Shown here in pieces: positions 1-64,000 of a stretch of DNA of 64,000 bases; positions within the stretch are counted from its first letter, which is position 1, and every line of letters starts with the position of its first letter. Origin of the DNA: Candidatus Gastranaerophilales bacterium (GTDB taxonomy: Bacteria > Cyanobacteriota > Vampirovibrionia > Gastranaerophilales > Gastranaerophilaceae); assembly GCA_944323955.1 (NCBI GenBank), contig CALUUK010000006.1:62001-126000 (forward strand), in the 5' to 3' direction. The position numbers were made by a program, and so were the translations under genes. The notes below the pieces were generated by a model. The model was not told where the DNA came from. It was given only the letters and a program-made list of their open reading frames with translations, and searched no databases.

Positions 1-594
1 TGGCAAAACACAATCATAAAAATGTTATACCGTTCGGGACTTGATTTATGCTTTTCACAAGGGTTTAATCCGACACCTAAAATCTCACTTGGTATAGCTC
101 TTCCGATATTTGTCGAAGGAAAATCCGAATTGATAGATATTGAAATATATAACGATATTCAAAGCAAAGAACTTATGAATACACTTAACAAGATTTTACC
201 TAAAGATATAAAAATCATCGATGCAAACAAAATTGAAAAAAGCACTCCCTCTATTGATATAACGGCTCAATGGGCATTATATTCTTTTACTCCGTTTAGA
301 GAGGGTATTTTAAAAAGTGAAGATTTGTTGTATATTAAAAATAAGATATCTTCAGATAATGAAATATTTATAGAGAAGATAAACAAAAAAGGTGTAAAAA
401 AACTTATAAATATTAAACCTGCCATAAAATCAGTCACCACAGATGAAAGTACATTGTATATGGTACTGAAAACAGGACAATCTCTTGATATACCTTCGGT
501 AAAGCCTGAAGATGTAGTAAGAAAATACCTGCCGGAAATCGATTTCAGGATTATAAGGCTTGAATTTTATGACAAAGATATGAATAAGTTATAA
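1..594 (+). CDS. Radical-SAM-linked protein, DUF2344 family (5' partial)
   Basis: The reading frame is open to the first base of the window, so this is the 3' part of a longer gene; the first internal ATG at 22 is probably not the start. The visible segment (LYRSGLDLCFSQGFNPTPKI) matches the conserved S-Q-G-[FY]-N-P-x-P-K-[IL] core of the DUF2344/TIGR03936 family, which is found alone or fused behind a radical SAM domain. Codons before position 22 (W-Q-N-T-I-I-K) continue the expected helix of that domain. The family often sits next to RNase E/G, as here. Its biochemical role is not established. Whether a radical SAM domain precedes it cannot be seen. The gene ends 30 nt before the RNase gene and is probably in one operon with it. 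Confidence 0.8.
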   Translation, partial: WQNTIIKMLYRSGLDLCFSQGFNPTPKISLGIALPIFVEGKSELIDIEIYNDIQSKELMNTLNKILPKDIKIIDANKIEKSTPSIDITAQWALYSFTPFREGILKSEDLLYIKNKISSDNEIFIEKINKKGVKKLINIKPAIKSVTTDESTLYMVLKTGQSLDIPSVKPEDVVRKYLPEIDFRIIRLEFYDKDMNKL

Positions 595-624
595 AGATTT
601 ATAAATTCAGAAAAGGAAGAAACA

Positions 625-2409
625 ATGTCAAAAGCAATAGTTGTAGCAGAAAGAGACAATATAGCCGCCGTAATAGAAGACGGGAAAGTATGTGAGTTTT
701 ATATTCATAAAGGAGATATGCTGTTAAATGATGTATATCTTGCAACGGTTGATAATATATTGCCGAGTATTGATGCCGCTTTTGTCAATGTCGGATATGA
801 AAAGATGGGATTTTTACACGCCAATGATGCGATAGGGAAAGGAACATTAAAAGAAAAATTATCTCCGAAGCAAAAACTTATTGTACAGGTCGTAAAAGAA
901 CCCGTAGGGCATAAAGGGCCGAGAGTATCAACACTAATAAGCCTTCCCGGAAGATTTCTTGTCTTAATGCCGCAGGAAACAGGTATTAACGTATCAAGAA
1001 AAATTGTTTCTCCTAAAGAAAGAGCAAGACTAAAATCAATAATCAGCCTTCTAAAGCCTGTTGGCATAGGTGTTATCGTCAGAACGGAAGCAGAAGGGCA
1101 ATCTGATGCGGACATTCAGGAAGATATGGAAATACTTCTTGAAAAATGGAATACAATAATAACGGCAGCTGAAACACGTCCTGCGCCAAGCCTTCTATAC
1201 AGAGATCAGGATTTATTATATATGGTAATGAGAGAAGCCTGCAGCGAAGACGTAGATGAAATTATTCTTGACACTTCATACGGCGTTCACAGAACCCAGC
1301 AAATCCTTCAAAATTGGAATATGAATAAAAATATATCTGTAAATGTTTATAAGGGTTCAGAAACGCTGCTGGTGGCCTCAGGAATCGTAAAAGAAATAAA
1401 AGCCGCACTTCAAACAAAAGTAAATTTGCCAAGCGGAGGATATTTGTTTATTCAAACAACGGAAGCTCTTACCGTAATAGATGTAAACAGCGGCAAGTTT
1501 GTAAGCTCTGATACTCAGGATGAAACAATTGTAAAAACCAATCTTGAAGCTGTTCATGAAATAGCAAGACAATTAAGACTCAGAAATATCGGCGGTATGG
1601 TAATTGTAGATTTTATTGATATGAACTCAAGACAAGATAAACTCGCAATCATGGAAGAACTTGAACTTGCACTTGAAAAAGACAAAGCAAAACCGCAGGT
1701 AGGTCAGCTTTCGGATCTGGGACTTGTTGAATTAACAAGACACAGACAGGGACAAAGTTTATCGGAAATTTTCGGTAAAAAATGTCCTCATTGTCAGGGT
1801 ACAGGATATATTCCCGAAGATTTAACATTCTCTGCTCCGGTTAGTGAGGGTGAGATAAAAGCAAAAGCCGCAAAATTAAAAGTACCTGTTCAACAGATAA
1901 AGAATAAAATACCAAATTATAAACAAAATAAAGTTTTCAATAATCCGAATAATAATCCCCTGAATGATAATAACGAAAATACACAGAACAATCAAAATAA
2001 TCAAAATAACCAAAATAACAAATACAACAATCAAAACAAAAAGAATTTTAAATTTAATAACAGAAATAATCAGGAAGAAAACACACAAAATCAAAATAAA
2101 CAAATTCAATTACAAACACAGCAGCCTGTAGAAAAAGAAGAACCAATAAAAGAACAAGAACCTGAAACCGTTGAAGTTATACAACATACCGTTACGGCTG
2201 CAGTTTCCGAACAAAAACAGGAAACTTCGGAAGAAAAACAAACAAAAAAACCGGGAAGAAAAAAAGGAAGAAAAAAAGCTGAGGAAATTTCGGCCGAAGA
2301 AAAAGAAATAAAAGAAGACGAAATAAAAACGGCAGAAAAAGAAATACAAGAAAAGCCTAAGAAAAAACCGGGAAGAAAACCGCGCAGTCAAAAGAAAGAA
2401 ACAAATTAA
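625..2409 (+). CDS. rng: Ribonuclease E/G family endoribonuclease
   Basis: Single-strand-specific endoribonuclease of the RNase E/G family, acting in mRNA decay and rRNA processing. An S1 RNA-binding domain lies near residues 35-110 (DAAFVNVGYEKMGFLHANDA). The DNase-I-like catalytic centre shows IDVNSGKF (about residue 286) and VDFIDM (about 327), which carry the metal-binding aspartates. The Zn-link CPHC (about C387/C390) joins subunits in the E. coli enzyme. After residue 400 the protein becomes a disordered tail: an Asn/Gln-rich stretch (about 430-490), then Glu/Lys-rich sequence with two basic PGRKKGRKK / PGRKPR motifs. In RNase E such a tail scaffolds partners and binds RNA. A good ribosome site (AAGGAAG) precedes the ATG. 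No degradosome partner is encoded next to it. Confidence 0.95.
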   Translation: MSKAIVVAERDNIAAVIEDGKVCEFYIHKGDMLLNDVYLATVDNILPSIDAAFVNVGYEKMGFLHANDAIGKGTLKEKLSPKQKLIVQVVKEPVGHKGPRVSTLISLPGRFLVLMPQETGINVSRKIVSPKERARLKSIISLLKPVGIGVIVRTEAEGQSDADIQEDMEILLEKWNTIITAAETRPAPSLLYRDQDLLYMVMREACSEDVDEIILDTSYGVHRTQQILQNWNMNKNISVNVYKGSETLLVASGIVKEIKAALQTKVNLPSGGYLFIQTTEALTVIDVNSGKFVSSDTQDETIVKTNLEAVHEIARQLRLRNIGGMVIVDFIDMNSRQDKLAIMEELELALEKDKAKPQVGQLSDLGLVELTRHRQGQSLSEIFGKKCPHCQGTGYIPEDLTFSAPVSEGEIKAKAAKLKVPVQQIKNKIPNYKQNKVFNNPNNNPLNDNNENTQNNQNNQNNQNNKYNNQNKKNFKFNNRNNQEENTQNQNKQIQLQTQQPVEKEEPIKEQEPETVEVIQHTVTAAVSEQKQETSEEKQTKKPGRKKGRKKAEEISAEEKEIKEDEIKTAEKEIQEKPKKKPGRKPRSQKKETN

Positions 2410-2424
2410 GAAAACGGAAAATAA

Positions 2425-2790
2425 ATGAGCAAAAAAGATACACTGACAGAAGAAGATTTATTTAAATCCTCCATTCCGATAATTGATCCGAACGGACAAA
2501 TCGCGGACGGGAATACTGTCGAAGTAAAACCGGCAAATGTTCTTGTTTCGTATTTTCAAGATAATCCGATAATGTCATATTCAATAAGTTTTGCTCTTAT
2601 TATTGTAATTCTGATTTTAATTGCAGCAATCAAAAAACTGTCTCAAGCACGTAATCCGATGCTTGAATATACAAAACGACAGACAAAAAAGCTCAAGAAA
2701 GACCAGGCATATGTCAGCAGCACAAACAAACTTGAGACACCGGAAAGTTTAACCGATTGCATAAGAGCTTTTATTGAAAGAACAAAATAG
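2425..2790 (+). CDS. Small single-span membrane protein, unknown function
   Basis: A 121-residue protein with one predicted membrane helix (about residues 54-70, SISFALIIVILILIAAI), a 50-residue polar N-terminal part and a basic, lysine-rich C-terminal part. I do not recognise a family. It starts 15 nt after the RNase E/G stop and is very probably cotranscribed with it. A membrane-tethering role for the RNase would be attractive but is only a guess from position. It ends 3 nt before the convergent engB gene. Confidence 0.75.
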   Translation: MSKKDTLTEEDLFKSSIPIIDPNGQIADGNTVEVKPANVLVSYFQDNPIMSYSISFALIIVILILIAAIKKLSQARNPMLEYTKRQTKKLKKDQAYVSSTNKLETPESLTDCIRAFIERTK

Positions 2791-2793
2791 GTA

Positions 2794-3369
2794 TCATTTT
2801 TTAATAAGCTCTGATATTTTATCAATAATTTTCTGATTATAATATGAATTTGTTTTTGAAAAGGGAAAAACTTCAAGTCCGAGTTCTTTTTCAAAATTTC
2901 TGCAAACATTAGAAATTTGTGATTTTGATATGCCGTCAACTTTTGTTGCAATTACAAATGAATATAAGTTATTATGATTTATCCATTCTGCCATTTGGAA
3001 ATCATTTTCCTGTACGGGATGTCTTGAATCTATAAGCTGTATTAAACTGACTATTTCTTCCCGGTTTAAAAGATACTTTTCGAGATTTTTTTGCCACTGA
3101 TTCTGCACTTTACCGGACACTTTAGCATAACCATACCCGGGTAAATCAGCAAATACAAATAAATCACTTACGTTAAAAAGATTAATAAGTTTTGTTTTTC
3201 CGGGAGTATTACTTGTCTTTGCGAGCCCTTTTACATTTACAATCGAATTAATAAAAGATGATTTTCCCACATTAGAACGGCCTATTAAAGCGAACTCGGG
3301 TAAATTCAACCTTGGACACTCGCTAAGAGACGGAGCGCTCGTTATGAATTTTGCGGTTTTTATCCTCAT
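2794..3369 (-). CDS. engB: Ribosome biogenesis GTP-binding protein EngB/YsxC
   Basis: GTPase of the EngB/YihA/YsxC family, needed for assembly of the large ribosomal subunit. Motifs seen: G1 GRSNVGKSS (residues 30-38), a TPGKT switch-I element, DLPGYGYAKV (G3, DxPG), and ATKVD for the base-specificity TKxD motif. At 191 residues it is the usual family length. The ATG at 3369 lies inside a 47-nt overlap with the upstream small reading frame (3323-3583), and only a weak purine stretch (AGAAGA) precedes it. Confidence 0.95.
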   Translation of the reverse strand: MRIKTAKFITSAPSLSECPRLNLPEFALIGRSNVGKSSFINSIVNVKGLAKTSNTPGKTKLINLFNVSDLFVFADLPGYGYAKVSGKVQNQWQKNLEKYLLNREEIVSLIQLIDSRHPVQENDFQMAEWINHNNLYSFVIATKVDGISKSQISNVCRNFEKELGLEVFPFSKTNSYYNQKIIDKISELIKK

Positions 3370-3583
3370 TTTTCAATCTTCTTTTATAAATTACGCCTGC
3401 AAGTAAATTATATACTTTGGGATTATTAAAAACAGTAAGCTCTATATCATCATTTAAATCTATTGAAATAGGTAATTTGGGCACAAATATATTAGTTTCA
3501 ACATGCATAATCTTTATTTTACGCTGTCTGATTATACTCATCGGCGCCGACAAAAATACTTCAAATGTTTTTAATATATCCAT
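3323..3583 (-). CDS. Hypothetical small protein overlapping engB
   Basis: An 86-residue reading frame filling the gap between the TPR gene and engB on the same strand, overlapping engB by 47 nt. The middle (NIFVPKLPISIDLNDDIELT) could be a small beta-rich domain; I do not recognise the family. There is no Shine-Dalgarno sequence. A TATTAT box lies 6 nt before the ATG, an arrangement also seen for leaderless candidates elsewhere in the window. The overlap and lack of a ribosome site keep confidence modest. Confidence 0.45.
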   Translation of the reverse strand: MDILKTFEVFLSAPMSIIRQRKIKIMHVETNIFVPKLPISIDLNDDIELTVFNNPKVYNLLAGVIYKRRLKNEDKNRKIHNERSVS

Positions 3584-3622
3584 TCTTATATAATAACAAA
3601 AATCAATATATTTTTGTACAAA

Positions 3623-5413
3623 TTATAATAATTTTTGAAGTTTATTTATTCTCGATTTTGCATGCTGGATTTTATCACTTTCTCCCAATTCATCAGGCGG
3701 TAACAGCTTAAGGAATTGAACATAGCAATTATACGCATTTTCATATTCCGAAAGATTATCAAAAGTAATACCGAGATAATAATAAGTAAATATATTACTG
3801 CTATCAAGTTCAAGTGATTTATACAAAGACGCAGTAGAAGCGGCATAGTTATTTTTTGCAATATATGTAAGTCCTTGATAATAATATAATACGGCGGAAT
3901 TAGGTGCTATTTTAAGCGCCTCATCAATAAGCCTTTCCGTTTCTTCATAATTTTGCGCTTCATAAGTATCAATAATTTGGCTTATATAATCAGATGCATC
4001 CAATTCATTTAATTTATCAAGCAGCTGCATGGCAAACTCATTATCCGGTTCAATTTGTAAACATTTTTCCGCATATTGGCGCGCTGTTTCATAATCCTTT
4101 GTAACATAATAATAATTGCCAAATTGTATATTGACAAATAAATTATCACTGTCTAGAGAAATTGCTCTGTTTAGATAATCAAGTGCCTCTTGCATTCTGT
4201 TCAGAACCATACAGCATCTTGCCTTAAATGCCAGTATATTGGGGGTTTGAGCAATATTTTTAGCATCCAAAAGCTCAAGTGCTTTTTCCGGATATCCCTG
4301 ATTAAACAGCTTTAAAGCCTCTTTATCAGGTGTTCTTGATATTGAAGCCATAAGTCTGTTATAAGTAGCAATATCTTCATTTCTTGAAAGTTTATCCGAA
4401 ACAGAATTCAAAATTTCTAGAACCTGATTAATATGTCCTTCTTTTAGAAGTCTTTCCGCTTTTAAAAAAGCAGTACTTAATGAAGACGGATATTGTTTTT
4501 CAAGTTTCTCACCGTATGCTTTTGCATCATCATAATTGTTATTTTCAAACAACAGGTTATACAAGTCATAATAACATTGTTCTTTGTTTTTACAGTTTTC
4601 ACCGAATAAAGTTCTTAATATTTTATCATCCGATGCATTATTTCTTACAAGAAGTTTATAAGTTTCATAAAGAACACCACTGTCACGATCAGCGGTTTGT
4701 AAAATTTCGATTTGCTCATTTAAAGCATCTTCATATTTTCCCTGATTAGTAAAGAAATATACGCGTAATTTGGCAATTTCTTTTTTTATATCTTCGGGAA
4801 TTTTATTATTTGTAAGATAAATATTGCTGAACAAAAGACCGTTCTCATAATCAGCACTGCTGTCAATAACTAACTTTAAAGCATCAACATACATTTTATG
4901 ATTTACTGTATTCAATGAAGCCTTTCTTATATTTTTTTCAGCCTCCGCCAAATTATCACAAATAAGATTTATAACGGCAACATTAAGAAAAAGCGAAGAT
5001 TTGTCTCTTGAATATTTTCCCCTGTCCTTTGTTTTCACTCTGAGTTTTTCAATATCTTCAAGCACTTCTTCGGAAAGTTTTCCGCTATTTTTAAGTGAAT
5101 TAAGATATTCTAAATCCTCATATGCATTTTCATATTTTTTCGTTTTCAGATACGCATCAACCAAAGGAACCAACAAGGAATAATCATCAGGATTCAAATT
5201 AACCTGTTCCTGAAGTTCTGTTATAACTTTGTTGTAATCTGCAATATCTTCATCCATGTTAACTGAACTTCGGACAATGCTGGAAGATTGTTTAGGCATA
5301 GGTCTGACAATCTTTCCCGATGGCGTCTTTTCAAGAGAATATACATATGCCTGTGCATCGTAAGAAATAAAAGTGAAAATAGCTGTCAATATTAAACAAA
5401 CTTTAAATTTCAT
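3623..5413 (-). CDS. Secreted TPR-repeat protein
   Basis: A protein of about 596 residues with a signal peptide (MKFKVCLILTAIFTFISYDA, cleavage near AQA-Y) followed by TPR-like helical repeats over almost its whole length, clearest in the C-terminal third (ALDYLNRAISLDSDNLFVNI, YYQGLTYIAKNNYAASTASL). I placed the start at 5413 rather than at an upstream TTG (5434), because AAAGGGGA sits 6-7 nt before this ATG and the signal peptide then begins correctly. TPR proteins act as scaffolds; the partner is unknown. Location is probably periplasmic. There is no lipobox cysteine. Confidence 0.85.
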   Translation of the reverse strand: MKFKVCLILTAIFTFISYDAQAYVYSLEKTPSGKIVRPMPKQSSSIVRSSVNMDEDIADYNKVITELQEQVNLNPDDYSLLVPLVDAYLKTKKYENAYEDLEYLNSLKNSGKLSEEVLEDIEKLRVKTKDRGKYSRDKSSLFLNVAVINLICDNLAEAEKNIRKASLNTVNHKMYVDALKLVIDSSADYENGLLFSNIYLTNNKIPEDIKKEIAKLRVYFFTNQGKYEDALNEQIEILQTADRDSGVLYETYKLLVRNNASDDKILRTLFGENCKNKEQCYYDLYNLLFENNNYDDAKAYGEKLEKQYPSSLSTAFLKAERLLKEGHINQVLEILNSVSDKLSRNEDIATYNRLMASISRTPDKEALKLFNQGYPEKALELLDAKNIAQTPNILAFKARCCMVLNRMQEALDYLNRAISLDSDNLFVNIQFGNYYYVTKDYETARQYAEKCLQIEPDNEFAMQLLDKLNELDASDYISQIIDTYEAQNYEETERLIDEALKIAPNSAVLYYYQGLTYIAKNNYAASTASLYKSLELDSSNIFTYYYLGITFDNLSEYENAYNCYVQFLKLLPPDELGESDKIQHAKSRINKLQKLL

Positions 5414-5485
5414 ACCAAAATCCCCTTTAATCAACTAAATAAATGTTATCGTATGTATAGAAAATAGTCAATCAAACGGATACGA

Positions 5486-5513
5486 AAAAGGAGCCTTTTA
5501 AAAGGCTCCTTTT
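5486..5513 (-). terminator. Rho-independent terminator after the first tpsA gene
   Basis: A perfect 28-nt palindrome (AAAAGGAGCCTTTT and its complement) with T-runs on both sides, 18 nt beyond the stop of the minus-strand exoprotein gene at 5531. It also stands upstream of the TPR gene, insulating the two. Confidence 0.85.
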
Positions 5514-5530
5514 GTTTGGTTCTTTAATTT

Positions 5531-7471
5531 TTATTCTTCTTCATCTTCTTCAATTTCGATTTGGCTTGCTGCTGCGAATACATCTACGAATGTTGTTCTT
5601 GCATCTGTTACATTTGAGTTGTATTTGTATGTTTCAGGTTGACGAGGTATTTTATTTAACATTTCTGTTTGATCATTGTCAACCGTAAGATTTGATTCAG
5701 GTTCTTCAGGTTCAACGGGAGCTGTATAAGGTCTTGGATTGATTAATAAGATTTTTTCTTCGCCGTTGTCACCATATTCAATGTGATGTCTTACTTGAGC
5801 CGTATCGTTATTGATTAATGTATCTGAATTTTTAACTTCGTATGCTGCTTTTGAAGTGAATTTGCCGTTTCTTACGTAGATGTATGAACGATTTGTTTCA
5901 TCTCCGGGAATTTGAGCTTCATCTGTGTAAGGAAGACCTGCGATTACTGCGTCTGATTCAAGAGTTACATCACCATTTTTAGAAACGATTCTTGATACTG
6001 ACAATGTTCCGTTTGTTTTTAATGTTACGTTTTCTTCAGCTTCGGCAACGATACCGTTGTTTCTTTCAGCAACATTTGCTAAAGTTAAATCTATATCTTT
6101 ACCTGCATAAACATTTGTTTGTTTATTGTTTACATCAGCTGAACCTGTTACGCTTCCTTTATCAGCTTTTGCTGTGATTTTTGATGCATTAAGGTTAGCA
6201 TCTGAGAACCATACATCTGCTTCTGAAGCAACATTGATTTCTTTATTTGCAACCAATGCGGAGTTAACAGCCTGAGCTCTTGTTTTACCGTTGATTGTTA
6301 TATTATTTGCATTCAATTTTGAAGAATTTTGAGCTGATGCAATCTTTCCTGCGGTAATTTTAATATCTTTACCTGCATTAAGTACTGATGAATCAACTAC
6401 GGAGTCTCCGTTTTGTGAAATTGCTTCAATATTTCCTACTGCATTTAATTTTGAATTTTTAATTGATACTTTATCACCTGCTACGATGCTTATGTCACCG
6501 CCATCATTAGCTGCTGCTTCATCTGCGTAATTTACGGTTGTCAATGTTGAACCGTCAACTACAACTTTATTTGATGCTGTCAACCAGATATTTCCGTCAT
6601 TGCCGCTAACAGCTTTTGTCGCTTTTAATGCTGCACCGTTTAAGTTAATCTGGCTGTCAACATTGGATGAATAGTTTCTGATATCAATGTGTCCTGCATC
6701 TATTGTAGCACCGTCAGCTAAGATTACCATTTTTTCTGCAGAACCGACTTCACCGTTTACATTTTTTACTGCACCGTTATTATAGTATGCAAAGTTTACA
6801 CCGTCTGCTGTTACGATTTTTACTTTTCCGTATGAATCTTCGCCTACGTTAGGTCCTACATTTGTTGAAATTTTTGAACCATTGTATAATGTTACGTTAT
6901 CTGTTGCGAATGTTACGTTTTTATCACCGTGAATAACTGCACCTTCTTCAACAATAATTCCGTATGGTGATGAAGTTGTTCTTTCCAGTTCTAATTGATT
7001 TTTATCTTTGTTGAATGTTCCGTTCATTGTTGATACAGTGAAGGAATTTACATCAACATTTGCACCTTGTCCGAAGAACACGCCATTGGGGTTTAACAAA
7101 ATGATTTTACCGGTTGCTTCATAACCGCAGCCTGCACAACCCGAGTTTGTAATTTTACCGTAAATTTGAGATAAACCGCCTGCAGCATCAACTTTGTTTA
7201 ATGCAGTCTGGTTATGTGCGGTAAATTCATAGTTTACGGATGCGTCTTTACCAACATTGAAAGAGCCCCAGTTGATTGTACCGACACTGCCTTGTCCGCC
7301 GTTAATTGCAATGTTCATATTTGAACCGGATGTTGTTATGTCAGCATTTATTGCTCCGCCGTTACCTAATTGAGGTAATGCACCGGCAGCTACATCTGCA
7401 AATGCCGGAGAAACACTTGTTGCGGTTAAGATACCGACTGCTATAATTGTTGTGCTTAAAAGTTTTCTCAT
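5531..7471 (-). CDS. TpsA-type two-partner secretion exoprotein (haemagglutination-activity domain), copy 1
   Basis: A 646-residue secreted protein. A signal peptide (about 1-25, ending SPAFA) is followed by a TPS domain (about 35-260) with the hallmark NPNGVFFGQGANVD and GSFNVGKDASVNYEF segments, which target TpsA proteins to their TpsB pore. The rest is beta-helix-like repeats (GKDIKITAGKI, SKLNANNITINGK). Near the C terminus lies a module shared with copy 2 (AGLPYTDE, RSYIYV, HHIEYGDNGEEKILLINPRP), then a variable, very acidic tail ending EIEEDEEE. The TPS domain holds an unusual CAGC pair (about residues 115-118). GGAAG precedes the ATG. The cognate transporter is probably the divergent tpsB at 10568. 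The cargo role (adhesin or surface matrix) is inferred from the family. Confidence 0.9.
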   Translation of the reverse strand: MRKLLSTTIIAVGILTATSVSPAFADVAAGALPQLGNGGAINADITTSGSNMNIAINGGQGSVGTINWGSFNVGKDASVNYEFTAHNQTALNKVDAAGGLSQIYGKITNSGCAGCGYEATGKIILLNPNGVFFGQGANVDVNSFTVSTMNGTFNKDKNQLELERTTSSPYGIIVEEGAVIHGDKNVTFATDNVTLYNGSKISTNVGPNVGEDSYGKVKIVTADGVNFAYYNNGAVKNVNGEVGSAEKMVILADGATIDAGHIDIRNYSSNVDSQINLNGAALKATKAVSGNDGNIWLTASNKVVVDGSTLTTVNYADEAAANDGGDISIVAGDKVSIKNSKLNAVGNIEAISQNGDSVVDSSVLNAGKDIKITAGKIASAQNSSKLNANNITINGKTRAQAVNSALVANKEINVASEADVWFSDANLNASKITAKADKGSVTGSADVNNKQTNVYAGKDIDLTLANVAERNNGIVAEAEENVTLKTNGTLSVSRIVSKNGDVTLESDAVIAGLPYTDEAQIPGDETNRSYIYVRNGKFTSKAAYEVKNSDTLINNDTAQVRHHIEYGDNGEEKILLINPRPYTAPVEPEEPESNLTVDNDQTEMLNKIPRQPETYKYNSNVTDARTTFVDVFAAASQIEIEEDEEE

Positions 7472-7779
7472 GTTCTTCTTCCTTATATTTTTAGTTATTA
7501 TTCTTGTATCATACTGGTAGAAACTATCCTGAAAAAAAAAATTGCTATTGTGTTACGTATTCTTTACAATTGTTTTTTTAACTTTAAGAACTACCAATTT
7601 AAATCTCTCAATGTAATCTCTCTTAACAGGAAAATATATCCTATATATACTATATAAAAAAAAATGAGTCTGGAGAATTGCGTAATTTGTCCCTTTTTCT
7701 TAACAATTTGTTACATAGCAAGAAAAGAGGAAATGTTTTTCTTATTTCCTCTTTTCTTTTTAAACAATTCAGCTGCAAA
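7472..7779. other. Intergenic region between the two tpsA genes
   Basis: About 308 nt without a gene. It holds the terminator of the upstream minus-strand tpsA copy (7721-7757), a TTGTTACATAGCAA motif at 7708-7721, a TTGCTAT box at 7542-7548 beside a 10-nt A run, and a TATGAT candidate -10 for copy 1 about 30 nt nearer the gene. A long A/T tract lies near 7655-7672. No open frame of note. Confidence 0.6.
7721..7757 (-). terminator. Terminator hairpin after the second tpsA gene
   Basis: A 14-bp stem (AGAAAAGAGGAAAT paired with its complement) around a 9-nt loop, 22 nt past the stop of the minus-strand gene at 7780. The stem is AT-rich, and the U-tract on the minus strand is partly inside the stem. 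Confidence 0.65.
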
Positions 7780-10218
7780 TTATAAAGATTTTTTGCTGTA
7801 TGTTCTTGATGTATAGCTTGAAAGATTTCTTAATGTATTTGTTTCAAGTGAAGCCGCATTGGTATTAAGTCCGGGGTTTTGTTCGTTTTCAATTGTATCA
7901 TCATATGCGGGATCACCGTCACAATCATCCGGATTGGGATCAGGGTTCGGATTCGGGTCGGGATCGGGATTAGGATCCGGATCAGGGTTCGGATTCGGAT
8001 CAGGATCCGGTGTAGGATCAGGAGTATATCCCGGATCATCACCCGGATTAACGACATCCGCTTCATCACCTGAATCAATTCCCGGTAAAGTAGGATCCGT
8101 AGGATTAACGGGTCTGGGTCTTTTATTTACCAGAAGGATTTTTTCATCTTCACCATATTGAATATGGTGTTTCTGGTTATATGCACCATCATTTGTGGGA
8201 TCACCGGATAAAGTTACTTCATAGTTGTCATTCGTAACATTTGAAGTAAATTCACCGCCGACTTCAATGTATGAACGTTCATAATCATTGTTAAGTTTTT
8301 CTTCATCGGTATAAGGAAGACCTGCAATTACTTTATTGGCATTGATTGTCATATCTTTACCGGATATTAAACTTGATACGGATAAAGTAGAGTCAGTTGT
8401 AATATTCATATTATTACCGGCTTTTGCGACAAGTCCGTTTTGTCTGTTACCGACATTTGCCAATGTAACATCAACATCTTCACCTGCTGTGATATTTGTT
8501 TGTATATTATTAAGATCAACCGTATTTGTTGTTGAAACATTTTTTGCACCTGAAATATATATTTTTTCGGCAGCCAAGAATTTGGTTGTATCTTTAACAT
8601 TTACATTACCTTCTTTTGATGTAAGTTTTACATCTTTACCGGCAGTAAATGTCATTTTTTCAGTTGTCAAATCAGCAGGAGTTGTAATTTCAACATTTTT
8701 AGCAGCTTTCAGATTTAAATTGCCTGCGGGCTGGAATTGAGAAGTTGAAGTTAAAAGGATATTTTCTGCCGTTGATTCAACATTAACATCGTTACCTGCA
8801 GTAAAAGTTGAACCTGCAAGTCTTTCGGATTGTACATTATCCTTGGAAACTAAATTTACATTTTTTTGAGCTGATAAAATAGAATCTTCAAGGAAAAGAT
8901 ATCCGTTAGAAGCAGTTACATTAACATCTTTACCTGCCGTAATTGCGGAATTATTTGTCCAAGCCAAATCACCTAAAGAAATTAAGTTTACATTTTCTTT
9001 TGCGGTTAATTCGGATTTAACAGCCTGAGCTCTTGTTTTACCGTTGATTGTTATATTATTTGCATTCAATTTTGAAGAATTTTGAGCTGATGCAATCTTT
9101 TCTGCCGTAATTTTAATATCTTTGCCTGCGGTTAAATTCGATGTATTAACTACAGAATCAGCATTTTGTGAAATTGCTTCGATATTTCTTACCGCATTTA
9201 AGTTTGAATTGCTAATTGATACCTTATCAGCTGCTACAATACTGATATCTCCGCCGTCATTAGCTGCTGCTTCATCTGAGTAATTTACTGTTGTTAATGT
9301 TGAACCGTCAACTACAACTTTATTTGATGCTGTCAACCAGATATTTCCGTCGTTACCGACAACTGCTTTTGTTGCTTTTAATGTTGAACCGTTTAAGTTA
9401 ATCTGGCTGTCAACATTGGATGAATAGTTTCTGATATCAATGTGTCCTGCATTTATTGTTGCGCCATCTGCACCAATTACCATTTTTTCAGCGGCACCTA
9501 CAACACCGTTCACATTCTTTACCGCACCGTTATTATAGTATGCAAAGTTTACGCCGTCTGCTGTTACGATTTTTACTTTTCCGTATGAATCGTCACCAAC
9601 ATTCGGTCCTACATTTGTTGAAATTTTTGAGCCGTTGTATAAGGTCACGTTATCTGTTGCAAAAGTTACATTCTTGTCGCCATGGATGCTTGCACCTTCT
9701 TCAACCATTATTCCGTACGGTGATGAAGTTGTTCTTTCAAGTTCCAATTGGTTTTTGTCTTTATTGAAAACTCCGTTCATTGTAGATACGGTGAAAGAAT
9801 TTACATCAACATTGGCACCTTGTCCGAAAAACACGCCGTTTGGATTCAATAAAATAATTTTACCGGTTGATTCATAGCCGCAGCCTGCACAGCCCGAGTT
9901 TGTAATTTTACCGTAAATTTGTGAAAGACCGCCTGCCGCATCAACTTTGTTTAATGCAGTCTGGTTATGTGCCGAAAATTCGTAATTTACGGATGCATCT
10001 TTACCAACATTAAATGAATTCCAGTTCATTGTTCCGACACTTCCCTGTCCGCCCGTGATTTGAATATTCATATTCGAACCGGAGGTCGTTATGTCGGCAT
10101 TTGTTGCATTATTTAAACTCGGTAATGCATCAAAAGCCACATCAGCGTAAGCAGCCGGTATTAACGATGCAGAAGAAACCACACCGATAATAAGTGCCAT
10201 ACCTAAAAGTTTTCTCAT
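7780..10218 (-). CDS. TpsA-type two-partner secretion exoprotein, copy 2 with Pro/Asp/Asn-rich tail
   Basis: About 812 residues and paralogous to copy 1: the signal peptide, the TPS domain (NPNGVFFGQGANVDVNSFTV, GCAGCGYESTG) and the first beta-helix repeats are nearly identical. It then carries about 170 extra residues of beta-helix repeats (for example ITAGKDVNVTASN, FTAGNDVNVES) before the shared C-terminal module (AGLPYTDE, RSYIEV, HHIQYGEDEKILLVNKRP). After that comes a low-complexity tail of Pro-Asp and Pro-Asn dipeptides and a final segment (SYTSRTYSKKSL). The start is placed at 10218, not 10230, because GGAG lies 6 nt before it and it then matches copy 1. The near-identity of the N-terminal halves suggests recent duplication or gene conversion. 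A shared TpsB is inferred. Confidence 0.9.
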   Translation of the reverse strand: MRKLLGMALIIGVVSSASLIPAAYADVAFDALPSLNNATNADITTSGSNMNIQITGGQGSVGTMNWNSFNVGKDASVNYEFSAHNQTALNKVDAAGGLSQIYGKITNSGCAGCGYESTGKIILLNPNGVFFGQGANVDVNSFTVSTMNGVFNKDKNQLELERTTSSPYGIMVEEGASIHGDKNVTFATDNVTLYNGSKISTNVGPNVGDDSYGKVKIVTADGVNFAYYNNGAVKNVNGVVGAAEKMVIGADGATINAGHIDIRNYSSNVDSQINLNGSTLKATKAVVGNDGNIWLTASNKVVVDGSTLTTVNYSDEAAANDGGDISIVAADKVSISNSNLNAVRNIEAISQNADSVVNTSNLTAGKDIKITAEKIASAQNSSKLNANNITINGKTRAQAVKSELTAKENVNLISLGDLAWTNNSAITAGKDVNVTASNGYLFLEDSILSAQKNVNLVSKDNVQSERLAGSTFTAGNDVNVESTAENILLTSTSQFQPAGNLNLKAAKNVEITTPADLTTEKMTFTAGKDVKLTSKEGNVNVKDTTKFLAAEKIYISGAKNVSTTNTVDLNNIQTNITAGEDVDVTLANVGNRQNGLVAKAGNNMNITTDSTLSVSSLISGKDMTINANKVIAGLPYTDEEKLNNDYERSYIEVGGEFTSNVTNDNYEVTLSGDPTNDGAYNQKHHIQYGEDEKILLVNKRPRPVNPTDPTLPGIDSGDEADVVNPGDDPGYTPDPTPDPDPNPNPDPDPNPDPDPNPNPDPNPDDCDGDPAYDDTIENEQNPGLNTNAASLETNTLRNLSSYTSRTYSKKSL
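7926..8028 (-). repeat. Tandem Pro-Asp/Pro-Asn coding repeat
   Basis: About 100 nt of imperfect hexamer repeats, read on the plus strand as variants of GGATCC/GGATTC/GGGTTC. They encode alternating PDPN/PDPD dipeptides near the C terminus of tpsA copy 2. This region is more GC-rich than its surroundings and prone to slippage. Confidence 0.85.
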
Positions 10219-10567
10219 GTTTTTCTCCATTCTCTTATATTGATATAGTGATTTAAAATATTATTTTTATTCCGCATGGTATATATGCAGTTTATAAAAA
10301 GCCTAAAATAAAAATTTGCTATGTAAAGTATTTATTTTAACTTTTCTTTATAAAAGTTTATAATTAAAAAGTTACTTGAAACAAAATGTTAAGTTATGTT
10401 ATAAATTATAATATAAATGCGCAAAATAAATTTTGCGCGTATTTCATATGAATGCATTATGTTTTAATATTGATAAATATTATATTATGTGTTTATATAC
10501 AATATTTTTCTTTGTTATTATATAATATGAATAAGAATTGTATTACTTTATACGTAGAGAGTGGAAC
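10219..10567. other. Divergent promoter region between tpsA copy 2 and tpsB
   Basis: About 350 nt of very AT-rich sequence. Toward tpsA it holds a TTTGCTATGTAA box (10315-10326) similar to the one before copy 1, with TATATA-like -10 sequences nearer the gene. A perfect inverted repeat lies at 10419-10438. Toward tpsB a TATAAT at 10521-10526 sits about 42 nt before the ATG. No further gene is seen. Confidence 0.55.
10419..10438. repeat. Perfect inverted repeat GCGCAAAAT-AA-ATTTTGCGC
   Basis: Two 9-nt arms around 2 nt, about 100 nt upstream of the tpsB -10 box and 200 nt upstream of tpsA copy 2. It lacks a U-tract, so an operator for a dimeric regulator is more likely than a terminator. Which regulator is unknown. 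Confidence 0.5.
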
Positions 10568-12328
10568 ATGAAAAAATTATTATTTAAAACATCAATTATA
10601 TGCTTTGCAGCAATGGTAGGTTGCAGCGTATATGCAGCACCTGACCCGGGGAATATAGGCATCGGTTTGGGCGGTTATGATGCAGGTATCATTGATAACT
10701 CAAACTTTATTCAAACCCAGCAGTATCGTGAAAAAGTAAAACAGGAAGAAACTAAGGATCCTGCAATTATTGAAGAAGAAATTCGTCAAAAGATGGATTT
10801 ACTTAACACGGAACAAGTTTCTTTTAAACTTAAAAAGATAAACATAACCGGAAATACTGTATTTCCTACTTATGTTCTTATGAGACTGGTTGATTTTAAA
10901 ATAGGTCAAGATGTCACAATTAATGACTTAATTGCATCCGCAAACGAAATTACGGACTATTATCAAAACAAAGGCTATATTTCAACAATAGCATATCTTC
11001 CTCCGCAAAAAGTAAAAAACGGTGAAGTTGATATCGTTATTCTTGAAGGTAAATACGGTCTTGTTGAAATTAACAACGGAAAATGGCAGAGAAAATCTTA
11101 TCTCGCAAAAAAATATTTAATAGATAACGGTATTGAAACAGGTAAAGTTTTAAACGTAAAAGATGTACGTAACGCATTATCAGATATGAGTACGGAAGAA
11201 TATATGCAAGGTTCCGTATCATTCTCGGATAATGAAGATTCGGAAGAATTTTCTGATGTTACTTTAGACGTTAAAGACAGATTCCCGATAAACTTAGACT
11301 TAAGATATGATAACCAGGGTCGTGATGCTATCGGTACCCAAAGAGGTGTTTTATATGCAGGTCTTCACGATGTAACAGGACACGGTGATACATTAATGGG
11401 TACACTGGCAATGTCACGCCACTCTCTCGGTGTAGGCGGTATGTACTCTTTGCCGATTGCAAAAAATGATACAAGATTAAATCTCGGTTATTCATACTCG
11501 CATGTTGCTCTCGGTAACGCACTGCACAGATATTACCCGGGAATGAATGCAAAGGGTGATTCTCACAATATATTCGTAGGCGTATCAAGAAGATTGGCTC
11601 AAGGCGAAGGATACAGATTATATGGTGATATTACCTTTGATATGCGTAATACAGAAACCGAGGCTTGGGACGGATATTATAATTCTTCATACAGAACAAG
11701 AGTCTTAAGAGGAAGTTTAACAAACATTAAAGACGATACATACGGAAGATGGTTATTTAACACGGGTATCGCAGGCGGTATTCCTATTGATGCTTCCGAT
11801 TACAATAAAGCACGTAATCTTTCAAGCAATAACTTCGTAAAAGTTAATGCAAACGTAGCCCGTTTACAAGTATTGCCGGCTAATCAGCTTGCTATTCTTC
11901 AAGTTAATACACAATATGCAAACAGACACCTGTATGCTTCAGAAGCAATGCAATTCGGCGGTATAACAACTGTCAGAGGTTATGATGAAGGTTTCCGTAT
12001 CGGTGACTACGGTGTAACTGCAAGTATTGAATACAGAGCACCTATTCCGGGATTGAAAAAATTATTACCCGAAAAATACGGATTTATCAGTGACAGTATC
12101 CAAATCGCAGGTTTCTATGATTTCGGATGGTTCGGTGACAGATTTATTGAAGGAAGTGCCGATTACTTAATGAGTGCAGGCCCCGGTGTAGTATTAAAAC
12201 TTACAAAATACTTATCTGCAAACTTATATTGGGGCTTCCCGATAGGAAAACGCTTACCTGACTATGTTAACAATACAGACAGAAGAAATTGCAGATTCCA
12301 CTTCACTGTTACATCTAACATACTGTAA
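10568..12328 (+). CDS. TpsB outer-membrane transporter (ShlB/FhaC/HecB family)
   Basis: About 586 residues. The signal peptide (MKKLLFKTSIICFAAMVGCS) is followed by POTRA-type domains (from VSFKLKKINITGNTVFPTYV, about residue 76, to IVILEGKYG) and then a C-terminal 16-strand-type barrel. The barrel carries the family's RGY motif (VRGYDEGFRIGDYG, about residue 470) and ends in a beta-strand with a hydrophobic last residue. It would secrete the two TpsA proteins encoded divergently next to it. The start at 10568 is chosen over an in-frame ATG at 10538 because it gives a clean signal peptide and GAGAGTGG lies just upstream. One TpsB apparently serves two TpsA substrates. Confidence 0.93.
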   Translation: MKKLLFKTSIICFAAMVGCSVYAAPDPGNIGIGLGGYDAGIIDNSNFIQTQQYREKVKQEETKDPAIIEEEIRQKMDLLNTEQVSFKLKKINITGNTVFPTYVLMRLVDFKIGQDVTINDLIASANEITDYYQNKGYISTIAYLPPQKVKNGEVDIVILEGKYGLVEINNGKWQRKSYLAKKYLIDNGIETGKVLNVKDVRNALSDMSTEEYMQGSVSFSDNEDSEEFSDVTLDVKDRFPINLDLRYDNQGRDAIGTQRGVLYAGLHDVTGHGDTLMGTLAMSRHSLGVGGMYSLPIAKNDTRLNLGYSYSHVALGNALHRYYPGMNAKGDSHNIFVGVSRRLAQGEGYRLYGDITFDMRNTETEAWDGYYNSSYRTRVLRGSLTNIKDDTYGRWLFNTGIAGGIPIDASDYNKARNLSSNNFVKVNANVARLQVLPANQLAILQVNTQYANRHLYASEAMQFGGITTVRGYDEGFRIGDYGVTASIEYRAPIPGLKKLLPEKYGFISDSIQIAGFYDFGWFGDRFIEGSADYLMSAGPGVVLKLTKYLSANLYWGFPIGKRLPDYVNNTDRRNCRFHFTVTSNIL

Positions 12329-12346
12329 TAAGAAAATAATTGAAAT

Positions 12347-12376
12347 AAAAAAAGAGCTGATATCAGCTCTTTTTTT
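12347..12376. terminator. Bidirectional terminator
   Basis: A perfect 30-nt palindrome: A7, GAGCTGAT/ATCAGCTC, T7. It lies between the convergent tpsB and the small secreted-protein gene and can end transcription from both sides. Confidence 0.92.
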
Positions 12377-12381
12377 ATTGA

Positions 12382-12657
12382 TTAAAAAATTGCCCGTCCT
12401 TCATACATATATTTAGTACGTTCATATTCAACATCTTTATAGTACTGATATTCTTTTTCATAATCTTTTTTTGATGATTCTTCACGCGGCTGAATAAAAG
12501 GCTGGCTTTTATCTGTCCTCTTCCAGTTAAACTTAAATCCGTCCAATAAACCATATTCACTTTCCGTTTTATACGTTCCTACGTTAACCGCAAAAACGGG
12601 TGAAATTGAAAAAACGGAAATCAAAATAAAACATATAAGTGATATTAATTTTTTCAT
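12382..12657 (-). CDS. Small secreted protein, unknown
   Basis: A 91-residue protein with a clear signal peptide (MKKLISLICFILISVFSISP, cleavage near VFA-VN). The mature part is about 68 residues, charged and rich in Tyr, Glu and Lys (EKEYQYYKDVEYERTKYMYE). There are no cysteines in the mature region and no recognised family. It lies between the TPS locus and the giant protein gene. Confidence 0.7.
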   Translation of the reverse strand: MKKLISLICFILISVFSISPVFAVNVGTYKTESEYGLLDGFKFNWKRTDKSQPFIQPREESSKKDYEKEYQYYKDVEYERTKYMYEGRAIF

Positions 12658-12715
12658 TTTATACTCCTATCTGACAATATGGTACTATACCAATTTTTTT
12701 TGGACAAGCAATATA

Positions 12716-15700
12716 TTATTCTACATATTCAGCCGACATAAAATCGGAATTTTCTATCTTTTCTTGAATTTTACGCATCTTATCCTGAATAATTTGCTGT
12801 GATTCTTCATATTCTTCTGCAAAAGCGATTCTGCGTTGATTTTCTTCCGAATCTTCAGGTACATCCACAATATCAATAAGAATTTTTCTTCCTTCCAAAA
12901 TACTTGATATTTCGGAAAGATAATCTATTTGAGAATTTATATCTTCACCCGCATAAGCAACCGCATCTTTGTTAAATGAAATTAACAAAGGCAATATAAT
13001 ATCGGGAGAAGCATTTTTCAATTCAGGTCTTATTTTAACCGAATCAATATAATCCAAATATTTTGAAAAAACCAGACTTTCTTTATTATTCTTGACTTTT
13101 CCCTCAACAAAATTTCTTAATTGTTTTATAGCCTCTTCCAATGATTTAAAAGGTGTTTTTTCCAGGTTCATAAAATTGTCGATAATCTCATTAAGCCTTT
13201 CAAAATCATCAATATTTTTCATAATAACATCATAAGTCTCATTTACTATTTGCATTGATTTGTCGCCGTTAAAATTATTTAAAAGAGCGCTTAATGATAA
13301 CTTTGCGAGTCCGGATTGCGCCAAGAACAGTTTAAGAGTAGTATGGTCATCGGACTCATTTTCAAGCTGGTTAATAAGATAAATCATTCCCATTTCACTC
13401 TTCATACTCTCTTTCGTTCCGTCAGAAAGCGTTATGTTAAATAAAGGCAGCAATTCTTTTGTTTTGGAACTTATACCTTCGTGAGCATTTTGAACCATTT
13501 GATACTGAGCTTTTGTCTGCTGGGCAATTTTCAATGCTTTTATCAGATAACTCTTAAGAATTTCATATTCTTTAGACTCATCTTGGTGTGATTGCAGCAT
13601 TTTAACGCATTCGTTTAACAGCGTTGTTGGTTCTTTTAAAATATGGCGATTTATTAAAAATCCTATAAATTCATTTTCTTCATATTCCAGTTCTTCATCA
13701 TATCTGCCTTTTCTCATCAGATTTATTATTTTATTAACTCTCTCAAATGCTTCATCTTTATATTTAGGCACAACATTAGAATTTATTAATAAAGCTGCCA
13801 TATTTTTAATATCCGAAATACCTTCTCTTCTGGCCTGAACAAAATGTTCTTTTACCACACCGGATGATTTCCAGACAGAAAATACGCTTTGCAATTCATC
13901 TAAAGCCGACATTACTTCTTGAGAATCAATTTCTCCGTCATTTTCGGATAATATACCAATTAATTCATCAACAGGAGCCTTTATTAATTCTAAAGATTCA
14001 TCCTCACTGAGAAAATCACTGTATGAAGTTAAAAGATTCAATATGTTATCAAGTTCATGCTCATTTGTATCATCGGGCACAAAAACATCACCGTTTCTGA
14101 CAGCTTTATATAATTGTGCAGATTTTAGATTTTTCATAACATCCGAATACCGATCAAATACCGATATAATAAAATCATTCTTTTTCATATCGATAATCAA
14201 ATTATTAAAATAATCATACATATCCGCACAAATTTTTGCGATTTCTTCATCCTTTATAACAACGGGTTGAGGGAAGGCCTGTCTCACTTTATATTTACGG
14301 AACGCTTCGGCTTTAAAATCTCTGATATATTTCTGAACATCCATATCAGACAATTTAACATATAATGTTCTGTACAAATCAGACGGTGACATTTCAACAT
14401 TAATATCTTCATCATCTTCTTCTGACACTTCAACCGTTTTTTCTGAAACATTACTTTTAAGTTCAGAGCTTATTACATTACTTGCAACAATTTGTGAAAA
14501 TGCTTTCATGACCGCACTGTCACCTGTTCTGAGTTTTTGAATATAATCATAAGGATCTTTAAAATCAAGCCCTAAATCTTCATAATCAAGAGCACTTAAA
14601 AATACGTTTGCCTGCTCATATCCGGTATTCTGCAATCCCATAATCAAGTCTAAAAGTTCCTTATCCGATGACGGTTTAAGATACTTATCAACAGCTGCAA
14701 TAAATTCATCATATAAAGGTGAATTCGCCAGAATTGAACTGTCAAGCGATTTTATCTTCAAATATTCGTCTGTTTCTCTTTTGATTATCTCACGAACTTT
14801 TTCGGTAAAAAATCCGCGGGCTTTTTCGTCAGATATTTTTTCCGTTGCCGCAATTTCAACCTGATTAATAACTGCGGAAGAGAAAGCATCAAATGTTCCG
14901 TCAAGAGAATCCAGTTTTTCTTCATCATATAACATAAAGACTTTTGCCAGAATATCAGCACGTTCTTGTTTATCAAACGGAATATTATAATTTTTCTCAA
15001 TATCATCAAAAACTGTGTTTATATCAGAACTGCAAGCCAGCATTAATTTTTCAACAGTATCATCACTTTTGCAAATTAATCCTGCTATTTCTTCAACAAG
15101 TTCATCGCGCATATGTTCTTTTATATCTTCGAGTTCATCGAAAGAAGATGCCGCTAAAACACTGTCAGCAAGCTCAGGATGATTTGTCGCCATATAAACA
15201 GAAACCGCTTCGAGTAAAAATCTTATATAACCGTCTTGGGGTAATTTATCAAAATCTTCTCTTGTTTTGATTTTTTCTATTCTTTTGATTAAAGAATCCG
15301 TTTTTGTTTCAACAAGACCATCAAGCCCTTCAAGATGTTTTAAACTGATTTTATTTCCTGATTTCAACAAATTTTCCAAAGCTGAATAATATTCACAGCC
15401 CTGATCCATTGAAAGGATATAAGAAAACATTTTGTATAATTTTTGATAAGCATCAACAGGCGTACCTTGAAGTACCATATCAAGGAATAATGAAAATTCA
15501 TCTTTATCCTGTTTATCCATACCTGTTGAGGTTTTAACGGAAGCCAAACTTTGACCTATTCTTAAATCATCAGCCAGCATAAATCCGTTTTTCCAGCCGT
15601 ATCCCGAACCGTAATCGGTATATTTAAAACCGTTTCTTCCGTTCCAAAAATATTCTTTTTCTGCCTTGCCCCAGGAATTATCCGTCCACACAATATCTTC

Positions 15701-18547
15701 GGTTATTTTTTCTCCTGTTTTCGGAACAATTCTTGTTTCTCTTGTAACCGAAGGAACATATTGAGCATGAAAGGCATAAGAAGCATCATCAACACTATAA
15801 TTTATAATACCGCTTCCGTCTCCTTTTTTTATGTGCTTTACGGCTTTTTCAATATCCCGCTCAATATGATAAGGTTTACCTGTCATTTGTTCTATGATTC
15901 TTACTTGTTCATTTGCCGATAGACCTGTTGACCCTTCTTCTCTAACCCAAAATTGACCGTTCAACATACCGATTTGGGCATACTGTTTTTCCAGTTCGTC
16001 GAACAATTCTTTATTAACCGTACTGTATTCCGTTTTACAGTATTTTTTTATGAAAGGTAAAGATTTCTCAACGGATTTTAATATATCAAGCTCATCATTA
16101 GTAAAATCATATAATTTACGATTTGCTTTTTGTCTTTCTTTAATATTCTCAATAGAATCATTCTTACTCTGCAAAGAACGAACTTCATCAAATTTTTTCT
16201 TTAATATTCTTAATTTTTGCTCAGTGAGAATATTCCTGTCTTTTTCAGCTTTTTCAATAATTAATTGTCTTGAAGACGGCACTTCCCACCTTTTCAAAAT
16301 AGACTCATACGAATTAATAACTTCTTCCAATTTATTCTGCTTGTTTTGAATAGCGGAAGCAATTTTATCTTCACCGCCAAAGCGCTGAATCAATTCCGAC
16401 ATTTCTTCTTCCGAAATACCTGAATTAAACCGCATTATAAATTGAGCAAAAATTGCTTTAAACATATGTATTCTGTCTTCAAAGCCGATTATTCTTATAG
16501 CTTCATCAATTTCTTCTTCCGTAATATTGGTATCAAATTTATTAATCCATTTATCCAGATAATTTACTATTTGTGTTTTATCATTTTTAGTTCCGGACAC
16601 TGAAGAAACCATGGATGCCAGATCTTTATTACCGAATTTTATCTGCTCTTTTACTTCAGAAAGTATTTGTCTTGTTTGTTCTTTTAAAGAGCTGCCGAAC
16701 AAAGATATTGAAATATCATCCAATTGCTTGGGAATCGTACTTTCAATTCTTAAAGTATCGTACAAAATATCTCTTTCCGTCTGCTCTTTTGAAGCACCGT
16801 TTGAATAACGTTTTAACACTTCGGGATTATCTAAAGCAGAACGGAGTTTATCCAGATAAGAGGTAATTTGTTTTGTTCTTACGGGAAGACCTGAGGTTTT
16901 TTCAAATCTGACAACACCGGTGTTCAAATTAACATCTGATTCAAAAGCAAGCCGGTGGGCAGCCGCAAGTTGAAAAATCTTTCTGTAATAAGCAAATTGC
17001 GATTTTGCGGAATTAAATGCCGATAATTTTTTAATATCACTATCTGCCTCCGCATATTTTTCAATACAATCAAGTATTTTTTCCGAATTATTATCAATTG
17101 CCGTATTTGTTTGCTCGTCACCCGAAAGAGTATTTGTCTGTTCTTTAATAAACCCGGCTATTATTTCCGCTTTAACATCTTTTGGCATTTTATCGGAAAT
17201 ATTTACTTCATTATTATCACCCGTACCCTTATAAAAAGTTAATATTGAACGTATTAACCTGGTTATATCTCCGTCCGGCTTTTCGGGAAAAATCTCAGCG
17301 AAAATTTTATTTAATTGACCGTTAATGCGGGATTGAACTTCAATTTTTGCTTTTTTTGCTTCGGATATTTTTTGTGCTGCTTCTTTCGCTCTTTTTTTCT
17401 GTTTCAAAACCGATTCAAGCAATTCCTTCTCTTTTATAAGATTTTTTAACAATGTTTTTTCCGACGCCAAATCAGGATTAAATCCTTCATACCAGCTTGT
17501 ATCGTTGAAAATTCCGTATGTTTCCTCATCAAAAGCAGTATACGTTTCGGACTGTATTGAACCGTCACCCGAAGAATGAGCATTTTGCATCCAGTGATGA
17601 GCAGATGCATCAAGAATTCTATACCCCTGCATTATTGCCGAATTATAATCTATATTGATTTTCGGAATATTAACTGTCTTACCTGAACCAAGATCCGTAA
17701 CATCATATACCTGCATAACAGTACTGTCTCTTAATTCTTCCAGAACAATATCCATATAACGAACTTTATCTTCATATCCGACTGCTTTTCTGCACATTGA
17801 TATAGCTGCACATATACCGGAATATAATTGATTAACCCCTTTTGTTGTAAGTATTTTTTGTTCGGGAACTCTTACCAGTAAATCATCAAGCATTTCATCC
17901 GCTATTTGAAGTTTTTTATCCGCAAGCTGAGGATTAATAGGATATTCATCCGATAGAAAATATAAGAATTTTTCAAGGCATTCCTTTTTTTGTTCAAATG
18001 AAATTTCGGATGAGGAAATAAAGAAATCAATATTTTTTGAAACTTGCGCACTTCTTACAAGTGAGTCTATGTCTTCTACGGAATTTTTATTTACTGCCAG
18101 TTTTTTAAATTGATTTCTGAGTTCAATAATTTCCCTCTGCTGCGGAGTAAGAGGCTGCTTTTGGGTAAAAATTTGTTCATATCTCGTTTTTAAATCACTT
18201 ACATCTTCATCAGACTCAGATAATGCCCGTCGTATTGTATCTGCCAATACTTCCGACCAATCGGTATTTTCTCTTTCGGATAACACATCCGTTGTTTCAT
18301 CAATAATATCTTTAAACTCCGAATTTCCCGCCTGTCCGTATTCAAGATTTCCTGCTATGTCAAGAAGGAATTCTATATTTGTTCTTTCGGGATTATCAGC
18401 CATTTTATTAAGAGAAGCAAGTATATTTTCTTTTTTATTATCCAGAATCGGCATGCTGCCGTTTTTTAACATTGCCACATTATTTTTATCCGTTCTGAGA
18501 CTGCCAAACAACGGATTATATACCTTATTTACGGAATTTATTTTCAT
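12716..18547 (-). CDS. Giant protein with papain-like Cys/His/Asn motifs
   Basis: A 1943-residue, largely helical protein. It has no signal peptide and starts with MKINSVNKVYNPLFGSL, resembling other short N-terminal tags in this window. Three segments look like a papain-fold (clan CA) active site in the right order: QLYSGICAAISMC (Q240, C246), SYAFHAQYVPS (H927) and VWTDNSWG (N957, W959). The last matches the Asn-Ser-Trp-Gly motif of papain-type enzymes. Between Cys and His lie about 680 residues of charged helices and coiled coil, and about 980 mostly helical residues follow. A cysteine peptidase with a huge insertion is my inference. The alternative is a chance resemblance in a structural protein. 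It is transcribed alone, with its 5' side toward the LUD gene. Confidence 0.75.
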   Translation of the reverse strand: MKINSVNKVYNPLFGSLRTDKNNVAMLKNGSMPILDNKKENILASLNKMADNPERTNIEFLLDIAGNLEYGQAGNSEFKDIIDETTDVLSERENTDWSEVLADTIRRALSESDEDVSDLKTRYEQIFTQKQPLTPQQREIIELRNQFKKLAVNKNSVEDIDSLVRSAQVSKNIDFFISSSEISFEQKKECLEKFLYFLSDEYPINPQLADKKLQIADEMLDDLLVRVPEQKILTTKGVNQLYSGICAAISMCRKAVGYEDKVRYMDIVLEELRDSTVMQVYDVTDLGSGKTVNIPKINIDYNSAIMQGYRILDASAHHWMQNAHSSGDGSIQSETYTAFDEETYGIFNDTSWYEGFNPDLASEKTLLKNLIKEKELLESVLKQKKRAKEAAQKISEAKKAKIEVQSRINGQLNKIFAEIFPEKPDGDITRLIRSILTFYKGTGDNNEVNISDKMPKDVKAEIIAGFIKEQTNTLSGDEQTNTAIDNNSEKILDCIEKYAEADSDIKKLSAFNSAKSQFAYYRKIFQLAAAHRLAFESDVNLNTGVVRFEKTSGLPVRTKQITSYLDKLRSALDNPEVLKRYSNGASKEQTERDILYDTLRIESTIPKQLDDISISLFGSSLKEQTRQILSEVKEQIKFGNKDLASMVSSVSGTKNDKTQIVNYLDKWINKFDTNITEEEIDEAIRIIGFEDRIHMFKAIFAQFIMRFNSGISEEEMSELIQRFGGEDKIASAIQNKQNKLEEVINSYESILKRWEVPSSRQLIIEKAEKDRNILTEQKLRILKKKFDEVRSLQSKNDSIENIKERQKANRKLYDFTNDELDILKSVEKSLPFIKKYCKTEYSTVNKELFDELEKQYAQIGMLNGQFWVREEGSTGLSANEQVRIIEQMTGKPYHIERDIEKAVKHIKKGDGSGIINYSVDDASYAFHAQYVPSVTRETRIVPKTGEKITEDIVWTDNSWGKAEKEYFWNGRNGFKYTDYGSGYGWKNGFMLADDLRIGQSLASVKTSTGMDKQDKDEFSLFLDMVLQGTPVDAYQKLYKMFSYILSMDQGCEYYSALENLLKSGNKISLKHLEGLDGLVETKTDSLIKRIEKIKTREDFDKLPQDGYIRFLLEAVSVYMATNHPELADSVLAASSFDELEDIKEHMRDELVEEIAGLICKSDDTVEKLMLACSSDINTVFDDIEKNYNIPFDKQERADILAKVFMLYDEEKLDSLDGTFDAFSSAVINQVEIAATEKISDEKARGFFTEKVREIIKRETDEYLKIKSLDSSILANSPLYDEFIAAVDKYLKPSSDKELLDLIMGLQNTGYEQANVFLSALDYEDLGLDFKDPYDYIQKLRTGDSAVMKAFSQIVASNVISSELKSNVSEKTVEVSEEDDEDINVEMSPSDLYRTLYVKLSDMDVQKYIRDFKAEAFRKYKVRQAFPQPVVIKDEEIAKICADMYDYFNNLIIDMKKNDFIISVFDRYSDVMKNLKSAQLYKAVRNGDVFVPDDTNEHELDNILNLLTSYSDFLSEDESLELIKAPVDELIGILSENDGEIDSQEVMSALDELQSVFSVWKSSGVVKEHFVQARREGISDIKNMAALLINSNVVPKYKDEAFERVNKIINLMRKGRYDEELEYEENEFIGFLINRHILKEPTTLLNECVKMLQSHQDESKEYEILKSYLIKALKIAQQTKAQYQMVQNAHEGISSKTKELLPLFNITLSDGTKESMKSEMGMIYLINQLENESDDHTTLKLFLAQSGLAKLSLSALLNNFNGDKSMQIVNETYDVIMKNIDDFERLNEIIDNFMNLEKTPFKSLEEAIKQLRNFVEGKVKNNKESLVFSKYLDYIDSVKIRPELKNASPDIILPLLISFNKDAVAYAGEDINSQIDYLSEISSILEGRKILIDIVDVPEDSEENQRRIAFAEEYEESQQIIQDKMRKIQEKIENSDFMSAEYVE

Positions 18548-18596
18548 CTTAAGCCCTCTTTATGTATGTATATTTTAATTCTGCTGAATATTTTTT

Positions 18597-18625
18597 TTGT
18601 TATTGAAACGAGAACGTGGTATAAT
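18597..18625 (+). promoter_or_regulatory. Sigma-70-type promoter of the LUD gene
   Basis: TTGTTA (18597-18602), a 17-nt spacer and a perfect TATAAT (18620-18625), preceded by a T-run. The ATG follows 32 nt later, with GAGGAG-like sequence (AGAGGAGTCGTAT) just before it. Confidence 0.75.
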
Positions 18626-18657
18626 TTGTTTACAATATTTAATCAGAGGAGTCGTAT

Positions 18658-19314
18658 ATGCTTCAAAATCAATTTATAACAGAACGAAATTCAAAATTAG
18701 GACAAAAAACCGCAGAAAATTTGAAAAAAAGATTTTTTGATGCATATTACGTGCAAACAAAAGAAGAGGCCTTAAAAAAAGCCGTTGAACTTATCCCTAA
18801 AGATCACACTATAGCATGGGGCGGTACCACTTCGGCAAATGATATCGGATTAATTAAATATATCACGGAAAACGGATATACGGTTATCAACAGAGACGCG
18901 GCAAAAACCCCTGAAGAAAAAGCTGATCTGGCAAGAAAATCATTACTTTCAGATACTTATATTATGGGAACAAACGCAATTTCCGAAGACGGGCAGCTTG
19001 TAAACATAGATGCAACCGGTAACAGAATAGCGGCATTAATATACGGCCCGAAAAGCGTAATCATAATAGCAGGCGTTAAAAAAGTTATGCCCTCCTTGGA
19101 AGATGCAATAAAAAGAGCAAGAACAATTGCAGCTCCGACAAATATGCAAAGAATAGCAAAAAATTCGGAAAGAAACACTCCTTGTACGATAAACGGAACA
19201 TGTATGAATTGCACATCAAAAGACTCTATTTGCTCACATATAGTTATAACAAGATTATGCAAACCTCAAGGAAGAATCAAAATAATATTAACACCTGATG
19301 ACATAGGTTTTTAA
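18658..19314 (+). CDS. LUD domain protein (LutC/YkgG, DUF162 family)
   Basis: 218 residues matching the LUD fold family, whose members LutB and LutC take part in L-lactate oxidation to pyruvate; many stand-alone members are of unknown role. Seen: the AWGGTTSANDIGL nucleotide-loop-like segment (about residues 53-65), YIMGTNAISEDGQLVNIDAT (the conserved GxNAIxxxGxLVNxDxxGNR region) and GPKSVIIIAGVKKV. The C-terminal part has a cysteine cluster (TPCTINGTCMNCTSKDSICS) that could bind metal. There is no lutA or lutB nearby, so lactate use cannot be claimed. It is monocistronic with its own strong promoter and is convergent with the next gene, overlapping it by 4 nt. Confidence 0.88.
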   Translation: MLQNQFITERNSKLGQKTAENLKKRFFDAYYVQTKEEALKKAVELIPKDHTIAWGGTTSANDIGLIKYITENGYTVINRDAAKTPEEKADLARKSLLSDTYIMGTNAISEDGQLVNIDATGNRIAALIYGPKSVIIIAGVKKVMPSLEDAIKRARTIAAPTNMQRIAKNSERNTPCTINGTCMNCTSKDSICSHIVITRLCKPQGRIKIILTPDDIGF

Positions 19315-20024
19315 GCAAGCCTTTGCCCTTGGGAATTTCCCGAATCAACGGAAGTCTTTGGTGAAAAAATAAGAACGGCAATATTAGGAAGTTTTCCGTA
19401 TTCTTTTTTTTCAAGACATTCGCGAATATAAGCATCTTGACTTCTATCAGGAGATTTAAATCCTATTTTGTAATAGAAAGGGATAGGATTTTCATCACTT
19501 CTGTATGGAGATCTGTTTTTCTCGTACCCTTTTTCTGCCGTCAGCCATAAAGTACCGTAACTGTTATTGTTAAAACTTTCATTAACAGCCGATTTAATAA
19601 GAGCCGTACCGATTCCTGAATATTTTTCGCCTTCAATGGTTCTTAAATTTAAAACCTTAGGGATATTATCCGTGGGAAAAGTTATAACATGCTGGGGTTC
19701 AGGATATATCGTATCACGATCCATAACAAGAAAACCAAGCTCTTTTCTGCCCAGATTCAGGTTATACGTAACAAAAGGCCCCATTACATCTCTTCTTACA
19801 TCAGCTTCAACAACTCTGCCCGTATTTCTTTCTATGATGTTTGCTTTGCCGACTTTCTTTGAAAACCCGAAAGACGGCATAAAATTAGCTTTTATATTTT
19901 CGCTTGAATAAGCGGATAATGTCTGTTTATTTCCGGCAGAAGAACCGGTACAATATGTCTTTTTACCGGCATGTTGTGTAATATTTTTTTGAGGATTTAT
20001 GAAATTTATATTAGATACACGCAT
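19311..20024 (-). CDS. GNAT-like acetyltransferase
   Basis: About 237 residues. The region YSGIGTALIKSAVNESF looks like GNAT motif A (acetyl-CoA pyrophosphate loop, Q/RxxGxG/A variant), and PIPFYYKIGFK resembles motif B (F/Y-Y-x-x-x-G-F). I placed the start at 20024 because AGAAGGA lies upstream at good spacing, whereas the ATG at 20075 has no ribosome site. With this start the protein begins MRVSNINFINPQKN, like other tag-like N termini in the window. The substrate is unknown. It follows the flagellar group on the same strand but is separated from it by a terminator. Confidence 0.65.
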   Translation of the reverse strand: MRVSNINFINPQKNITQHAGKKTYCTGSSAGNKQTLSAYSSENIKANFMPSFGFSKKVGKANIIERNTGRVVEADVRRDVMGPFVTYNLNLGRKELGFLVMDRDTIYPEPQHVITFPTDNIPKVLNLRTIEGEKYSGIGTALIKSAVNESFNNNSYGTLWLTAEKGYEKNRSPYRSDENPIPFYYKIGFKSPDRSQDAYIRECLEKKEYGKLPNIAVLIFSPKTSVDSGNSQGQRLA

Positions 20025-20090
20025 TAAACTTTTTCCTTCTGCAATTTTAAAACCTGAAAAAAATAAATTTGCCATCTAAATTTTACAATA

Positions 20091-20122
20091 AAAAAACGGT
20101 TTTAACATGCAAAACCGTTTTT
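20091..20122 (-). terminator. Terminator after the flagellar gene group
   Basis: An 11-bp stem (AAAACGGTTTT/AAAACCGTTTT), a 7-nt loop and a T7 run on the minus strand, 24 nt beyond the stop of the hook/rod gene. Confidence 0.85.
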
Positions 20123-20145
20123 ATAACTATTATTTAAAAATCAGA

Positions 20146-20982
20146 TTAACTGCTCATAAGTTCTATTGCATTTTGTAAAAGCTGTTTATGAGATTTAATC
20201 AGCTGATTTGCAAGTTCAAGCTGCATTTGAGCCTGTTGATAATATGCCGTATTAGTATCAAAATCAACGTTAGAAAGCTCTATCAATCCGCCTCTTACTT
20301 CTCCGCGTCCGACAACAGGTTTTCCGGAATTTGCCGTTTCAATAAACTGTCCGTCCGAAACTTCAAACAATTCCTGAGGATTATGAAAATTTATAACCGC
20401 AACTTTATACAAAGGTGTCATAACTTTTCCGCCGTCAGCTTTGCCGTATAATATACCGTCATCTTTAAACTCAAATTCTTCATATTTACCAAGGTATTTA
20501 CCATTACTCGGATCAATCCACATTTTAATATTTGTAGTGGGAACGGAAGCCGCACCGCCGTCAAAAGGAGTATCTATAAAAGATTCGGCATCAACAGGTT
20601 TTGCGCCGTTCATAATTTCACCTTTATCGTTAAGGATATAACCTTGAACAGCTTGTCCGTCGGAACTTCTGTATACACCTTCACCGTCAAACTTAAACTC
20701 ACCGAGTCTTGTATATACAATTCTTCCCTGATCATTTCTCAGAACAAAATATCCGGAACCTTCAAGAAAAATATTTTCATCAGATGTACCGGGAGATGAT
20801 TTTCCCTGCCCGATATTTCGTAAATCCGTCTCAACAATTGACCCGTCCAAAAATGTTTTAAACGTGAATTTCTTCTCTCTGTATCCGGGGGTATAAACAT
20901 TAATAAGGTTTTCCGAAATATTTTTTACCCATTCTGCCGATATTTTTTGAGTATTTAAGGCAGTTATAAATGCATCACGCAT
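20146..20982 (-). CDS. Flagellar hook/basal-body protein (FlgE/F/G family)
   Basis: 278 residues. The N terminus (NTQKISAEWVKNISENLINV, then YTPGYREKKF) matches the Flg_bb_rod motif with its conserved N-x-x-T-P-G-[YF]. The C terminus (GGLIELSNVDFDTNTAYYQQ) matches the FlgE/F/G C-terminal signature, with the final heptad-rich helix. The middle (FVLRNDQGRIVYTRLGEFKF) is the conserved FlgE/F/G core. Length fits FlgF or FlgG. These proteins form the extracellular rod or hook. It is the last gene of fliJ - fliK-like - this gene, starting at the base where the preceding stop ends (TAATG). Confidence 0.88.
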   Translation of the reverse strand: MRDAFITALNTQKISAEWVKNISENLINVYTPGYREKKFTFKTFLDGSIVETDLRNIGQGKSSPGTSDENIFLEGSGYFVLRNDQGRIVYTRLGEFKFDGEGVYRSSDGQAVQGYILNDKGEIMNGAKPVDAESFIDTPFDGGAASVPTTNIKMWIDPSNGKYLGKYEEFEFKDDGILYGKADGGKVMTPLYKVAVINFHNPQELFEVSDGQFIETANSGKPVVGRGEVRGGLIELSNVDFDTNTAYYQQAQMQLELANQLIKSHKQLLQNAIELMSS

Positions 20983-21602
20983 TACTTGTCACCTCTTTCT
21001 TTACCTTGTTTTTTGTTTTGTCTGCCATTTTGTCTGTAGAACAAATCATTATAAGGCAGGTTTTGTTCGTCAAATTTCTGGCGAAGGGCAGAAATGTTGT
21101 TTCTTAAATAATTTTCAACTTCAATACTACCCGGAATGAATTCTGCCGTTACTTTACCGTGTTTATCTATTTTAAGAATAACCGACACATCATTGTCAAA
21201 AGAAATTCTTACGGGTTTTTGCGTATTTTGTGCTTTTTCTATTAAATTTGTCAATTGATTTGTAACTTCAACCGTTTTTTGAGCAGCAGTTGTCTGAGAA
21301 ATTTGTGTTTGTATTAAAGACTGTATATTATTACCCTCAGGCGACGGAACTACTGTAAATTGTCCTTCTCTTGTAAGATTTACAAAAAACATTGCATCAT
21401 CAAGGCTCATTGAAACGGTATCATAATTAAATTCAATACCGTCAAAAACATTTTCCGCACTATAGCCGAGCTGTTGTGTAAGAATATCTGCGAAAGGCAC
21501 ATTTTGATTATCAGACAATACGGCAGAATCCTGCTCCGTAAGCACAACATTATTTTCCTGTTTAATTTCCGTATTTTTTTCTGTTTTAGCTGTTATATTC
21601 AT
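20982..21602 (-). CDS. Flagellar hook-length control (FliK-like) protein
   Basis: 206 residues, hydrophilic, with a C-terminal half resembling the FliK C-terminal domain: VRISFDNDVSVILKIDKHGK, VTAEFIPGSIEVENYLRNNI and SALRQKFDEQNLPYNDLF. FliK C-terminal domains show the same L-x-L-x-P/D...V-x-x-F...LR...L...L pattern and control the switch of export substrate. The assignment is by pattern and position between fliJ and a hook/rod gene. It ends in a basic tail (RQNKKQGKERGDK). The length is short for FliK. Confidence 0.6.
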   Translation of the reverse strand: MNITAKTEKNTEIKQENNVVLTEQDSAVLSDNQNVPFADILTQQLGYSAENVFDGIEFNYDTVSMSLDDAMFFVNLTREGQFTVVPSPEGNNIQSLIQTQISQTTAAQKTVEVTNQLTNLIEKAQNTQKPVRISFDNDVSVILKIDKHGKVTAEFIPGSIEVENYLRNNISALRQKFDEQNLPYNDLFYRQNGRQNKKQGKERGDK

Positions 21603-21613
21603 ATACTATCCTT

Positions 21614-22072
21614 TTAGTCTTCGCCTTCTTCTTCTGTTTTTTCTTTCTTAAGCCGGTAATATTTTTGTACTGCTACTTCCGATAATGTTTTATTTTCAAT
21701 GGCTTTTTGCTCTTCTTTATATGCATCAAGCATTTTTTCTTTATGTTTTTCAAGTACCTTTACTTCTTGTTCGCGCTCTATAAGTTTTTGTTTTTCAATT
21801 TCTAATTTATCTATAGCCTCTTGTTTTTGTCTTTTCAATTCTTCTTCTTTTATATACAAATGTTTAAGGTATTTATCATATGCATCCATCTGCCTAAAGT
21901 CTTTTGTAGTTCTCATTGTTTGAATAACACCTGAGATTTCCAGTCTGTTTTCATCTATTAGCTTTTGTATTCTGTCGACTTCATTTTTAGCTTTTATTAC
22001 TTCCTGCAGTTGTTCTTCTTTTTTCTTTATTCTGAAATCAAGAACTTTTTGCAGCCTATAGCGGAATGGCAT
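21614..22072 (-). CDS. fliJ: Flagellar export protein FliJ
   Basis: 152 residues, almost entirely coiled coil. It begins MPFRYRLQKVLDFRIKKKEE, which fits the FliJ N terminus (F-x-[FY]-x-L-x-x-[VL]-L-x-[LIY]-[RK]). FliJ is the cytoplasmic stalk of the flagellar export ATPase. It is the first gene of the minus-strand flagellar group; the fliK-like gene follows after 11 nt. Confidence 0.82.
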   Translation of the reverse strand: MPFRYRLQKVLDFRIKKKEEQLQEVIKAKNEVDRIQKLIDENRLEISGVIQTMRTTKDFRQMDAYDKYLKHLYIKEEELKRQKQEAIDKLEIEKQKLIEREQEVKVLEKHKEKMLDAYKEEQKAIENKTLSEVAVQKYYRLKKEKTEEEGED

Positions 22073-22211
22073 ACCTTAACCAATTTTATACGTTTACAAC
22101 AAAATTATGTTGTTTTTTTGTACTTTTAAATACCTCTATATGAATGAGATTTTATTACTTTTTAATATTTTTCGGGAAAAAGTCAAAAATACTTGTAATA
22201 TTGTTACAAAC

Positions 22212-22239
22212 TGGACTAAAAATGTTATTGATATATAAT
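22212..22239 (+). promoter_or_regulatory. Candidate promoter of the pxpA-dut operon
   Basis: TGGACT (22212-22217), a 16-nt spacer and a perfect TATAAT (22234-22239), 48 nt upstream of the pxpA ATG. The -35 match is weak. Confidence 0.5.
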
Positions 22240-22287
22240 AAAATGAGGAAAAATAGTACGTAATTCGTACACATTCGAGGGGAATTT

Positions 22288-23058
22288 ATGACATTAAAAC
22301 ATATAGATTTTAATATGGATGCCGCACAAGGATACGGACATTTCAGAAATGAAAAAGAAGAAGAACTTCTCGATTACGTAAGTTCGGTAAGTATTTCCTG
22401 CGGTTTACACGCTGGAGATCCGGTCCTGATAAGGGAATATTTATTAAAATGTAAAGAAAAGAATATAACAATAGGCGCGCATATAGGTTTTAATGATATT
22501 GCCGGCTTGGGATACCGCCCGATGGAATTAAAAGAAGACGAAATTGAAGCAACGGTTATATATCAAATCGGAGCACTTGCGGCATTTGCAAAATCATACA
22601 GTCTTACGCTGGATTATGTAAGACCGCATGGAGCAATGTATAAACTTGCTTCGGAAAATTTTGAATTTTCAAAAGCAATAGCAAAAGCAATACAAAAATT
22701 TGACAGATGGCTTGTATACACCGGACTTGATAATGAAATTCTGGAACGGGTTGCCGCAGAGACAAACATTGTAATCAACAGAGAATTATTTATAGATAAA
22801 ACTTATACTCAAGAATTTAAAGTTGACTGGGAAAACAAAGCATATATCAATAATGATGATGCCTTGAACAGAATAAGAACATTGCTTTATTCATCACAAA
22901 TAAAACTTGGCAACGGACAGTTTATGCCGGTAAAGGCAGATACAGTACACTTTGATTCAAAAAATCCAAATGCTTCGGAATTATTAAAGAAAGCAAATGA
23001 GATTATAACTCCGACTCCGTTTAACTACAACAAGGCAGAGCTTTCAGGCTGGGTATAG
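22288..23058 (+). CDS. pxpA: 5-oxoprolinase subunit A-like (LamB/YcsF family)
   Basis: 256 residues of the LamB/YcsF family. PxpA works with PxpB and PxpC to open 5-oxoproline to glutamate using ATP. Seen: SISCGLHAGDP (family NxACGFHAGDP), IGAHIGFNDIAGLGYRPMEL, VIYQIGALAAFA and YVRPHGAMYK (family VKPHGALYN). Two family signatures deviate: the usual D-L-G-E after the first Asn-x-Asp is D-A-A-Q, and GAHP is GAHI. Neither pxpB nor pxpC is nearby, so the substrate is uncertain. GAGGGGAA precedes the ATG. It is the first gene of a six-gene operon. Confidence 0.82.
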   Translation: MTLKHIDFNMDAAQGYGHFRNEKEEELLDYVSSVSISCGLHAGDPVLIREYLLKCKEKNITIGAHIGFNDIAGLGYRPMELKEDEIEATVIYQIGALAAFAKSYSLTLDYVRPHGAMYKLASENFEFSKAIAKAIQKFDRWLVYTGLDNEILERVAAETNIVINRELFIDKTYTQEFKVDWENKAYINNDDALNRIRTLLYSSQIKLGNGQFMPVKADTVHFDSKNPNASELLKKANEIITPTPFNYNKAELSGWV

Positions 23059-23071
23059 GGAGAAACCGGAA

Positions 23072-24400
23072 TTGAAATTCGATAAACTATTTAACAAAAT
23101 ACCAAAAGATGCAGGCTGGCTGCTTCCGGGACTTGAAGTAAAACGGTGGTTTATACTTATTATAACAGGTGCTGTTATTGCAGCCGTAGGACTTTGCATA
23201 ATATCAAATCTGAGACCGGTCTATACAATGATAGATATGATTGTAAAAATCACCCAGATGATTCCTTCCGAACTAATAGGCTGGCTGCTTATTATTACCG
23301 GGGCAATCGTATTTTGTATAGGCTGGCTTAATGCGAATTACTCAATTTTAGATGTAAAAAACGAAAGAAACAGACATGCTGTTTTGGAAGATTTATACAG
23401 AAGAAGAAAATTAAACAGAGGACCTAAAATCGTTGCAATCGGAGGCGGAACAGGTCTTTCAACAATGTTAAAGGGAATAAAAAAAATAACAAACAATATA
23501 ACGGCAGTTGTTACTGTAGGCGATGACGGCGGAAGCTCGGGCAAATTGAGAGAAGAATTGGGTGTTTTGCCTCCCGGAGATATAAGAAGCTGCATTGCCG
23601 CACTTGCAGATGATGAAGAAGATTTATTGCCAAAACTGTTTCAATATCGTTTCCGCGAAGGGGAGGGATTATCAGGACACAGCTTCGGAAACCTTTTCAT
23701 CACAGCAATGTGCGCAATAGCCGGCGATATGGTCAACGCAGTAAAAGAATCTTCAAAAGTTTTATCAATACGCGGAAGAGTTTTACCTTCAACCCTTGAT
23801 GATATGCGTCTTGTTGCCGAAATGGAAGACGGAAGTATTATAAAAGGGGAATCAAATATTCCCGAATCAGGCAAAAAAATAAAAAGACTGTTTACCGAAC
23901 CAGATAACTGCAAGCCGCTTGAAGATGTTATATGGGCAATACAAGATGCGGATATTATTATATTAGGACCGGGAAGTTTATATACAAGTGTAATTCCGAA
24001 CCTTTTAATTAAAGATATCGCTAAAGCGGTAAATAATGCCAAGGCAAAAAAAATATATGTATGCAATATAATGACACAACCCGGAGAAACAGACGGTTTC
24101 AGCGTATCGGATCACATAAAAACGATTATAAATCATGCCAAATACGATAAAATAATAGATGCCGTTCTTGTAAATACGGATTTGCCCGCAGAATTAACGG
24201 CTCCATATAAAAATGCCGGTTCCGAACCTGTTATTGTTGACACAAAAGAAGTTAACAAAATGGGGATACAGGTTGTTCAAAAAAATCTTGTGGAAGACAA
24301 ACGTTTTGAAGACGGACACTCTTCTTTCGTTAGACATTCTCCCGGAAGACTCGCCAGAATAATCTATTACTGGTATAAAAAAGAAAAGGAAAAACACTGA
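23072..24400 (+). CDS. yvcK: YvcK/CofD-family protein with N-terminal membrane anchor
   Basis: 442 residues. Two membrane helices (about 26-48, WFILIITGAVIAAVGLCI; about 68-88, LIGWLLIITGAIVFCIGWL) precede a cytoplasmic CofD/YvcK domain: IVAIGGGTGLS (about 122-132), VGDDGGSSGKLR, LPPGDIRSC, LSGHSFGNLFI, LGPGSLYTSVIPNLL. B. subtilis YvcK binds UDP-sugars and affects cell-wall growth on gluconeogenic sources. Anchored versions occur in other lineages, including Cyanobacteria. The start is the TTG at 23072; GGGAG lies upstream, and later ATGs would cut off the first helix. The stop overlaps the panB start by 1 nt (TGATG). Confidence 0.92.
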   Translation: MKFDKLFNKIPKDAGWLLPGLEVKRWFILIITGAVIAAVGLCIISNLRPVYTMIDMIVKITQMIPSELIGWLLIITGAIVFCIGWLNANYSILDVKNERNRHAVLEDLYRRRKLNRGPKIVAIGGGTGLSTMLKGIKKITNNITAVVTVGDDGGSSGKLREELGVLPPGDIRSCIAALADDEEDLLPKLFQYRFREGEGLSGHSFGNLFITAMCAIAGDMVNAVKESSKVLSIRGRVLPSTLDDMRLVAEMEDGSIIKGESNIPESGKKIKRLFTEPDNCKPLEDVIWAIQDADIIILGPGSLYTSVIPNLLIKDIAKAVNNAKAKKIYVCNIMTQPGETDGFSVSDHIKTIINHAKYDKIIDAVLVNTDLPAELTAPYKNAGSEPVIVDTKEVNKMGIQVVQKNLVEDKRFEDGHSSFVRHSPGRLARIIYYWYKKEKEKH

Positions 24401-25260
24401 TGGCAAATGAAAATATAAAACCGGTTACGGTAAGATCTTTTCAAAAATTAAAATCTTTAAACGAAAAAATTACAATGCTTACGGCATACGATTGTTCAAC
24501 CGCAAAATATATTGATGAATGCGGAGTTGATTCGATATTAATCGGTGATTCACTGGGAATGACAGTGTTGGGATACAACAGCACAATTAATGTGACCATA
24601 GAAGATATGATTACATTCACAAAAGCGGTTTCATCAGGTGTTAAAAGAGCTTTGGTTATAGCTGATATGCCGTTTCTTTCATACCATGCATCAAAAGAAA
24701 ATACCGTTTTAAATGCAGGTAAACTTATTCAATCAGGAGCAAAAGCCGTAAAACTTGAAGGCGCATCGGATTTTATTCTTGAAGAAATTAATCATCTCAC
24801 ACAATCAGGTATAAATGTTGTAGGTCATCTGGGTTTTACTCCGCAATATATCAATACAATAGGCGGTTATTTTATTCAGGGCAAATCATATGAAAACACT
24901 TTAAAACTTCTTGATGCCGCAAAAAAACTTGAAGAAAACGGCGCCTTTGCCATTGTACTTGAGATGGTGCCTGAAGAAAGTGCAAAATATATAAGTGAAA
25001 ATTTGAATATTCCTACCATCGGTATAGGAGCAGGAAGGTATTGTGACGGTCAGGTTCTTGTAATTGACGATATAATAGGCAAATATTCGGAGCATGTTCC
25101 TAAATTTGTAAAACAATATGCAAATGTTAAGGAAATAATGAAAAGAGCTATATCACAATATAACACGGAAGTGAAGGATAGAATTTTCCCTTCGCCAGAA
25201 TACACTTTTAATTTAGCGGAAGAAGAAAGAGAAAAACTTGAAGACCTTATTACTAAATAA
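24400..25260 (+). CDS. panB: 3-methyl-2-oxobutanoate hydroxymethyltransferase
   Basis: 286 residues, full length. PanB makes ketopantoate in pantothenate synthesis. Seen: TAYDCSTAKYIDECGVDSIL, IGDSLGMTVLGY (the metal-binding Asp region), ADMPFLSYHAS, VKLEGA, GHLGFTPQ, and TIGIGAGRYCDGQVLVIDD, all signature segments of the family. It is translationally coupled to yvcK upstream, and its last 23 nt overlap panC. Confidence 0.97.
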   Translation: MANENIKPVTVRSFQKLKSLNEKITMLTAYDCSTAKYIDECGVDSILIGDSLGMTVLGYNSTINVTIEDMITFTKAVSSGVKRALVIADMPFLSYHASKENTVLNAGKLIQSGAKAVKLEGASDFILEEINHLTQSGINVVGHLGFTPQYINTIGGYFIQGKSYENTLKLLDAAKKLEENGAFAIVLEMVPEESAKYISENLNIPTIGIGAGRYCDGQVLVIDDIIGKYSEHVPKFVKQYANVKEIMKRAISQYNTEVKDRIFPSPEYTFNLAEEEREKLEDLITK

Positions 25261-26098
25261 CATATCAGATACGAAAAAAAATATAAAAGAATGGAAGAAA
25301 AACGGTCAAACAATCGGGCTTGTTCCAACGATGGGCGCTTTGCATGCAGGGCATGCATCTTTGATAAAAAAAGCAAAAGAGACCTGCGATAAAGTTGTTG
25401 TAAGCGTATTTGTAAATCCGATACAATTCGGGCCTAATGAAGATTATGACAAATACCCTCGAACAATTGAAAAGGACTTGAAGATTTGTGAAGAATTAGG
25501 AGTTAATATCGTTTTCGCCCCATCACCAAATGAAATGTACGGAAACGGTGTAAAATTATCCGACACAGAACTTACGTTTGTATGTCCGCCTTATAATTTA
25601 ATTGATTGCATGTGCGGAAAATCGCGCCCCGGTCATTTTGACGGAGTAGCAACAGTTGTTTTAAAGTTATTTAATATTGTTCAGCCTGATTTTGCATTTT
25701 TTGGTCAAAAAGATGCACAGCAGCTATTCATATTAAAACGGATGGTACATGATTTAAATCTTGATTTAACAATAGTACCATGCCCGATAGTAAGAGAAAA
25801 AGACGGACTGGCTTTAAGTTCCAGAAATACTTATCTTTCCGATGAAGAGAGAAAAACCGCTTTAACAATTTCAAAAAGTTTAAATCAGATAAAAATATTG
25901 TATAATCAAGGTATCAAAGATACAAAAAAACTTTTTGATGCTGCAATCTCAATACTGGATAAAAGTTTGGAATTGGAGTATCTGGAGTTCAGAAACGCGG
26001 ATACCTTTGAAGATGTGCAGGAAATAAACGGAACAACACTTGTGGCAATAGCCGCAAAATGTGGTAAAACAAGGTTAATCGACAACGAAATAATATAA
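25238..26098 (+). CDS. panC: Pantothenate synthetase
   Basis: 286 residues. PanC joins pantoate and beta-alanine using ATP. Seen: PTMGALHAGH (the HxGH nucleotidyl-transfer motif, about residues 30-39), VVVSVFVNPIQFGPNEDYDKYPR, GKSRPGHFDGVATVV, FFGQKDAQQLFI and LALSSRNTYLS. The start is a TTG at 25238 inside panB, a 23-nt overlap; the sequence reads through in the expected frame from there. panD is not in the window. Confidence 0.96.
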   Translation: MKTLLLNNISDTKKNIKEWKKNGQTIGLVPTMGALHAGHASLIKKAKETCDKVVVSVFVNPIQFGPNEDYDKYPRTIEKDLKICEELGVNIVFAPSPNEMYGNGVKLSDTELTFVCPPYNLIDCMCGKSRPGHFDGVATVVLKLFNIVQPDFAFFGQKDAQQLFILKRMVHDLNLDLTIVPCPIVREKDGLALSSRNTYLSDEERKTALTISKSLNQIKILYNQGIKDTKKLFDAAISILDKSLELEYLEFRNADTFEDVQEINGTTLVAIAAKCGKTRLIDNEII

Positions 26099-26099
26099 A

Positions 26100-27086
26100 A
26101 TGGCAAGACCGACAAATATAGCATTACAAATAAAAAAGTTTTCGCGAATCAAGGTTTGCGTTGTTTGGCTGCGTTATTTTTTGTATTTTTATGCTTTTAT
26201 TTCGTTCGTTTTTTGGTTATTAAACTGTTTTGAAGTAGATTGGTTATATATATTCAATCCCGTATTTAAAGGTCCCATTATTTTCGTAAGAAAAGTATTA
26301 AATTACTCTCCGCAGGGGGTAGGCGTTGATTTTTCGCTTGCAATAATAGGCGGTATATCTTTAATGCTTGGTTTTATTCTAAACTCAATTTCTGACAAAA
26401 TTCAATCCAAATTGTATGATTTGGAAGATGAAGAAGAAAGATTGATTTTAAAAATAAGAGAACGAAACAGAAAAACACCATTCAAAACCACATCGGCACC
26501 CGCAGACGGAATTCCGATGGTTGATGCAGTAGCATCACCGAATATTGAGGTAGAAAATCCGAAACTGTTATTCCTTATTGCACCTCAGGTAAAAAGGATA
26601 AAAAGAAGACAGGATGATTTGGACTTAACAATAAAAGAAGTCCAATATTGGAAGCAAAGGATTAATAAAACACTCCTCGAGCATTTTTCTCCGTCAAAAC
26701 CAATGCAAAAAGGATATTACAGAAAAAATCTGTTCCTTTTGTACAATGATTTTAATTATGTTGAAGATTTGGTATATCATGCAAAACCAACCTTGGCGCA
26801 AATAATAACGGAATTCAAGAAATACGGCGTCATCGTCTCTTTTTGTACGGTATTAAGTTCTATATCCTCCGTAGCAGCTAATCTGGAGAAAGAACTTGAT
26901 TTAATGGACATAGTACTTTCATTAAAATTCCATAATGAAATAATGCTTACTCAAAGATTTAAAATAGCATATGATAATAAAGATATACAGCAATATTCCA
27001 TGAAATTTAAAGGCGAGTATAATCTTTCAAAAAATCTTACCATTACAAACAGACAGCCTTTATATAAACTGGAAGAAAAAAATTAA
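26100..27086 (+). CDS. Uncharacterised two-span membrane protein
   Basis: 328 residues. Two membrane helices (about 22-42 and about 80-97) are followed by a coiled-coil-like charged segment (SKLYDLEDEEERLILKIRER) and a cytoplasmic C-terminal domain of about 180 residues (LFLLYNDFNYVEDLVYHAKP, TLAQIITEFKKYGVIVSFCT). I do not recognise a family. The ATG lies 1 nt after the panC stop, and dut follows after 15 nt, so it belongs to the same transcript as panBC and dut. No function is proposed. Confidence 0.8.
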   Translation: MARPTNIALQIKKFSRIKVCVVWLRYFLYFYAFISFVFWLLNCFEVDWLYIFNPVFKGPIIFVRKVLNYSPQGVGVDFSLAIIGGISLMLGFILNSISDKIQSKLYDLEDEEERLILKIRERNRKTPFKTTSAPADGIPMVDAVASPNIEVENPKLLFLIAPQVKRIKRRQDDLDLTIKEVQYWKQRINKTLLEHFSPSKPMQKGYYRKNLFLLYNDFNYVEDLVYHAKPTLAQIITEFKKYGVIVSFCTVLSSISSVAANLEKELDLMDIVLSLKFHNEIMLTQRFKIAYDNKDIQQYSMKFKGEYNLSKNLTITNRQPLYKLEEKN

Positions 27087-27101
27087 ACGAGGAGAATTTC
27101 T

Positions 27102-27536
27102 ATGATAATGAAAATTATAAGAATGGAACATAATAAACATCTGCCTGAATACAAAACCGAAGGTTCATCAGGCATGGACTTGTATGCCGCAATAGAAAAA
27201 CCCGTAACACTAAAACCGCTTGAAAGAGTACTTGTGCCGACAGGAATAAAAATTGAGATTCCGACAGAATATGAAGCACAAATAAGAGCAAGATCCGGTC
27301 TTTCGGTAAAACACGGCATAACCTTAATAAACGCAGTAGGAACAGTAGATGCCGACTACAGAGGAGAAGTTTGTGTAGGCCTTGTTAATATTTCAAACGA
27401 AGAATATACAATAAACCCCGAAGACAGAATTGCACAAATGGTTATAGCAAGAGTTGAAAAAGCCGAGATTGAAGTAACAACCGAGCTTGCTGAATCTGCA
27501 CGCGGAGCGGGAGGTTTCGGTTCAACGGGTTTTTAA
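27102..27536 (+). CDS. dut: Deoxyuridine 5'-triphosphate nucleotidohydrolase
   Basis: 144 residues, trimeric dUTPase. All five motifs are visible: SSGMDLYA (1), ARSGLSVKHGI (2), GTVDADYRGE (3, with catalytic Asp), EDRIAQMVI (4) and RGAGGFGSTGF (5, the arm that closes over the site). It removes dUTP and provides dUMP for dTMP synthesis. A strong GAGGAG lies 8 nt before the ATG. It is the last gene of the pxpA operon and overlaps the convergent secG by 4 nt. Confidence 0.97.
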   Translation: MIMKIIRMEHNKHLPEYKTEGSSGMDLYAAIEKPVTLKPLERVLVPTGIKIEIPTEYEAQIRARSGLSVKHGITLINAVGTVDADYRGEVCVGLVNISNEEYTINPEDRIAQMVIARVEKAEIEVTTELAESARGAGGFGSTGF

Positions 27537-27757
27537 CCGAATAAATGATAACCCGTAATAAACGAACAAATTAAAAATATTGCCGAAAGAACATAAGTCA
27601 CATGATTAAGTCCTTTTTCGGCACTTTTTTGTGATGAAAAAAGATTTGCAGCACCGCCTATAGCACCTAAACCGTCACCTTTCGGCGAGTGAAGAAGTAC
27701 TAAAAGTATAAGAAGTATTCCTGTTACGATTTGTATTATCCACATTAAAGTTAACAT
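27533..27757 (-). CDS. secG: Preprotein translocase subunit SecG
   Basis: 74 residues with two membrane helices (about 3-23 and 53-72) around the conserved loop LLVLLHSPKGDGLGAIGGA, typical of SecG. It is the accessory subunit of the SecYEG channel. It lies 10 nt downstream of the DUF167 gene on the same strand. Confidence 0.93.
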   Translation of the reverse strand: MLTLMWIIQIVTGILLILLVLLHSPKGDGLGAIGGAANLFSSQKSAEKGLNHVTYVLSAIFLICSFITGYHLFG

Positions 27758-27767
27758 ATTTTATCCC

Positions 27768-28097
27768 TTACTTACTTTCTTTTCTAACAGAGTTTAACAC
27801 AAACAAAAGTTTTTGTGAAAGTGCATCATAACTTACGCCTTTTATTTGAATTTTTTTCAGTTTTGATTTTTCACCCGAAACAATTTGTATTTTTGATTTA
27901 TTAACACCGAAAATATCACTGCAAAATTCCGTCAACTCTTTATTTGCTCTATTATCAACCGGAGGCGAGCTGATTTTTATCCTCACATACTCATCGGTAT
28001 AATCAACAATTTTGTTATGTGAAGAATTAGGAACCAGTTTTACCGAAAAAATTACCCCGTCAGAGGTTTCATATAAAAACCCGTTTTCTGTATTCAT
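27768..28097 (-). CDS. DUF167 (YggU-like) protein
   Basis: About 109 residues. The core (FSVKLVPNSSHNKIVDYTDE, RIKISSPPVDNRANKELTEF, KSKIQIVSGEKSKLKKIQIK) is the DUF167/YggU pattern V-x-P-x-[SA]-x-x-x...PPV-x-x-x-AN-x-x-L. I start it at 28097: an open frame continues upstream, but that extension is hydrophobic, unlike the family, and would run into the relA promoter. A TATAAT sits exactly 6 nt before this ATG and there is no Shine-Dalgarno sequence, so the mRNA is probably leaderless. The role of DUF167 proteins is unknown. Confidence 0.85.
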   Translation of the reverse strand: MNTENGFLYETSDGVIFSVKLVPNSSHNKIVDYTDEYVRIKISSPPVDNRANKELTEFCSDIFGVNKSKIQIVSGEKSKLKKIQIKGVSYDALSQKLLFVLNSVRKESK

Positions 28098-28103
28098 ACA
28101 AAA

Positions 28104-28109
28104 ATTATA
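28104..28109 (-). promoter_or_regulatory. -10 box giving a leaderless DUF167 transcript
   Basis: On the minus strand, TATAAT is followed by TTTTGT and then the ATG at 28097, so transcription would begin at or next to the start codon. The -35 element is poor. Confidence 0.55.
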
Positions 28110-28127
28110 CAATAATATAATCCAAAT

Positions 28128-28156
28128 TTGAAAAAATAAAAAATAAAGTGTAGAAT
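28128..28156 (+). promoter_or_regulatory. Promoter of relA/spoT
   Basis: TTGAAA (28128-28133), a 17-nt A-rich spacer and TAGAAT (28151-28156), with the start codon 19 nt further on. It faces away from the DUF167 promoter. Confidence 0.65.
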
Positions 28157-28175
28157 ATAGACGGGAAAACGTAAT

Positions 28176-30380
28176 ATGGAACAGGAAAATATATTTAAAG
28201 GACTTGAAAGAATTCTTAGAGAACAAAACAGGTCTGAAGAAGATATAAAAGAAATACACAGAGCATTTTTATTTGCGAGCAAACTGCATGCCGGTCAATA
28301 CAGAGTGAGTGAAGAGCCATATATTATTCATCCGGTTGAAGTAGCAAAAATACTGGCGACATTAAGGGTGGACAAGAATACTTTAATGGCATCCCTTCTT
28401 CACGATACAATTGAAGATACCGGAATCACCCCGGAACAGGTGGGAAAAGAGTATGGAGAAGATGTATTAAACCTTGTACTCGGAATAACCAAACTTGATA
28501 AACTCCAGTTTAAATCAAAAGAAGAACGGCAGGCGGAAAATTTCCGCAGAATGTTTATCGCAATGGCAAAAGACGTAAGGGTTATTCTGCTTAAACTTGC
28601 AGACAGACTTCACAATATGCGGACTCTTAACTATATGGCACCCGCAAAACAAGTCAAAATAGCACAGGAAACCCTTGATATATTTGCACCTCTGGCGAAC
28701 AGACTCGGTATCGGAAAAATAAAAGCGGAACTTGAAGATTTATCACTACGGTATTTAAATGCCGAAAAATATTTTGAAATAGCACAGCTTGTAGCCCAGA
28801 AAAAGGCAGAGCGTGAAAACACGGTTAAATTACTCATTGATAAAATATCCGAAGGGCTTAAGAAAAATGAGATAAATGCCGAAATAACGGGCAGAGCAAA
28901 GCATTATTACAGTATTTATAAAAAGATGCAGAGACTCAATGTCGCATTTAACGATTTGTACGATATTACGGCAGTAAGAGTTATTGTCGATACGGAACGC
29001 CAATGTTACGAAGTTCTGGGTATAATTCATTCACTTTTTAAACCTATACCGGGCAGATTTAAAGATTATATTGCAATGCCGAAAGGTAACGGATATAAAT
29101 CGCTTCACACCTCTGTTCTCGGGCCGAAACAGCGGCCGTTGGAAGTCCAAATAAGAACAAAAGAAATGCACAAAGTTGCAGAATACGGGATTGCGGCACA
29201 CTGGAAATATAAAGAATCAGGATCAATAAAAGCTGCTTCAGATGATGACATCAAATTTTCCTGGATGAATCAAATGATAGAACTTGATAAAGAAGCAACC
29301 AATGCCAATGAGTTTGTGGAAAAAGTAAAACTTGACGTTTTTGACAATCAAATTTTTGCATTTACACCAATGGGAGATATCATAGATTTACCGTTAAATG
29401 CCACCCCCATAGACTTTGCATTCAGAATCCACTCTGAAGTGGGCTGCAAAACAACAGGGGTTTTGATTAACGGAAGAATTGCCCAGCTTGATACAAAACT
29501 GAATAACGGTGATATAGTTGAATTACTGACCTCAAAAACAGGCACGCCAAAGCTGCACTGGCTGAAATTTTGCGTCACGAAACAGGCTCAATCAAGAATA
29601 AGACAATGGTTTAAAAAACATAATAAAGAAGAACACATCGCACACGGCAGAAACATGCTTGAGCAGGAACTTTCAAAATCCGTATATGACGAAAACATAA
29701 AAAACGGAAAACTGCTTGAAATAGCAAAGGTTTTAAATTATCTGTCAGTTGAAGATATGCTTGCCGCAATAGGGAACGGAGAAACCACCGTAAATAAAGT
29801 AACAAGCAAAATTAAAAAACCGGCGGAGGAAGAAACAAACAACTATGTTTCAACCAAAAAGAAAAGTCATTATAAAGATGAAATTGTCGGACTTGAAGGA
29901 ATGCTTTACAGTTTTGCCAGATGTTGTTCGCCCGTTCCGGGAGAACATATCGTCGGCGTGGTAACAAGAGGCAAAGGTGTATCAATTCACAGAATAGATT
30001 GTCCTTCTCTGGATACGGTGCCTGAAGAACGTCTTATGAAAATAAGCTGGAGAGACGGCAGCGACAGCAATAAAACTTATGTAACTTCCATAAGAATAAA
30101 CTGCGCGGATAAACTCGGAATGCTGAAAGATATACTTATAAAAGCATCTGACTGCGATACAAATATTACTTATGCAAATGTCAAAACAAGTCCCGCGAAG
30201 AAAATAGGTATTATTGAACTCGGCGTTGAAGTCAGCAGCATTGATAAACTTAATTCGGTAATTAATGCATTTCAATCTCTGCCCGATGTGCACTCGGTAA
30301 AGAGAATTCAAATGAATTCCAAAATTAAAAATGATGTTCCTTTAAAACAAAAGCAGTCAAAACCCAAAAAAAGAAAATAA
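28176..30380 (+). CDS. relA: Bifunctional (p)ppGpp synthetase/hydrolase, RelA/SpoT homologue
   Basis: 734 residues, full-length long RSH. The HD hydrolase domain (about 35-190) has HAGQYRVSEEPYIIHPVEVA and LLHDTIEDT, the intact HDxxED signature, so hydrolase activity is expected. The synthetase domain (about 235-350) shows AKHYYSIYKKMQR, YDITAVRVIV and KGNGYKSLHTSV. TGS (about 385-445, IFAFTPMGDIIDLPLNATPI) and ACT (about 650-715) follow. It is probably the organism's main stringent-response enzyme. It has its own promoter, and the next gene is convergent. Confidence 0.96.
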   Translation: MEQENIFKGLERILREQNRSEEDIKEIHRAFLFASKLHAGQYRVSEEPYIIHPVEVAKILATLRVDKNTLMASLLHDTIEDTGITPEQVGKEYGEDVLNLVLGITKLDKLQFKSKEERQAENFRRMFIAMAKDVRVILLKLADRLHNMRTLNYMAPAKQVKIAQETLDIFAPLANRLGIGKIKAELEDLSLRYLNAEKYFEIAQLVAQKKAERENTVKLLIDKISEGLKKNEINAEITGRAKHYYSIYKKMQRLNVAFNDLYDITAVRVIVDTERQCYEVLGIIHSLFKPIPGRFKDYIAMPKGNGYKSLHTSVLGPKQRPLEVQIRTKEMHKVAEYGIAAHWKYKESGSIKAASDDDIKFSWMNQMIELDKEATNANEFVEKVKLDVFDNQIFAFTPMGDIIDLPLNATPIDFAFRIHSEVGCKTTGVLINGRIAQLDTKLNNGDIVELLTSKTGTPKLHWLKFCVTKQAQSRIRQWFKKHNKEEHIAHGRNMLEQELSKSVYDENIKNGKLLEIAKVLNYLSVEDMLAAIGNGETTVNKVTSKIKKPAEEETNNYVSTKKKSHYKDEIVGLEGMLYSFARCCSPVPGEHIVGVVTRGKGVSIHRIDCPSLDTVPEERLMKISWRDGSDSNKTYVTSIRINCADKLGMLKDILIKASDCDTNITYANVKTSPAKKIGIIELGVEVSSIDKLNSVINAFQSLPDVHSVKRIQMNSKIKNDVPLKQKQSKPKKRK

Positions 30381-30386
30381 TAAAAA

Positions 30387-31256
30387 TTACTTTTTGAACA
30401 AAGTTTTTTCAAACTGCACCAGAGCCTCATTACCTACCAGCTGTTCTAACGCAGCTCTGTATTCAAGGTATTCAAGCTCTAATTTTGCTTTATTATCTAT
30501 TGCACTGCGATAATATGCATCGGCGACCAAAAGCTGTTCTTCTGTTGAATAAATACCTGAATTATACCTTTCTTCTCTTATTTTAAGATTTTTTTCCGCC
30601 ATTGTAAGCAAATTTAAAGCAGTCATATAATCAATATACATATCAACAACTCTTTTTTGCATATTATCAACTTTGGTGATAAGAACAACCATATCGGCGT
30701 CGGTAACTTTTGTATATTTATAGTTCAAATCTTTATCATTAAAGGACAAAGCATTCAACAGATGTCCGCTCACAAGAGCGGCAGTGGCACTGAACGGATC
30801 TCCTATACCTGCACCTGCTATGGAAGAAACGGTTGATAAAGGACGAATTATCTTTTTTATTATTGTTTCATCAGGTTTATCAGCATCGGGGTTAGAAAGT
30901 TTATAAAGCGCAAACTTGATGGTTTCACTCTTCATTGCGGCACCTGCCCATAAGATTTGAATGTGCTCAAGCATATCTTCTTTTTCGATAGTCAAAAGTT
31001 TAGAAATTTCATTTGACAAATCTTTTAAGGAAGTATCCGCATAAGTTGAATTTCTTATAAAATCTTTTTCATATGAAGCCGTTTTTTCGCTTTGTTTTTG
31101 TGTCAGATCGGTTATACGATATTCCTTTTCTATATTATAAGTAACTCCCAATCTGTAAGCCGGTTTTTTGGGTTCTTTCAATCCGTCAATGGTCTGCGCT
31201 GCAAATACCGCATTTGAGGTAAAAAGTATTAAGGCAATATAAATATATTTTTTCAT
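30387..31256 (-). CDS. Secreted TolC-like helical protein, copy B
   Basis: 289 residues with a signal peptide (MKKYIYIALILFTSNAVFAA). The C-terminal 100 residues look like the helical coil of the outer-membrane efflux (TolC) family: LNLLTMAEKNLKIREERYNS, GIYSTEEQLLVADAYYRSA, with the R-Y-x-x-G-x-x-[ST]-x-x-x-L-L pattern. TolC subunits are about 450 residues and contain two such halves; this has roughly one half. It is paralogous to the gene just upstream (shared LW...IKF...KL and DTELIQL/DADMVVL segments) and overlaps it by 4 nt. Pairing with it is inferred. Confidence 0.65.
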   Translation of the reverse strand: MKKYIYIALILFTSNAVFAAQTIDGLKEPKKPAYRLGVTYNIEKEYRITDLTQKQSEKTASYEKDFIRNSTYADTSLKDLSNEISKLLTIEKEDMLEHIQILWAGAAMKSETIKFALYKLSNPDADKPDETIIKKIIRPLSTVSSIAGAGIGDPFSATAALVSGHLLNALSFNDKDLNYKYTKVTDADMVVLITKVDNMQKRVVDMYIDYMTALNLLTMAEKNLKIREERYNSGIYSTEEQLLVADAYYRSAIDNKAKLELEYLEYRAALEQLVGNEALVQFEKTLFKK

Positions 31257-32095
31257 TGTTTTATTACCTTTTCCGTATTTATAAGCTGATTTTTAAGTGC
31301 ATACTGAGACAATATAAGATTATCCACGGCCTTTTTACCTGCCAAACGTTCAAGAGCCAGATAATATTTCTTTGCTTCCTGCTCCTGTCTGTATTCTTGA
31401 AGCTGCATTTCTTCATATAAAGCGGAAGATACGACAAGTTCCGTTAAAGAATTATTTTTGAGCGCATTAGAATAATTTTTGTTGTAAAGAATTATTCTGG
31501 AGCGGGTATCTTTCAGTTTATTTAATGCACCTTTATACTGATAATAAGAAGAAATAATTTTTTCCTGAAGCTCTTCTATTGTTCCTGCCAGTTGAATTAA
31601 CTCAGTATCGGTAATCGGAACAGATTGCGCAGTAGATGCTTCTTTGTTAAGGAAGTTATTAGCAAGTCTGCCTGCCGAAAAAGAAGCTGATTGAATCATG
31701 GCATTTTGTCCCAAAAACATAGGTATATAACTTGCGCCGTATATTAAAGAAGATAAACTCTTTGCCATTATAGAAGAATGCAATCTTCTTTGAGATTCGG
31801 GGGTATTAAGTTTATTCATAGTAAACTTTATAAGAGTGTTATTATCAATTGTAGCCTGCCACAGCGCATCAATATCCTTAACCTCTTCTTCTTTTTGCAT
31901 TCTTATAATTGACTCAACAGAAAGTTTATCCTGCAGCACAAGATTTTTGCTGTTCAAATTTTGATTATTTTTAAGTACAAGCTCATTTTTTTCAACCGGT
32001 TCAAGCCTGATTACCTCTGCAGCAAAAACACCCGGAGGCATAAGTACACATATCCCCAAAACTACAACCAACGATTTTAATAACAGTTTTTGCAA
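31253..32095 (-). CDS. Secreted TolC-like helical protein, copy A
   Basis: 280 residues, starting with TTG at 32095; GAGGGA lies 7 nt before it and no nearby ATG would keep the signal peptide (MQKLLLKSLVVVLGICVLMP). The mature part has a predicted coil (VESIIRMQKEEEVKDIDALW), a central Ala/Ser/Gly-rich stretch (SSLIYGASYIPMFLGQNAMI) and a second long helical hairpin ending YYLALERLAG, typical of the last helix of TolC-family proteins. It is the first gene of a two-gene operon. Its function, export-channel half or periplasmic scaffold, is unproven. Confidence 0.62.
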   Translation of the reverse strand: MQKLLLKSLVVVLGICVLMPPGVFAAEVIRLEPVEKNELVLKNNQNLNSKNLVLQDKLSVESIIRMQKEEEVKDIDALWQATIDNNTLIKFTMNKLNTPESQRRLHSSIMAKSLSSLIYGASYIPMFLGQNAMIQSASFSAGRLANNFLNKEASTAQSVPITDTELIQLAGTIEELQEKIISSYYQYKGALNKLKDTRSRIILYNKNYSNALKNNSLTELVVSSALYEEMQLQEYRQEQEAKKYYLALERLAGKKAVDNLILSQYALKNQLINTEKVIKQ

Positions 32096-32199
32096 TTACG
32101 TATCCCTCTGTTTATATTTATACCATACAAATAAAACTCTTTCCAATACCGAACAAAAAATACAGCAACATTGATAGTTTGAGTTTTGTAAATTTATAT

Positions 32200-32232
32200 T
32201 TGAAAAAAAACATGTTTAATATATTATATAAT
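32200..32232 (+). promoter_or_regulatory. Candidate promoter of the rpmG-trnW-secE-nusG transcript
   Basis: TTGAAA (32200-32205), then TATTAT (32222-32227, 16-nt spacer) overlapping TATAAT (32227-32232). The leader to rpmG would be about 100 nt; a second TATAAT-like sequence near 32280 could be an alternative. Confidence 0.45.
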
Positions 32233-32337
32233 CAGTGATTTAACACAAAGGAAGTAGAATATACAAAGAGGGATATATTCTATAATTTTCTATTGAGTAT
32301 AAATACACAAATTATTTTGACAAGAAAAGGTGAAACA

Positions 32338-32505
32338 ATGGGAATTAAAGGTAAAAATGACAGAATGGTAGTTCTTGCATGCGAAGAATGCAAAAGAAGA
32401 AACTATACAACAGTAAAAAATAAAAAGAACTCAAAAGAAAGAATGGAATTAAACAAGTATTGTCCGTTCTGCCAGAAACACGTATTACATAAAGAAACAA
32501 AATAG
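32338..32505 (+). CDS. rpmG: 50S ribosomal protein L33
   Basis: 55 residues ([20 protein letters not shown]...). I chose the ATG at 32338 because AAAGG precedes it and the family begins here; an upstream in-frame start would add residues not seen in L33. Two CxxC pairs (CEEC, CPFC) would bind zinc, the C+ form of L33. It opens the classic rpmG-tRNA-Trp-secE-nusG-rplK-rplA order. Confidence 0.95.
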
Positions 32506-32515
32506 TTTATAGTGA

Positions 32516-32588
32516 GCGTCCTTAGTTCAGTTGGTAGAACGTCGGTCTCCAAAACCGGATGTCGAGGGTTCGAGTCCTTCAGGGCGCG
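32516..32588 (+). tRNA. trnW: tRNA-Trp (CCA)
   Basis: A 73-nt cloverleaf. The acceptor stem GCGTCCT pairs with AGGGCGC (one G-U), the discriminator is G, the D arm is GTTCAGTTGGTAGAAC, the anticodon stem-loop is TCGGT-CTCCAAA-ACCGG with anticodon CCA, and the T arm is GAGGG-TTCGAGT-CCTTC. The CCA end is not encoded. It lies between rpmG and secE as in many bacteria. Confidence 0.97.
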
Positions 32589-32608
32589 AATTATAAAAGG
32601 AAAAATAT

Positions 32609-32809
32609 ATGGATAAAACCGAAAATAAAATAATAACATATTTTAAAGGCGTAAAGTCTGAATGGGGCAAAATAACATGGCCGGAAAGAAGACAGGTAAT
32701 TGTACAAACAATTATCGTTCTGGTCATTGTTATTATCTTCAGTACATACGTATTCGTTCTTGATATTTCGTTTAAAGGAATATTAAGCGCCCTCGGGTTA
32801 TTAAAATAA
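32609..32809 (+). CDS. secE: Preprotein translocase subunit SecE
   Basis: 66 residues, the short single-span form. FKGVKSEWGKITWPERRQV is the conserved amphipathic segment (ExxKxxWP), followed by one membrane helix (about 30-50). It stabilises SecY. It begins 20 nt after tRNA-Trp, with AAAGGAAA before the ATG. Confidence 0.96.
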   Translation: MDKTENKIITYFKGVKSEWGKITWPERRQVIVQTIIVLVIVIIFSTYVFVLDISFKGILSALGLLK

Positions 32810-32836
32810 AGAATTGTAATAAGATAGGATTTACAA

Positions 32837-33508
32837 ATGTCAAATGATAAACAAGAAATAGTTGAACACTTAGCAGATATGGATCTCGGACAAGAGGGAA
32901 TTTCAAAAAAAGAAGAAATCAAAGAAGAAATTCTTGCCGAAAAAGATGCCGAGTTTAAAGAAGCGGTAAAAGGGGAAAAGGCACCTCAAAAAAGATGGTA
33001 CATCGTTCATACATATTCGGGACATGAAAATAAGGTAAAAGTTAACCTTGAAAAACGTATTGAATATATGAATATGGCTGATAAAATTTTCAGAATAGAA
33101 GTACCTCAAAAAACCGTTACAAAAATGAAAGACGGAAAAAAGACAGACAGAGAAGAAAAAATCTTCCCGGGCTATGTTCTTGTTGAAATGATTATGGATG
33201 ACGATTCTTGGTATGTAGTAAGACACACGGCAGGCGTAACAAAATTTGTAGGTTCAGCAAAAAAACCCATACCGGCTAAAGACAGCGAAATAAAGAAAAT
33301 CATCCATAAAACACAAAATCAGGTCACAAAAGTTGAACTTGACGTTAAAGCAGGTGATAAAGTCAGAATTATTTCAGGTCCGTTCTCTGAATTTATCGGT
33401 GATATTACCGAAGTTTATCCCGACAAATCAAAACTCAGAGCAATGGTATCAATATTCGGTCGTGAAACGCCTGTTGAATTGGAATATAAACAAATTCAAA
33501 AAATATAG
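32837..33508 (+). CDS. nusG: Transcription elongation/termination factor NusG
   Basis: 223 residues. An acidic N-terminal extension of about 50 residues, rich in Glu and Lys, precedes the NGN domain (RWYIVHTYSGHENKVKVNLE, FPGYVLVEM) and the KOW domain (AGDKVRIISGPFSEFIGDIT). NusG binds RNA polymerase, Rho and ribosomal protein S10. It is cotranscribed with secE, and a structured leader separates it from rplK. Confidence 0.96.
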   Translation: MSNDKQEIVEHLADMDLGQEGISKKEEIKEEILAEKDAEFKEAVKGEKAPQKRWYIVHTYSGHENKVKVNLEKRIEYMNMADKIFRIEVPQKTVTKMKDGKKTDREEKIFPGYVLVEMIMDDDSWYVVRHTAGVTKFVGSAKKPIPAKDSEIKKIIHKTQNQVTKVELDVKAGDKVRIISGPFSEFIGDITEVYPDKSKLRAMVSIFGRETPVELEYKQIQKI

Positions 33509-33522
33509 AAAACATAAGTAAA

Positions 33523-33555
33523 CAGTGGAAGGAATGTAAATTCCGCCATTACCAC
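33523..33555 (+). promoter_or_regulatory. Candidate L1-binding RNA leader before rplK
   Basis: The outer stem GTGG (33525-33528) pairs with CCAC (33552-33555). The inner stem GGAAT/ATTCC (33531-33535/33540-33544) is closed by a GTAA tetraloop (GNRA type). The asymmetric internal loop is AA opposite GCCATTA. The rplK ribosome site (AAAGGAG) follows directly. A near-identical hairpin with compensatory changes precedes rplA. Confidence 0.7.
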
Positions 33556-33570
33556 GAAAGGAGATAAAAA

Positions 33571-33996
33571 ATGGCAAAGAAAGTTGTAGGTAAAATTAAA
33601 CTACAAATTCAAGCAGGAAAAGCAAATCCGTCACCACCGGTAGGTCCGGCGTTAGGTCAGCACGGTGTAAACATCATGGATTTCTGCAAACAATTTAACG
33701 CAAGAACAGAATCACAGGCAGGATACATCATTCCGGTCGTTATTGATGTATATGAAGACAGATCGTTTTCATTTATAACAAAATCACCGCCGGCTGCAGT
33801 ACTTATAAAAAAAGCAATCAATCTTGCAAAAGGCAGCGCTGCACCAAATAAAACAAAAGTTGGTCAGATTACCCGCGCTCAATTGGAAGAAATAGCAAAA
33901 ACGAAGATGGAAGACCTTAATGCAACAACTCTTGATGCTGCTGTTGAAATGATTAAAGGTTCTTGCCGCGCAATGGGCGTAACTGTTGTTGAATAA
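33571..33996 (+). CDS. rplK: 50S ribosomal protein L11
   Basis: 141 residues, standard length. Seen: [35 protein letters not shown] and [15 protein letters not shown]. It binds the GTPase centre of 23S rRNA. The ATG is preceded by AAAGGAG and a structured leader likely to mediate feedback control. Confidence 0.98.
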
Positions 33997-34016
33997 CAAA
34001 AGATTGGTTACTAAAA

Positions 34017-34048
34017 CAGTGGAAGGAGCGACGCTCCGCCATCACCAC
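34017..34048 (+). promoter_or_regulatory. Candidate L1-binding RNA leader before rplA
   Basis: The outer stem GTGG (34019-34022) pairs with CCAC (34045-34048). The inner stem GGAGC/GCTCC (34025-34029/34033-34037) has a GAC loop, and the internal loop is AA opposite GCCATCA. Compared with the copy before rplK, two inner base pairs changed on both sides while the internal loop and outer stem are kept. Confidence 0.7.
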
Positions 34049-34062
34049 AAAAGGAGAAAGAA

Positions 34063-34791
34063 ATGTCAAAATTAACAAAAAAACAAAAGAAAATAGCTGA
34101 AATGATGGAAGGTTTTAATCAGCCTTGCTCAAGCGCTATTGACGCTATAAACAAATTACAGGAAATAGCAAAAGAAACATGCAAGTTCAATGAAACTGTT
34201 GAATGTCATATGGCATTGGGTATTGAAGTAAAACACGCTGATCAGCAGGTTCGTTCAACAACCGTGCTTCCTGCAGGTTTGGGCAAAACCGTAAGAGTCT
34301 GCGTTATTGCAAAAGGTGCAAAAGCAACAGAAGCAAAAGAAGCAGGTGCCGATGAAGCAGGTGCTGAAGAAATAATTGAAAAAATTGCAGGCGGCTGGTT
34401 TGAGTTTGATACTTTAATTGCTACACCTGACTGTATGGGTATGCTTGGTAAATTAGGTCGTGTTTTAGGACCTAAAGGCTTAATGCCGAACCCTAAAACA
34501 GGTACCGTTACTTTAGAAGTAGGTAAAGCAGTTAAAGATGCAAAAGCAGGTAAAGTTGAATTCAGAGCTGATAAACAAGGTATGATTCACGTACCTATCG
34601 GTAAGATTCAGTTTACATCGGAAGATTTAATGAAAAACTACATTACATTGGCCGATGCTGTTTTAAGAGCAAAACCGTCATCTTCAAAAGGTATTTATTT
34701 GAAGTCTGTTTACTTAACAACAACAATGGGCCCGAGTATTAAACTTGATAACAAAAATGTTGCTGCCGAAGTAAAAGAAAATCTTCAATAA
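34063..34791 (+). CDS. rplA: 50S ribosomal protein L1
   Basis: 242 residues. Seen: [55 protein letters not shown] and [17 protein letters not shown]. It forms the L1 stalk and in many bacteria represses its own operon by binding the mRNA. The ribosome site is AAAGGAG. A terminator follows, so rplJ and rplL are not next in this genome segment. Confidence 0.97.
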
Positions 34792-34803
34792 TTAATTCTT
34801 TAC

Positions 34804-34845
34804 AAAAAAAGAGTATACCCAATTTGTGGTATACTCTTTTTATAT
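34804..34845 (+). terminator. Terminator after rplA
   Basis: A 14-bp stem (AAAAAGAGTATACC and its complement) with an 8-nt loop and a T-run, 15 nt beyond the rplA stop. Confidence 0.92.
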
Positions 34846-34868
34846 TCCAATATTTATGGAGAAATTCA

Positions 34869-35531
34869 GTGACAAATAAAAGACCGTTTAAAGAAAAATT
34901 TAAATTAGATGCTTTGACACAGCTTGTAAAATTATATTTTCAAACAGAAAAATATATGCTTACAATAAAAAATATAAACTACCCTAAAGAACAATGTATC
35001 TTTTCAATGTGGCATTGTCATCAATGCTTAACATACGGAATTGAAGATAAAAGTAAATTCTATGCGTTAATTAGTGCCTCCAATGACGGTGAAATAGTCG
35101 CAAAAGCGGCAGAGAGTATGGGAATAATGTCAATAAGAGGTTCATCAAAACGCCGCGGAGTGGCAGCATCATTAGAACTCATAGAAAAAATTAAAGAAGG
35201 TAATTATGCCGCAATTATGGTTGACGGTCCCAGAGGACCGGTATATAAGGTTAAAGACGGCATTATTAACATTGCAAAATTAACCGGAATACCAATTGTT
35301 CCATGCGCATGGCATTCTCCGCAAAAAACATTTTTATCTTTTAACACATGGGACAAATTCAAGGCTCCTTTAGGACCTTGTAAGACAGTAGCCTTATATG
35401 GCGACCCGATTAAAATTCCGGAAGAACTGACAAAAGAAGAAACAAAACAGTGGTGTGAAAAAATCGAGACCGCTATGCTTTCTCTTCAAAAAAATCTTGA
35501 AGAAAACTATGATACATACTTAAAATCATAA
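34869..35531 (+). CDS. DUF374 lysophospholipid acyltransferase-like protein
   Basis: About 220 residues of the LPLAT/DUF374 family, which includes lipid A or lysophospholipid acyltransferase relatives. Seen: FSMWHCHQCLTYG, ALISASNDGEIVAKAAESMG, SIRGSSKRRGVAASLELIEK, and the signature MVDGPRGPVYKVKDGIINIA followed by TGIPIVPCAW. The start is the GTG at 34869, with GGAG 7 nt upstream; an ATG at 34824 would lie inside the rplA terminator. The acyl donor and acceptor are unknown. Confidence 0.87.
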   Translation: MTNKRPFKEKFKLDALTQLVKLYFQTEKYMLTIKNINYPKEQCIFSMWHCHQCLTYGIEDKSKFYALISASNDGEIVAKAAESMGIMSIRGSSKRRGVAASLELIEKIKEGNYAAIMVDGPRGPVYKVKDGIINIAKLTGIPIVPCAWHSPQKTFLSFNTWDKFKAPLGPCKTVALYGDPIKIPEELTKEETKQWCEKIETAMLSLQKNLEENYDTYLKS

Positions 35532-35539
35532 GTTTTTAT

Positions 35540-35578
35540 TCATAATAAAATATAAAATTTTTGCTCCGTTCAATAATA
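35540..35578 (+). repeat. Left terminal inverted repeat of the composite element
   Basis: 39 nt matching the complement of 35922-35960 with a single mismatch (position 7 of the arm). The core reads TTTTTGCTCCGTTCAATAAT. Confidence 0.85.
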
Positions 35579-35587
35579 GATTTAATA

Positions 35588-35645
35588 TTTATCCTTTGGA
35601 AATTAAAAACAACCCCGGATGCTGCGCACAGATGACATCAAGCTC
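35588..35645 (+). repeat. Dispersed repeat, copy 1
   Basis: About 58 nt nearly identical to 61497-61552, with two substitutions and a short indel. It includes GGAAATTAAAAACAACCCC and CACAGATGACATCAAGCTC. Confidence 0.85.
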
Positions 35646-35749
35646 AGCCAAAGCTCGCAAACTCGCTTCGCTCAGACAGTGCGAGCTGTGCCGTTTCTTC
35701 GCTGAGTTGTCATTTCTGTGCTTCGCAATGGACTTTTATTTTAATTTCC
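35598..35749. repeat. Large imperfect hairpin 1
   Basis: Nested inverted arms: GGAAATTAAAA/TTTTAATTTCC at the ends, GCACAGATGACA/TGTCATTTCTGTGC with CTCAGC/GCTGAG further in, and AGCTCGCA/TGCGAGCT at the core. Part of the left side (35588-35645) recurs at 61497-61552. Confidence 0.75.
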
Positions 35750-35789
35750 AAAATCAAAATCAAAATCAAAATAAAAATATATTAAAATA

Positions 35790-35960
35790 ACAAAATATAA
35801 AATTTTAGTGACTTGAAATAATAATGTAATTTTCTTTAACGAAACGAACGTCAGGCTGCGGCACTGTTTGAGCACGAAGTGCGAGTTTGCCGCACCTTTA
35901 TGTTGAGTTTAAGAAAATAATTATTATTGAACGGAGCAAAAATTTTATATTTTGTTATGA
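35790..35960. repeat. Large imperfect hairpin 2 with right terminal inverted repeat
   Basis: Arms TAATAATGTAATTTTCTTTAAC and GTTTAAGAAAATAATTATTA enclose a GC-rich core with TGCGGCA/TGCCGCA. A degenerate copy of the left terminal repeat begins near 35789 (AACAAAATATAAAATTTT), and the right repeat is 35922-35960. Two related elements placed side by side would explain this. Confidence 0.65.
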
Positions 35961-35994
35961 CAAATATTTTATTTCAATATAAGCAATTTTGCTT

Positions 35995-36000
35995 TATAAT
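35995..36000 (+). promoter_or_regulatory. -10 box giving a leaderless nitrilase transcript
   Basis: TATAAT, then 6 nt (TTTTAT), then the ATG at 36007. There is no Shine-Dalgarno sequence. TTTCAA at 35972-35977 is a weak -35 at 17 nt. Confidence 0.55.
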
Positions 36001-36006
36001 TTTTAT

Positions 36007-36816
36007 ATGCAAATAAAGATACTGATTGTACAGCTTGAAGCAATTATCGGGGATATTGAAGCAAATATTAAGAAAGCGGAAAGACTTTTAAAAAAGGAAA
36101 GCCCTGATAAAAATGCCGACCTTATCATTTTACCCGAACTCTGGGCAACAGGATGGGACTGCCCTAATTTCGAAAAGTATTTTGAAAATATAGAAAATTC
36201 AAAAGTTATAGATTTTATAAAAAAAATTGCCGTTGAATACAATTCGAATGTAATCGGGGGCAGCAGTATTTTAAAAAAGAAAAATGAAAAAATAAGGAAT
36301 ACAAGCGTTATAGTAAATCGAAACGGCGGACTCATAACCACCTATGATAAATATCATTTATTTTCTTTAAGAGGACAATCCGAAGGTCATTATCTTGAAG
36401 AAGGAACAACCCCTGTCATTGCAAATACAGACATAGGAAAAATAGGCATATCAACATGCTATGATATAAGATTTCCTGAAATGTTCAGACTTTATGCATT
36501 TAATAATACTGACTTTATGGTTAATATGGCAGCCTGGCCTTTGGATTTCATAGAAGAATATAAAATATTGTCGCAAGCCCGTGCAATTGAAAATCAAACG
36601 TATTTCATAAATGCATCGTTGACAGGCAAAATAAATGATAATTTTAATTTTGGCGGTCATTCCATGGTAATAGACTATCAGGGGAAAATAATCGATAAAC
36701 TTAACAGAGAAGAAACAGTTTTGACATCTTTCATAGATTTAGGCACAATGAAAGAATACAGAAAGCAAATGCCCATATTAAAAGATACAAAAAAACAATA
36801 TCGAATATCGGAGTAA
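36007..36816 (+). CDS. Carbon-nitrogen hydrolase (nitrilase superfamily, omega-amidase-like)
   Basis: About 269 residues. The Glu-Lys-Cys triad is visible in LILPELWATG (Glu), YDKYHLF (Lys) and ISTCYDIRFPE (Cys). CYDIRFPE is typical of the Nit2/YafV-type omega-amidases, which remove ammonia from alpha-ketoglutaramate or ketosuccinamate; that subclass call is by resemblance. I start at 36007, where the protein begins MQIKILIVQLEAIIGDIEAN. An in-frame ATG 18 nt earlier would sit before the -10 box. The dacB gene follows 2 nt after the stop. Confidence 0.88.
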   Translation: MQIKILIVQLEAIIGDIEANIKKAERLLKKESPDKNADLIILPELWATGWDCPNFEKYFENIENSKVIDFIKKIAVEYNSNVIGGSSILKKKNEKIRNTSVIVNRNGGLITTYDKYHLFSLRGQSEGHYLEEGTTPVIANTDIGKIGISTCYDIRFPEMFRLYAFNNTDFMVNMAAWPLDFIEEYKILSQARAIENQTYFINASLTGKINDNFNFGGHSMVIDYQGKIIDKLNREETVLTSFIDLGTMKEYRKQMPILKDTKKQYRISE

Positions 36817-36818
36817 AA

Positions 36819-38180
36819 ATGAAAAATATAATTAAAATATCAGCTTTATTTATAGCTATAATAACAGCTTCAAACAGCTGTTTCGCATTTCCTGCAGGTA
36901 AAATAGAAAAAATTATAGAAAAATCCAATCTGGAAGGAATTACAACAATAGCCATATCGGTTAAAGATGCTTCAAGCGGAAAAACAGTATATGAAAGGGA
37001 TTCAAAAAAACTGCTGCACCCGGCATCGACCCTTAAAATTCCTATTGCTTATTTTGCAATAAACACTCTCGGATACGATTACTTATTTAAAACCGGATTT
37101 TATACTCATAATAAAGATCTTTATATAAAACTCGGAGCTGATCCGTTTTTAAACACAAACCAGTTAAAAATAGCCTTCAAAGCATTAAAAGATAAAGGAC
37201 TTAACACCTTTGAAAATTTATATATTGATGACAGTATAATTGATAAAAAAGAATCCGCAGCAGGCTGGATGTGGGATGATGATGTAAATCCGCACACTCC
37301 GAAAATAAGTGCATATAATCTCGATAAGAATTTAATCAAAGTAAATATTTCTCAATTATCTGACGGAACAGTTAAAGCAACTCCTGCTTCAAAATATCCT
37401 ATGAGCATTTTTGCTTACATTCAAAAAAATGAAAAATCCGACTATTATGATATAAACAGATATAACTGGGATAACCCTGAACTTGTAGAAATATATGCAA
37501 ATGTTGCAAGTACAAAACCTTTATATATACCTATAAGCAGTATGAGAAGATATTTCATATATAATACGGAAAACATAATTGAAGATGAAAGAATAACGGT
37601 AAAATCAACTTCATATTCGTCAAAATTAGTTCCTGAAGAAGCCGAAATGGTTTATGAAATTACAAATCCGATAGAACCTTCGTTAACGGGAATTTTATAT
37701 GACAGTAACAATCTTATGTCTGAAACAATATATAAACTCGCAGGAGGACATAAATACGGCATAACAGGTACGGATATAGCCGGACTATCAGCAATGACGG
37801 AGTTTTATAAAGACTACAATATTGATTTTGATAATGTTTTGATAAAAGACGGCAGCGGAGTTTCAAGAAAGAATCTTGTGTCAACGGATTGGATGAGCAA
37901 CATATTACTTCAGATATATAAAAATAAAAACTTTGATAAATTTAAGCAATATTTGGCTCAGCCGGGCGACGGCACACTGTCTCAAAGGTTGTTTGATTTA
38001 AGAGGAGATGCCTGGCTTAAAACAGGTTCTTTGTCCGGAATAAGTACAATTGCAGGATATATCAATTCCAAAGACGGCAATACATATGCAATAGCCATAT
38101 TTACCCAGAACTTTAAAGAAAAGCAAAAAGATATAAAAAAGATTGAAGATGACATTATAAATTTAATTTATAACCGGTAG
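36819..38180 (+). CDS. dacB: D-alanyl-D-alanine carboxypeptidase/endopeptidase (PBP4, family S13)
   Basis: 453 residues with a signal peptide (about 1-24, ending SCFA). The penicillin-binding motifs are in order: HPASTLKIP (SxxK), DSNNLMSE (SxN) and LKTGSLSG (KTG); DGSGVSR is typical of class C PBPs. It trims or cuts peptidoglycan cross-links in the periplasm. CGGAG precedes the ATG. It is cotranscribed with the upstream amidohydrolase-like gene (2-nt gap). Confidence 0.93.
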   Translation: MKNIIKISALFIAIITASNSCFAFPAGKIEKIIEKSNLEGITTIAISVKDASSGKTVYERDSKKLLHPASTLKIPIAYFAINTLGYDYLFKTGFYTHNKDLYIKLGADPFLNTNQLKIAFKALKDKGLNTFENLYIDDSIIDKKESAAGWMWDDDVNPHTPKISAYNLDKNLIKVNISQLSDGTVKATPASKYPMSIFAYIQKNEKSDYYDINRYNWDNPELVEIYANVASTKPLYIPISSMRRYFIYNTENIIEDERITVKSTSYSSKLVPEEAEMVYEITNPIEPSLTGILYDSNNLMSETIYKLAGGHKYGITGTDIAGLSAMTEFYKDYNIDFDNVLIKDGSGVSRKNLVSTDWMSNILLQIYKNKNFDKFKQYLAQPGDGTLSQRLFDLRGDAWLKTGSLSGISTIAGYINSKDGNTYAIAIFTQNFKEKQKDIKKIEDDIINLIYNR

Positions 38181-38207
38181 ATATATTTATTAAGGGAATT
38201 TAGTTCG

Positions 38208-38231
38208 TCATAATAACATATAAAATCTTTG
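38208..38231 (+). repeat. Possible solo remnant of the 35540 terminal repeat
   Basis: 24 nt match 22 of 24 positions of the outer part of the inverted repeat at 35540. It lies just upstream of the desulfoferrodoxin gene and includes a TATAAA that may serve as its -10. The AT-rich composition makes chance similarity possible. Confidence 0.35.
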
Positions 38232-38249
38232 TAGGAAAAGGAGGTTATT

Positions 38250-38660
38250 ATGACAGAACAATTAGAACTTTATAAATGTAACGTATGCGGAAATATAGTA
38301 GAAGTCATCCATGGCGGCGAAGGTGATCTGGTATGCTGCTCGGTGCCTATGAACAAATTAACGGAACATAACAACGATGAAGAAATGCAGGAAAAACATG
38401 TTCCCGTTGTTGTTATAGAAGGCGAGAATAAAACAATAAGAGTTGGTTCAATTCCGCATCCTATGCAAAAAGAACACTATGTTGTCTTTATTGAAGCAAT
38501 ATCACCTGATAAAAAATATTTAAAACGTAAATTTTTATTCCCTGATGATGAACCCAAAATGGATATAAACAAATGCAGCTATGATAAATTCACCGCACGC
38601 GAACTTTGTAATCTGCATGGATTATGGGTTAGCGAATATGACGAAGAAAAGAATAAATAG
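38250..38660 (+). CDS. dfx: Desulfoferrodoxin (2Fe-type superoxide reductase)
   Basis: 136 residues. The N-terminal desulforedoxin-like domain has YKCNVCGN and VCCSVP (four Cys for one Fe). The C-terminal superoxide reductase domain has EKHVPVV, HPMQKEHYVVFIEA and CNLHGLW, giving the four-His, one-Cys iron site. It reduces superoxide to peroxide without releasing oxygen, a defence of anaerobes. A very strong AGGAGG lies before the ATG, suggesting high expression. It is monocistronic. Confidence 0.95.
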   Translation: MTEQLELYKCNVCGNIVEVIHGGEGDLVCCSVPMNKLTEHNNDEEMQEKHVPVVVIEGENKTIRVGSIPHPMQKEHYVVFIEAISPDKKYLKRKFLFPDDEPKMDINKCSYDKFTARELCNLHGLWVSEYDEEKNK

Positions 38661-38661
38661 G

Positions 38662-40032
38662 TTATTTTTTCATTTTTATCAAGAAATCCACAAGTTCGGG
38701 ATCCCATTTAGTACCTGATTCGGAGAGAATTATTTCAAGCGCTTCTTCATTAGATTTAGCCTTGCGATAAGTTCTGTCCGTAGTCAGTGCGGTATAAGCA
38801 TCCGCAATCGCGATAATTCTGGAACCTAAAGGTATGCTGCGTCCTTTTAATCCTTCCGGTTCACCTTTGCCGTCCCAGCGTTCTTTATGATAATTAATAT
38901 AAGGGACAACTTCAGACAAGAAATTTATGCTCATCAAAATACTAACGCCGACATTGGGATGATTTTGAAGTTTTTCCCAATCTTCCTGAGACAATTTTTC
39001 TTTTTTATTAAACAATTCCTCAGGCAATGTTATTTTTCCTATATTTCTCAATAAGGCAGCATAGTATATTAAATCTTTTGTTTTTTCATTTAAACCAAGC
39101 TGTGTTGAAATTTCACGAACCAAATCCGCAACAGTATGAGAATAATTATTTTTAAAACTGCTTTTTGCATCAACAGCTTTTGCAAGATGCTCAACAAAAT
39201 ATTGTTGTTCGCTGCTCAAGTCACCGATTAATGCGGTTAATTCCGCCCTGTTGTTTTGAAGCTGCAGAACCGTAACATCCTCCTGTTCAATAAGTCCTGC
39301 CGTTGTTTCGGTAAGTTTTTCAAGTGCCATGGATGTTGCAAATAATCTTGCCGTAATACTCAAAAGTTCAATGAATTCTTCCGATAATTTTTTATTGGAA
39401 TAATTTTCTACAACAATAACGCCGACTTTTTCGATGTTATTGTACATAGGTACGGCAATATAGTATTTTACGTTATCTTCATTCAGCATTAATATTGACT
39501 TAAAATCATCAACATTATCACAATCTTTTATCTCAAGAATTTTTGCCTCTTTAAAAGCCCTTGAAACATAACTGTCATCATCATATTTATAGCCGATTTC
39601 GGCATCATATATATCATCATTAAACCTTAGTGAAGAACCTACAAGAACAATGTCATTTTTTGTAGTATCTAAACCCATCGCATTTTCTTTAGATAAAAAT
39701 ACGTGACAGGCATCTATTTCAAGCATTTGCTTAATTGTCTTAGCAATGGCATTATAGATAACATAATCTTCACGGCTGCTAAATCCCAAGATTTTGAGAG
39801 TATTATCTATGGAATATATTCCGATTAATTCTTTTAACTGGTTTTTCAAACTTGACAGTTTATCCACTTTTGTTTTACTGATTTTTTGTACAAGTTCATC
39901 AGATATCAAATGTTCGGAGATAAAATCTCCAAGATTAAGCGCAAAAATTTCTTCTAACGGATCAGACTCCAAAGAAATTTCACTTCGTGCAAAAACCGAA
40001 ACATTTTTATTTTCTTTATTATTGTCAGTCAT
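38662..40032 (-). CDS. GAF domain plus degenerate HD-GYP domain protein
   Basis: 456 residues. A GAF-type sensor domain lies at about 90-240 (KYYIAVPMYNNIEKVGVIVV). A coil leads to a C-terminal HD-GYP domain (about 285-450): LLRNIGKITLPEELF, QNHPNVGVSILMS, YHKERWDGKGEPEGLKGRSI, SRIIAIADAYTALTTDRTYR. Active HD-GYP phosphodiesterases have HDIGK, HHERWDG and GYP; here these read RNIGK, HKERWDG and GEP. Loss of the metal-binding His/Asp pair implies no c-di-GMP hydrolysis, so it probably acts as a binding or signalling protein. It has its own promoter (40086-40114). Confidence 0.88.
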   Translation of the reverse strand: MTDNNKENKNVSVFARSEISLESDPLEEIFALNLGDFISEHLISDELVQKISKTKVDKLSSLKNQLKELIGIYSIDNTLKILGFSSREDYVIYNAIAKTIKQMLEIDACHVFLSKENAMGLDTTKNDIVLVGSSLRFNDDIYDAEIGYKYDDDSYVSRAFKEAKILEIKDCDNVDDFKSILMLNEDNVKYYIAVPMYNNIEKVGVIVVENYSNKKLSEEFIELLSITARLFATSMALEKLTETTAGLIEQEDVTVLQLQNNRAELTALIGDLSSEQQYFVEHLAKAVDAKSSFKNNYSHTVADLVREISTQLGLNEKTKDLIYYAALLRNIGKITLPEELFNKKEKLSQEDWEKLQNHPNVGVSILMSINFLSEVVPYINYHKERWDGKGEPEGLKGRSIPLGSRIIAIADAYTALTTDRTYRKAKSNEEALEIILSESGTKWDPELVDFLIKMKK

Positions 40033-40085
40033 TTACAATCCTTATATATTCTTAAGATAAAATTCCGATTTAATTAACTACTACC

Positions 40086-40114
40086 ATTATATTTTAGATT
40101 ATGATTTTATGCAA
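40086..40114 (-). promoter_or_regulatory. Promoter of the GAF/HD-GYP gene
   Basis: On the minus strand, TTGCAT, a 17-nt spacer and a perfect TATAAT, about 53 nt before the ATG at 40032. Confidence 0.6.
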
Positions 40115-40198
40115 AATCTAATAACCCTCCTATCGGCATATTATAACTTAAACTTTAACGTTTTTTACAAAATTTCATCCTAATGTATGAGAAAAAGT

Positions 40199-41236
40199 TT
40201 ATCTTATGAGCATACAGTCGCCATAACTATAGAAACGATATTGATTTTCAATAGCTTTCCGATATGCATCAAAAATATAATCCTTACCCGCAAATGCACT
40301 AATAAGCATTAAAAGAGTAGATTTAGGCAAATGAAAATTGGTTATTAATTTATCGGTAATTTTAAACTCATAACCTGGATATATAAAAAGCTCAGAACTG
40401 TCATTAACAGGTTTAATGCATCCGTATTTATTCATAACAGTTTCAAGAGTACGAACAGAAGTTGTTCCGACCGCAACAATATTTTTTCTCTGTTTCTTAG
40501 CCTCATTTATCATGTCTGCTGCTTCTTGCGTTATTTCAAAACTTTCGGAATCCATTTTATGTTCCGGAATATTTTCACATTTTACGGGTTTAAACGTACC
40601 AAGTCCTACATTTAAAGTAATAAAGCAATGCTTTGTACCTTGTTTTTCCAGTTTTTGCAATATTTCGTCCGTAAAGTGAAGCCCCGCAGTAGGTGCAGCA
40701 ACAGCCCCTTCTTTTTGCGCATATACCGTTTGATATCTTTCGAAATCAAGATTTTTATATTCTTCATCGGTAAGTTTTCGCTCAATATAAGGAGGAAGCG
40801 GAATATTACCGACTCTATCCAAAACATCAAAAATATTACCTTCATATAACAAATGTATAAGCCATTTATCTTCGTCTTTTTTCAAAACTTCTACGGAAAG
40901 TTCATCGGATACAAAAAGAACCATTCCTTCTTTTACTCTTTTGGAAGGTTTTATTAAACAGACCCATACATCCTTTTGAATTTCTCTGACAAGAAAAACT
41001 TCTATTAAAGCTCCGGTATCTTTTCTTGCATACAATCTTGCAGGTATAACCTTAGTATTATTCATAACCAGAAGATCATCTTCGCCAAGAAAATCAGTTA
41101 TATCTGAAAAATGTTTATGAAGAATTGATTGAGTGCGCCTATTAAGCACCATCATTTTTGACATATCCCTTTTTTCCGCAGGGAACTGTGCTATAAGGTT
41201 TTCAGGCAGGTTATAATCAAATTCTTCAAGTTTCAT
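40199..41236 (-). CDS. queA: S-adenosylmethionine:tRNA ribosyltransferase-isomerase
   Basis: 345 residues. QueA makes epoxyqueuosine in tRNA. Seen: YNLPENLIAQFPAEKRDMSK at the start, MNNTKVIPARLYARK, GAVAAPTAGLHFT, LNVGLGTFKPV, VGTTSVRTLE and TNFHLPKSTLLML, all QueA signatures. It follows yidC with a 3-nt gap in an operon with the glycosyltransferase gene. Confidence 0.97.
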   Translation of the reverse strand: MKLEEFDYNLPENLIAQFPAEKRDMSKMMVLNRRTQSILHKHFSDITDFLGEDDLLVMNNTKVIPARLYARKDTGALIEVFLVREIQKDVWVCLIKPSKRVKEGMVLFVSDELSVEVLKKDEDKWLIHLLYEGNIFDVLDRVGNIPLPPYIERKLTDEEYKNLDFERYQTVYAQKEGAVAAPTAGLHFTDEILQKLEKQGTKHCFITLNVGLGTFKPVKCENIPEHKMDSESFEITQEAADMINEAKKQRKNIVAVGTTSVRTLETVMNKYGCIKPVNDSSELFIYPGYEFKITDKLITNFHLPKSTLLMLISAFAGKDYIFDAYRKAIENQYRFYSYGDCMLIR

Positions 41237-41239
41237 TTG

Positions 41240-42283
41240 TTATTTTATTTCCTGATTAATTCCTTTTTTATCTTCTTCAATTTGAAGCTGTCTGTTAATA
41301 AATATTGTTTGTATAATCTGGAAAATATTACTTATAACCAAATATAACAAAACACCGGCAGGTATCGGAACAGTAACAAACATAAATATAATGAATACAG
41401 GCATTATATTACCCATCATTTTTTGCATTTGTGCCTGCATTGGGTCTTGCTGTACATTTTTATTTGTTGCCATCATAACTTTTTGTGTGGCAAACATTGT
41501 TATTGCAAATAACAGTACAAGTATTAAAACATCTGTATGAAACTGGCTTTGAGGCTGAACGGTAGGAACGGAAGCAATCATAATATCACCTCTGCGTTCA
41601 AACTTAACATTTTCAACTTCTCTGTTTTTTACATCCTGAATTTCAACTTCCGCCGCGGTCATTTTATCAACTTCATCAAAGCTGAGGCTTTTAAAACTGT
41701 CATCTTTTATTTTAAATTCAACAGGTTTTCCCGGCGCAACGGTTCCTTGAATTTGCAGAGCATTTTTCTCAAGTTTTACATCATTAATTTCTTTATCAGC
41801 CAAAAATACTTTAACTTTTTTATATATAACAAACTTATCACCGGAAGAAATACTGAAAGAACCGTCATATGAAATTCCGGCAGACCCTCTTAAAGTTGTA
41901 TCCAGTCTCTTGATAAAAAGGAAATTAGAATTACCGGCCTCTTGAATAAACTGCGGGCTAATTAACGCAGCATATAAGAGTATAAAGATAGGCATTTGAA
42001 TTAAGAGAGGAAGACAACCTGCCATCGGATTAAACTTGTGTTCTTTATAAAACTCCATTAATTTGCGCTGCATAGTCTGCGGATCGCTTTTGTAACGTTC
42101 CTGTATAATTTTTATTTTAGGCTGCAGCAATTGCATCGCCCGCATAGAACGCTGCTGTGATACACCAAGAGGCCAGAGTGCAGCTCTTACTATGATTGTT
42201 AATGCTATAATGGCAAGTCCGTAACTGCCGGTAATGTTATTTAAAAGTTTTAACAGTTCAACTGTCATTGCTGTAAAATCCAC
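41240..42283 (-). CDS. yidC: Membrane protein insertase YidC/Oxa1
   Basis: 347 residues. The first helix (about 20-38) is followed by the conserved cytoplasmic hairpin (SQQRSMRAMQLLQPKIKIIQ) with the arginine-containing groove, then FNPMAGCLPLLIQMPIFILL. Uniquely placed after the second core helix is an extracytoplasmic domain of about 130 residues (around 125-245), before the last helices (MMGNIMPVFIIFMF). This insert, rather than an N-terminal periplasmic domain, resembles cyanobacterial-type YidC proteins. The start is GTG, with GGGAG upstream. Confidence 0.92.
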   Translation of the reverse strand: MDFTAMTVELLKLLNNITGSYGLAIIALTIIVRAALWPLGVSQQRSMRAMQLLQPKIKIIQERYKSDPQTMQRKLMEFYKEHKFNPMAGCLPLLIQMPIFILLYAALISPQFIQEAGNSNFLFIKRLDTTLRGSAGISYDGSFSISSGDKFVIYKKVKVFLADKEINDVKLEKNALQIQGTVAPGKPVEFKIKDDSFKSLSFDEVDKMTAAEVEIQDVKNREVENVKFERRGDIMIASVPTVQPQSQFHTDVLILVLLFAITMFATQKVMMATNKNVQQDPMQAQMQKMMGNIMPVFIIFMFVTVPIPAGVLLYLVISNIFQIIQTIFINRQLQIEEDKKGINQEIK

Positions 42284-42312
42284 TTTGTTTTTTCTCCCTT
42301 CTTAAACCTTGG

Positions 42313-43650
42313 TTATCTGTTCGGCATTTTTTCAATTTTAATTTTGTTATTTTTTACATTAATTTTAGCAATACCATGATTTGTTTTTCCCCAGCTCAAA
42401 TTATTCTTCATAAATATTATTTTAAATATAATAAAGATAGCAAGCGGGAACCATAGTACAACTATATAAATCGCGGTAGCAACCGACTGAAAGAAATTAT
42501 CAACCGGCTTCAACTTAACATATTTTCTGAGGCTGTAGAATAGTGCCACCATAAAGAAAGCACACATAACACCCGATAGCGCTATAGAAGACAAAATCCA
42601 GTTGCTGTCAGCTTTTATAAACCTGAAACTTTGAAATGCAATCTCGGAAATTACCCAGAAGGGTAATATAAATTCCGTAATATAAGCAGTCATATCAAGA
42701 CTTACACGCAAAGACATGTTTTTAGAAAAAAGTACATCCGTAAAATATTCAAGATATCTTCTTATGCTGCCTTCAATCCAGCGTCTTCTTTGTTTCAAAA
42801 GAGGAATATAACGAAGTACACCTTCTTCATATACGCATACTTCAGGGCAAAATCTTACGTCCCAGCCTTTTATATGCATTTTTGTCGACAAATCAAGATC
42901 ATCGGTAATTGTATATATATTCCAGCCGCCGACAGCTTCCAGTGCTTTTCTCTTAATTAATTCACCGTTACCGCGAAGTTCAACAGCGCCCTTTACTGCA
43001 TCTCTGCCGACCTGAAAATGTGTATCAATTGCCATTTCATTATCCTGACAGCGCGTAAGAAAATTTTCTTCTCTGTTAATAATAACTTTTCTCGCCTGAA
43101 CGGCACCAACCTGTTCGGGTTCCAGAGCAGGCATAAGCTCTTTTAAGAAATCGGGCTGAACTCTGGCATCGGCATCAAAAACCAATATTGCCTCGCCTTT
43201 TGCTATTTTAAGCGCATCATTTAAAACAGCCGATTTACCGGGAAAAGCATCTTTCGCTCTTGAGAAATATTTTAATTGTTTGTACTTTTGACATAATTCT
43301 TCAAGAACCAGGGCTGTATTATCATCACTTCTGTCATCAATTATTATTAATTCATAATGCGGATAATCAATCTTAAACAAACTTTCAACGGTTTCAGCAA
43401 TAACATTTTCTTCGTTATGTGCAGGAACAAGAATACTTACAAACGGCTGATAATTATAATTTTTTTCAACGGGATGTTTAACCTGTTTTCTAACCCTGTG
43501 TTTATATGCTATTTGCATATAAGCTGTGTACAAAGCCATAAACACAAGAATCGTTATAAATGCACATGGTGTGTTCATATAATTCTGAAAGAAGTACAAA
43601 AGCACCATGAGGACTGAAACTATCACTAATAAAACTAATCTTTCTTTCAT
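42313..43650 (-). CDS. Membrane glycosyltransferase, family 2
   Basis: 445 residues. Two N-terminal helices (about 6-40), a GT2 domain (about 70-300) and three to four C-terminal helices (about 320-425). The catalytic motifs are in order: SILVPAHNEEN, IDDRSDDN, FDADARV (DxD), TDDLDL and QRRRW (QxxRW), as in processive enzymes such as NodC, PgaC or BcsA. The product polysaccharide is unknown. It is the first gene of an operon with yidC and queA. Confidence 0.9.
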   Translation of the reverse strand: MKERLVLLVIVSVLMVLLYFFQNYMNTPCAFITILVFMALYTAYMQIAYKHRVRKQVKHPVEKNYNYQPFVSILVPAHNEENVIAETVESLFKIDYPHYELIIIDDRSDDNTALVLEELCQKYKQLKYFSRAKDAFPGKSAVLNDALKIAKGEAILVFDADARVQPDFLKELMPALEPEQVGAVQARKVIINREENFLTRCQDNEMAIDTHFQVGRDAVKGAVELRGNGELIKRKALEAVGGWNIYTITDDLDLSTKMHIKGWDVRFCPEVCVYEEGVLRYIPLLKQRRRWIEGSIRRYLEYFTDVLFSKNMSLRVSLDMTAYITEFILPFWVISEIAFQSFRFIKADSNWILSSIALSGVMCAFFMVALFYSLRKYVKLKPVDNFFQSVATAIYIVVLWFPLAIFIIFKIIFMKNNLSWGKTNHGIAKINVKNNKIKIEKMPNR

Positions 43651-43740
43651 TAAATATCCCGTTTTAATCTCACTAAACTAAATTTTACCAAAAAAATAAT
43701 ATTTTTTTGAGCAAATATTACTTTTCGTAACCAATGATGC

Positions 43741-43746
43741 TATAAT
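43741..43746 (+). promoter_or_regulatory. -10 box giving a leaderless transcript
   Basis: TATAAT, then 6 nt (AGCAGA), then the ATG at 43753. No Shine-Dalgarno sequence. Same spacing as the boxes at 28104 and 35995. Confidence 0.6.
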
Positions 43747-43752
43747 AGCAGA

Positions 43753-44625
43753 ATGAAAAATATTATAAATAAATCTTTTTTAATATTAAAGAATAATCTT
43801 ATATTCACACAGCCGATTTTAATATATTTTTTGTTATTATTGGCAGCTTCGCAGCATCTCGGTCGTCCCAACACACAGCTGCATCCTCCGATACTAATGG
43901 CTCTGTCCGTATTTTTGCTGGCTGCAGCAACTATCAGCGGTTTATTTCATATTAATAAGAATGCATTATCCGATTACAATCCCAACGATGACAAAACAGA
44001 AACAGCAAGAAAAAGTATCAAAAATCTGAAAACATTTTTTGCCGGAACAGGAGAACATTTTCTCAAAGTTATGTCGGGCACAATGCTTTATTCCTTAATT
44101 TTCTTTGGATTTATATATACTATAATAATTTATCTTACAAATACTATTGGTATTGAACCTGTCCAAATTTTGATAAAAAAACTGGGAGAACTTGAAACAG
44201 CCAATCAAATTAACGAATTTGCGTCTTCATTAAGCAGACATGACTTGTTGGTAATTAACATATGGTCATTATTTTTTGTTGTTTCATCAATAGTATTTAA
44301 ATATACAAGTATTCTATATATGGCTGTTATAGTATCAGATAAAAAAAATATAATCAGTTCACTTTTCAAGGCTGTCAGTTTCTTTGTAAAAAACTTTTTT
44401 GCTTCAATATTTTTAATGGCATTCATGTTTGTAATTTACATAATGATAAATCTTACCGTAATGATATTGGGATTAAACGGTATTGCTATGGGAATATTCA
44501 TTATCCTTCTTGCGTTGTATTTTAATTATTACATAATTCTGGTACTGTGTTTTTATAATGAAAGAACAAAAGCTGATAGCAATAACAGGACCGAGTGCGT
44601 CGGGCAAGAGCAGTTTAGCAATTAA
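43753..44625 (+). CDS. Multi-span membrane protein, unknown
   Basis: 290 residues with about six hydrophobic helices (around 18-33, 47-65, 112-132, 168-186, 212-232 and 238-262). I do not recognise a family, though the helix layout resembles DUF-type integral membrane proteins with a short polar tail. Its last 68 nt overlap the miaA start in another frame, so the two are probably cotranscribed and coupled. Leaderless initiation is likely. Confidence 0.78.
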   Translation: MKNIINKSFLILKNNLIFTQPILIYFLLLLAASQHLGRPNTQLHPPILMALSVFLLAAATISGLFHINKNALSDYNPNDDKTETARKSIKNLKTFFAGTGEHFLKVMSGTMLYSLIFFGFIYTIIIYLTNTIGIEPVQILIKKLGELETANQINEFASSLSRHDLLVINIWSLFFVVSSIVFKYTSILYMAVIVSDKKNIISSLFKAVSFFVKNFFASIFLMAFMFVIYIMINLTVMILGLNGIAMGIFIILLALYFNYYIILVLCFYNERTKADSNNRTECVGQEQFSN

Positions 44626-45469
44626 TCTGGCAAAAGAGTTAAACGGAGAAATAATATCCGTCGATTCAAGACAGATTTATAAAGAACTGAATATAGGAAG
44701 TGCGAAACCGACAGAAGAAGAAAAACAGGGTATTTTACACCATCTTACGGATATTGTTGATATAAATCAGGATTATACGGTTGCAAATTTTGCCGATGAT
44801 GCAAAATCTAAAATTCAAGAAATAAAAAGCAGGGGAAAAAGTGTAATTCTTGCAGGAGGAACGGGACTTTATTTCAGGGTTCTGCTGCAAGACTTTGACC
44901 TTCCCAGAGTAGCACCTGATGAATCACTTCGCAATGAACTAAATGCAAAGACAACACAAGAACTCTACGATATGCTGTGTTACCTCGACCCTGATATGGC
45001 AAAACAAATTCATTTTAACAATAAAGTAAAAATAGTAAGAGCTCTTGAAGTATGCAAAATACTTGGAATTCCAATGAGCAAAGCCAGAAAGAAAAAAGAA
45101 TCCCCGTATAATATTTTGTGGATAGGCTTAAACAGTTCAAACAGAGAATATTTATATTCAAGAGCAAATAAAAGAGTTGATAATATGCTTGAACAGGGAC
45201 TTGAAGCAGAGGCAAGAACCCTCTTCAATAAATACCCCGATAATAAAATTCTATTAAATACAATAGGTTATCAGGAATTATACCCCTATTTTAATGGAGA
45301 AATTACATTAACAAATGCCGCGGAAAAATTGAAACAAAATACAAGAAGATACATAAAACGGCAATTAAGCTGGTTTAATGCAAACAAAGAAATTATTTGG
45401 TTTGATATAGAAAAGCAGTCACAAAAAGAAATAACAGAAACAGTGTTAAAGAAATATAAAAATTTGTAA
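44558..45469 (+). CDS. miaA: tRNA dimethylallyltransferase
   Basis: 303 residues. It adds a dimethylallyl group to A37 of tRNAs reading U-starting codons. Seen: ITGPSASGKSSLAINLA (P-loop), EIISVDSRQIYKELNIGSAK, HHLTDIVDINQDYTVANFAD, ILAGGTGLYFRVLL and IGYQELYPYF. The start at 44558 lies within the preceding membrane-protein gene, and no good ribosome site is seen, consistent with translational coupling. Confidence 0.96.
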   Translation: MKEQKLIAITGPSASGKSSLAINLAKELNGEIISVDSRQIYKELNIGSAKPTEEEKQGILHHLTDIVDINQDYTVANFADDAKSKIQEIKSRGKSVILAGGTGLYFRVLLQDFDLPRVAPDESLRNELNAKTTQELYDMLCYLDPDMAKQIHFNNKVKIVRALEVCKILGIPMSKARKKKESPYNILWIGLNSSNREYLYSRANKRVDNMLEQGLEAEARTLFNKYPDNKILLNTIGYQELYPYFNGEITLTNAAEKLKQNTRRYIKRQLSWFNANKEIIWFDIEKQSQKEITETVLKKYKNL

Positions 45470-45546
45470 AGAATAAAAATATAAATAACAAAATAAATCA
45501 ACTTTGAGTATTAAAGTAATGTGTCCCAAACAAAAAGGAATGTCAC

Positions 45547-45846
45547 ATGAGAGTAAGTGCGGCAAACAACCATACTAAAAGAGTGAACAAACATATTATG
45601 CAATCGGCAAAAATGGGAGCACTGCTGACGGGCGGTTCAATTGCCGCAACACAGGCATACAGCTGGATTGCAAAACCCGAAACAATGAGACAAATTGTTT
45701 CCAATAACGGAGGAAAACTCCCGTATGTTAAAAATCTTATTATGGCAACTTTATTATATTCGTCACTTGGGGCAGTATTAAGCGCTCTTGTTTCAAAAAT
45801 TGCAGATAAGATTGCTCCTGTTAAACAACCTAAAGCAGTAAATTAA
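45547..45846 (+). CDS. Small two-span membrane protein, unknown
   Basis: 99 residues, starting MRVSAANNHTKR. Two moderately hydrophobic helices (about 23-40, MGALLTGGSIAATQAYSWI; about 62-80, LIMATLLYSSLGAVLSALVS). AAAGGA lies before the ATG. It is not recognised. The N-terminal MRVS resembles that of the GNAT protein at 20024. Confidence 0.7.
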   Translation: MRVSAANNHTKRVNKHIMQSAKMGALLTGGSIAATQAYSWIAKPETMRQIVSNNGGKLPYVKNLIMATLLYSSLGAVLSALVSKIADKIAPVKQPKAVN

Positions 45847-45871
45847 AAAATAAGTTTTTTTCATATAATAT

Positions 45872-45894
45872 AAAGCCCCCTTTTGGGGGCTTTT
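45872..45894. terminator. Bidirectional terminator
   Basis: AAAGCCCCC, a TTTT loop and GGGGGCTTTT, between the convergent small membrane-protein gene and the uridine-kinase-like gene. It is the strongest GC stem in the window. Confidence 0.93.
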
Positions 45895-45906
45895 GATTTA
45901 CATTCT

Positions 45907-46797
45907 TTATTGTTTGGGTTCCGAAAAATTATTTGTTATTCTATATACGTATTTAATAATTTGCATAAAATACTCAAGAGAAGAAGCCCCGTTTATTATG
46001 ATATCCGAGTTATCTTTTTTCGGTAAAATATATTTTTTAGATGCTTGTCTGACGTATTCAAGTTGTTTTTTTGCATTTTCTTCATTTTGATTTCTGGAGG
46101 TCTGTGCTCTGTATAAAAACCATTTTTCCTGAATTTCAGGGTCTATATCAACATATAGTTTTATATCAAATAAATTTGCAACTTCACCGTACATAGTTGC
46201 CATACCTTCAACAACAATTATTTTCTTTGATTGCTTTTCAATAGCTTCGGGAATAACAACTCCTGTACCGTTAACCAGATACTCGGGGATTTTAACATCT
46301 TTGCCTTCAGAAAGCATTTTTAAATCCCGATATAATATATCCATACAGAAATTATCGGGAGAATCAACATCATAACCCGATTCCAGCAGTTTATCAAAAG
46401 AACCGTATTTTTTAATAAGACCCGAAATATCTTTAAAATAATTATCAGCGCTTAATATTTCTATGGGCATTTTATACTGCTCGGTAACCTGCTTAATAGT
46501 ATTGCAAATTGTTGTTTTTCCGCTTGCGGATTCACCTGAAATACCTATTAATATACGTTTATCAGGTCTGTCAATCAATCTTTGCGTAAAAGAAGGAAGA
46601 AAACCGTCTTTAACCCTTTGGAATATAGGACTTTCACTATGTTTATCATAATTAAGTATTTGATTAAATTTAGAATACAGGTAAAATGCAAGAAACTCTC
46701 TTCCTGCCTTCTGGGAAAAGTCAGGTTTCAAGATTTTAGTATTATTTTGTTTTTCTTCTTTTTCTAACAGGAAATTCATACTTTTAGAAAAATCCAT
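45907..46797 (-). CDS. Uridine kinase/phosphoribulokinase-like P-loop kinase
   Basis: 296 residues. An N-terminal extension of about 75 residues precedes the kinase domain: LIGISGESASGKTTICNTIK (Walker A), ILSADNYFK (the substrate-binding Asp of uridine kinases), YDVDSPDNFCMDIL, IIVVEGMATMY (Walker B-like) and an R-rich lid (YRAQTSRN). The family phosphorylates uridine/cytidine or related sugars; the exact substrate is not clear. No ribosome site is seen, and an AT-rich ATTATA element lies immediately before the ATG, so this too may be leaderless. Confidence 0.8.
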   Translation of the reverse strand: MDFSKSMNFLLEKEEKQNNTKILKPDFSQKAGREFLAFYLYSKFNQILNYDKHSESPIFQRVKDGFLPSFTQRLIDRPDKRILIGISGESASGKTTICNTIKQVTEQYKMPIEILSADNYFKDISGLIKKYGSFDKLLESGYDVDSPDNFCMDILYRDLKMLSEGKDVKIPEYLVNGTGVVIPEAIEKQSKKIIVVEGMATMYGEVANLFDIKLYVDIDPEIQEKWFLYRAQTSRNQNEENAKKQLEYVRQASKKYILPKKDNSDIIINGASSLEYFMQIIKYVYRITNNFSEPKQ

Positions 46798-46943
46798 AAA
46801 AATATAATTTGTTATTTAGTAACGATATTTTACATTAAACTTTTCGGTAATGAAATAATTAATTATAAAGAGTAATGAAAAACTTAACATTATCCTTCAA
46901 AATATAGATAGGTGAACTATTTTACTTTTGGAAGGAATGGAAA

Positions 46944-47207
46944 ATGTTAAAAACACGATATGTTTATATAATTTTATGTCTTGTCTTTTTGCCTGTAAAT
47001 GCTGCCATAGCAGATTGCTATACCGGTTTTGCCTGTTCGATTGCCGATTTGGAGAAACAACAGGAAGAACAATCAAGCAAGGATATTGATAATTTTAAAC
47101 AATATCTTAAACAAAAAAACAGTCCGAAAGAAATGCTTGTAAGCAGCAAGATAGAAGACTATAATGACTTATTTATATTTAACCCGATTTTTCAACAAAA
47201 TTTTTAA
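46944..47207 (+). CDS. Small secreted protein, unknown
   Basis: 87 residues with a signal peptide (YVYIILCLVFLPVNAAIADC, cleavage near AIA-D). The mature part is about 65 residues, with two Cys (CYTGFAC) and a charged helix (DLEKQQEEQSSKDIDNFKQY). GGAAGGAATGG precedes the ATG. Its 3' end overlaps the convergent phosphohexomutase gene by 29 nt. Not recognised. Confidence 0.7.
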   Translation: MLKTRYVYIILCLVFLPVNAAIADCYTGFACSIADLEKQQEEQSSKDIDNFKQYLKQKNSPKEMLVSSKIEDYNDLFIFNPIFQQNF

Positions 47208-48558
47208 GCCCGATAAGTTTTTCCTCTTTGTCTGTTTCAAAGTATATTCTCAAAAGCGGTTCCGTGCCGCTTTTTCTTATTAGTATCGAACTTCCTTCAT
47301 CAAGATATAATTTCAACCCGTCAATTAAATTGGTTTTTATTATTTTATAACTTCCGATTGCATTATATAATTTGAACTTTTCAATAACTTTATCCTGTTC
47401 TTCTGCAGAATCAAGTTTTAAATCCATGCGGTCATTTATAAAATTACGATTCAGCGCTTTCCTTAATTCATCTTGAAGCTGAAAAAGCGATTTTCCCGAA
47501 TACGCCATTACTTCCATAATTAAAAGGCATGCAATTATTCCGTCTTTTTCGGGTATATGTCCTTTTATGCTTAATCCGCCGGATTCTTCACCTGCAATAA
47601 GAATATCATCTTTCCTCATCACGGAGCCCAGCCATTTAAATCCTACGGGCGTTTCAACAACCCCGACATTCTGCAATTTTACCGCAACATCAAGCATAGA
47701 ACTTGCCCCGACAGTCTTTGCAAGTTTTCCGCTCATTTTTTTATTTTGAATTAGATGCTTCAACAAAATAACAATTATTTCATTTGCACTTACAAATTCA
47801 CCTTTCTCATTAAAAACACCGAACCTGTCGCCGTCACCGTCATTACTGAGTCCTATAATACCTGTCCGCATACATTTTTCTTTTAAAGCGGGTAAATATT
47901 TTTCTTTCGGATCAGGCATAAACCCTCCGAAGTTTATATCTCTTTCCATATTAAAACAATTATTTTCAATACCTTTTGAATTAAGTATTTTCTGAAAAAG
48001 TTTTGCGGCTGCACCATGGTGCCCGTCATAATTAACTTTTATTCCGGCAGATTTTATCTTCTCAAAATCTATTATTTTTTCAATATGCTCCACATAATCT
48101 TCATCCAAAGATACCTCTTTATATTTTTTAGCCTTTTGAACATATATGAAATTGTTTCCAAGCTCTTTTGTTATTTCTTTTACGGTTTCATCTTCGGCAG
48201 GACCGCCGTACTCGGGAATGAACTTTATTCCCAGATACTCGGGAGGATTATGTGAAGCCGTAAGCATAATTGCATATGCATTTTTTTTCAAAGCAGCATA
48301 TGCCAATACCGGTGTAGCAGTAATTTTATCAGCTATTTCCACATCAAAACCGAAACCGGCAAGGGTTTTTGCAATATAAACGGCAAACTCATCCGCCTTA
48401 TTTCTCGGATCGTAAGATATTAAAATTTTTCTGTTAAATCCGTTATGTTTATACGTATAAATCGCTATAGCATTTATTACTTTATTAACATTCTCAAAAT
48501 TGAACCCTTCATTAAGAATTGCTCTCCAACCGTCAGTACCAAACTTAATATCAAACAT
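47179..48558 (-). CDS. Phosphoglucomutase/phosphomannomutase family protein
   Basis: 459 residues, alpha-D-phosphohexomutase superfamily. The four motifs are present: TASHNPPEYLGIKF (catalytic phosphoserine), DGDGDRFG (metal loop), GEESGGLS (sugar binding) and RKSGTEPLLRIYFE (phosphate binding). It interconverts hexose 1- and 6-phosphates; glucose versus mannose or glucosamine cannot be decided by eye. AAGGA lies before the ATG. It is divergent from pheA. Confidence 0.93.
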   Translation of the reverse strand: MFDIKFGTDGWRAILNEGFNFENVNKVINAIAIYTYKHNGFNRKILISYDPRNKADEFAVYIAKTLAGFGFDVEIADKITATPVLAYAALKKNAYAIMLTASHNPPEYLGIKFIPEYGGPAEDETVKEITKELGNNFIYVQKAKKYKEVSLDEDYVEHIEKIIDFEKIKSAGIKVNYDGHHGAAAKLFQKILNSKGIENNCFNMERDINFGGFMPDPKEKYLPALKEKCMRTGIIGLSNDGDGDRFGVFNEKGEFVSANEIIVILLKHLIQNKKMSGKLAKTVGASSMLDVAVKLQNVGVVETPVGFKWLGSVMRKDDILIAGEESGGLSIKGHIPEKDGIIACLLIMEVMAYSGKSLFQLQDELRKALNRNFINDRMDLKLDSAEEQDKVIEKFKLYNAIGSYKIIKTNLIDGLKLYLDEGSSILIRKSGTEPLLRIYFETDKEEKLIGLKNFVEKSG

Positions 48559-48603
48559 TGTTTATCCTTTTAATTATTTTTATGTAAAATAATTATATAA
48601 CAA

Positions 48604-49470
48604 ATGAAGGTTGAATTAATGAATAAAACCGTATTTGAAAATATATATTACCTCGGCCCCGACGGTTCAAACGTTCAAAGTGCAATGTTTAAGTTTCTTG
48701 ACATTTGTAATATTGATGTAAGAAACCAAATTCCCAAAAAAACCATAAAAACAGTACTTGAAAGTCTTATTCCGGATGAAAATTCACTGTGTATCCTTCC
48801 TATTGAAAATTCAATTGAAGGTATAGTAAGAGAAACAATTGATAACCTTCTTAAAATAAAAGGAAATTCTATAAAAATCCGAGGTGAAATATCAATTCCG
48901 ATTGAACATCTGCTTCTTTCAAAGTCTAAAGATATAAGTTCAATAAACAAAATTATTTCGCACCCGCAGGCACTTGCTCAGTGCAGCAATTTTTTATATA
49001 AAAACTTCAAAGATGCACAAATAAATGATGTATCATCAACAAGTTATGCGGCGCAGAAAGTATCTTCGGGTGATGATAAAACAATTGCCGCAATTGCAAA
49101 TGAAACATGCGCAAAATTATTTAATTTAAACATTCTTTCAAAAGATATAAATGACGAAAAAGACAATAAAACAAGATTTTATATTCTTTCGGGCCGCGAA
49201 ATTCCGCCGTCTCAAAACGGAAAAACCGGCATAATTTTATCTACAAAAAATAAGCCCGGTGCTTTATGTGAAGTACTTCAAATTTTTAACAAACACAAGA
49301 TAAATCTTACATATATTGATTCAAGACCATCAAAAAAGAAATTGGGAGAATATGTATTTTTTATAGAAATGGATGGTTTTATAGAAAAAGAAGATATTAA
49401 AACCGCAATAAATGAACTTGATGAATATGTGGATTTTCTTAAAGTTTTAGGTTCATATTCCATATATTAA
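48604..49470 (+). CDS. pheA: Prephenate dehydratase with ACT domain
   Basis: 288 residues. It makes phenylpyruvate for phenylalanine synthesis. Seen: YYLGPDGSNVQSAM, LPIENSIEGIVRETIDNLL, ISHPQALAQCSNFL, DNKTRFYIL (the catalytic Thr-Arg-Phe), then an ACT domain (TGIILSTKNKPGALCEVLQI, ESR-like site DSRPSKK) that binds phenylalanine for feedback. An alternative start at 48619 (MNKTVFENIYYLG) has AAGG upstream and may be the true one. It is the mono-functional form, without chorismate mutase. Confidence 0.94.
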   Translation: MKVELMNKTVFENIYYLGPDGSNVQSAMFKFLDICNIDVRNQIPKKTIKTVLESLIPDENSLCILPIENSIEGIVRETIDNLLKIKGNSIKIRGEISIPIEHLLLSKSKDISSINKIISHPQALAQCSNFLYKNFKDAQINDVSSTSYAAQKVSSGDDKTIAAIANETCAKLFNLNILSKDINDEKDNKTRFYILSGREIPPSQNGKTGIILSTKNKPGALCEVLQIFNKHKINLTYIDSRPSKKKLGEYVFFIEMDGFIEKEDIKTAINELDEYVDFLKVLGSYSIY

Positions 49471-49499
49471 AAAAACCGGAGACTAACTCTCCGGTTTTT
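49471..49499. terminator. Bidirectional terminator after pheA
   Basis: A 12-bp stem AAAAACCGGAGA/TCTCCGGTTTTT around CTAAC, directly after the pheA stop and 18 nt past the end of the convergent small gene. Confidence 0.92.
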
Positions 49500-49516
49500 A
49501 TTTTATCTTGATTAAA

Positions 49517-49951
49517 TTATTTTTGAGTTGCTTTAGGTAAATGTTCAGCTACAAAATTAACGCCTTTTTGAAACAGGTCTTTTGCTTTATCAACACCGGA
49601 AGCTGCTTTGTCTTTTACAGTATTAAAAGCAGATACAGCCTTTCCCATAACAGTATCAACAGCACCTTTAACCGTTGTTTTTGCCGCTGCAACTTTAGGA
49701 TTTTTAGCAATCTCACCGGCAATTTTTTCTACATGTTCTCTAATATTGTTAACTTTGCGGCCGATATTTTCCGCAAATTTTGATTGACCGATTTTTTCAT
49801 TGACTGCAGAAATAATTTTATCTAATTTACCGGTTTTTACCAGATACGCTGTTGCGCCTGCTGCTGCGGCTGTTGCAATTACAGCACCTGCAACTTTCTT
49901 CGCTGTATCTCTTTTTTGTACTGCTACCGGCTGAATTGACTGTACATTCAT
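49517..49951 (-). CDS. Small membrane-associated helical protein, unknown
   Basis: About 144 residues, starting MNVQSIQPVAVQKRDTAKK. One hydrophobic, alanine-rich helix (about 19-38, VAGAVIATAAAAGATAYLV) is followed by a long amphipathic region rich in Lys, Ala and Val (VKGAVDTVMGKAVSAFNTVK), resembling phasin/LEA-like or apolipoprotein-like repeats. The start at 49951 is chosen because AGGAG lies upstream; the longer frame has no such site. A TTGCTAT/T-run box like that of the tpsA genes lies 60-70 nt upstream. No function is assigned. Confidence 0.72.
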   Translation of the reverse strand: MNVQSIQPVAVQKRDTAKKVAGAVIATAAAAGATAYLVKTGKLDKIISAVNEKIGQSKFAENIGRKVNNIREHVEKIAGEIAKNPKVAAAKTTVKGAVDTVMGKAVSAFNTVKDKAASGVDKAKDLFQKGVNFVAEHLPKATQK

Positions 49952-50097
49952 TTTGTCTTCACTCCTAAATTTATATCTTTCTGACCATGTAAAATGCGTG
50001 ATAAACAAAAATTGCTATTTTCTCATGGGCATGTTACATAAATGTTACATTTAAATTTTAATACAAAATAATTTATTTGCATATATATTATAAAGAT

Positions 50098-50125
50098 AAA
50101 AAGAAACCCATTAGGGTTTCTTTTT
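50098..50125 (-). terminator. Terminator
   Basis: A 12-bp stem AAAAAGAAACCC/GGGTTTCTTTTT with an ATTA loop, 27 nt beyond the stop of the minus-strand gene at 50152. Confidence 0.9.
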
Positions 50126-50151
50126 GAGGTAATTATATAAATCTACTATGT

Positions 50152-50574
50152 TTATACTGCCTCTGCTGCTGCTTCAGCTGCATCTTTTGCTTTTGGTTTT
50201 AACTTTTCCAATTTGGACGGTATATCTTTAACAAACTCACTGACTTTATCTTTAACAAATATTGCTTTATCTGCAATGAACTTGCCTGCAGTATCCAATC
50301 CTGTCAGCAATGTCTTTTTAAGTCCTTCAGCGCCTTGCGCCCATTGTGAAAAATTACCTTTATGTGCCAAAACTCCCAGCGCGGTTGCTAATGCCGCAAC
50401 AATAACTGCTCCTCCGAGAACTTTGCCTGCTTTGCCTTTCTTTTCCGAAGACTTAATTGAAGATGCTGCAGACGGATCTTCTTTTACAACGTATGTTTGG
50501 GGCTGTTTGATTTTATCTTCAAAACTTGAAGCGGATGCAGCTACTGTACTTCTGAAACTAACGGGTGTTATCAT
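50152..50574 (-). CDS. Small membrane-associated protein, unknown
   Basis: About 140 residues, starting MITPVSFRSTVAASASSFED, with a strong AGGAGG 8 nt upstream. One hydrophobic helix (about 56-72, GGAVIVAALATALGVLAHKG) sits between a Ser/Lys-rich N-terminal part and a C-terminal amphipathic region (FVKDKVSEFVKDIPSKLEKL). It has the same overall plan as the neighbouring gene at 49517, although sequence similarity is weak. Function unknown. Confidence 0.72.
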   Translation of the reverse strand: MITPVSFRSTVAASASSFEDKIKQPQTYVVKEDPSAASSIKSSEKKGKAGKVLGGAVIVAALATALGVLAHKGNFSQWAQGAEGLKKTLLTGLDTAGKFIADKAIFVKDKVSEFVKDIPSKLEKLKPKAKDAAEAAAEAV

Positions 50575-50810
50575 AATAATTACCTCCTTACCTTTGGTAT
50601 CCTCATAAAACACCTGACGAATCTAATTTGATATTTTAAACATTCTGTTTAACAAAATGTTACAATTATTTTTCTCACATAATAAGACCCTGAACACATA
50701 ATTAATTATAACATATTTAACAAGAAGATTAAATCCTTCGGACGATTTTGGAATATTTTTTTTTGAACTGCTGTCTTAATAATTAGAGAAGAATAATCGG
50801 GAGAGAATTA

Positions 50811-53402
50811 ATGAAAATGACAAGCAATATAGAACTTGAGATTGATGATAAAGCAAGAAGTTATGCAAAGATTTATGCATCTTTGATAGAAAATGATTTT
50901 CAAAGAAAAAGAGCATATGCTTCTATCACTGCTTTATATGCCTTTGCAAATTTGATGGAAAAAATCGATTATCCCGTACAAAAAGCAATGACAATTTTCA
51001 GAAATCCAGAATTAAACGAAAAGTATGAAATTTCGGACATTTATATAAATGATTGGCACATTGATGTAAGAGTAATGATAGAAGGAAATTCTTTCATTAT
51101 TCCGAGAATACATGAAGAATACTCAATTGAACCTGATTTTTATGCTGTGATAAAAACAGACTCTTCTCTTAAAAGTGCTGAATTATTAGGATTTGCAAAT
51201 CCTAAATCAATAAAAAAAGAACCTTTGGATTATCATTACTATAGTGTTTCAACCCAAGAACTTATTAATTGTGATGAATTTTTTGACGTTATAAAAAATA
51301 AAAAAGAATTAAATATAAATGCAGAAGAACACAGATTTTTCTTAACGAATTATTTAAGTCTTATCGATAATGAAATTGATGAAGTTTCTCTCAAAAGAAT
51401 ATTAAAACATTTGTTCCTGTGCCCGAAATGCAGAGCGGAATTCTGCTGCTTTACGGGTTTTGAAATGGTAAATTGCAATCTGGGTAAATATCCCCAGCTT
51501 CTGGAAGATCAGACTTTGGATATAATAGGAGCGCAGGCTGCCGATTCAAAAGAATATGAAGGAAAAGAAAAAACAGTATATTTTGATGATAAAGAAAATG
51601 AAAAAAACACTCCCGAAGAACAGGAAAAACAATCCGATAAACAGGAAGAAGAAATAATTGAAATTCCGGATGAAGATACTGAATTTATCAATGATGAAGA
51701 TAATTCTACCGTTTCCGATATATTGGATGAATTATTTAACATAGAAGATGAAGAAACCGTTGATATAACATCTGATGAAACAATTTCGGAAGATTTAACT
51801 TTATTGCCTGATGAATTTGAACAAAAAGATGACGAAAATAGTTCTGAAATCGTTGAAATTGAAGAATTTCATGATGACCTTGAAGTTTTATCGGAAGAAG
51901 ATGAAGATAATGAAATGCTTGAAATAGACACCGATTCGGACCTTTTGAGTCTCGATGAACCGGACGGCATTTCTTTGCTTGATTCCGACGATCTTGATTC
52001 AGAAGTTATAGAAAATATTGAAAATATAGACAAAGAACAAAAAGAAACCGTAGATAAAGTGATTGTGGATTATGATGAAAACGGAGAACCGATATATTCA
52101 TATATTACAAATGTTCCGCAAGAAGCAGACGAACAAAGCGTAATAGAAGGAATAGAAGATATTGAAGCAATTGAAGATATTGAAGCAACAGCTCCTGAAA
52201 TTAATATAATTGATGACACCATAATAACAGAAGAAGAACCCGCAAATATCGGAAATGATATTGATATTATTGAAAATGAAACGGAAGAAGAACTTGAATA
52301 TCCGCAGGAAAATAAAACATTTAATGAAAATGTTGAACCATTTATTGAAGAAACAACCGAATATGACGAAGAGTCTGAATATAAAGATATTAAAGATGAA
52401 GAATATATAAATACTCCGGCAGAAGAACACTCAGAAGAAGAAGCGGAGAACATCGGCGAAGAAACTTATCAGGATCAGGATGAGATTGATGAAAAATATG
52501 AAAACGATGCAGTATCCGAAGAAGATGACTATGAAAATGACTATGATGAAGACTATGACGAAGAATATGATTATAATGAAGAAAACAATTCTGACATACA
52601 AAAAGGTTCATCAAAAAAAGGCATGCTTGTAGCAAGTATATTGGCAGTAGCCGTAATTGCAGCCTCTGCCGTAACATACGGATACATAAAAAAAGCAACT
52701 GATGAAACAAAAACAGCAGTAAATACACAGGAAGCACAAATTCCGAACAGTGAAGTCACTGCTGAATTATTTGAAGGAATAAATGATAATGATGTTTTTG
52801 CCAAATTAGGAGATGAAAATTCCCCAAGTGATGATTTAATTGCACCGGATAATAACGAAATTCCATCAACACAAACAGAAGAAACTGCACCTTCAGAGCC
52901 GGAACAGGCTCAAACTCCTGCAGCTGAAACACCCGGCGCTGACGAATCAAATGTTGTAAAACCTTTAACCGAAAAAGATTTATTGGAGCAAAAACCGACA
53001 AATGACGTAAATAAAGCAATGGCAAACGCATTCTCGGATCAAACAAAGTTAGTTTCTTCAATAAAAGGGCTGAACTGGATGTGTGCCCCCGGTTTATTCA
53101 CCAATACGGAATTTAAAAACTATCTTCAAAATGTTGATAAAACACTCAGAATGAATCTTAATTCCAACATACTGAACTCTTCTACAGTACCCGTGAATAA
53201 TTCAATAACTTACAAGATAGCAATAGATAATGAAGGTAATTTATTAAAAACTCAAGCCGTCGGTTCAACAGGTTCTGACGAAATAGATAACATTGTGTTA
53301 CAAAGTATTAAAGAAACTTTAGCATTGCAAAAAACCCAAATTCTCAGCAGCGGTCAGCAAAAAGCGGATAAATACTACATACAGGTGGTAATAAAATTCT
53401 GA
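50811..53402 (+). CDS. Putative membrane anti-sigma factor: DUF1822-like, ZAS-type zinc motif, TonB-C-like domain
   Basis: 863 residues. Region 10-165 follows the cyanobacterial DUF1822 pattern (ARSYAKIYASLIENDFQRKR, DWHIDVRVMIEGNSFIIPRI, SAELLGFANP). Residues 195-213 hold HLFLCPKCRAEFCC: H200-x3-C204-x2-C207 is the zinc motif of ZAS anti-sigma factors. A very acidic linker of about 380 residues leads to one membrane helix (about 602-624, LVASILAVAVIAASAVTYGY). The C-terminal domain (about 765-863; VNNSITYKIAIDNEGNLLKT, QAVGSTGSDEIDNIVLQSIK) resembles TonB-C domains. An ECF-like sigma gene follows 47 nt later. The anti-sigma role is inferred from motif plus neighbour. Confidence 0.75.
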   Translation: MKMTSNIELEIDDKARSYAKIYASLIENDFQRKRAYASITALYAFANLMEKIDYPVQKAMTIFRNPELNEKYEISDIYINDWHIDVRVMIEGNSFIIPRIHEEYSIEPDFYAVIKTDSSLKSAELLGFANPKSIKKEPLDYHYYSVSTQELINCDEFFDVIKNKKELNINAEEHRFFLTNYLSLIDNEIDEVSLKRILKHLFLCPKCRAEFCCFTGFEMVNCNLGKYPQLLEDQTLDIIGAQAADSKEYEGKEKTVYFDDKENEKNTPEEQEKQSDKQEEEIIEIPDEDTEFINDEDNSTVSDILDELFNIEDEETVDITSDETISEDLTLLPDEFEQKDDENSSEIVEIEEFHDDLEVLSEEDEDNEMLEIDTDSDLLSLDEPDGISLLDSDDLDSEVIENIENIDKEQKETVDKVIVDYDENGEPIYSYITNVPQEADEQSVIEGIEDIEAIEDIEATAPEINIIDDTIITEEEPANIGNDIDIIENETEEELEYPQENKTFNENVEPFIEETTEYDEESEYKDIKDEEYINTPAEEHSEEEAENIGEETYQDQDEIDEKYENDAVSEEDDYENDYDEDYDEEYDYNEENNSDIQKGSSKKGMLVASILAVAVIAASAVTYGYIKKATDETKTAVNTQEAQIPNSEVTAELFEGINDNDVFAKLGDENSPSDDLIAPDNNEIPSTQTEETAPSEPEQAQTPAAETPGADESNVVKPLTEKDLLEQKPTNDVNKAMANAFSDQTKLVSSIKGLNWMCAPGLFTNTEFKNYLQNVDKTLRMNLNSNILNSSTVPVNNSITYKIAIDNEGNLLKTQAVGSTGSDEIDNIVLQSIKETLALQKTQILSSGQQKADKYYIQVVIKF

Positions 53403-53449
53403 TTTGTGATATTATGTTTGTAGGTATGCGAGATTAGAGAAATATATTC

Positions 53450-54031
53450 GTGCTTTTAGTTGAGGAACAAAGATCTTTAATAGAAAAAATAGTTAAGGCC
53501 GATAGAAATTTTCCAGGCAACGAAGACTTGCTTGAAGATTTCTGCAGCGAGGCATTCCAGAAATCTTATATGATATTTAACTCTTCATCAAATATCACTA
53601 AGATAGAAAGCTATGTAAAAAAAGTTGTACATACATCTATTGTAAGCGTTCTTAGAAATTCCGGACGAGTAAGACGAAGTAATGATAAATATATACCTAC
53701 GAAAGAAATAACGGTTCCCGATTTTTCACCCGAAACCGTTTCTAAAGCAGCCGGAAGAGAATTCATACTTGACTTTCCGGATCCAAGAGACAGCGTTGAA
53801 GAAGTTTTAATTACAAAAGACTGCCTGCAGAGAATTTCCGATGCTGTTTGCGTAATACATAAAGAAGCACCGGGACAATTATTCCTTGACATTTTTTATA
53901 AAAGATATGTTCAAGGTCAAAAGCAAGCCGAAATTGCAGCTTCTTTAAATATTTCTCAATCCGAAGTAAGCAAAAGACTGATGCAGCTTTCCAAACTGAT
54001 AAGTAATTTTCTTGAAACCGGCAAAAGTTAG
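53450..54031 (+). CDS. ECF-like RNA polymerase sigma factor
   Basis: 193 residues from a GTG at 53450 (weak AGAGA upstream). A region 2-like segment (IESYVKKVVHTSIVSVLRNS, GRVRRSND) and a region 4 helix-turn-helix (GQKQAEIAASLNISQSEVSK) are present, with about 80 residues between. No region 1 or 3 is seen, matching group 3/4 sigma factors. It lies between the zinc-motif membrane protein, its probable anti-sigma, and the ATPase gene (8-nt gap), all on one strand. What it controls is unknown. Confidence 0.78.
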   Translation: MLLVEEQRSLIEKIVKADRNFPGNEDLLEDFCSEAFQKSYMIFNSSSNITKIESYVKKVVHTSIVSVLRNSGRVRRSNDKYIPTKEITVPDFSPETVSKAAGREFILDFPDPRDSVEEVLITKDCLQRISDAVCVIHKEAPGQLFLDIFYKRYVQGQKQAEIAASLNISQSEVSKRLMQLSKLISNFLETGKS

Positions 54032-54039
54032 GATTTGCC

Positions 54040-57000
54040 ATGATATGTCGTAAATGCGGAACAATTTTACCTGACAATTCAATCAGATGCACTAATTGCG
54101 GTATAAAGGTTAATATCGTTTGTCCTCAGTGCAAGACATTAACGCCTTTCGGAGAAAAACATTGCATAAACTGCGGTTTTGAATTTATTAAGATTTGTCC
54201 TTCCTGTCACAGCTCAAATATATATTTGGCAACAGAATGCAGAAAATGCAAAACTCCTTTTTCACAGACCGAAAAAACAATAATAACGGAGAAGGAGACT
54301 GCCGTTCAAAATGAAATTAAATCAATTCTAACCGAAAATAATGAAATCGCAATAGAAGTCGTTGAACCCATAAGCACGGAAGAACTTTCATCTGCGGAGC
54401 CGTCTGTCATATTTGAAGAAAATGACAATTGTACGGCAGAACCTCAGATAATACAGCAAGAACAGGAAGAATACGAAGTTAAAGAAACAACACGCGAAGA
54501 ATATGATGAAATATCTTCTGTTGAAGAGAGAACAGAAGAAGAAAAAAACGTTGATATAAGCCAAAATGATGAAGAAATTCATATCTTAAATTCTGAGGAA
54601 GAAGAATTTACGGAAAAAGAGAAATATGAATATACAGATATTGAAGAAAACGGGATTGAAGAATTAACTACGGAGACCGAAAATACTGAAAACACACAAT
54701 CAGAACCTGAAGTAAAATCCGATATTGAACAAGAAATACAACAAGACGAAAATGAAGAAGACGATGAAATTTATACAAATTCCGTTTCTAATGAAAATAT
54801 TCCGTCAAATGAAAATAATGAGACCGATTTGCCCGAACAAGAAGAAGAAGAATCTTTACAATACATCATTCAACAAAATGCAGTAATAGAAATAATTCAA
54901 AACATAAAAAAATCAATAACAAAACATATCATAGCAATAAACGGCCCCGAAGGCTGCGGAAAAACTGCCGCGATAAATCAAATTCGCAATATATTATCAA
55001 ATGACGGATATTTATGTTTGTACGGAAGCTGTACGCCGTTATCACAAATCACCAGTTTCGGATATTTTCAGGATGCTTTGCTGAGAATGATAGGACTTCC
55101 GCCATATATCAACAGCAGCGAAGCCTTTATACGTGATTTTAAAAAGAGCAATTTAAATAACATTTTTAATTTTCTTCATCCGCATGAATTGTCACTTTTT
55201 ATAAATCTGCTATACCCGGCACAGAAAGACAGTTTTGAAAATATTCTTGAGAATAAACAATTAATGTTTTCCATATTGGAAAAAGTTATAAAAACTTTCC
55301 TGACAAATTCAAATATTGTTATGATAATTGACAATTTTGACTTGCTGGATGGAGCTTCTTATGACTTTATTACTTACATGGCAGGTAAAAATTTCTTTAA
55401 TAACAGACTCAAATTGCTGGTAGCTTATCAGGACACAAAACCGGTACAAAATTACTTTGATTTAACCGTTAAAGATGACAGCATATTCTCAACAATAAAT
55501 CTTGAGAAATTAACACCTCAGGAATTAATTGATACAATAAACAGTTCTACGGGTATAAATTTAGCGGATATAATTCCGTCTGATTATCTTGATGAAATAA
55601 TAAAACGTGCCGACGGAAATGCTATAAATCTTGAACAATATATGGCATATTTGTTTGATACAAATTACCTTATGATAAACAACGAAGAAATAGAGGTAAA
55701 CGAGAGCAATAAACCTGAAAACGAGCCTGAAACATTAGATGAATTAATGAAATTCAGATTAAGCATTCTCCCGGCGGAAGTAAAAAATGTTTTATTTATG
55801 GCATCAATTATGGGATTCAGATTTGCAACAAATATACTCTGTCATGCAGTTCCTATGCACGGAAAGAAAGCATTAAATATTCTTGATGTTTTAAGAGAAG
55901 AGCTGCTTATTTCGCCTGTTGATGAATTTACATGCGAATTTAAAAATTTAACAATCTGGAAATACATATATAAAGAAGCAAAAGCAGATCCTTTTTTCAA
56001 AGATAATTCCGAACGGCTTTATTCAATATTAAAATCAAGAGTGCTCTCAAGCAATATACAAAAAATCATTTCTTGCTCACAAGCCCTCAGCAAAGAAGAA
56101 GAATTTATTATATGGCAGGATACGTCATACATAACAGCCAAACTGGGAGACACAAATCTTTATGTTATAGCCCAAAAGCAATGTTTGAAGATTCTTGAAG
56201 AACAAAATCTGCCCAACGCAGATACTGTACGCGAAATCATATACGAACAAATGGGAAAATTATTAAGCCGTAAATCACCGGGTGAGGCTATTGGTTATCT
56301 TGCAAATGTACTTGATGCAAAAATAAAAACAAGTGATACAAACAAAATCATAGATTTATCAGGATATTTTGTTAACAGCTGTTATTTAACGGGAAATTAC
56401 TTCGGAGTAAAAGAAGCTGTTGATGCAATAATTACAAATATTAATTCAACAGGCTCAAAAATATCTGATACGGACTTAGCACTTATTAAAACAAGAAAAC
56501 TTAATGCTCTTTTAAATATCGGAAATACGGAAGAAGTTATAAATATTATCAAAGAAGAAATTCTTCCCGATTTGAATAAAGAACTTACAATAAAACAAAC
56601 GGATACAAGTTATAAAAATCTTCTTACGGACGCATGGTTTTTATCAAACATTGCGCTTGCAAAAGCATATTTAATTCAGGGGAAACAAAGCGTATTTTCA
56701 ATTACGGCATCTATGCGGGATTATATTGAAAATAACAAAATAAAGTCAGAATATTACAACGCTCAGATAGATATAATTGAAGCATTTGCACATTCAACAC
56801 GGGGAGAAGTCAGTCTGTCAAATGATATTTTAACCTCCGTTTTAGAACATTTTAATGACAAGTCACCGGATAAAAAATTATTATGTGAACTTAACCTTGT
56901 AAGTATAGTTAACAGAATATTCTCAAATCAAATACATGATTTAAAAGAAGATTTATTTGAACTTGCAGCATTTGCAAACAATATAAATGAACATTTTATA

Positions 57001-57582
57001 AAGAATATTGCAAAACTTATATTAGGTTATGTAATCAAACAAGAAGGTAACACAGTTAAAGCACTAACCATATATAACGATGAAATTACATATTTTGCGA
57101 AAGAAAAAATTGCAATAGGCGCATTACTTTCCTGGGCTTTAATTACGGAAGCAAGTATTGATAACGGCGATATTGATATGGCATTAAATACAGCAACAAA
57201 AGCACTTGAAATAGCAGAAGGCCCTAAAATTAACAATTTATTTTTCATAATATATTTCCAAAAATTCATTGCGCAGATATACGAAATAAAAGGAGATTTT
57301 GCGGCAGTAAAAATGTATCATGAAAAGGCACTTGCCGTTGCAAAACAAAATAATTTAAAATATCAGCTTGCTCATTTATATATCGATTACGGAAATTATA
57401 TAGAATGTTTAATGAAAACACAGAAAACGTATAGCGATGATTATATAAAACTCACTTTAGATATGTACAATAAAGCATTATCTATTGCAAACGAACTCAA
57501 AATAGATTATCTTACAGAAAAAGCATCAAGAGAACGTACAAATTTTAAAAGATATTGCCAGCTAAATTCAATTGAAATATAA
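54040..57582 (+). CDS. Zinc-ribbon, STAND-type ATPase with TPR-like C-terminal region
   Basis: 1180 residues. Two or more zinc ribbons with eight CxxC-type cysteines lie at 1-75 (CRKCG, CTNCG, CPQCK, CINCG, CPSC, CRKC). An acidic linker spans about 80-275. The P-loop ATPase has IAINGPEGCGKTAAINQI (Walker A, about 300-317) and IVMIIDNFDLLDGASYDFI (Walker B, about 425-443). A winged-helix-like segment is followed by about 550 residues of helical, TPR-like repeats (ALTIYNDEITYFAKEK, MYHEKALAVAKQNNLKYQLA). The plan matches STAND NTPases such as MalT or cyclase-linked ATPases; no output domain is recognised. Regulatory linkage to the sigma gene is inferred from the operon. Confidence 0.72.
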   Translation: MICRKCGTILPDNSIRCTNCGIKVNIVCPQCKTLTPFGEKHCINCGFEFIKICPSCHSSNIYLATECRKCKTPFSQTEKTIITEKETAVQNEIKSILTENNEIAIEVVEPISTEELSSAEPSVIFEENDNCTAEPQIIQQEQEEYEVKETTREEYDEISSVEERTEEEKNVDISQNDEEIHILNSEEEEFTEKEKYEYTDIEENGIEELTTETENTENTQSEPEVKSDIEQEIQQDENEEDDEIYTNSVSNENIPSNENNETDLPEQEEEESLQYIIQQNAVIEIIQNIKKSITKHIIAINGPEGCGKTAAINQIRNILSNDGYLCLYGSCTPLSQITSFGYFQDALLRMIGLPPYINSSEAFIRDFKKSNLNNIFNFLHPHELSLFINLLYPAQKDSFENILENKQLMFSILEKVIKTFLTNSNIVMIIDNFDLLDGASYDFITYMAGKNFFNNRLKLLVAYQDTKPVQNYFDLTVKDDSIFSTINLEKLTPQELIDTINSSTGINLADIIPSDYLDEIIKRADGNAINLEQYMAYLFDTNYLMINNEEIEVNESNKPENEPETLDELMKFRLSILPAEVKNVLFMASIMGFRFATNILCHAVPMHGKKALNILDVLREELLISPVDEFTCEFKNLTIWKYIYKEAKADPFFKDNSERLYSILKSRVLSSNIQKIISCSQALSKEEEFIIWQDTSYITAKLGDTNLYVIAQKQCLKILEEQNLPNADTVREIIYEQMGKLLSRKSPGEAIGYLANVLDAKIKTSDTNKIIDLSGYFVNSCYLTGNYFGVKEAVDAIITNINSTGSKISDTDLALIKTRKLNALLNIGNTEEVINIIKEEILPDLNKELTIKQTDTSYKNLLTDAWFLSNIALAKAYLIQGKQSVFSITASMRDYIENNKIKSEYYNAQIDIIEAFAHSTRGEVSLSNDILTSVLEHFNDKSPDKKLLCELNLVSIVNRIFSNQIHDLKEDLFELAAFANNINEHFIKNIAKLILGYVIKQEGNTVKALTIYNDEITYFAKEKIAIGALLSWALITEASIDNGDIDMALNTATKALEIAEGPKINNLFFIIYFQKFIAQIYEIKGDFAAVKMYHEKALAVAKQNNLKYQLAHLYIDYGNYIECLMKTQKTYSDDYIKLTLDMYNKALSIANELKIDYLTEKASRERTNFKRYCQLNSIEI

Positions 57583-57583
57583 A

Positions 57584-58279
57584 TTATCTAAAGTCAACTG
57601 TTTCTATATGATTTTTTAATCGGGAAATAATTTGACAGAACTCTTCATTTGTATATGTTTTTTCGTTTTTAAGCGAATTATCAAGAATATCGGATTTCGC
57701 CGCGAATTTTTGCAAATAATATTTTTTTGCACCGTTTATCAACAAAGCAATTTTATCAAAATCATCAAGAGTAAGCTGCGATTTAACAACAGTAGTTCTA
57801 AATTCATAATCAATACCTGATTTCATAATCAGACAAATACTTTGTTTAATCTTATCCAAATCAATATCCACATTTGTTATATTCGAATATTTTTCCAAAG
57901 GTGCTTTAATATCCATAGCAATATAATCAACAATTTTTTTATTAATTAAATCTTCAATTATATCGGGATTACAGCCGTTAGTATCCAATTTTACAAAGAA
58001 ACCAAGTTCTTTGACTCTTTGAATGAACGGTTTTAAATCAGGCTGAAGAGTAGGCTCACCGCCCGTAATAACGACGCCGTCCAGTTTTCCCTGTCTAGTT
58101 TTAAGAAATTCAAAAAACGACTCAATACTCACAGAGCCGTTTTCTGAATTTTTTAATAAACCGGGATTATGGCAATATCCGCATCTGAAATTACAACCTT
58201 GAGTAAACACGATTGCGCTTATTTTTTCGGGGTAATCAAGAAGGGATGTTTTTTTTAAACCGCCGATTATAAAACGCAT
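57584..58279 (-). CDS. nrdG: Anaerobic ribonucleoside-triphosphate reductase activating protein
   Basis: About 231 residues. A radical SAM enzyme: TQGCNFRCGYCHN contains the CxxxCxxC cluster motif, and VVITGGEPTLQPDL is the GGE motif that binds SAM. It installs the glycyl radical on NrdD. I start at the ATG 58279 because AAAGG precedes it at 5 nt; a GTG at 58285 is possible. It overlaps the nrdD 3' end by 13 nt and stops 1 nt before the convergent ATPase gene. Confidence 0.93.
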   Translation of the reverse strand: MRFIIGGLKKTSLLDYPEKISAIVFTQGCNFRCGYCHNPGLLKNSENGSVSIESFFEFLKTRQGKLDGVVITGGEPTLQPDLKPFIQRVKELGFFVKLDTNGCNPDIIEDLINKKIVDYIAMDIKAPLEKYSNITNVDIDLDKIKQSICLIMKSGIDYEFRTTVVKSQLTLDDFDKIALLINGAKKYYLQKFAAKSDILDNSLKNEKTYTNEEFCQIISRLKNHIETVDFR

Positions 58280-60396
58280 TTGCACCTTTCTTCATTAATC
58301 ACAAAGGTTTTTCTTGCCTTAAATTCTGCGCGTTTACCTCTATTCCATTGAGATACGGGTCTTATATACCCGACTATTCTTGAGTATACTTCGCATTCTT
58401 CACCGCATTCGGGACAGACTTCATTTTCACCCTTTAAATACCCATGGTTCGGACATACACTGAATGTCGGCGAGAATGTAAAATAAGGCAAGCGGTATGT
58501 TGTACAAATTTTCTTCACAAGATTTTTCATCGTTGTTAAATCATTTAATCTTTCTCCGGCAAAAACGTGAACAACTGTTCCGCCTGTATACATTGTTTGA
58601 AGTTCATCTTGATGGTCCAGAAGTTCAAATATATCATCCGTATAATTTACGGGAAGGTGTGTAGAATTTGAATAGTATGGGTCAGCACCTTGATCATACT
58701 GTTCTTCATTTGCACATTTAATCATCGGCATATTTTTCTTATCGAGTTTTGCCAAACGATAGCTTGTACCTTCGGCAGGAGTAGCTTCAAGATTATAATT
58801 ATTACCTGTTTCAATCTGGAAGTTTCTTATTTTTTCTCTCATAAATTCCATAACCGCAATAGCAAATTCATGACCTTCCGGCGTTTCAAGCCCTTTATCA
58901 AACATATTCAGACATGCTTCATTCATACCGATTAAGCCGATTGTCGAGAAATGGTTTTTCCAATATACATTATATCTTGCTTTAATATCGCGCAAATAAA
59001 ATTTCGTATAAGGATACAAACCTGCATCTGTGAGTTTTTCAAGAAGTTTTCTTTTAATTTCAAGAGAATTTTTAGCTATTTCCATTTTTTCTTCAAGAAG
59101 TTTCAGAAATTTATTTTTATCACCTTTAGCCATATATGCTAATCTTGGCAGATTCATTGTAACAACACCAATGGAACCGGTTAAAGGATTTGAACCGAAA
59201 AGTCCTCCGCCTCTGTATTCAAGCTGTCTGTTATCAATTCTTAAACGGCAGCACATAGAACGGGCATCTTCAGGATTCATATCGGAATTTATAAAGTTAG
59301 AGAAATACGGAATACCGTATTTAGCACTCATTTCCCATAAACCGTTAATATTGGGGTTATCCCAGTCAAAGTCTTTAGTAATGTTATATGTCGGAATCGG
59401 GAATGTGAAGACCCTTCCTTCGGCATCACCTTCCATCATTACTTCAAAGAACGCTTTATTTATCATATCCATTTCTCTCTGGAATTGAGAATATGTTTCT
59501 TCTTTAAATTCACCGCCGACAACAACAGGCTGATCAGCATAATAAGAAGGAACATTCAAATCCATTGTTATATTAGAAAACGGAGTCTGGAAACCTACAC
59601 GGGTCGGAACATTCATATTGAAAACAAACTCTTGAATAGCTTGTTTCACCTGATCATAGTTTAGACCGTCATATCTTACAAACGGGGCAAGAAGTGTATC
59701 AAAGTTAGAAAATGCCTGAGCACCCGCACTTTCACCTTGCATTGTATATAAGAAATTAACCATTTGTCCCAGTGCTGTTCTGAAGTGCTTTGGAGGTTTA
59801 CTTGAAACCTTGCCTTTAACACCTTTAAATCCTTCCATTAAAAGATCCTTTAAATCCCAGCCCACACAATATACCGAAATAATATTCAAATCATGAATGT
59901 GCATATCTCCGTTTTGGTGCGCATTTTTAATTTCTTCGGGATATATTTTATTGAGCCAGTAATTTTTACTGATATTTGATGCTATATAGTTATTCAAACC
60001 CTGAATTGAATATGACATATTAGAGTTTTCATTAACCTGCCAGTCAAGCTGTTTAAGATAATCATCAACCATGTCAATATTAAGCCCTGCGGCAAAATCT
60101 CTTATTCTTGCCCTTTGTTCACGATAAAGAATATATGCTTTTGCCGTTGAGGTATAGCCGAAAGAATAAAGAGCAAGTTCAACCGCATCTTGAACTTCTT
60201 CTACGGTAGCAGCTTTAAGATTAGATTCTTTTTTGTTGGCAACTTCTTCTGCCATTGTTACTACTTTGCGGGTAACTTTTTTGGCATCTTCTTCGCCAAA
60301 TTCTCCGGTAACTTTTGCTGCTTTTAAAATAGCATTTTCAATTTTAGATGCATCAAAAGCTACAATCGCCCCGTCTCTTTTAACAATTTTTTCCAT
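58267..60396 (-). CDS. nrdD: Anaerobic ribonucleoside-triphosphate reductase
   Basis: About 709 residues. An N-terminal ATP-cone (about 1-90, VKRDGAIVAFDASKIENAIL), the glycyl-radical barrel (MHIHDLNIISVYCVGWDLKD, YDQGADPYYSNSTHLPVNYT), a zinc site (CPNHGYLKGENEVCPECGEE) and the radical loop RIVGYIRPVSQWNRGKR, whose Gly carries the radical. It makes dNTPs without oxygen. The start is 60396, where GAGGAG lies 7 nt upstream and the ATP-cone begins; the longer frame from 60444 adds unrelated residues. Confidence 0.96.
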   Translation of the reverse strand: MEKIVKRDGAIVAFDASKIENAILKAAKVTGEFGEEDAKKVTRKVVTMAEEVANKKESNLKAATVEEVQDAVELALYSFGYTSTAKAYILYREQRARIRDFAAGLNIDMVDDYLKQLDWQVNENSNMSYSIQGLNNYIASNISKNYWLNKIYPEEIKNAHQNGDMHIHDLNIISVYCVGWDLKDLLMEGFKGVKGKVSSKPPKHFRTALGQMVNFLYTMQGESAGAQAFSNFDTLLAPFVRYDGLNYDQVKQAIQEFVFNMNVPTRVGFQTPFSNITMDLNVPSYYADQPVVVGGEFKEETYSQFQREMDMINKAFFEVMMEGDAEGRVFTFPIPTYNITKDFDWDNPNINGLWEMSAKYGIPYFSNFINSDMNPEDARSMCCRLRIDNRQLEYRGGGLFGSNPLTGSIGVVTMNLPRLAYMAKGDKNKFLKLLEEKMEIAKNSLEIKRKLLEKLTDAGLYPYTKFYLRDIKARYNVYWKNHFSTIGLIGMNEACLNMFDKGLETPEGHEFAIAVMEFMREKIRNFQIETGNNYNLEATPAEGTSYRLAKLDKKNMPMIKCANEEQYDQGADPYYSNSTHLPVNYTDDIFELLDHQDELQTMYTGGTVVHVFAGERLNDLTTMKNLVKKICTTYRLPYFTFSPTFSVCPNHGYLKGENEVCPECGEECEVYSRIVGYIRPVSQWNRGKRAEFKARKTFVINEERCKCVL

Positions 60397-60671
60397 AGTA
60401 TCTCCTCTGCTGTTTCTTACACTTCCCCCAACATTTCGGCTCAATTTTTTCCGAATATAATTTTAGTTCTATTATGATAGTGTTTTTTTTTTAGTATGTA
60501 AATGCATCAAAAGTATATAAAAAAGATTAACCCTAAGAATGACAAACGACAAAAGGCTTTCACGTATTTAATTTTTTATTACAAAAAAAGCATGAGTTAA
60601 CAATTTTTTATATTTAGAAAAGTCAATTTTTTTATTTATTTTCATTTCATTTTTTAATATTTTATCTTAAA
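60397..60671. other. Intergenic region upstream of nrdD
   Basis: About 275 nt of AT-rich DNA. It contains TATGATAG-like and T-rich stretches toward nrdD that may hold its promoter. I see no NrdR-type paired boxes that I would trust, and no gene. Confidence 0.45.
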
Positions 60672-61211
60672 TTAAAATTTAAGCAAAAACCGTTCAAATA
60701 AAGAATTAATATATTCACCAATAAAATTAAATGGTGAATTAGGTTCTAAAAAATCCCACATAATATCCATAAGAAAAAGTGAGCAAAATGCACATATCAA
60801 TACAAAAAAACCATATGATACAATACCAAAAAGAACAAGCGGATTTTTTAAATTCAATTCTTTTATAAACTTTTTCAAAAGTTCTATAAATACAATAGGG
60901 ACTACCAGATAGAAACCAATCCCGGCAACAACTACTGCAATATTCTCAATACAATATTTATCTTGTATATAATCTGTCATAAATACCACATAATAATATA
61001 TCAGCCAATATACTATTATACTGATTATAAAAACTACCCATTTCCATATTTTCAGGTTCTTGTTAATGCATTTCCATAGCTTAAAAAATACAGGAAAAAA
61101 TATGAATATAACATATGCCTTAAAGAAAAATGGAATGGATACAAAAAAGTATGTCATTAGTATAAAAAATACAATCTCAAAAATGCTGACAAATTTATGC
61201 AATTTTTCCAT
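60672..61211 (-). CDS. Four-span membrane protein, tandem paralogue 1
   Basis: 179 residues with four or five hydrophobic helices (about 9-27, 30-45, 57-80, 90-113 and 125-150). The first 23 residues (MEKLHKFVSIFEIVFFILMT) are identical to the gene at 61696 apart from later positions, and the flanking DNA (61144-61240) is repeated there, so these are recent tandem duplicates that have since diverged. AAGGAAATG precedes the ATG. No family is recognised. Confidence 0.65.
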   Translation of the reverse strand: MEKLHKFVSIFEIVFFILMTYFFVSIPFFFKAYVIFIFFPVFFKLWKCINKNLKIWKWVVFIISIIVYWLIYYYVVFMTDYIQDKYCIENIAVVVAGIGFYLVVPIVFIELLKKFIKELNLKNPLVLFGIVSYGFFVLICAFCSLFLMDIMWDFLEPNSPFNFIGEYINSLFERFLLKF

Positions 61212-61240
61212 TAGTTTTCATTTCCTTTTTAGTGTTTTTC
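61144..61240 (-). repeat. Direct repeat, copy 1 (duplication boundary)
   Basis: 97 nt identical to 62107-62204 except for one T missing in a T-run. It covers the first 23 codons of the membrane protein, its ribosome site and the last codons of the upstream small gene, here as a frameshifted remnant. Confidence 0.93.
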
Positions 61241-61695
61241 ATTTTTTATTTTTCTTTTTTATATAATAATAGGAAATGTACTCATTACAAAATTTACAAT
61301 ATTAATTAACATGAGGCTATAAATTCAACAATACAACACACCTGATTTGCAGGATAACTATATAATATTGTCTATTCATATTTACAAACAAAATTGACTC
61401 AAAAATTCTTGATGACATAAGTAAGCACGCCGCACAAAATTCTTCCGAGATTTAATCTTACCTTAATAAAATATCGGAATATGAAGATTAGACATTTATC
61501 CTTCGGAAATTAAAAACAACCCCTGATGCTGCCACAGATGACATCAAGCTCTATCCGAACATCAACATAATCTGTAGACATTGCACACAAAATAATATTA
61601 ATGCCAACAAATATATAAGCCATAAAAACCAATTTATGGTATTAAGAATAATAGAAATTATTTTCTGTTAATTATATCTTTTGAAATTACCTGCC
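61241..61695. other. Intergenic region between the duplicated genes, with a dispersed-repeat fragment
   Basis: About 455 nt without an open frame of note. It holds the second copy of the dispersed repeat (61497-61552) and otherwise AT-rich sequence that may be decayed duplicate DNA. Confidence 0.6.
61497..61552 (+). repeat. Dispersed repeat, copy 2
   Basis: 56 nt nearly identical to 35588-35645 (two substitutions, short indel). The rest of the 35598-35749 hairpin is missing here, so this is a truncated copy. Confidence 0.85.
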
Positions 61696-62175
61696 TTATA
61701 ATCCGAAATAAAGTACAATACCTGCTGAAGCTGCCATTATTGACAAACAACTATAAACAAACACAAACAAACCAAATAACGCTGCAAAAACTTTCTTGCC
61801 AATCTTCTCGGAGGCATTTAAAATAATTTTTTTTAAGCATTCTAATAATCCAATTGGTATAACCAGCATCATAACAATATATATAATAGTAAATCCAAAA
61901 TATTCAATACTATATTCATCAACATGTTGTATATATCCTGCTATAAATATTACATAATAATATATTGCCCAATATATTATCATACTTACTATAAAAACGA
62001 TCCATTTTACCCGTCGTGTTTTTTTGCTCAGAAATTTCCATAAAATATAAAACAGAGGAAGAAACATAAACACCATATATCCTCTGAAGGTTCCAGGAAT
62101 TGCAATAAAAAAGTATGTCATTAGTATAAAAAATACAATCTCAAAAATGCTGACAAATTTATGCAATTTTTCCAT
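61696..62175 (-). CDS. Four-span membrane protein, tandem paralogue 2
   Basis: 159 residues with four hydrophobic helices (about 9-27, 30-45, 57-80 and 92-113) and a hydrophobic C terminus. Its middle (VKWIVFIVSMIIYWAIYYYV) aligns with paralogue 1 (WVVFIISIIVYWLIYYYV), whereas the C-terminal thirds differ. Its ATG shares one base with the stop of the upstream 89-residue gene, so the two are translationally coupled. No family is recognised. Confidence 0.65.
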   Translation of the reverse strand: MEKLHKFVSIFEIVFFILMTYFFIAIPGTFRGYMVFMFLPLFYILWKFLSKKTRRVKWIVFIVSMIIYWAIYYYVIFIAGYIQHVDEYSIEYFGFTIIYIVMMLVIPIGLLECLKKIILNASEKIGKKVFAALFGLFVFVYSCLSIMAASAGIVLYFGL

Positions 62176-62204
62176 TAGTTTTCATTTCCTTTTTTAGTGT
62201 TTTT
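62107..62204 (-). repeat. Direct repeat, copy 2 (duplication boundary)
   Basis: 98 nt matching 61144-61240. Here the repeat spans the intact junction between the 89-residue gene and paralogue 2, so this is the likely parental arrangement. Confidence 0.93.
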
Positions 62205-62444
62205 TATCTTAAAATTTGAAAACAAAATGGCTATAAGCGGAATAGAAAAATTAACCACTAAAAACCTTGGCTCTATTATACCAGATTTTTGTAATTTTTC
62301 TGCTGCTTTTACTATAGGTCGATTATCTCCTGCATTAATTACAACATTGCCGGTCAGAACCAATCCGTTATTTACATCTTTTTGCATGATGTTTCTTTCA
62401 AAACCGTTATCAATATTTCTCTCACTTATCTTGTCTGAACACAT
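62175..62444 (-). CDS. Small protein with C-terminal membrane helix, unknown
   Basis: 89 residues. The N-terminal half is polar (MCSDKISERNIDNGFERNIM, then NNGLVLTGNVVINAGDN), and one hydrophobic helix lies near the end (about 62-76, FLVVNFSIPLIAILF). A start at 62387 (MQKDVNNG) is also possible; neither has a good ribosome site. It is coupled to paralogue 2 by a TAATG overlap, suggesting the two work together. A small gene feeding into a membrane protein recalls two-component toxin or phage-like units, but no motif supports that. Confidence 0.55.
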   Translation of the reverse strand: MCSDKISERNIDNGFERNIMQKDVNNGLVLTGNVVINAGDNRPIVKAAEKLQKSGIIEPRFLVVNFSIPLIAILFSNFKIKNTKKGNEN

Positions 62445-62540
62445 ATTTAATTATTCTCTATTAACTGCCAAACATTCCTATTTTCATATTATACTATATC
62501 GTTTAGTTAGTTAAGTGTATTATTAGGTTCTTTTACAATT

Positions 62541-62589
62541 ATTTACAAGAAAAAGAAAATCTATAATAGATTTTCTTTTTCTTGTAAAT
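62541..62589 (-). terminator. Long AT-rich hairpin after the lytic transglycosylase gene
   Basis: Two perfect 24-nt arms separated by one base (the central part forms the loop), 20 nt beyond the slt stop. The minus-strand second arm ends in T-rich sequence. It probably ends slt transcription. Confidence 0.75.
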
Positions 62590-62608
62590 CTTTTTAGCAA
62601 AAAGTTAC

Positions 62609-64000
62609 TTATTCATATATTTTTTTGTAAAGATGATATGTCCTAAAAATCTTTTTTACATAATTATGTGTTTCATCATATGGTATATTTTCTACAAATT
62701 CATCGGCGTCAGAGTTTTTTATTTTTAGCCACCTGTTAACACTGCCTTCTCCTCCGTTATATGCAGCAATTACGTATAAATCATTATCATTAAAACGTTC
62801 CTTCAAATATTTTAAATATGTACAGCCAAGAAGAATATTTACTTTCTCATCCGTAATATCCTTTTCCATAGGAGCATCAATATAAAATTTAGAAATTATA
62901 AAATTAGCTGTTGAAGGCATTAATTGCATTAATCCTATTGCATTTGTTGCACTTCTTGCATTCTTATTAAAATAACTTTCTTCTCTTATTAAAGACATTA
63001 CAAGATAAGGATCCAAGTTAAATTTTTTACCCTGAAGATTAACTTCATCCGTATAATATAAAGGATATGCCAGTTTATATTCGGGACTGATAAAAGGCGG
63101 TTTTACCGTCATATCTTCTATTGTATCTCTTGCCATTACAACTGAAGATGCCTTCTTTCCTTTTCGAGCCTCAAACCAGCTTTCAACTATTTTATTGTCA
63201 TCAAAATTAGCATCAAGCCATACTTCATAATCTCCGAGAGAAAATATTGTATTGATAAGTTTCAAATCTTTTATATCAAGTTTTGACAAACTTATCGGAA
63301 ATCCGAGTGCTTCTTTATTTGTGATATTATTTGCAGAATTTGTCTTCCAAAAATCATTTCGTTTGTTAATAATAGACTCTGCTCTTAATCCGTAATAATC
63401 ATCTGGATATTTTGCGGCCAATTTAGACCAAATACCGTGAGCTTCGGAGATTTTATTCAATTTTACATATGATTTTGCAAGCCAAAAAATCATTTTAGGG
63501 CGGGACTTTGCTTTGTCATATCGTTTAATATGCTTTATTGCAATAATTTCAGCCTGCGCATAATTCTTTTTTACAAAATATTCATACCAGAATACTTTCC
63601 ATAAAGATTCAGGTGCATAATCGGAAGAAGGATAATTTTCTTCTATTTTTTTGTATAGTTCAACTGCCTTATCCAATGGAAGCATGCCTGCCAATTTATA
63701 CATAACATAATCATTGCCCTTTAGCATATTTCCATCGGTTATTTTATACATTTGTGTCCAGTTTCTGACTTTTGTCCCGGGCATATAAGATGTATAAATA
63801 TTATAGATTTTACGTAATCTTTCAGGATCCGCAGATGATGAATAAAGACTTAAACCATCTTCAATAAGTTTTTTTGCAATAACTTTATTTCCCGCATAAT
63901 GATTTGCAAGCACGATATAATCCCAATATTTATACACAGGTAATTTAGAAAAATATTCAAGGGCTTTGGAATATTTTTTATTCAAATAATACGCCTGACC
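62609..64000 (-). CDS. Soluble lytic murein transglycosylase (Slt-type), 5' partial
   Basis: At least 463 residues; the frame is open to the window edge (codons G-Q-A-Y-Y-L precede the first candidate start), so the N terminus is outside. The visible N-terminal 300 residues are helical TPR-like repeats (GQAYYLNKKYSKALEYFSKL), as in the Slt70 superhelix. The SLT domain follows (about the last 150 residues): LVMSLIREESYFN with the catalytic Glu, then AIGLMQLMPSTANFI and IAAYNGGEGSVNRWL. It cleaves peptidoglycan glycan strands to 1,6-anhydro ends in the periplasm. No signal peptide can be seen because the start is missing. Confidence 0.92.
   Translation of the reverse strand, partial: GQAYYLNKKYSKALEYFSKLPVYKYWDYIVLANHYAGNKVIAKKLIEDGLSLYSSSADPERLRKIYNIYTSYMPGTKVRNWTQMYKITDGNMLKGNDYVMYKLAGMLPLDKAVELYKKIEENYPSSDYAPESLWKVFWYEYFVKKNYAQAEIIAIKHIKRYDKAKSRPKMIFWLAKSYVKLNKISEAHGIWSKLAAKYPDDYYGLRAESIINKRNDFWKTNSANNITNKEALGFPISLSKLDIKDLKLINTIFSLGDYEVWLDANFDDNKIVESWFEARKGKKASSVVMARDTIEDMTVKPPFISPEYKLAYPLYYTDEVNLQGKKFNLDPYLVMSLIREESYFNKNARSATNAIGLMQLMPSTANFIISKFYIDAPMEKDITDEKVNILLGCTYLKYLKERFNDNDLYVIAAYNGGEGSVNRWLKIKNSDADEFVENIPYDETHNYVKKIFRTYHLYKKIYE

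Follow-up and report, generated by a model that had tools for sequence, protein, structure and literature searches.

In FecR/FecA cell-surface signalling, an inner-membrane anti-sigma factor carries a C-terminal periplasmic domain, and in TonB and TolA an SHLS-type motif in the membrane helix serves for coupling to ExbB/ExbD or TolQ/TolR. Among class I anti-sigma factors, to which RsiW belongs, members with and without Hx3Cx2C form a normal mixture (PMC7406223). ECF sigma factor and DUF1822 genes have been mentioned together, in a single sentence, near caspase-domain systems (PMC8195603).

Compared with these systems, the operon described here, which consists of the genes A, S and T, has both shared and distinct features. 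It is like RsiW/SigW and other class I systems (ASDI) in its profile-matched anti-sigma domain, single membrane helix and neighbouring ECF gene, but A adds an N-terminal DUF1822 part with a predicted nuclease fold, an acidic linker of several hundred residues and a TolA/TonB-like periplasmic domain, and its anti-sigma gene precedes the sigma gene. DUF1822 beside a sigma gene is shared with cyanobacterial sigma-DUF1822 pairs, some of which are accompanied by CHAT or caspase genes (PMC8195603), whereas the sampled DUF1822 proteins there are only about 320-500 aa long and their gene follows the sigma gene. As in FecR/FecA, the C-terminal periplasmic domain of A could contact an envelope receptor; however, the one TonB-dependent receptor of the host genome is not encoded beside the A-S-T operon, and Pfam showed no FecR-type domain in A. 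The last 110 residues of A have the same fold as TolA domain III and the TonB C-terminal domain, but in A a cytoplasmic anti-sigma module precedes this domain, and the genome has a TonB-ExbB-ExbD set apart from A. We did not find this combination of protein parts described together. The computed domains and folds, the order and co-occurrence of the genes and the conservation of the promoter make it probable, in our view, that A acts on S as a membrane-anchored anti-sigma factor of class I with a new architecture, encoded in a self-regulating A-S-T operon.

The host, a Candidatus Gastranaerophilales bacterium whose genome of 1.96 Mb encodes the operon, is placed among the gut bacteria of the non-photosynthetic Cyanobacteriota branch, and close relatives of S come from records labelled Candidatus Gastranaerophilales, Avigastranaerophilus, gut bacteria and, in one case, 'Cyanobacteria bacterium'. 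In the window (the whole stretch of DNA analysed, 64,000 nt, positions 62001-126000 of contig C6), all three genes lie on the forward strand. A (50811-53402, 863 aa), delimited by its open reading frame, Pfam matches, models and homologues, is followed after 47 nt by S (53450-54031, 193 aa), and S after 8 nt by T (54040-57582). The reading frame of A, the 47-nt gap and the sigma frame behind it are thus all present as the initial annotation had given them. Judging from gene order in relatives, the operon has a third conserved gene, T, which that account did not include. Its product of 1180 aa has a double zinc ribbon (DZR in Pfam, above cut-off), an acidic stretch, an AAA/STAND-like ATPase (AAA_16, 29.5 bits, below cut-off) and a TPR-like C-terminus (TPR_MalT, weak), and a phmmer search of T against PDB sequences gave no match.

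The class I anti-sigma domain of A (residues 172-224; 51324-51482, forward strand) was assigned by sequence profiles, as fold searches were filled by the nuclease-fold part. Over these residues the A-family profile matches the anti-sigma factor RsiW, which has a solved structure, with an E-value of 1.2e-4, and more weakly DdvA and 3hug_B; it also finds small membrane anti-sigma-like proteins, in the host genome and in others of its class, whose genes are immediate neighbours of ECF sigma genes. The zinc-type motif H200-x3-C204-x2-C207 (51408-51431, forward strand) is present as initially reported and agrees with the label of a zinc anti-sigma factor (ZAS), but zf-HC2 in Pfam scores only 17.6-19.4 bits, below the cut-off of 22.2, and about half of the family has lost the motif. 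It is kept in 26 of the 27 closer relatives; across the family H200 is kept in 19 of 41 members and both cysteines are lost in about half, and the anti-sigma helices remain recognisable where the ligands are gone. Since half of the family has lost the motif and most members without the zinc cysteines still have S, the motif is, by this alignment evidence, dispensable and does not define A, and its mixed presence is in line with what has been published for class I, where zinc and non-zinc members both occur (PMC7406223). Elsewhere in the host genome (locus L103, 3544-4894; contig C3 of G000), a second ECF sigma gene precedes that of a 227-aa membrane protein in which an anti-sigma-like repeat occurs twice, the second copy lacking zinc ligands.

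Behind the anti-sigma domain, composition marks an acidic low-complexity linker at about residues 238-600 (51522-52610, forward strand). The initial annotation had spoken of about 380 acidic residues; the acidic linker does extend over some 390 residues, but only 38% of these are Asp or Glu (38% D/E and 5% K/R in the stretch of 395 residues that separates the motif from the membrane helix). In most S-linked loci the D/E fraction of the linker is 0.24-0.38, and in two it is 0.15-0.23; in genera where A and S are unlinked, the linker is weakly acidic (0.11-0.18) and usually short. The single membrane helix claimed earlier is found at residues 604-622 (52620-52676, forward strand; hydropathy peak 2.28), and the flanking charges predict an N-in/C-out topology for A. 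This helix, GMLVASILAVAVIAASAVTYGYI, has no His and thus no SHLS-type TonB/TolA motif. The TolA-III/TonB-like extracytoplasmic domain comprises residues 753-863 (53067-53399, forward strand) and was assigned by TonB_2, AF2 and fold searches. TonB_2 scored 19.3 bits in the whole protein, below the cut-off of 22, and 22.7 bits, above it, when the C-terminus was cropped. An AF2 model of the C-terminal 138 residues (pLDDT 84.8) best matches TolA-III and the TonB/HasB C-terminal domains, with Foldseek probabilities up to 1.00 and, against 1tol, a VIA Z of 9.0 over 94 residues at 3.0 A, so that the TonB-C-like C-terminus proposed at the outset is confirmed. Besides A, the host genome encodes a TonB, an ExbB and two ExbD, and as this set is present along with one TonB-dependent receptor, A is not needed as a general TonB.

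The ECF-like sigma factor proposed after A lies where stated, and its ECF-like match is kept by the 31-sequence family alignment; the score of S itself, 42.6 bits, is just under the curated TIGR02937 cut-off of 42.9, and Sigma70_r4 and r4_2 are also just below theirs. A homologue of A is found in 55 of 60 family genomes, with a diverged one in G016 as well. S directly follows A in 32 of 41 loci, T follows S in about 30, and the gaps hardly vary among the 27 closer relatives (about 48 nt from A to S and about 8 nt from S to T). A sigma gene lacking this partner in relatives, a case that the initial annotation had considered, was not seen, S without A being absent from the genomes checked; however, in eight genomes A and S are not linked, S being located elsewhere in all eight, and in genome G026, where A occurs without a close S, A may serve a different function. 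Two further arrangements were observed in this family. In several unlinked genera (L184, L187, L188 and L189), S is divergent from a gene for an apparently exported protein of 650-725 aa, and in G024 a sigma homologue lies inside a 476-aa reading frame that is possibly a fusion (L182, 4842-6272).

The putative ECF-type operon promoter, GGAATA-N13-TGCTGTCT, was located by motif conservation at 50750-50776 of the forward strand, where the window reads GGAATATTTTTTTTTGAACTGCTGTCT, and 34 nt separate its end from the ATG of A. The pattern GGAATA-N13-TGTMATCT, with fixed spacing, stands upstream of A in about 30 of the 32 S-linked loci, and GGAATA-N13-TG...TC does so in 24 of the 27 closer relatives. 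In unlinked genera, a TTGAAA-type sequence occupies the -35 position upstream of A and the TGT.ATCT-like element is kept; no promoter motif was seen upstream of S in these genera. The difference between S-linked loci with the promoter and unlinked genera with the changed -35 element has a Fisher p of 6e-7, in a comparison that ignores phylogenetic dependence. Of 60 genomes, 23 contain the strict form GGAATA-N13-TGYNATC, each a single time and in every case ahead of A, and its reversed control gave 0 matches; relaxed patterns gave scattered extra matches, whose number in most genomes barely exceeded that of the reversed pattern. Since the strict motif occurs only at the operon itself, S probably controls mainly its own operon. 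This distribution, obtained by pattern matching with a strict motif that would miss weaker targets, points to positive autoregulation by S with few or no other strong targets. Upstream of the promoter, many genera (e.g. L052 and L063) have a second conserved element, like TTACAAAA(A/G)TTTACA, which is possibly a regulator site or a divergent promoter.

The DUF1822 domain occupies residues 9-165 of A (50835-51305, forward strand), and the initial suggestion of a DUF1822-like N-terminus is upheld by PF08852, which scores 32.5 bits over residues 9-164 in Pfam against a curated cut-off of 25. A aligns to positions 1-163 of the 370 in the profile, that is, to its N-terminal half only; the best cyanobacterial DUF1822 proteins align over its full length. 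An absence of DUF1822, ZAS or TonB-C matches, for which the initial annotation had allowed, thus did not come about. In the AF2 model of residues 1-240, built on an alignment of 41 relatives (pLDDT 92.6), the DUF1822 part is a PD-(D/E)XK nuclease fold. The 50 structural matches listed, over residues of about 12-165, are PD-(D/E)XK/restriction-endonuclease-like nucleases or tRNA-splicing endonucleases, and among them are archaeal Holliday junction resolvases, I-Ssp6803I, type II restriction enzymes and SPARDA nucleases. The best scores, for Hjc (Z 8.4, 109 residues), I-Ssp6803I (8.3) and Eco15I (8.3), are middling, as a Z near 8 may reflect a common arrangement according to the tool's note, but almost all of the matches listed share one fold class. 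The conserved hairpin D76...D85-V86-R87 agrees with the nuclease motif except that another residue stands in place of Lys, a mapping taken from the strand hairpin rather than from a structural alignment. D76 is kept in 40 and D85 in 37 of 41 sequences, position 87 is R, I, A or V and never K (0 of 41), and P98, H101 and G127 are invariant. With the catalytic D...(D/E)xK pattern absent from the 41 sequences of the A family, the domain is probably catalytically dead.

DUF1822 was detected in 163 of 244 genomes of the phylum and in none of 14 controls. When the neighbourhoods of 52 cyanobacterial DUF1822 reading frames were inspected, 41 directly followed a sigma or sigma-like gene on the same strand, in a non-random sample of 49 loci (30 best matches and 19 picked by hand along the ranking). 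The preceding genes counted belong to a family containing Sigma70_r4 or to a shorter family, part of which matches ECF models; as several members of the latter have no Pfam match, the 41 include sigma-like genes. The eleven negatives include one gene that entered the sample two times (as L095 and L231) and the latter half of a stop-split gene (L091). One cyanobacterial sigma-DUF1822 pair is followed by a CHAT-CHASE2 gene, and these neighbourhoods may be compared, by analogy only, with the pairing of CHAT and sigma in CRISPR type III-E, for which the source describes a CHAT protease in its abstract and names a sigma factor 25 times in its text (PMC10028731). We tentatively suggest, while leaning slightly to the doubtful side, that Cyanobacteriota as a phylum use DUF1822, built on a dead PD-(D/E)XK fold, as a sigma-regulating domain, which would form a new class of sigma partner with varied sensor modules. 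The attached sensors would then be neighbouring CHAT-type proteases in Cyanobacteria, and the anti-sigma and TolA/TonB-like membrane module in the gut lineage.

These neighbourhoods bear on which part of A would hold S. DUF1822 rather than the zinc-type domain could be the sigma-binding part throughout the phylum, with the anti-sigma domain an auxiliary or decaying module; this we regard as unlikely, but it deserves serious attention. The 41 of 52 sigma-adjacent cyanobacterial genes are in its favour, although they come from best matches and a hand-picked spread, and so is the one cyanobacterial protein scanned in Pfam, which is DUF1822 over its full length, with neither anti-sigma nor TolA/TonB parts found. 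In mirror-tree comparisons, the distances of S track the DUF1822 part best (r 0.895, partial 0.80; r 0.69 for the short anti-sigma domain), so that the main contact could be DUF1822, but the method correlates all parts of A with S and does not decide which part binds, and the correlation of an anti-sigma segment of about 55 aa is noisy. Likewise, the loss of the zinc motif in half of the family, which would suit a decaying module, has to be set against anti-sigma helices that are recognisable even without zinc ligands.

Two other explanations appear improbable to us. A might be a TolA/TonB-like envelope tether or energy coupler whose N-terminus merely localises S and T, a scaffold and not a signalling protein. 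The C-terminal TolA-III/TonB fold, the very long linker of variable length and the several genera that keep A without an adjacent S would agree with such a role, but the separate TonB with ExbB and two ExbD and the missing SHLS-type motif speak against it, and the RsiW-like domain and conserved ECF-type promoter fit signalling. We give just as little credence to the idea that the promoter is read by another sigma factor, such as the second ECF at L103, and that S controls other, undetected genes. Such a second ECF/anti-sigma-like pair does exist in the genome, and where S is unlinked, a related motif is still seen upstream of A and none upstream of the distant S; however, the strict motif occurs once per genome, at the A-S-T operon only, and it is in the genera with an unlinked and diverged S that the -35 element has changed. 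The preferred reading of A as an anti-sigma factor for S is not free of difficulties, and the zf-HC2 score below cut-off, G026 without a close S and the lack of a motif upstream of unlinked S count against it. Overall, the envelope-sensing anti-sigma/sigma system that was initially proposed finds good support in homology, synteny and the conserved promoter, but the zinc motif is not its defining feature.

If A acts as an anti-sigma factor, its cytoplasmic N-terminus (DUF1822 and the RsiW-like domain) would bind S and keep it inactive at the membrane, and the long acidic linker and one helix would join this part to the periplasmic TolA/TonB-like domain, which may sense an envelope partner. On engagement, A could be cut at the membrane or its N-terminus reshaped, by which S would be freed; one protease of the M50 family (site-2-type) is encoded by the host genome, so that proteolysis is a possible route of release. 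Freed S would transcribe A-S-T from the GGAATA-N13-TGYNATC promoter, the rise in the ATPase T would be the likely main output, and the rise in A would reset the switch. If this is true, DUF1822, a family of unknown function in many sampled cyanobacterial genomes, would gain a testable role, and a possible way of envelope sensing in an uncultured lineage of the gut would be described. It would be surprising to see a nuclease fold serve in sigma regulation, while a sigma factor with its own operon as the only strong promoter would be a simple, self-contained switch that can be reconstituted.

The gene D (50152-50613, reverse strand) lies divergently beside the operon. A search with PADLOC on A, S, T and D for a defence system gave no defence family and one marginal HTH match, on S. 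D encodes a small protein that fits a profile of the divergent neighbour from 23 relatives (E 1.9e-14), and both D and a second divergent small protein (49517-50008, reverse strand) have one hydrophobic segment and amphipathic helices. The nearer of the two, D, begins with a VSFxG-like stretch, an N-terminal pattern common to other Gastranaerophilales proteins.
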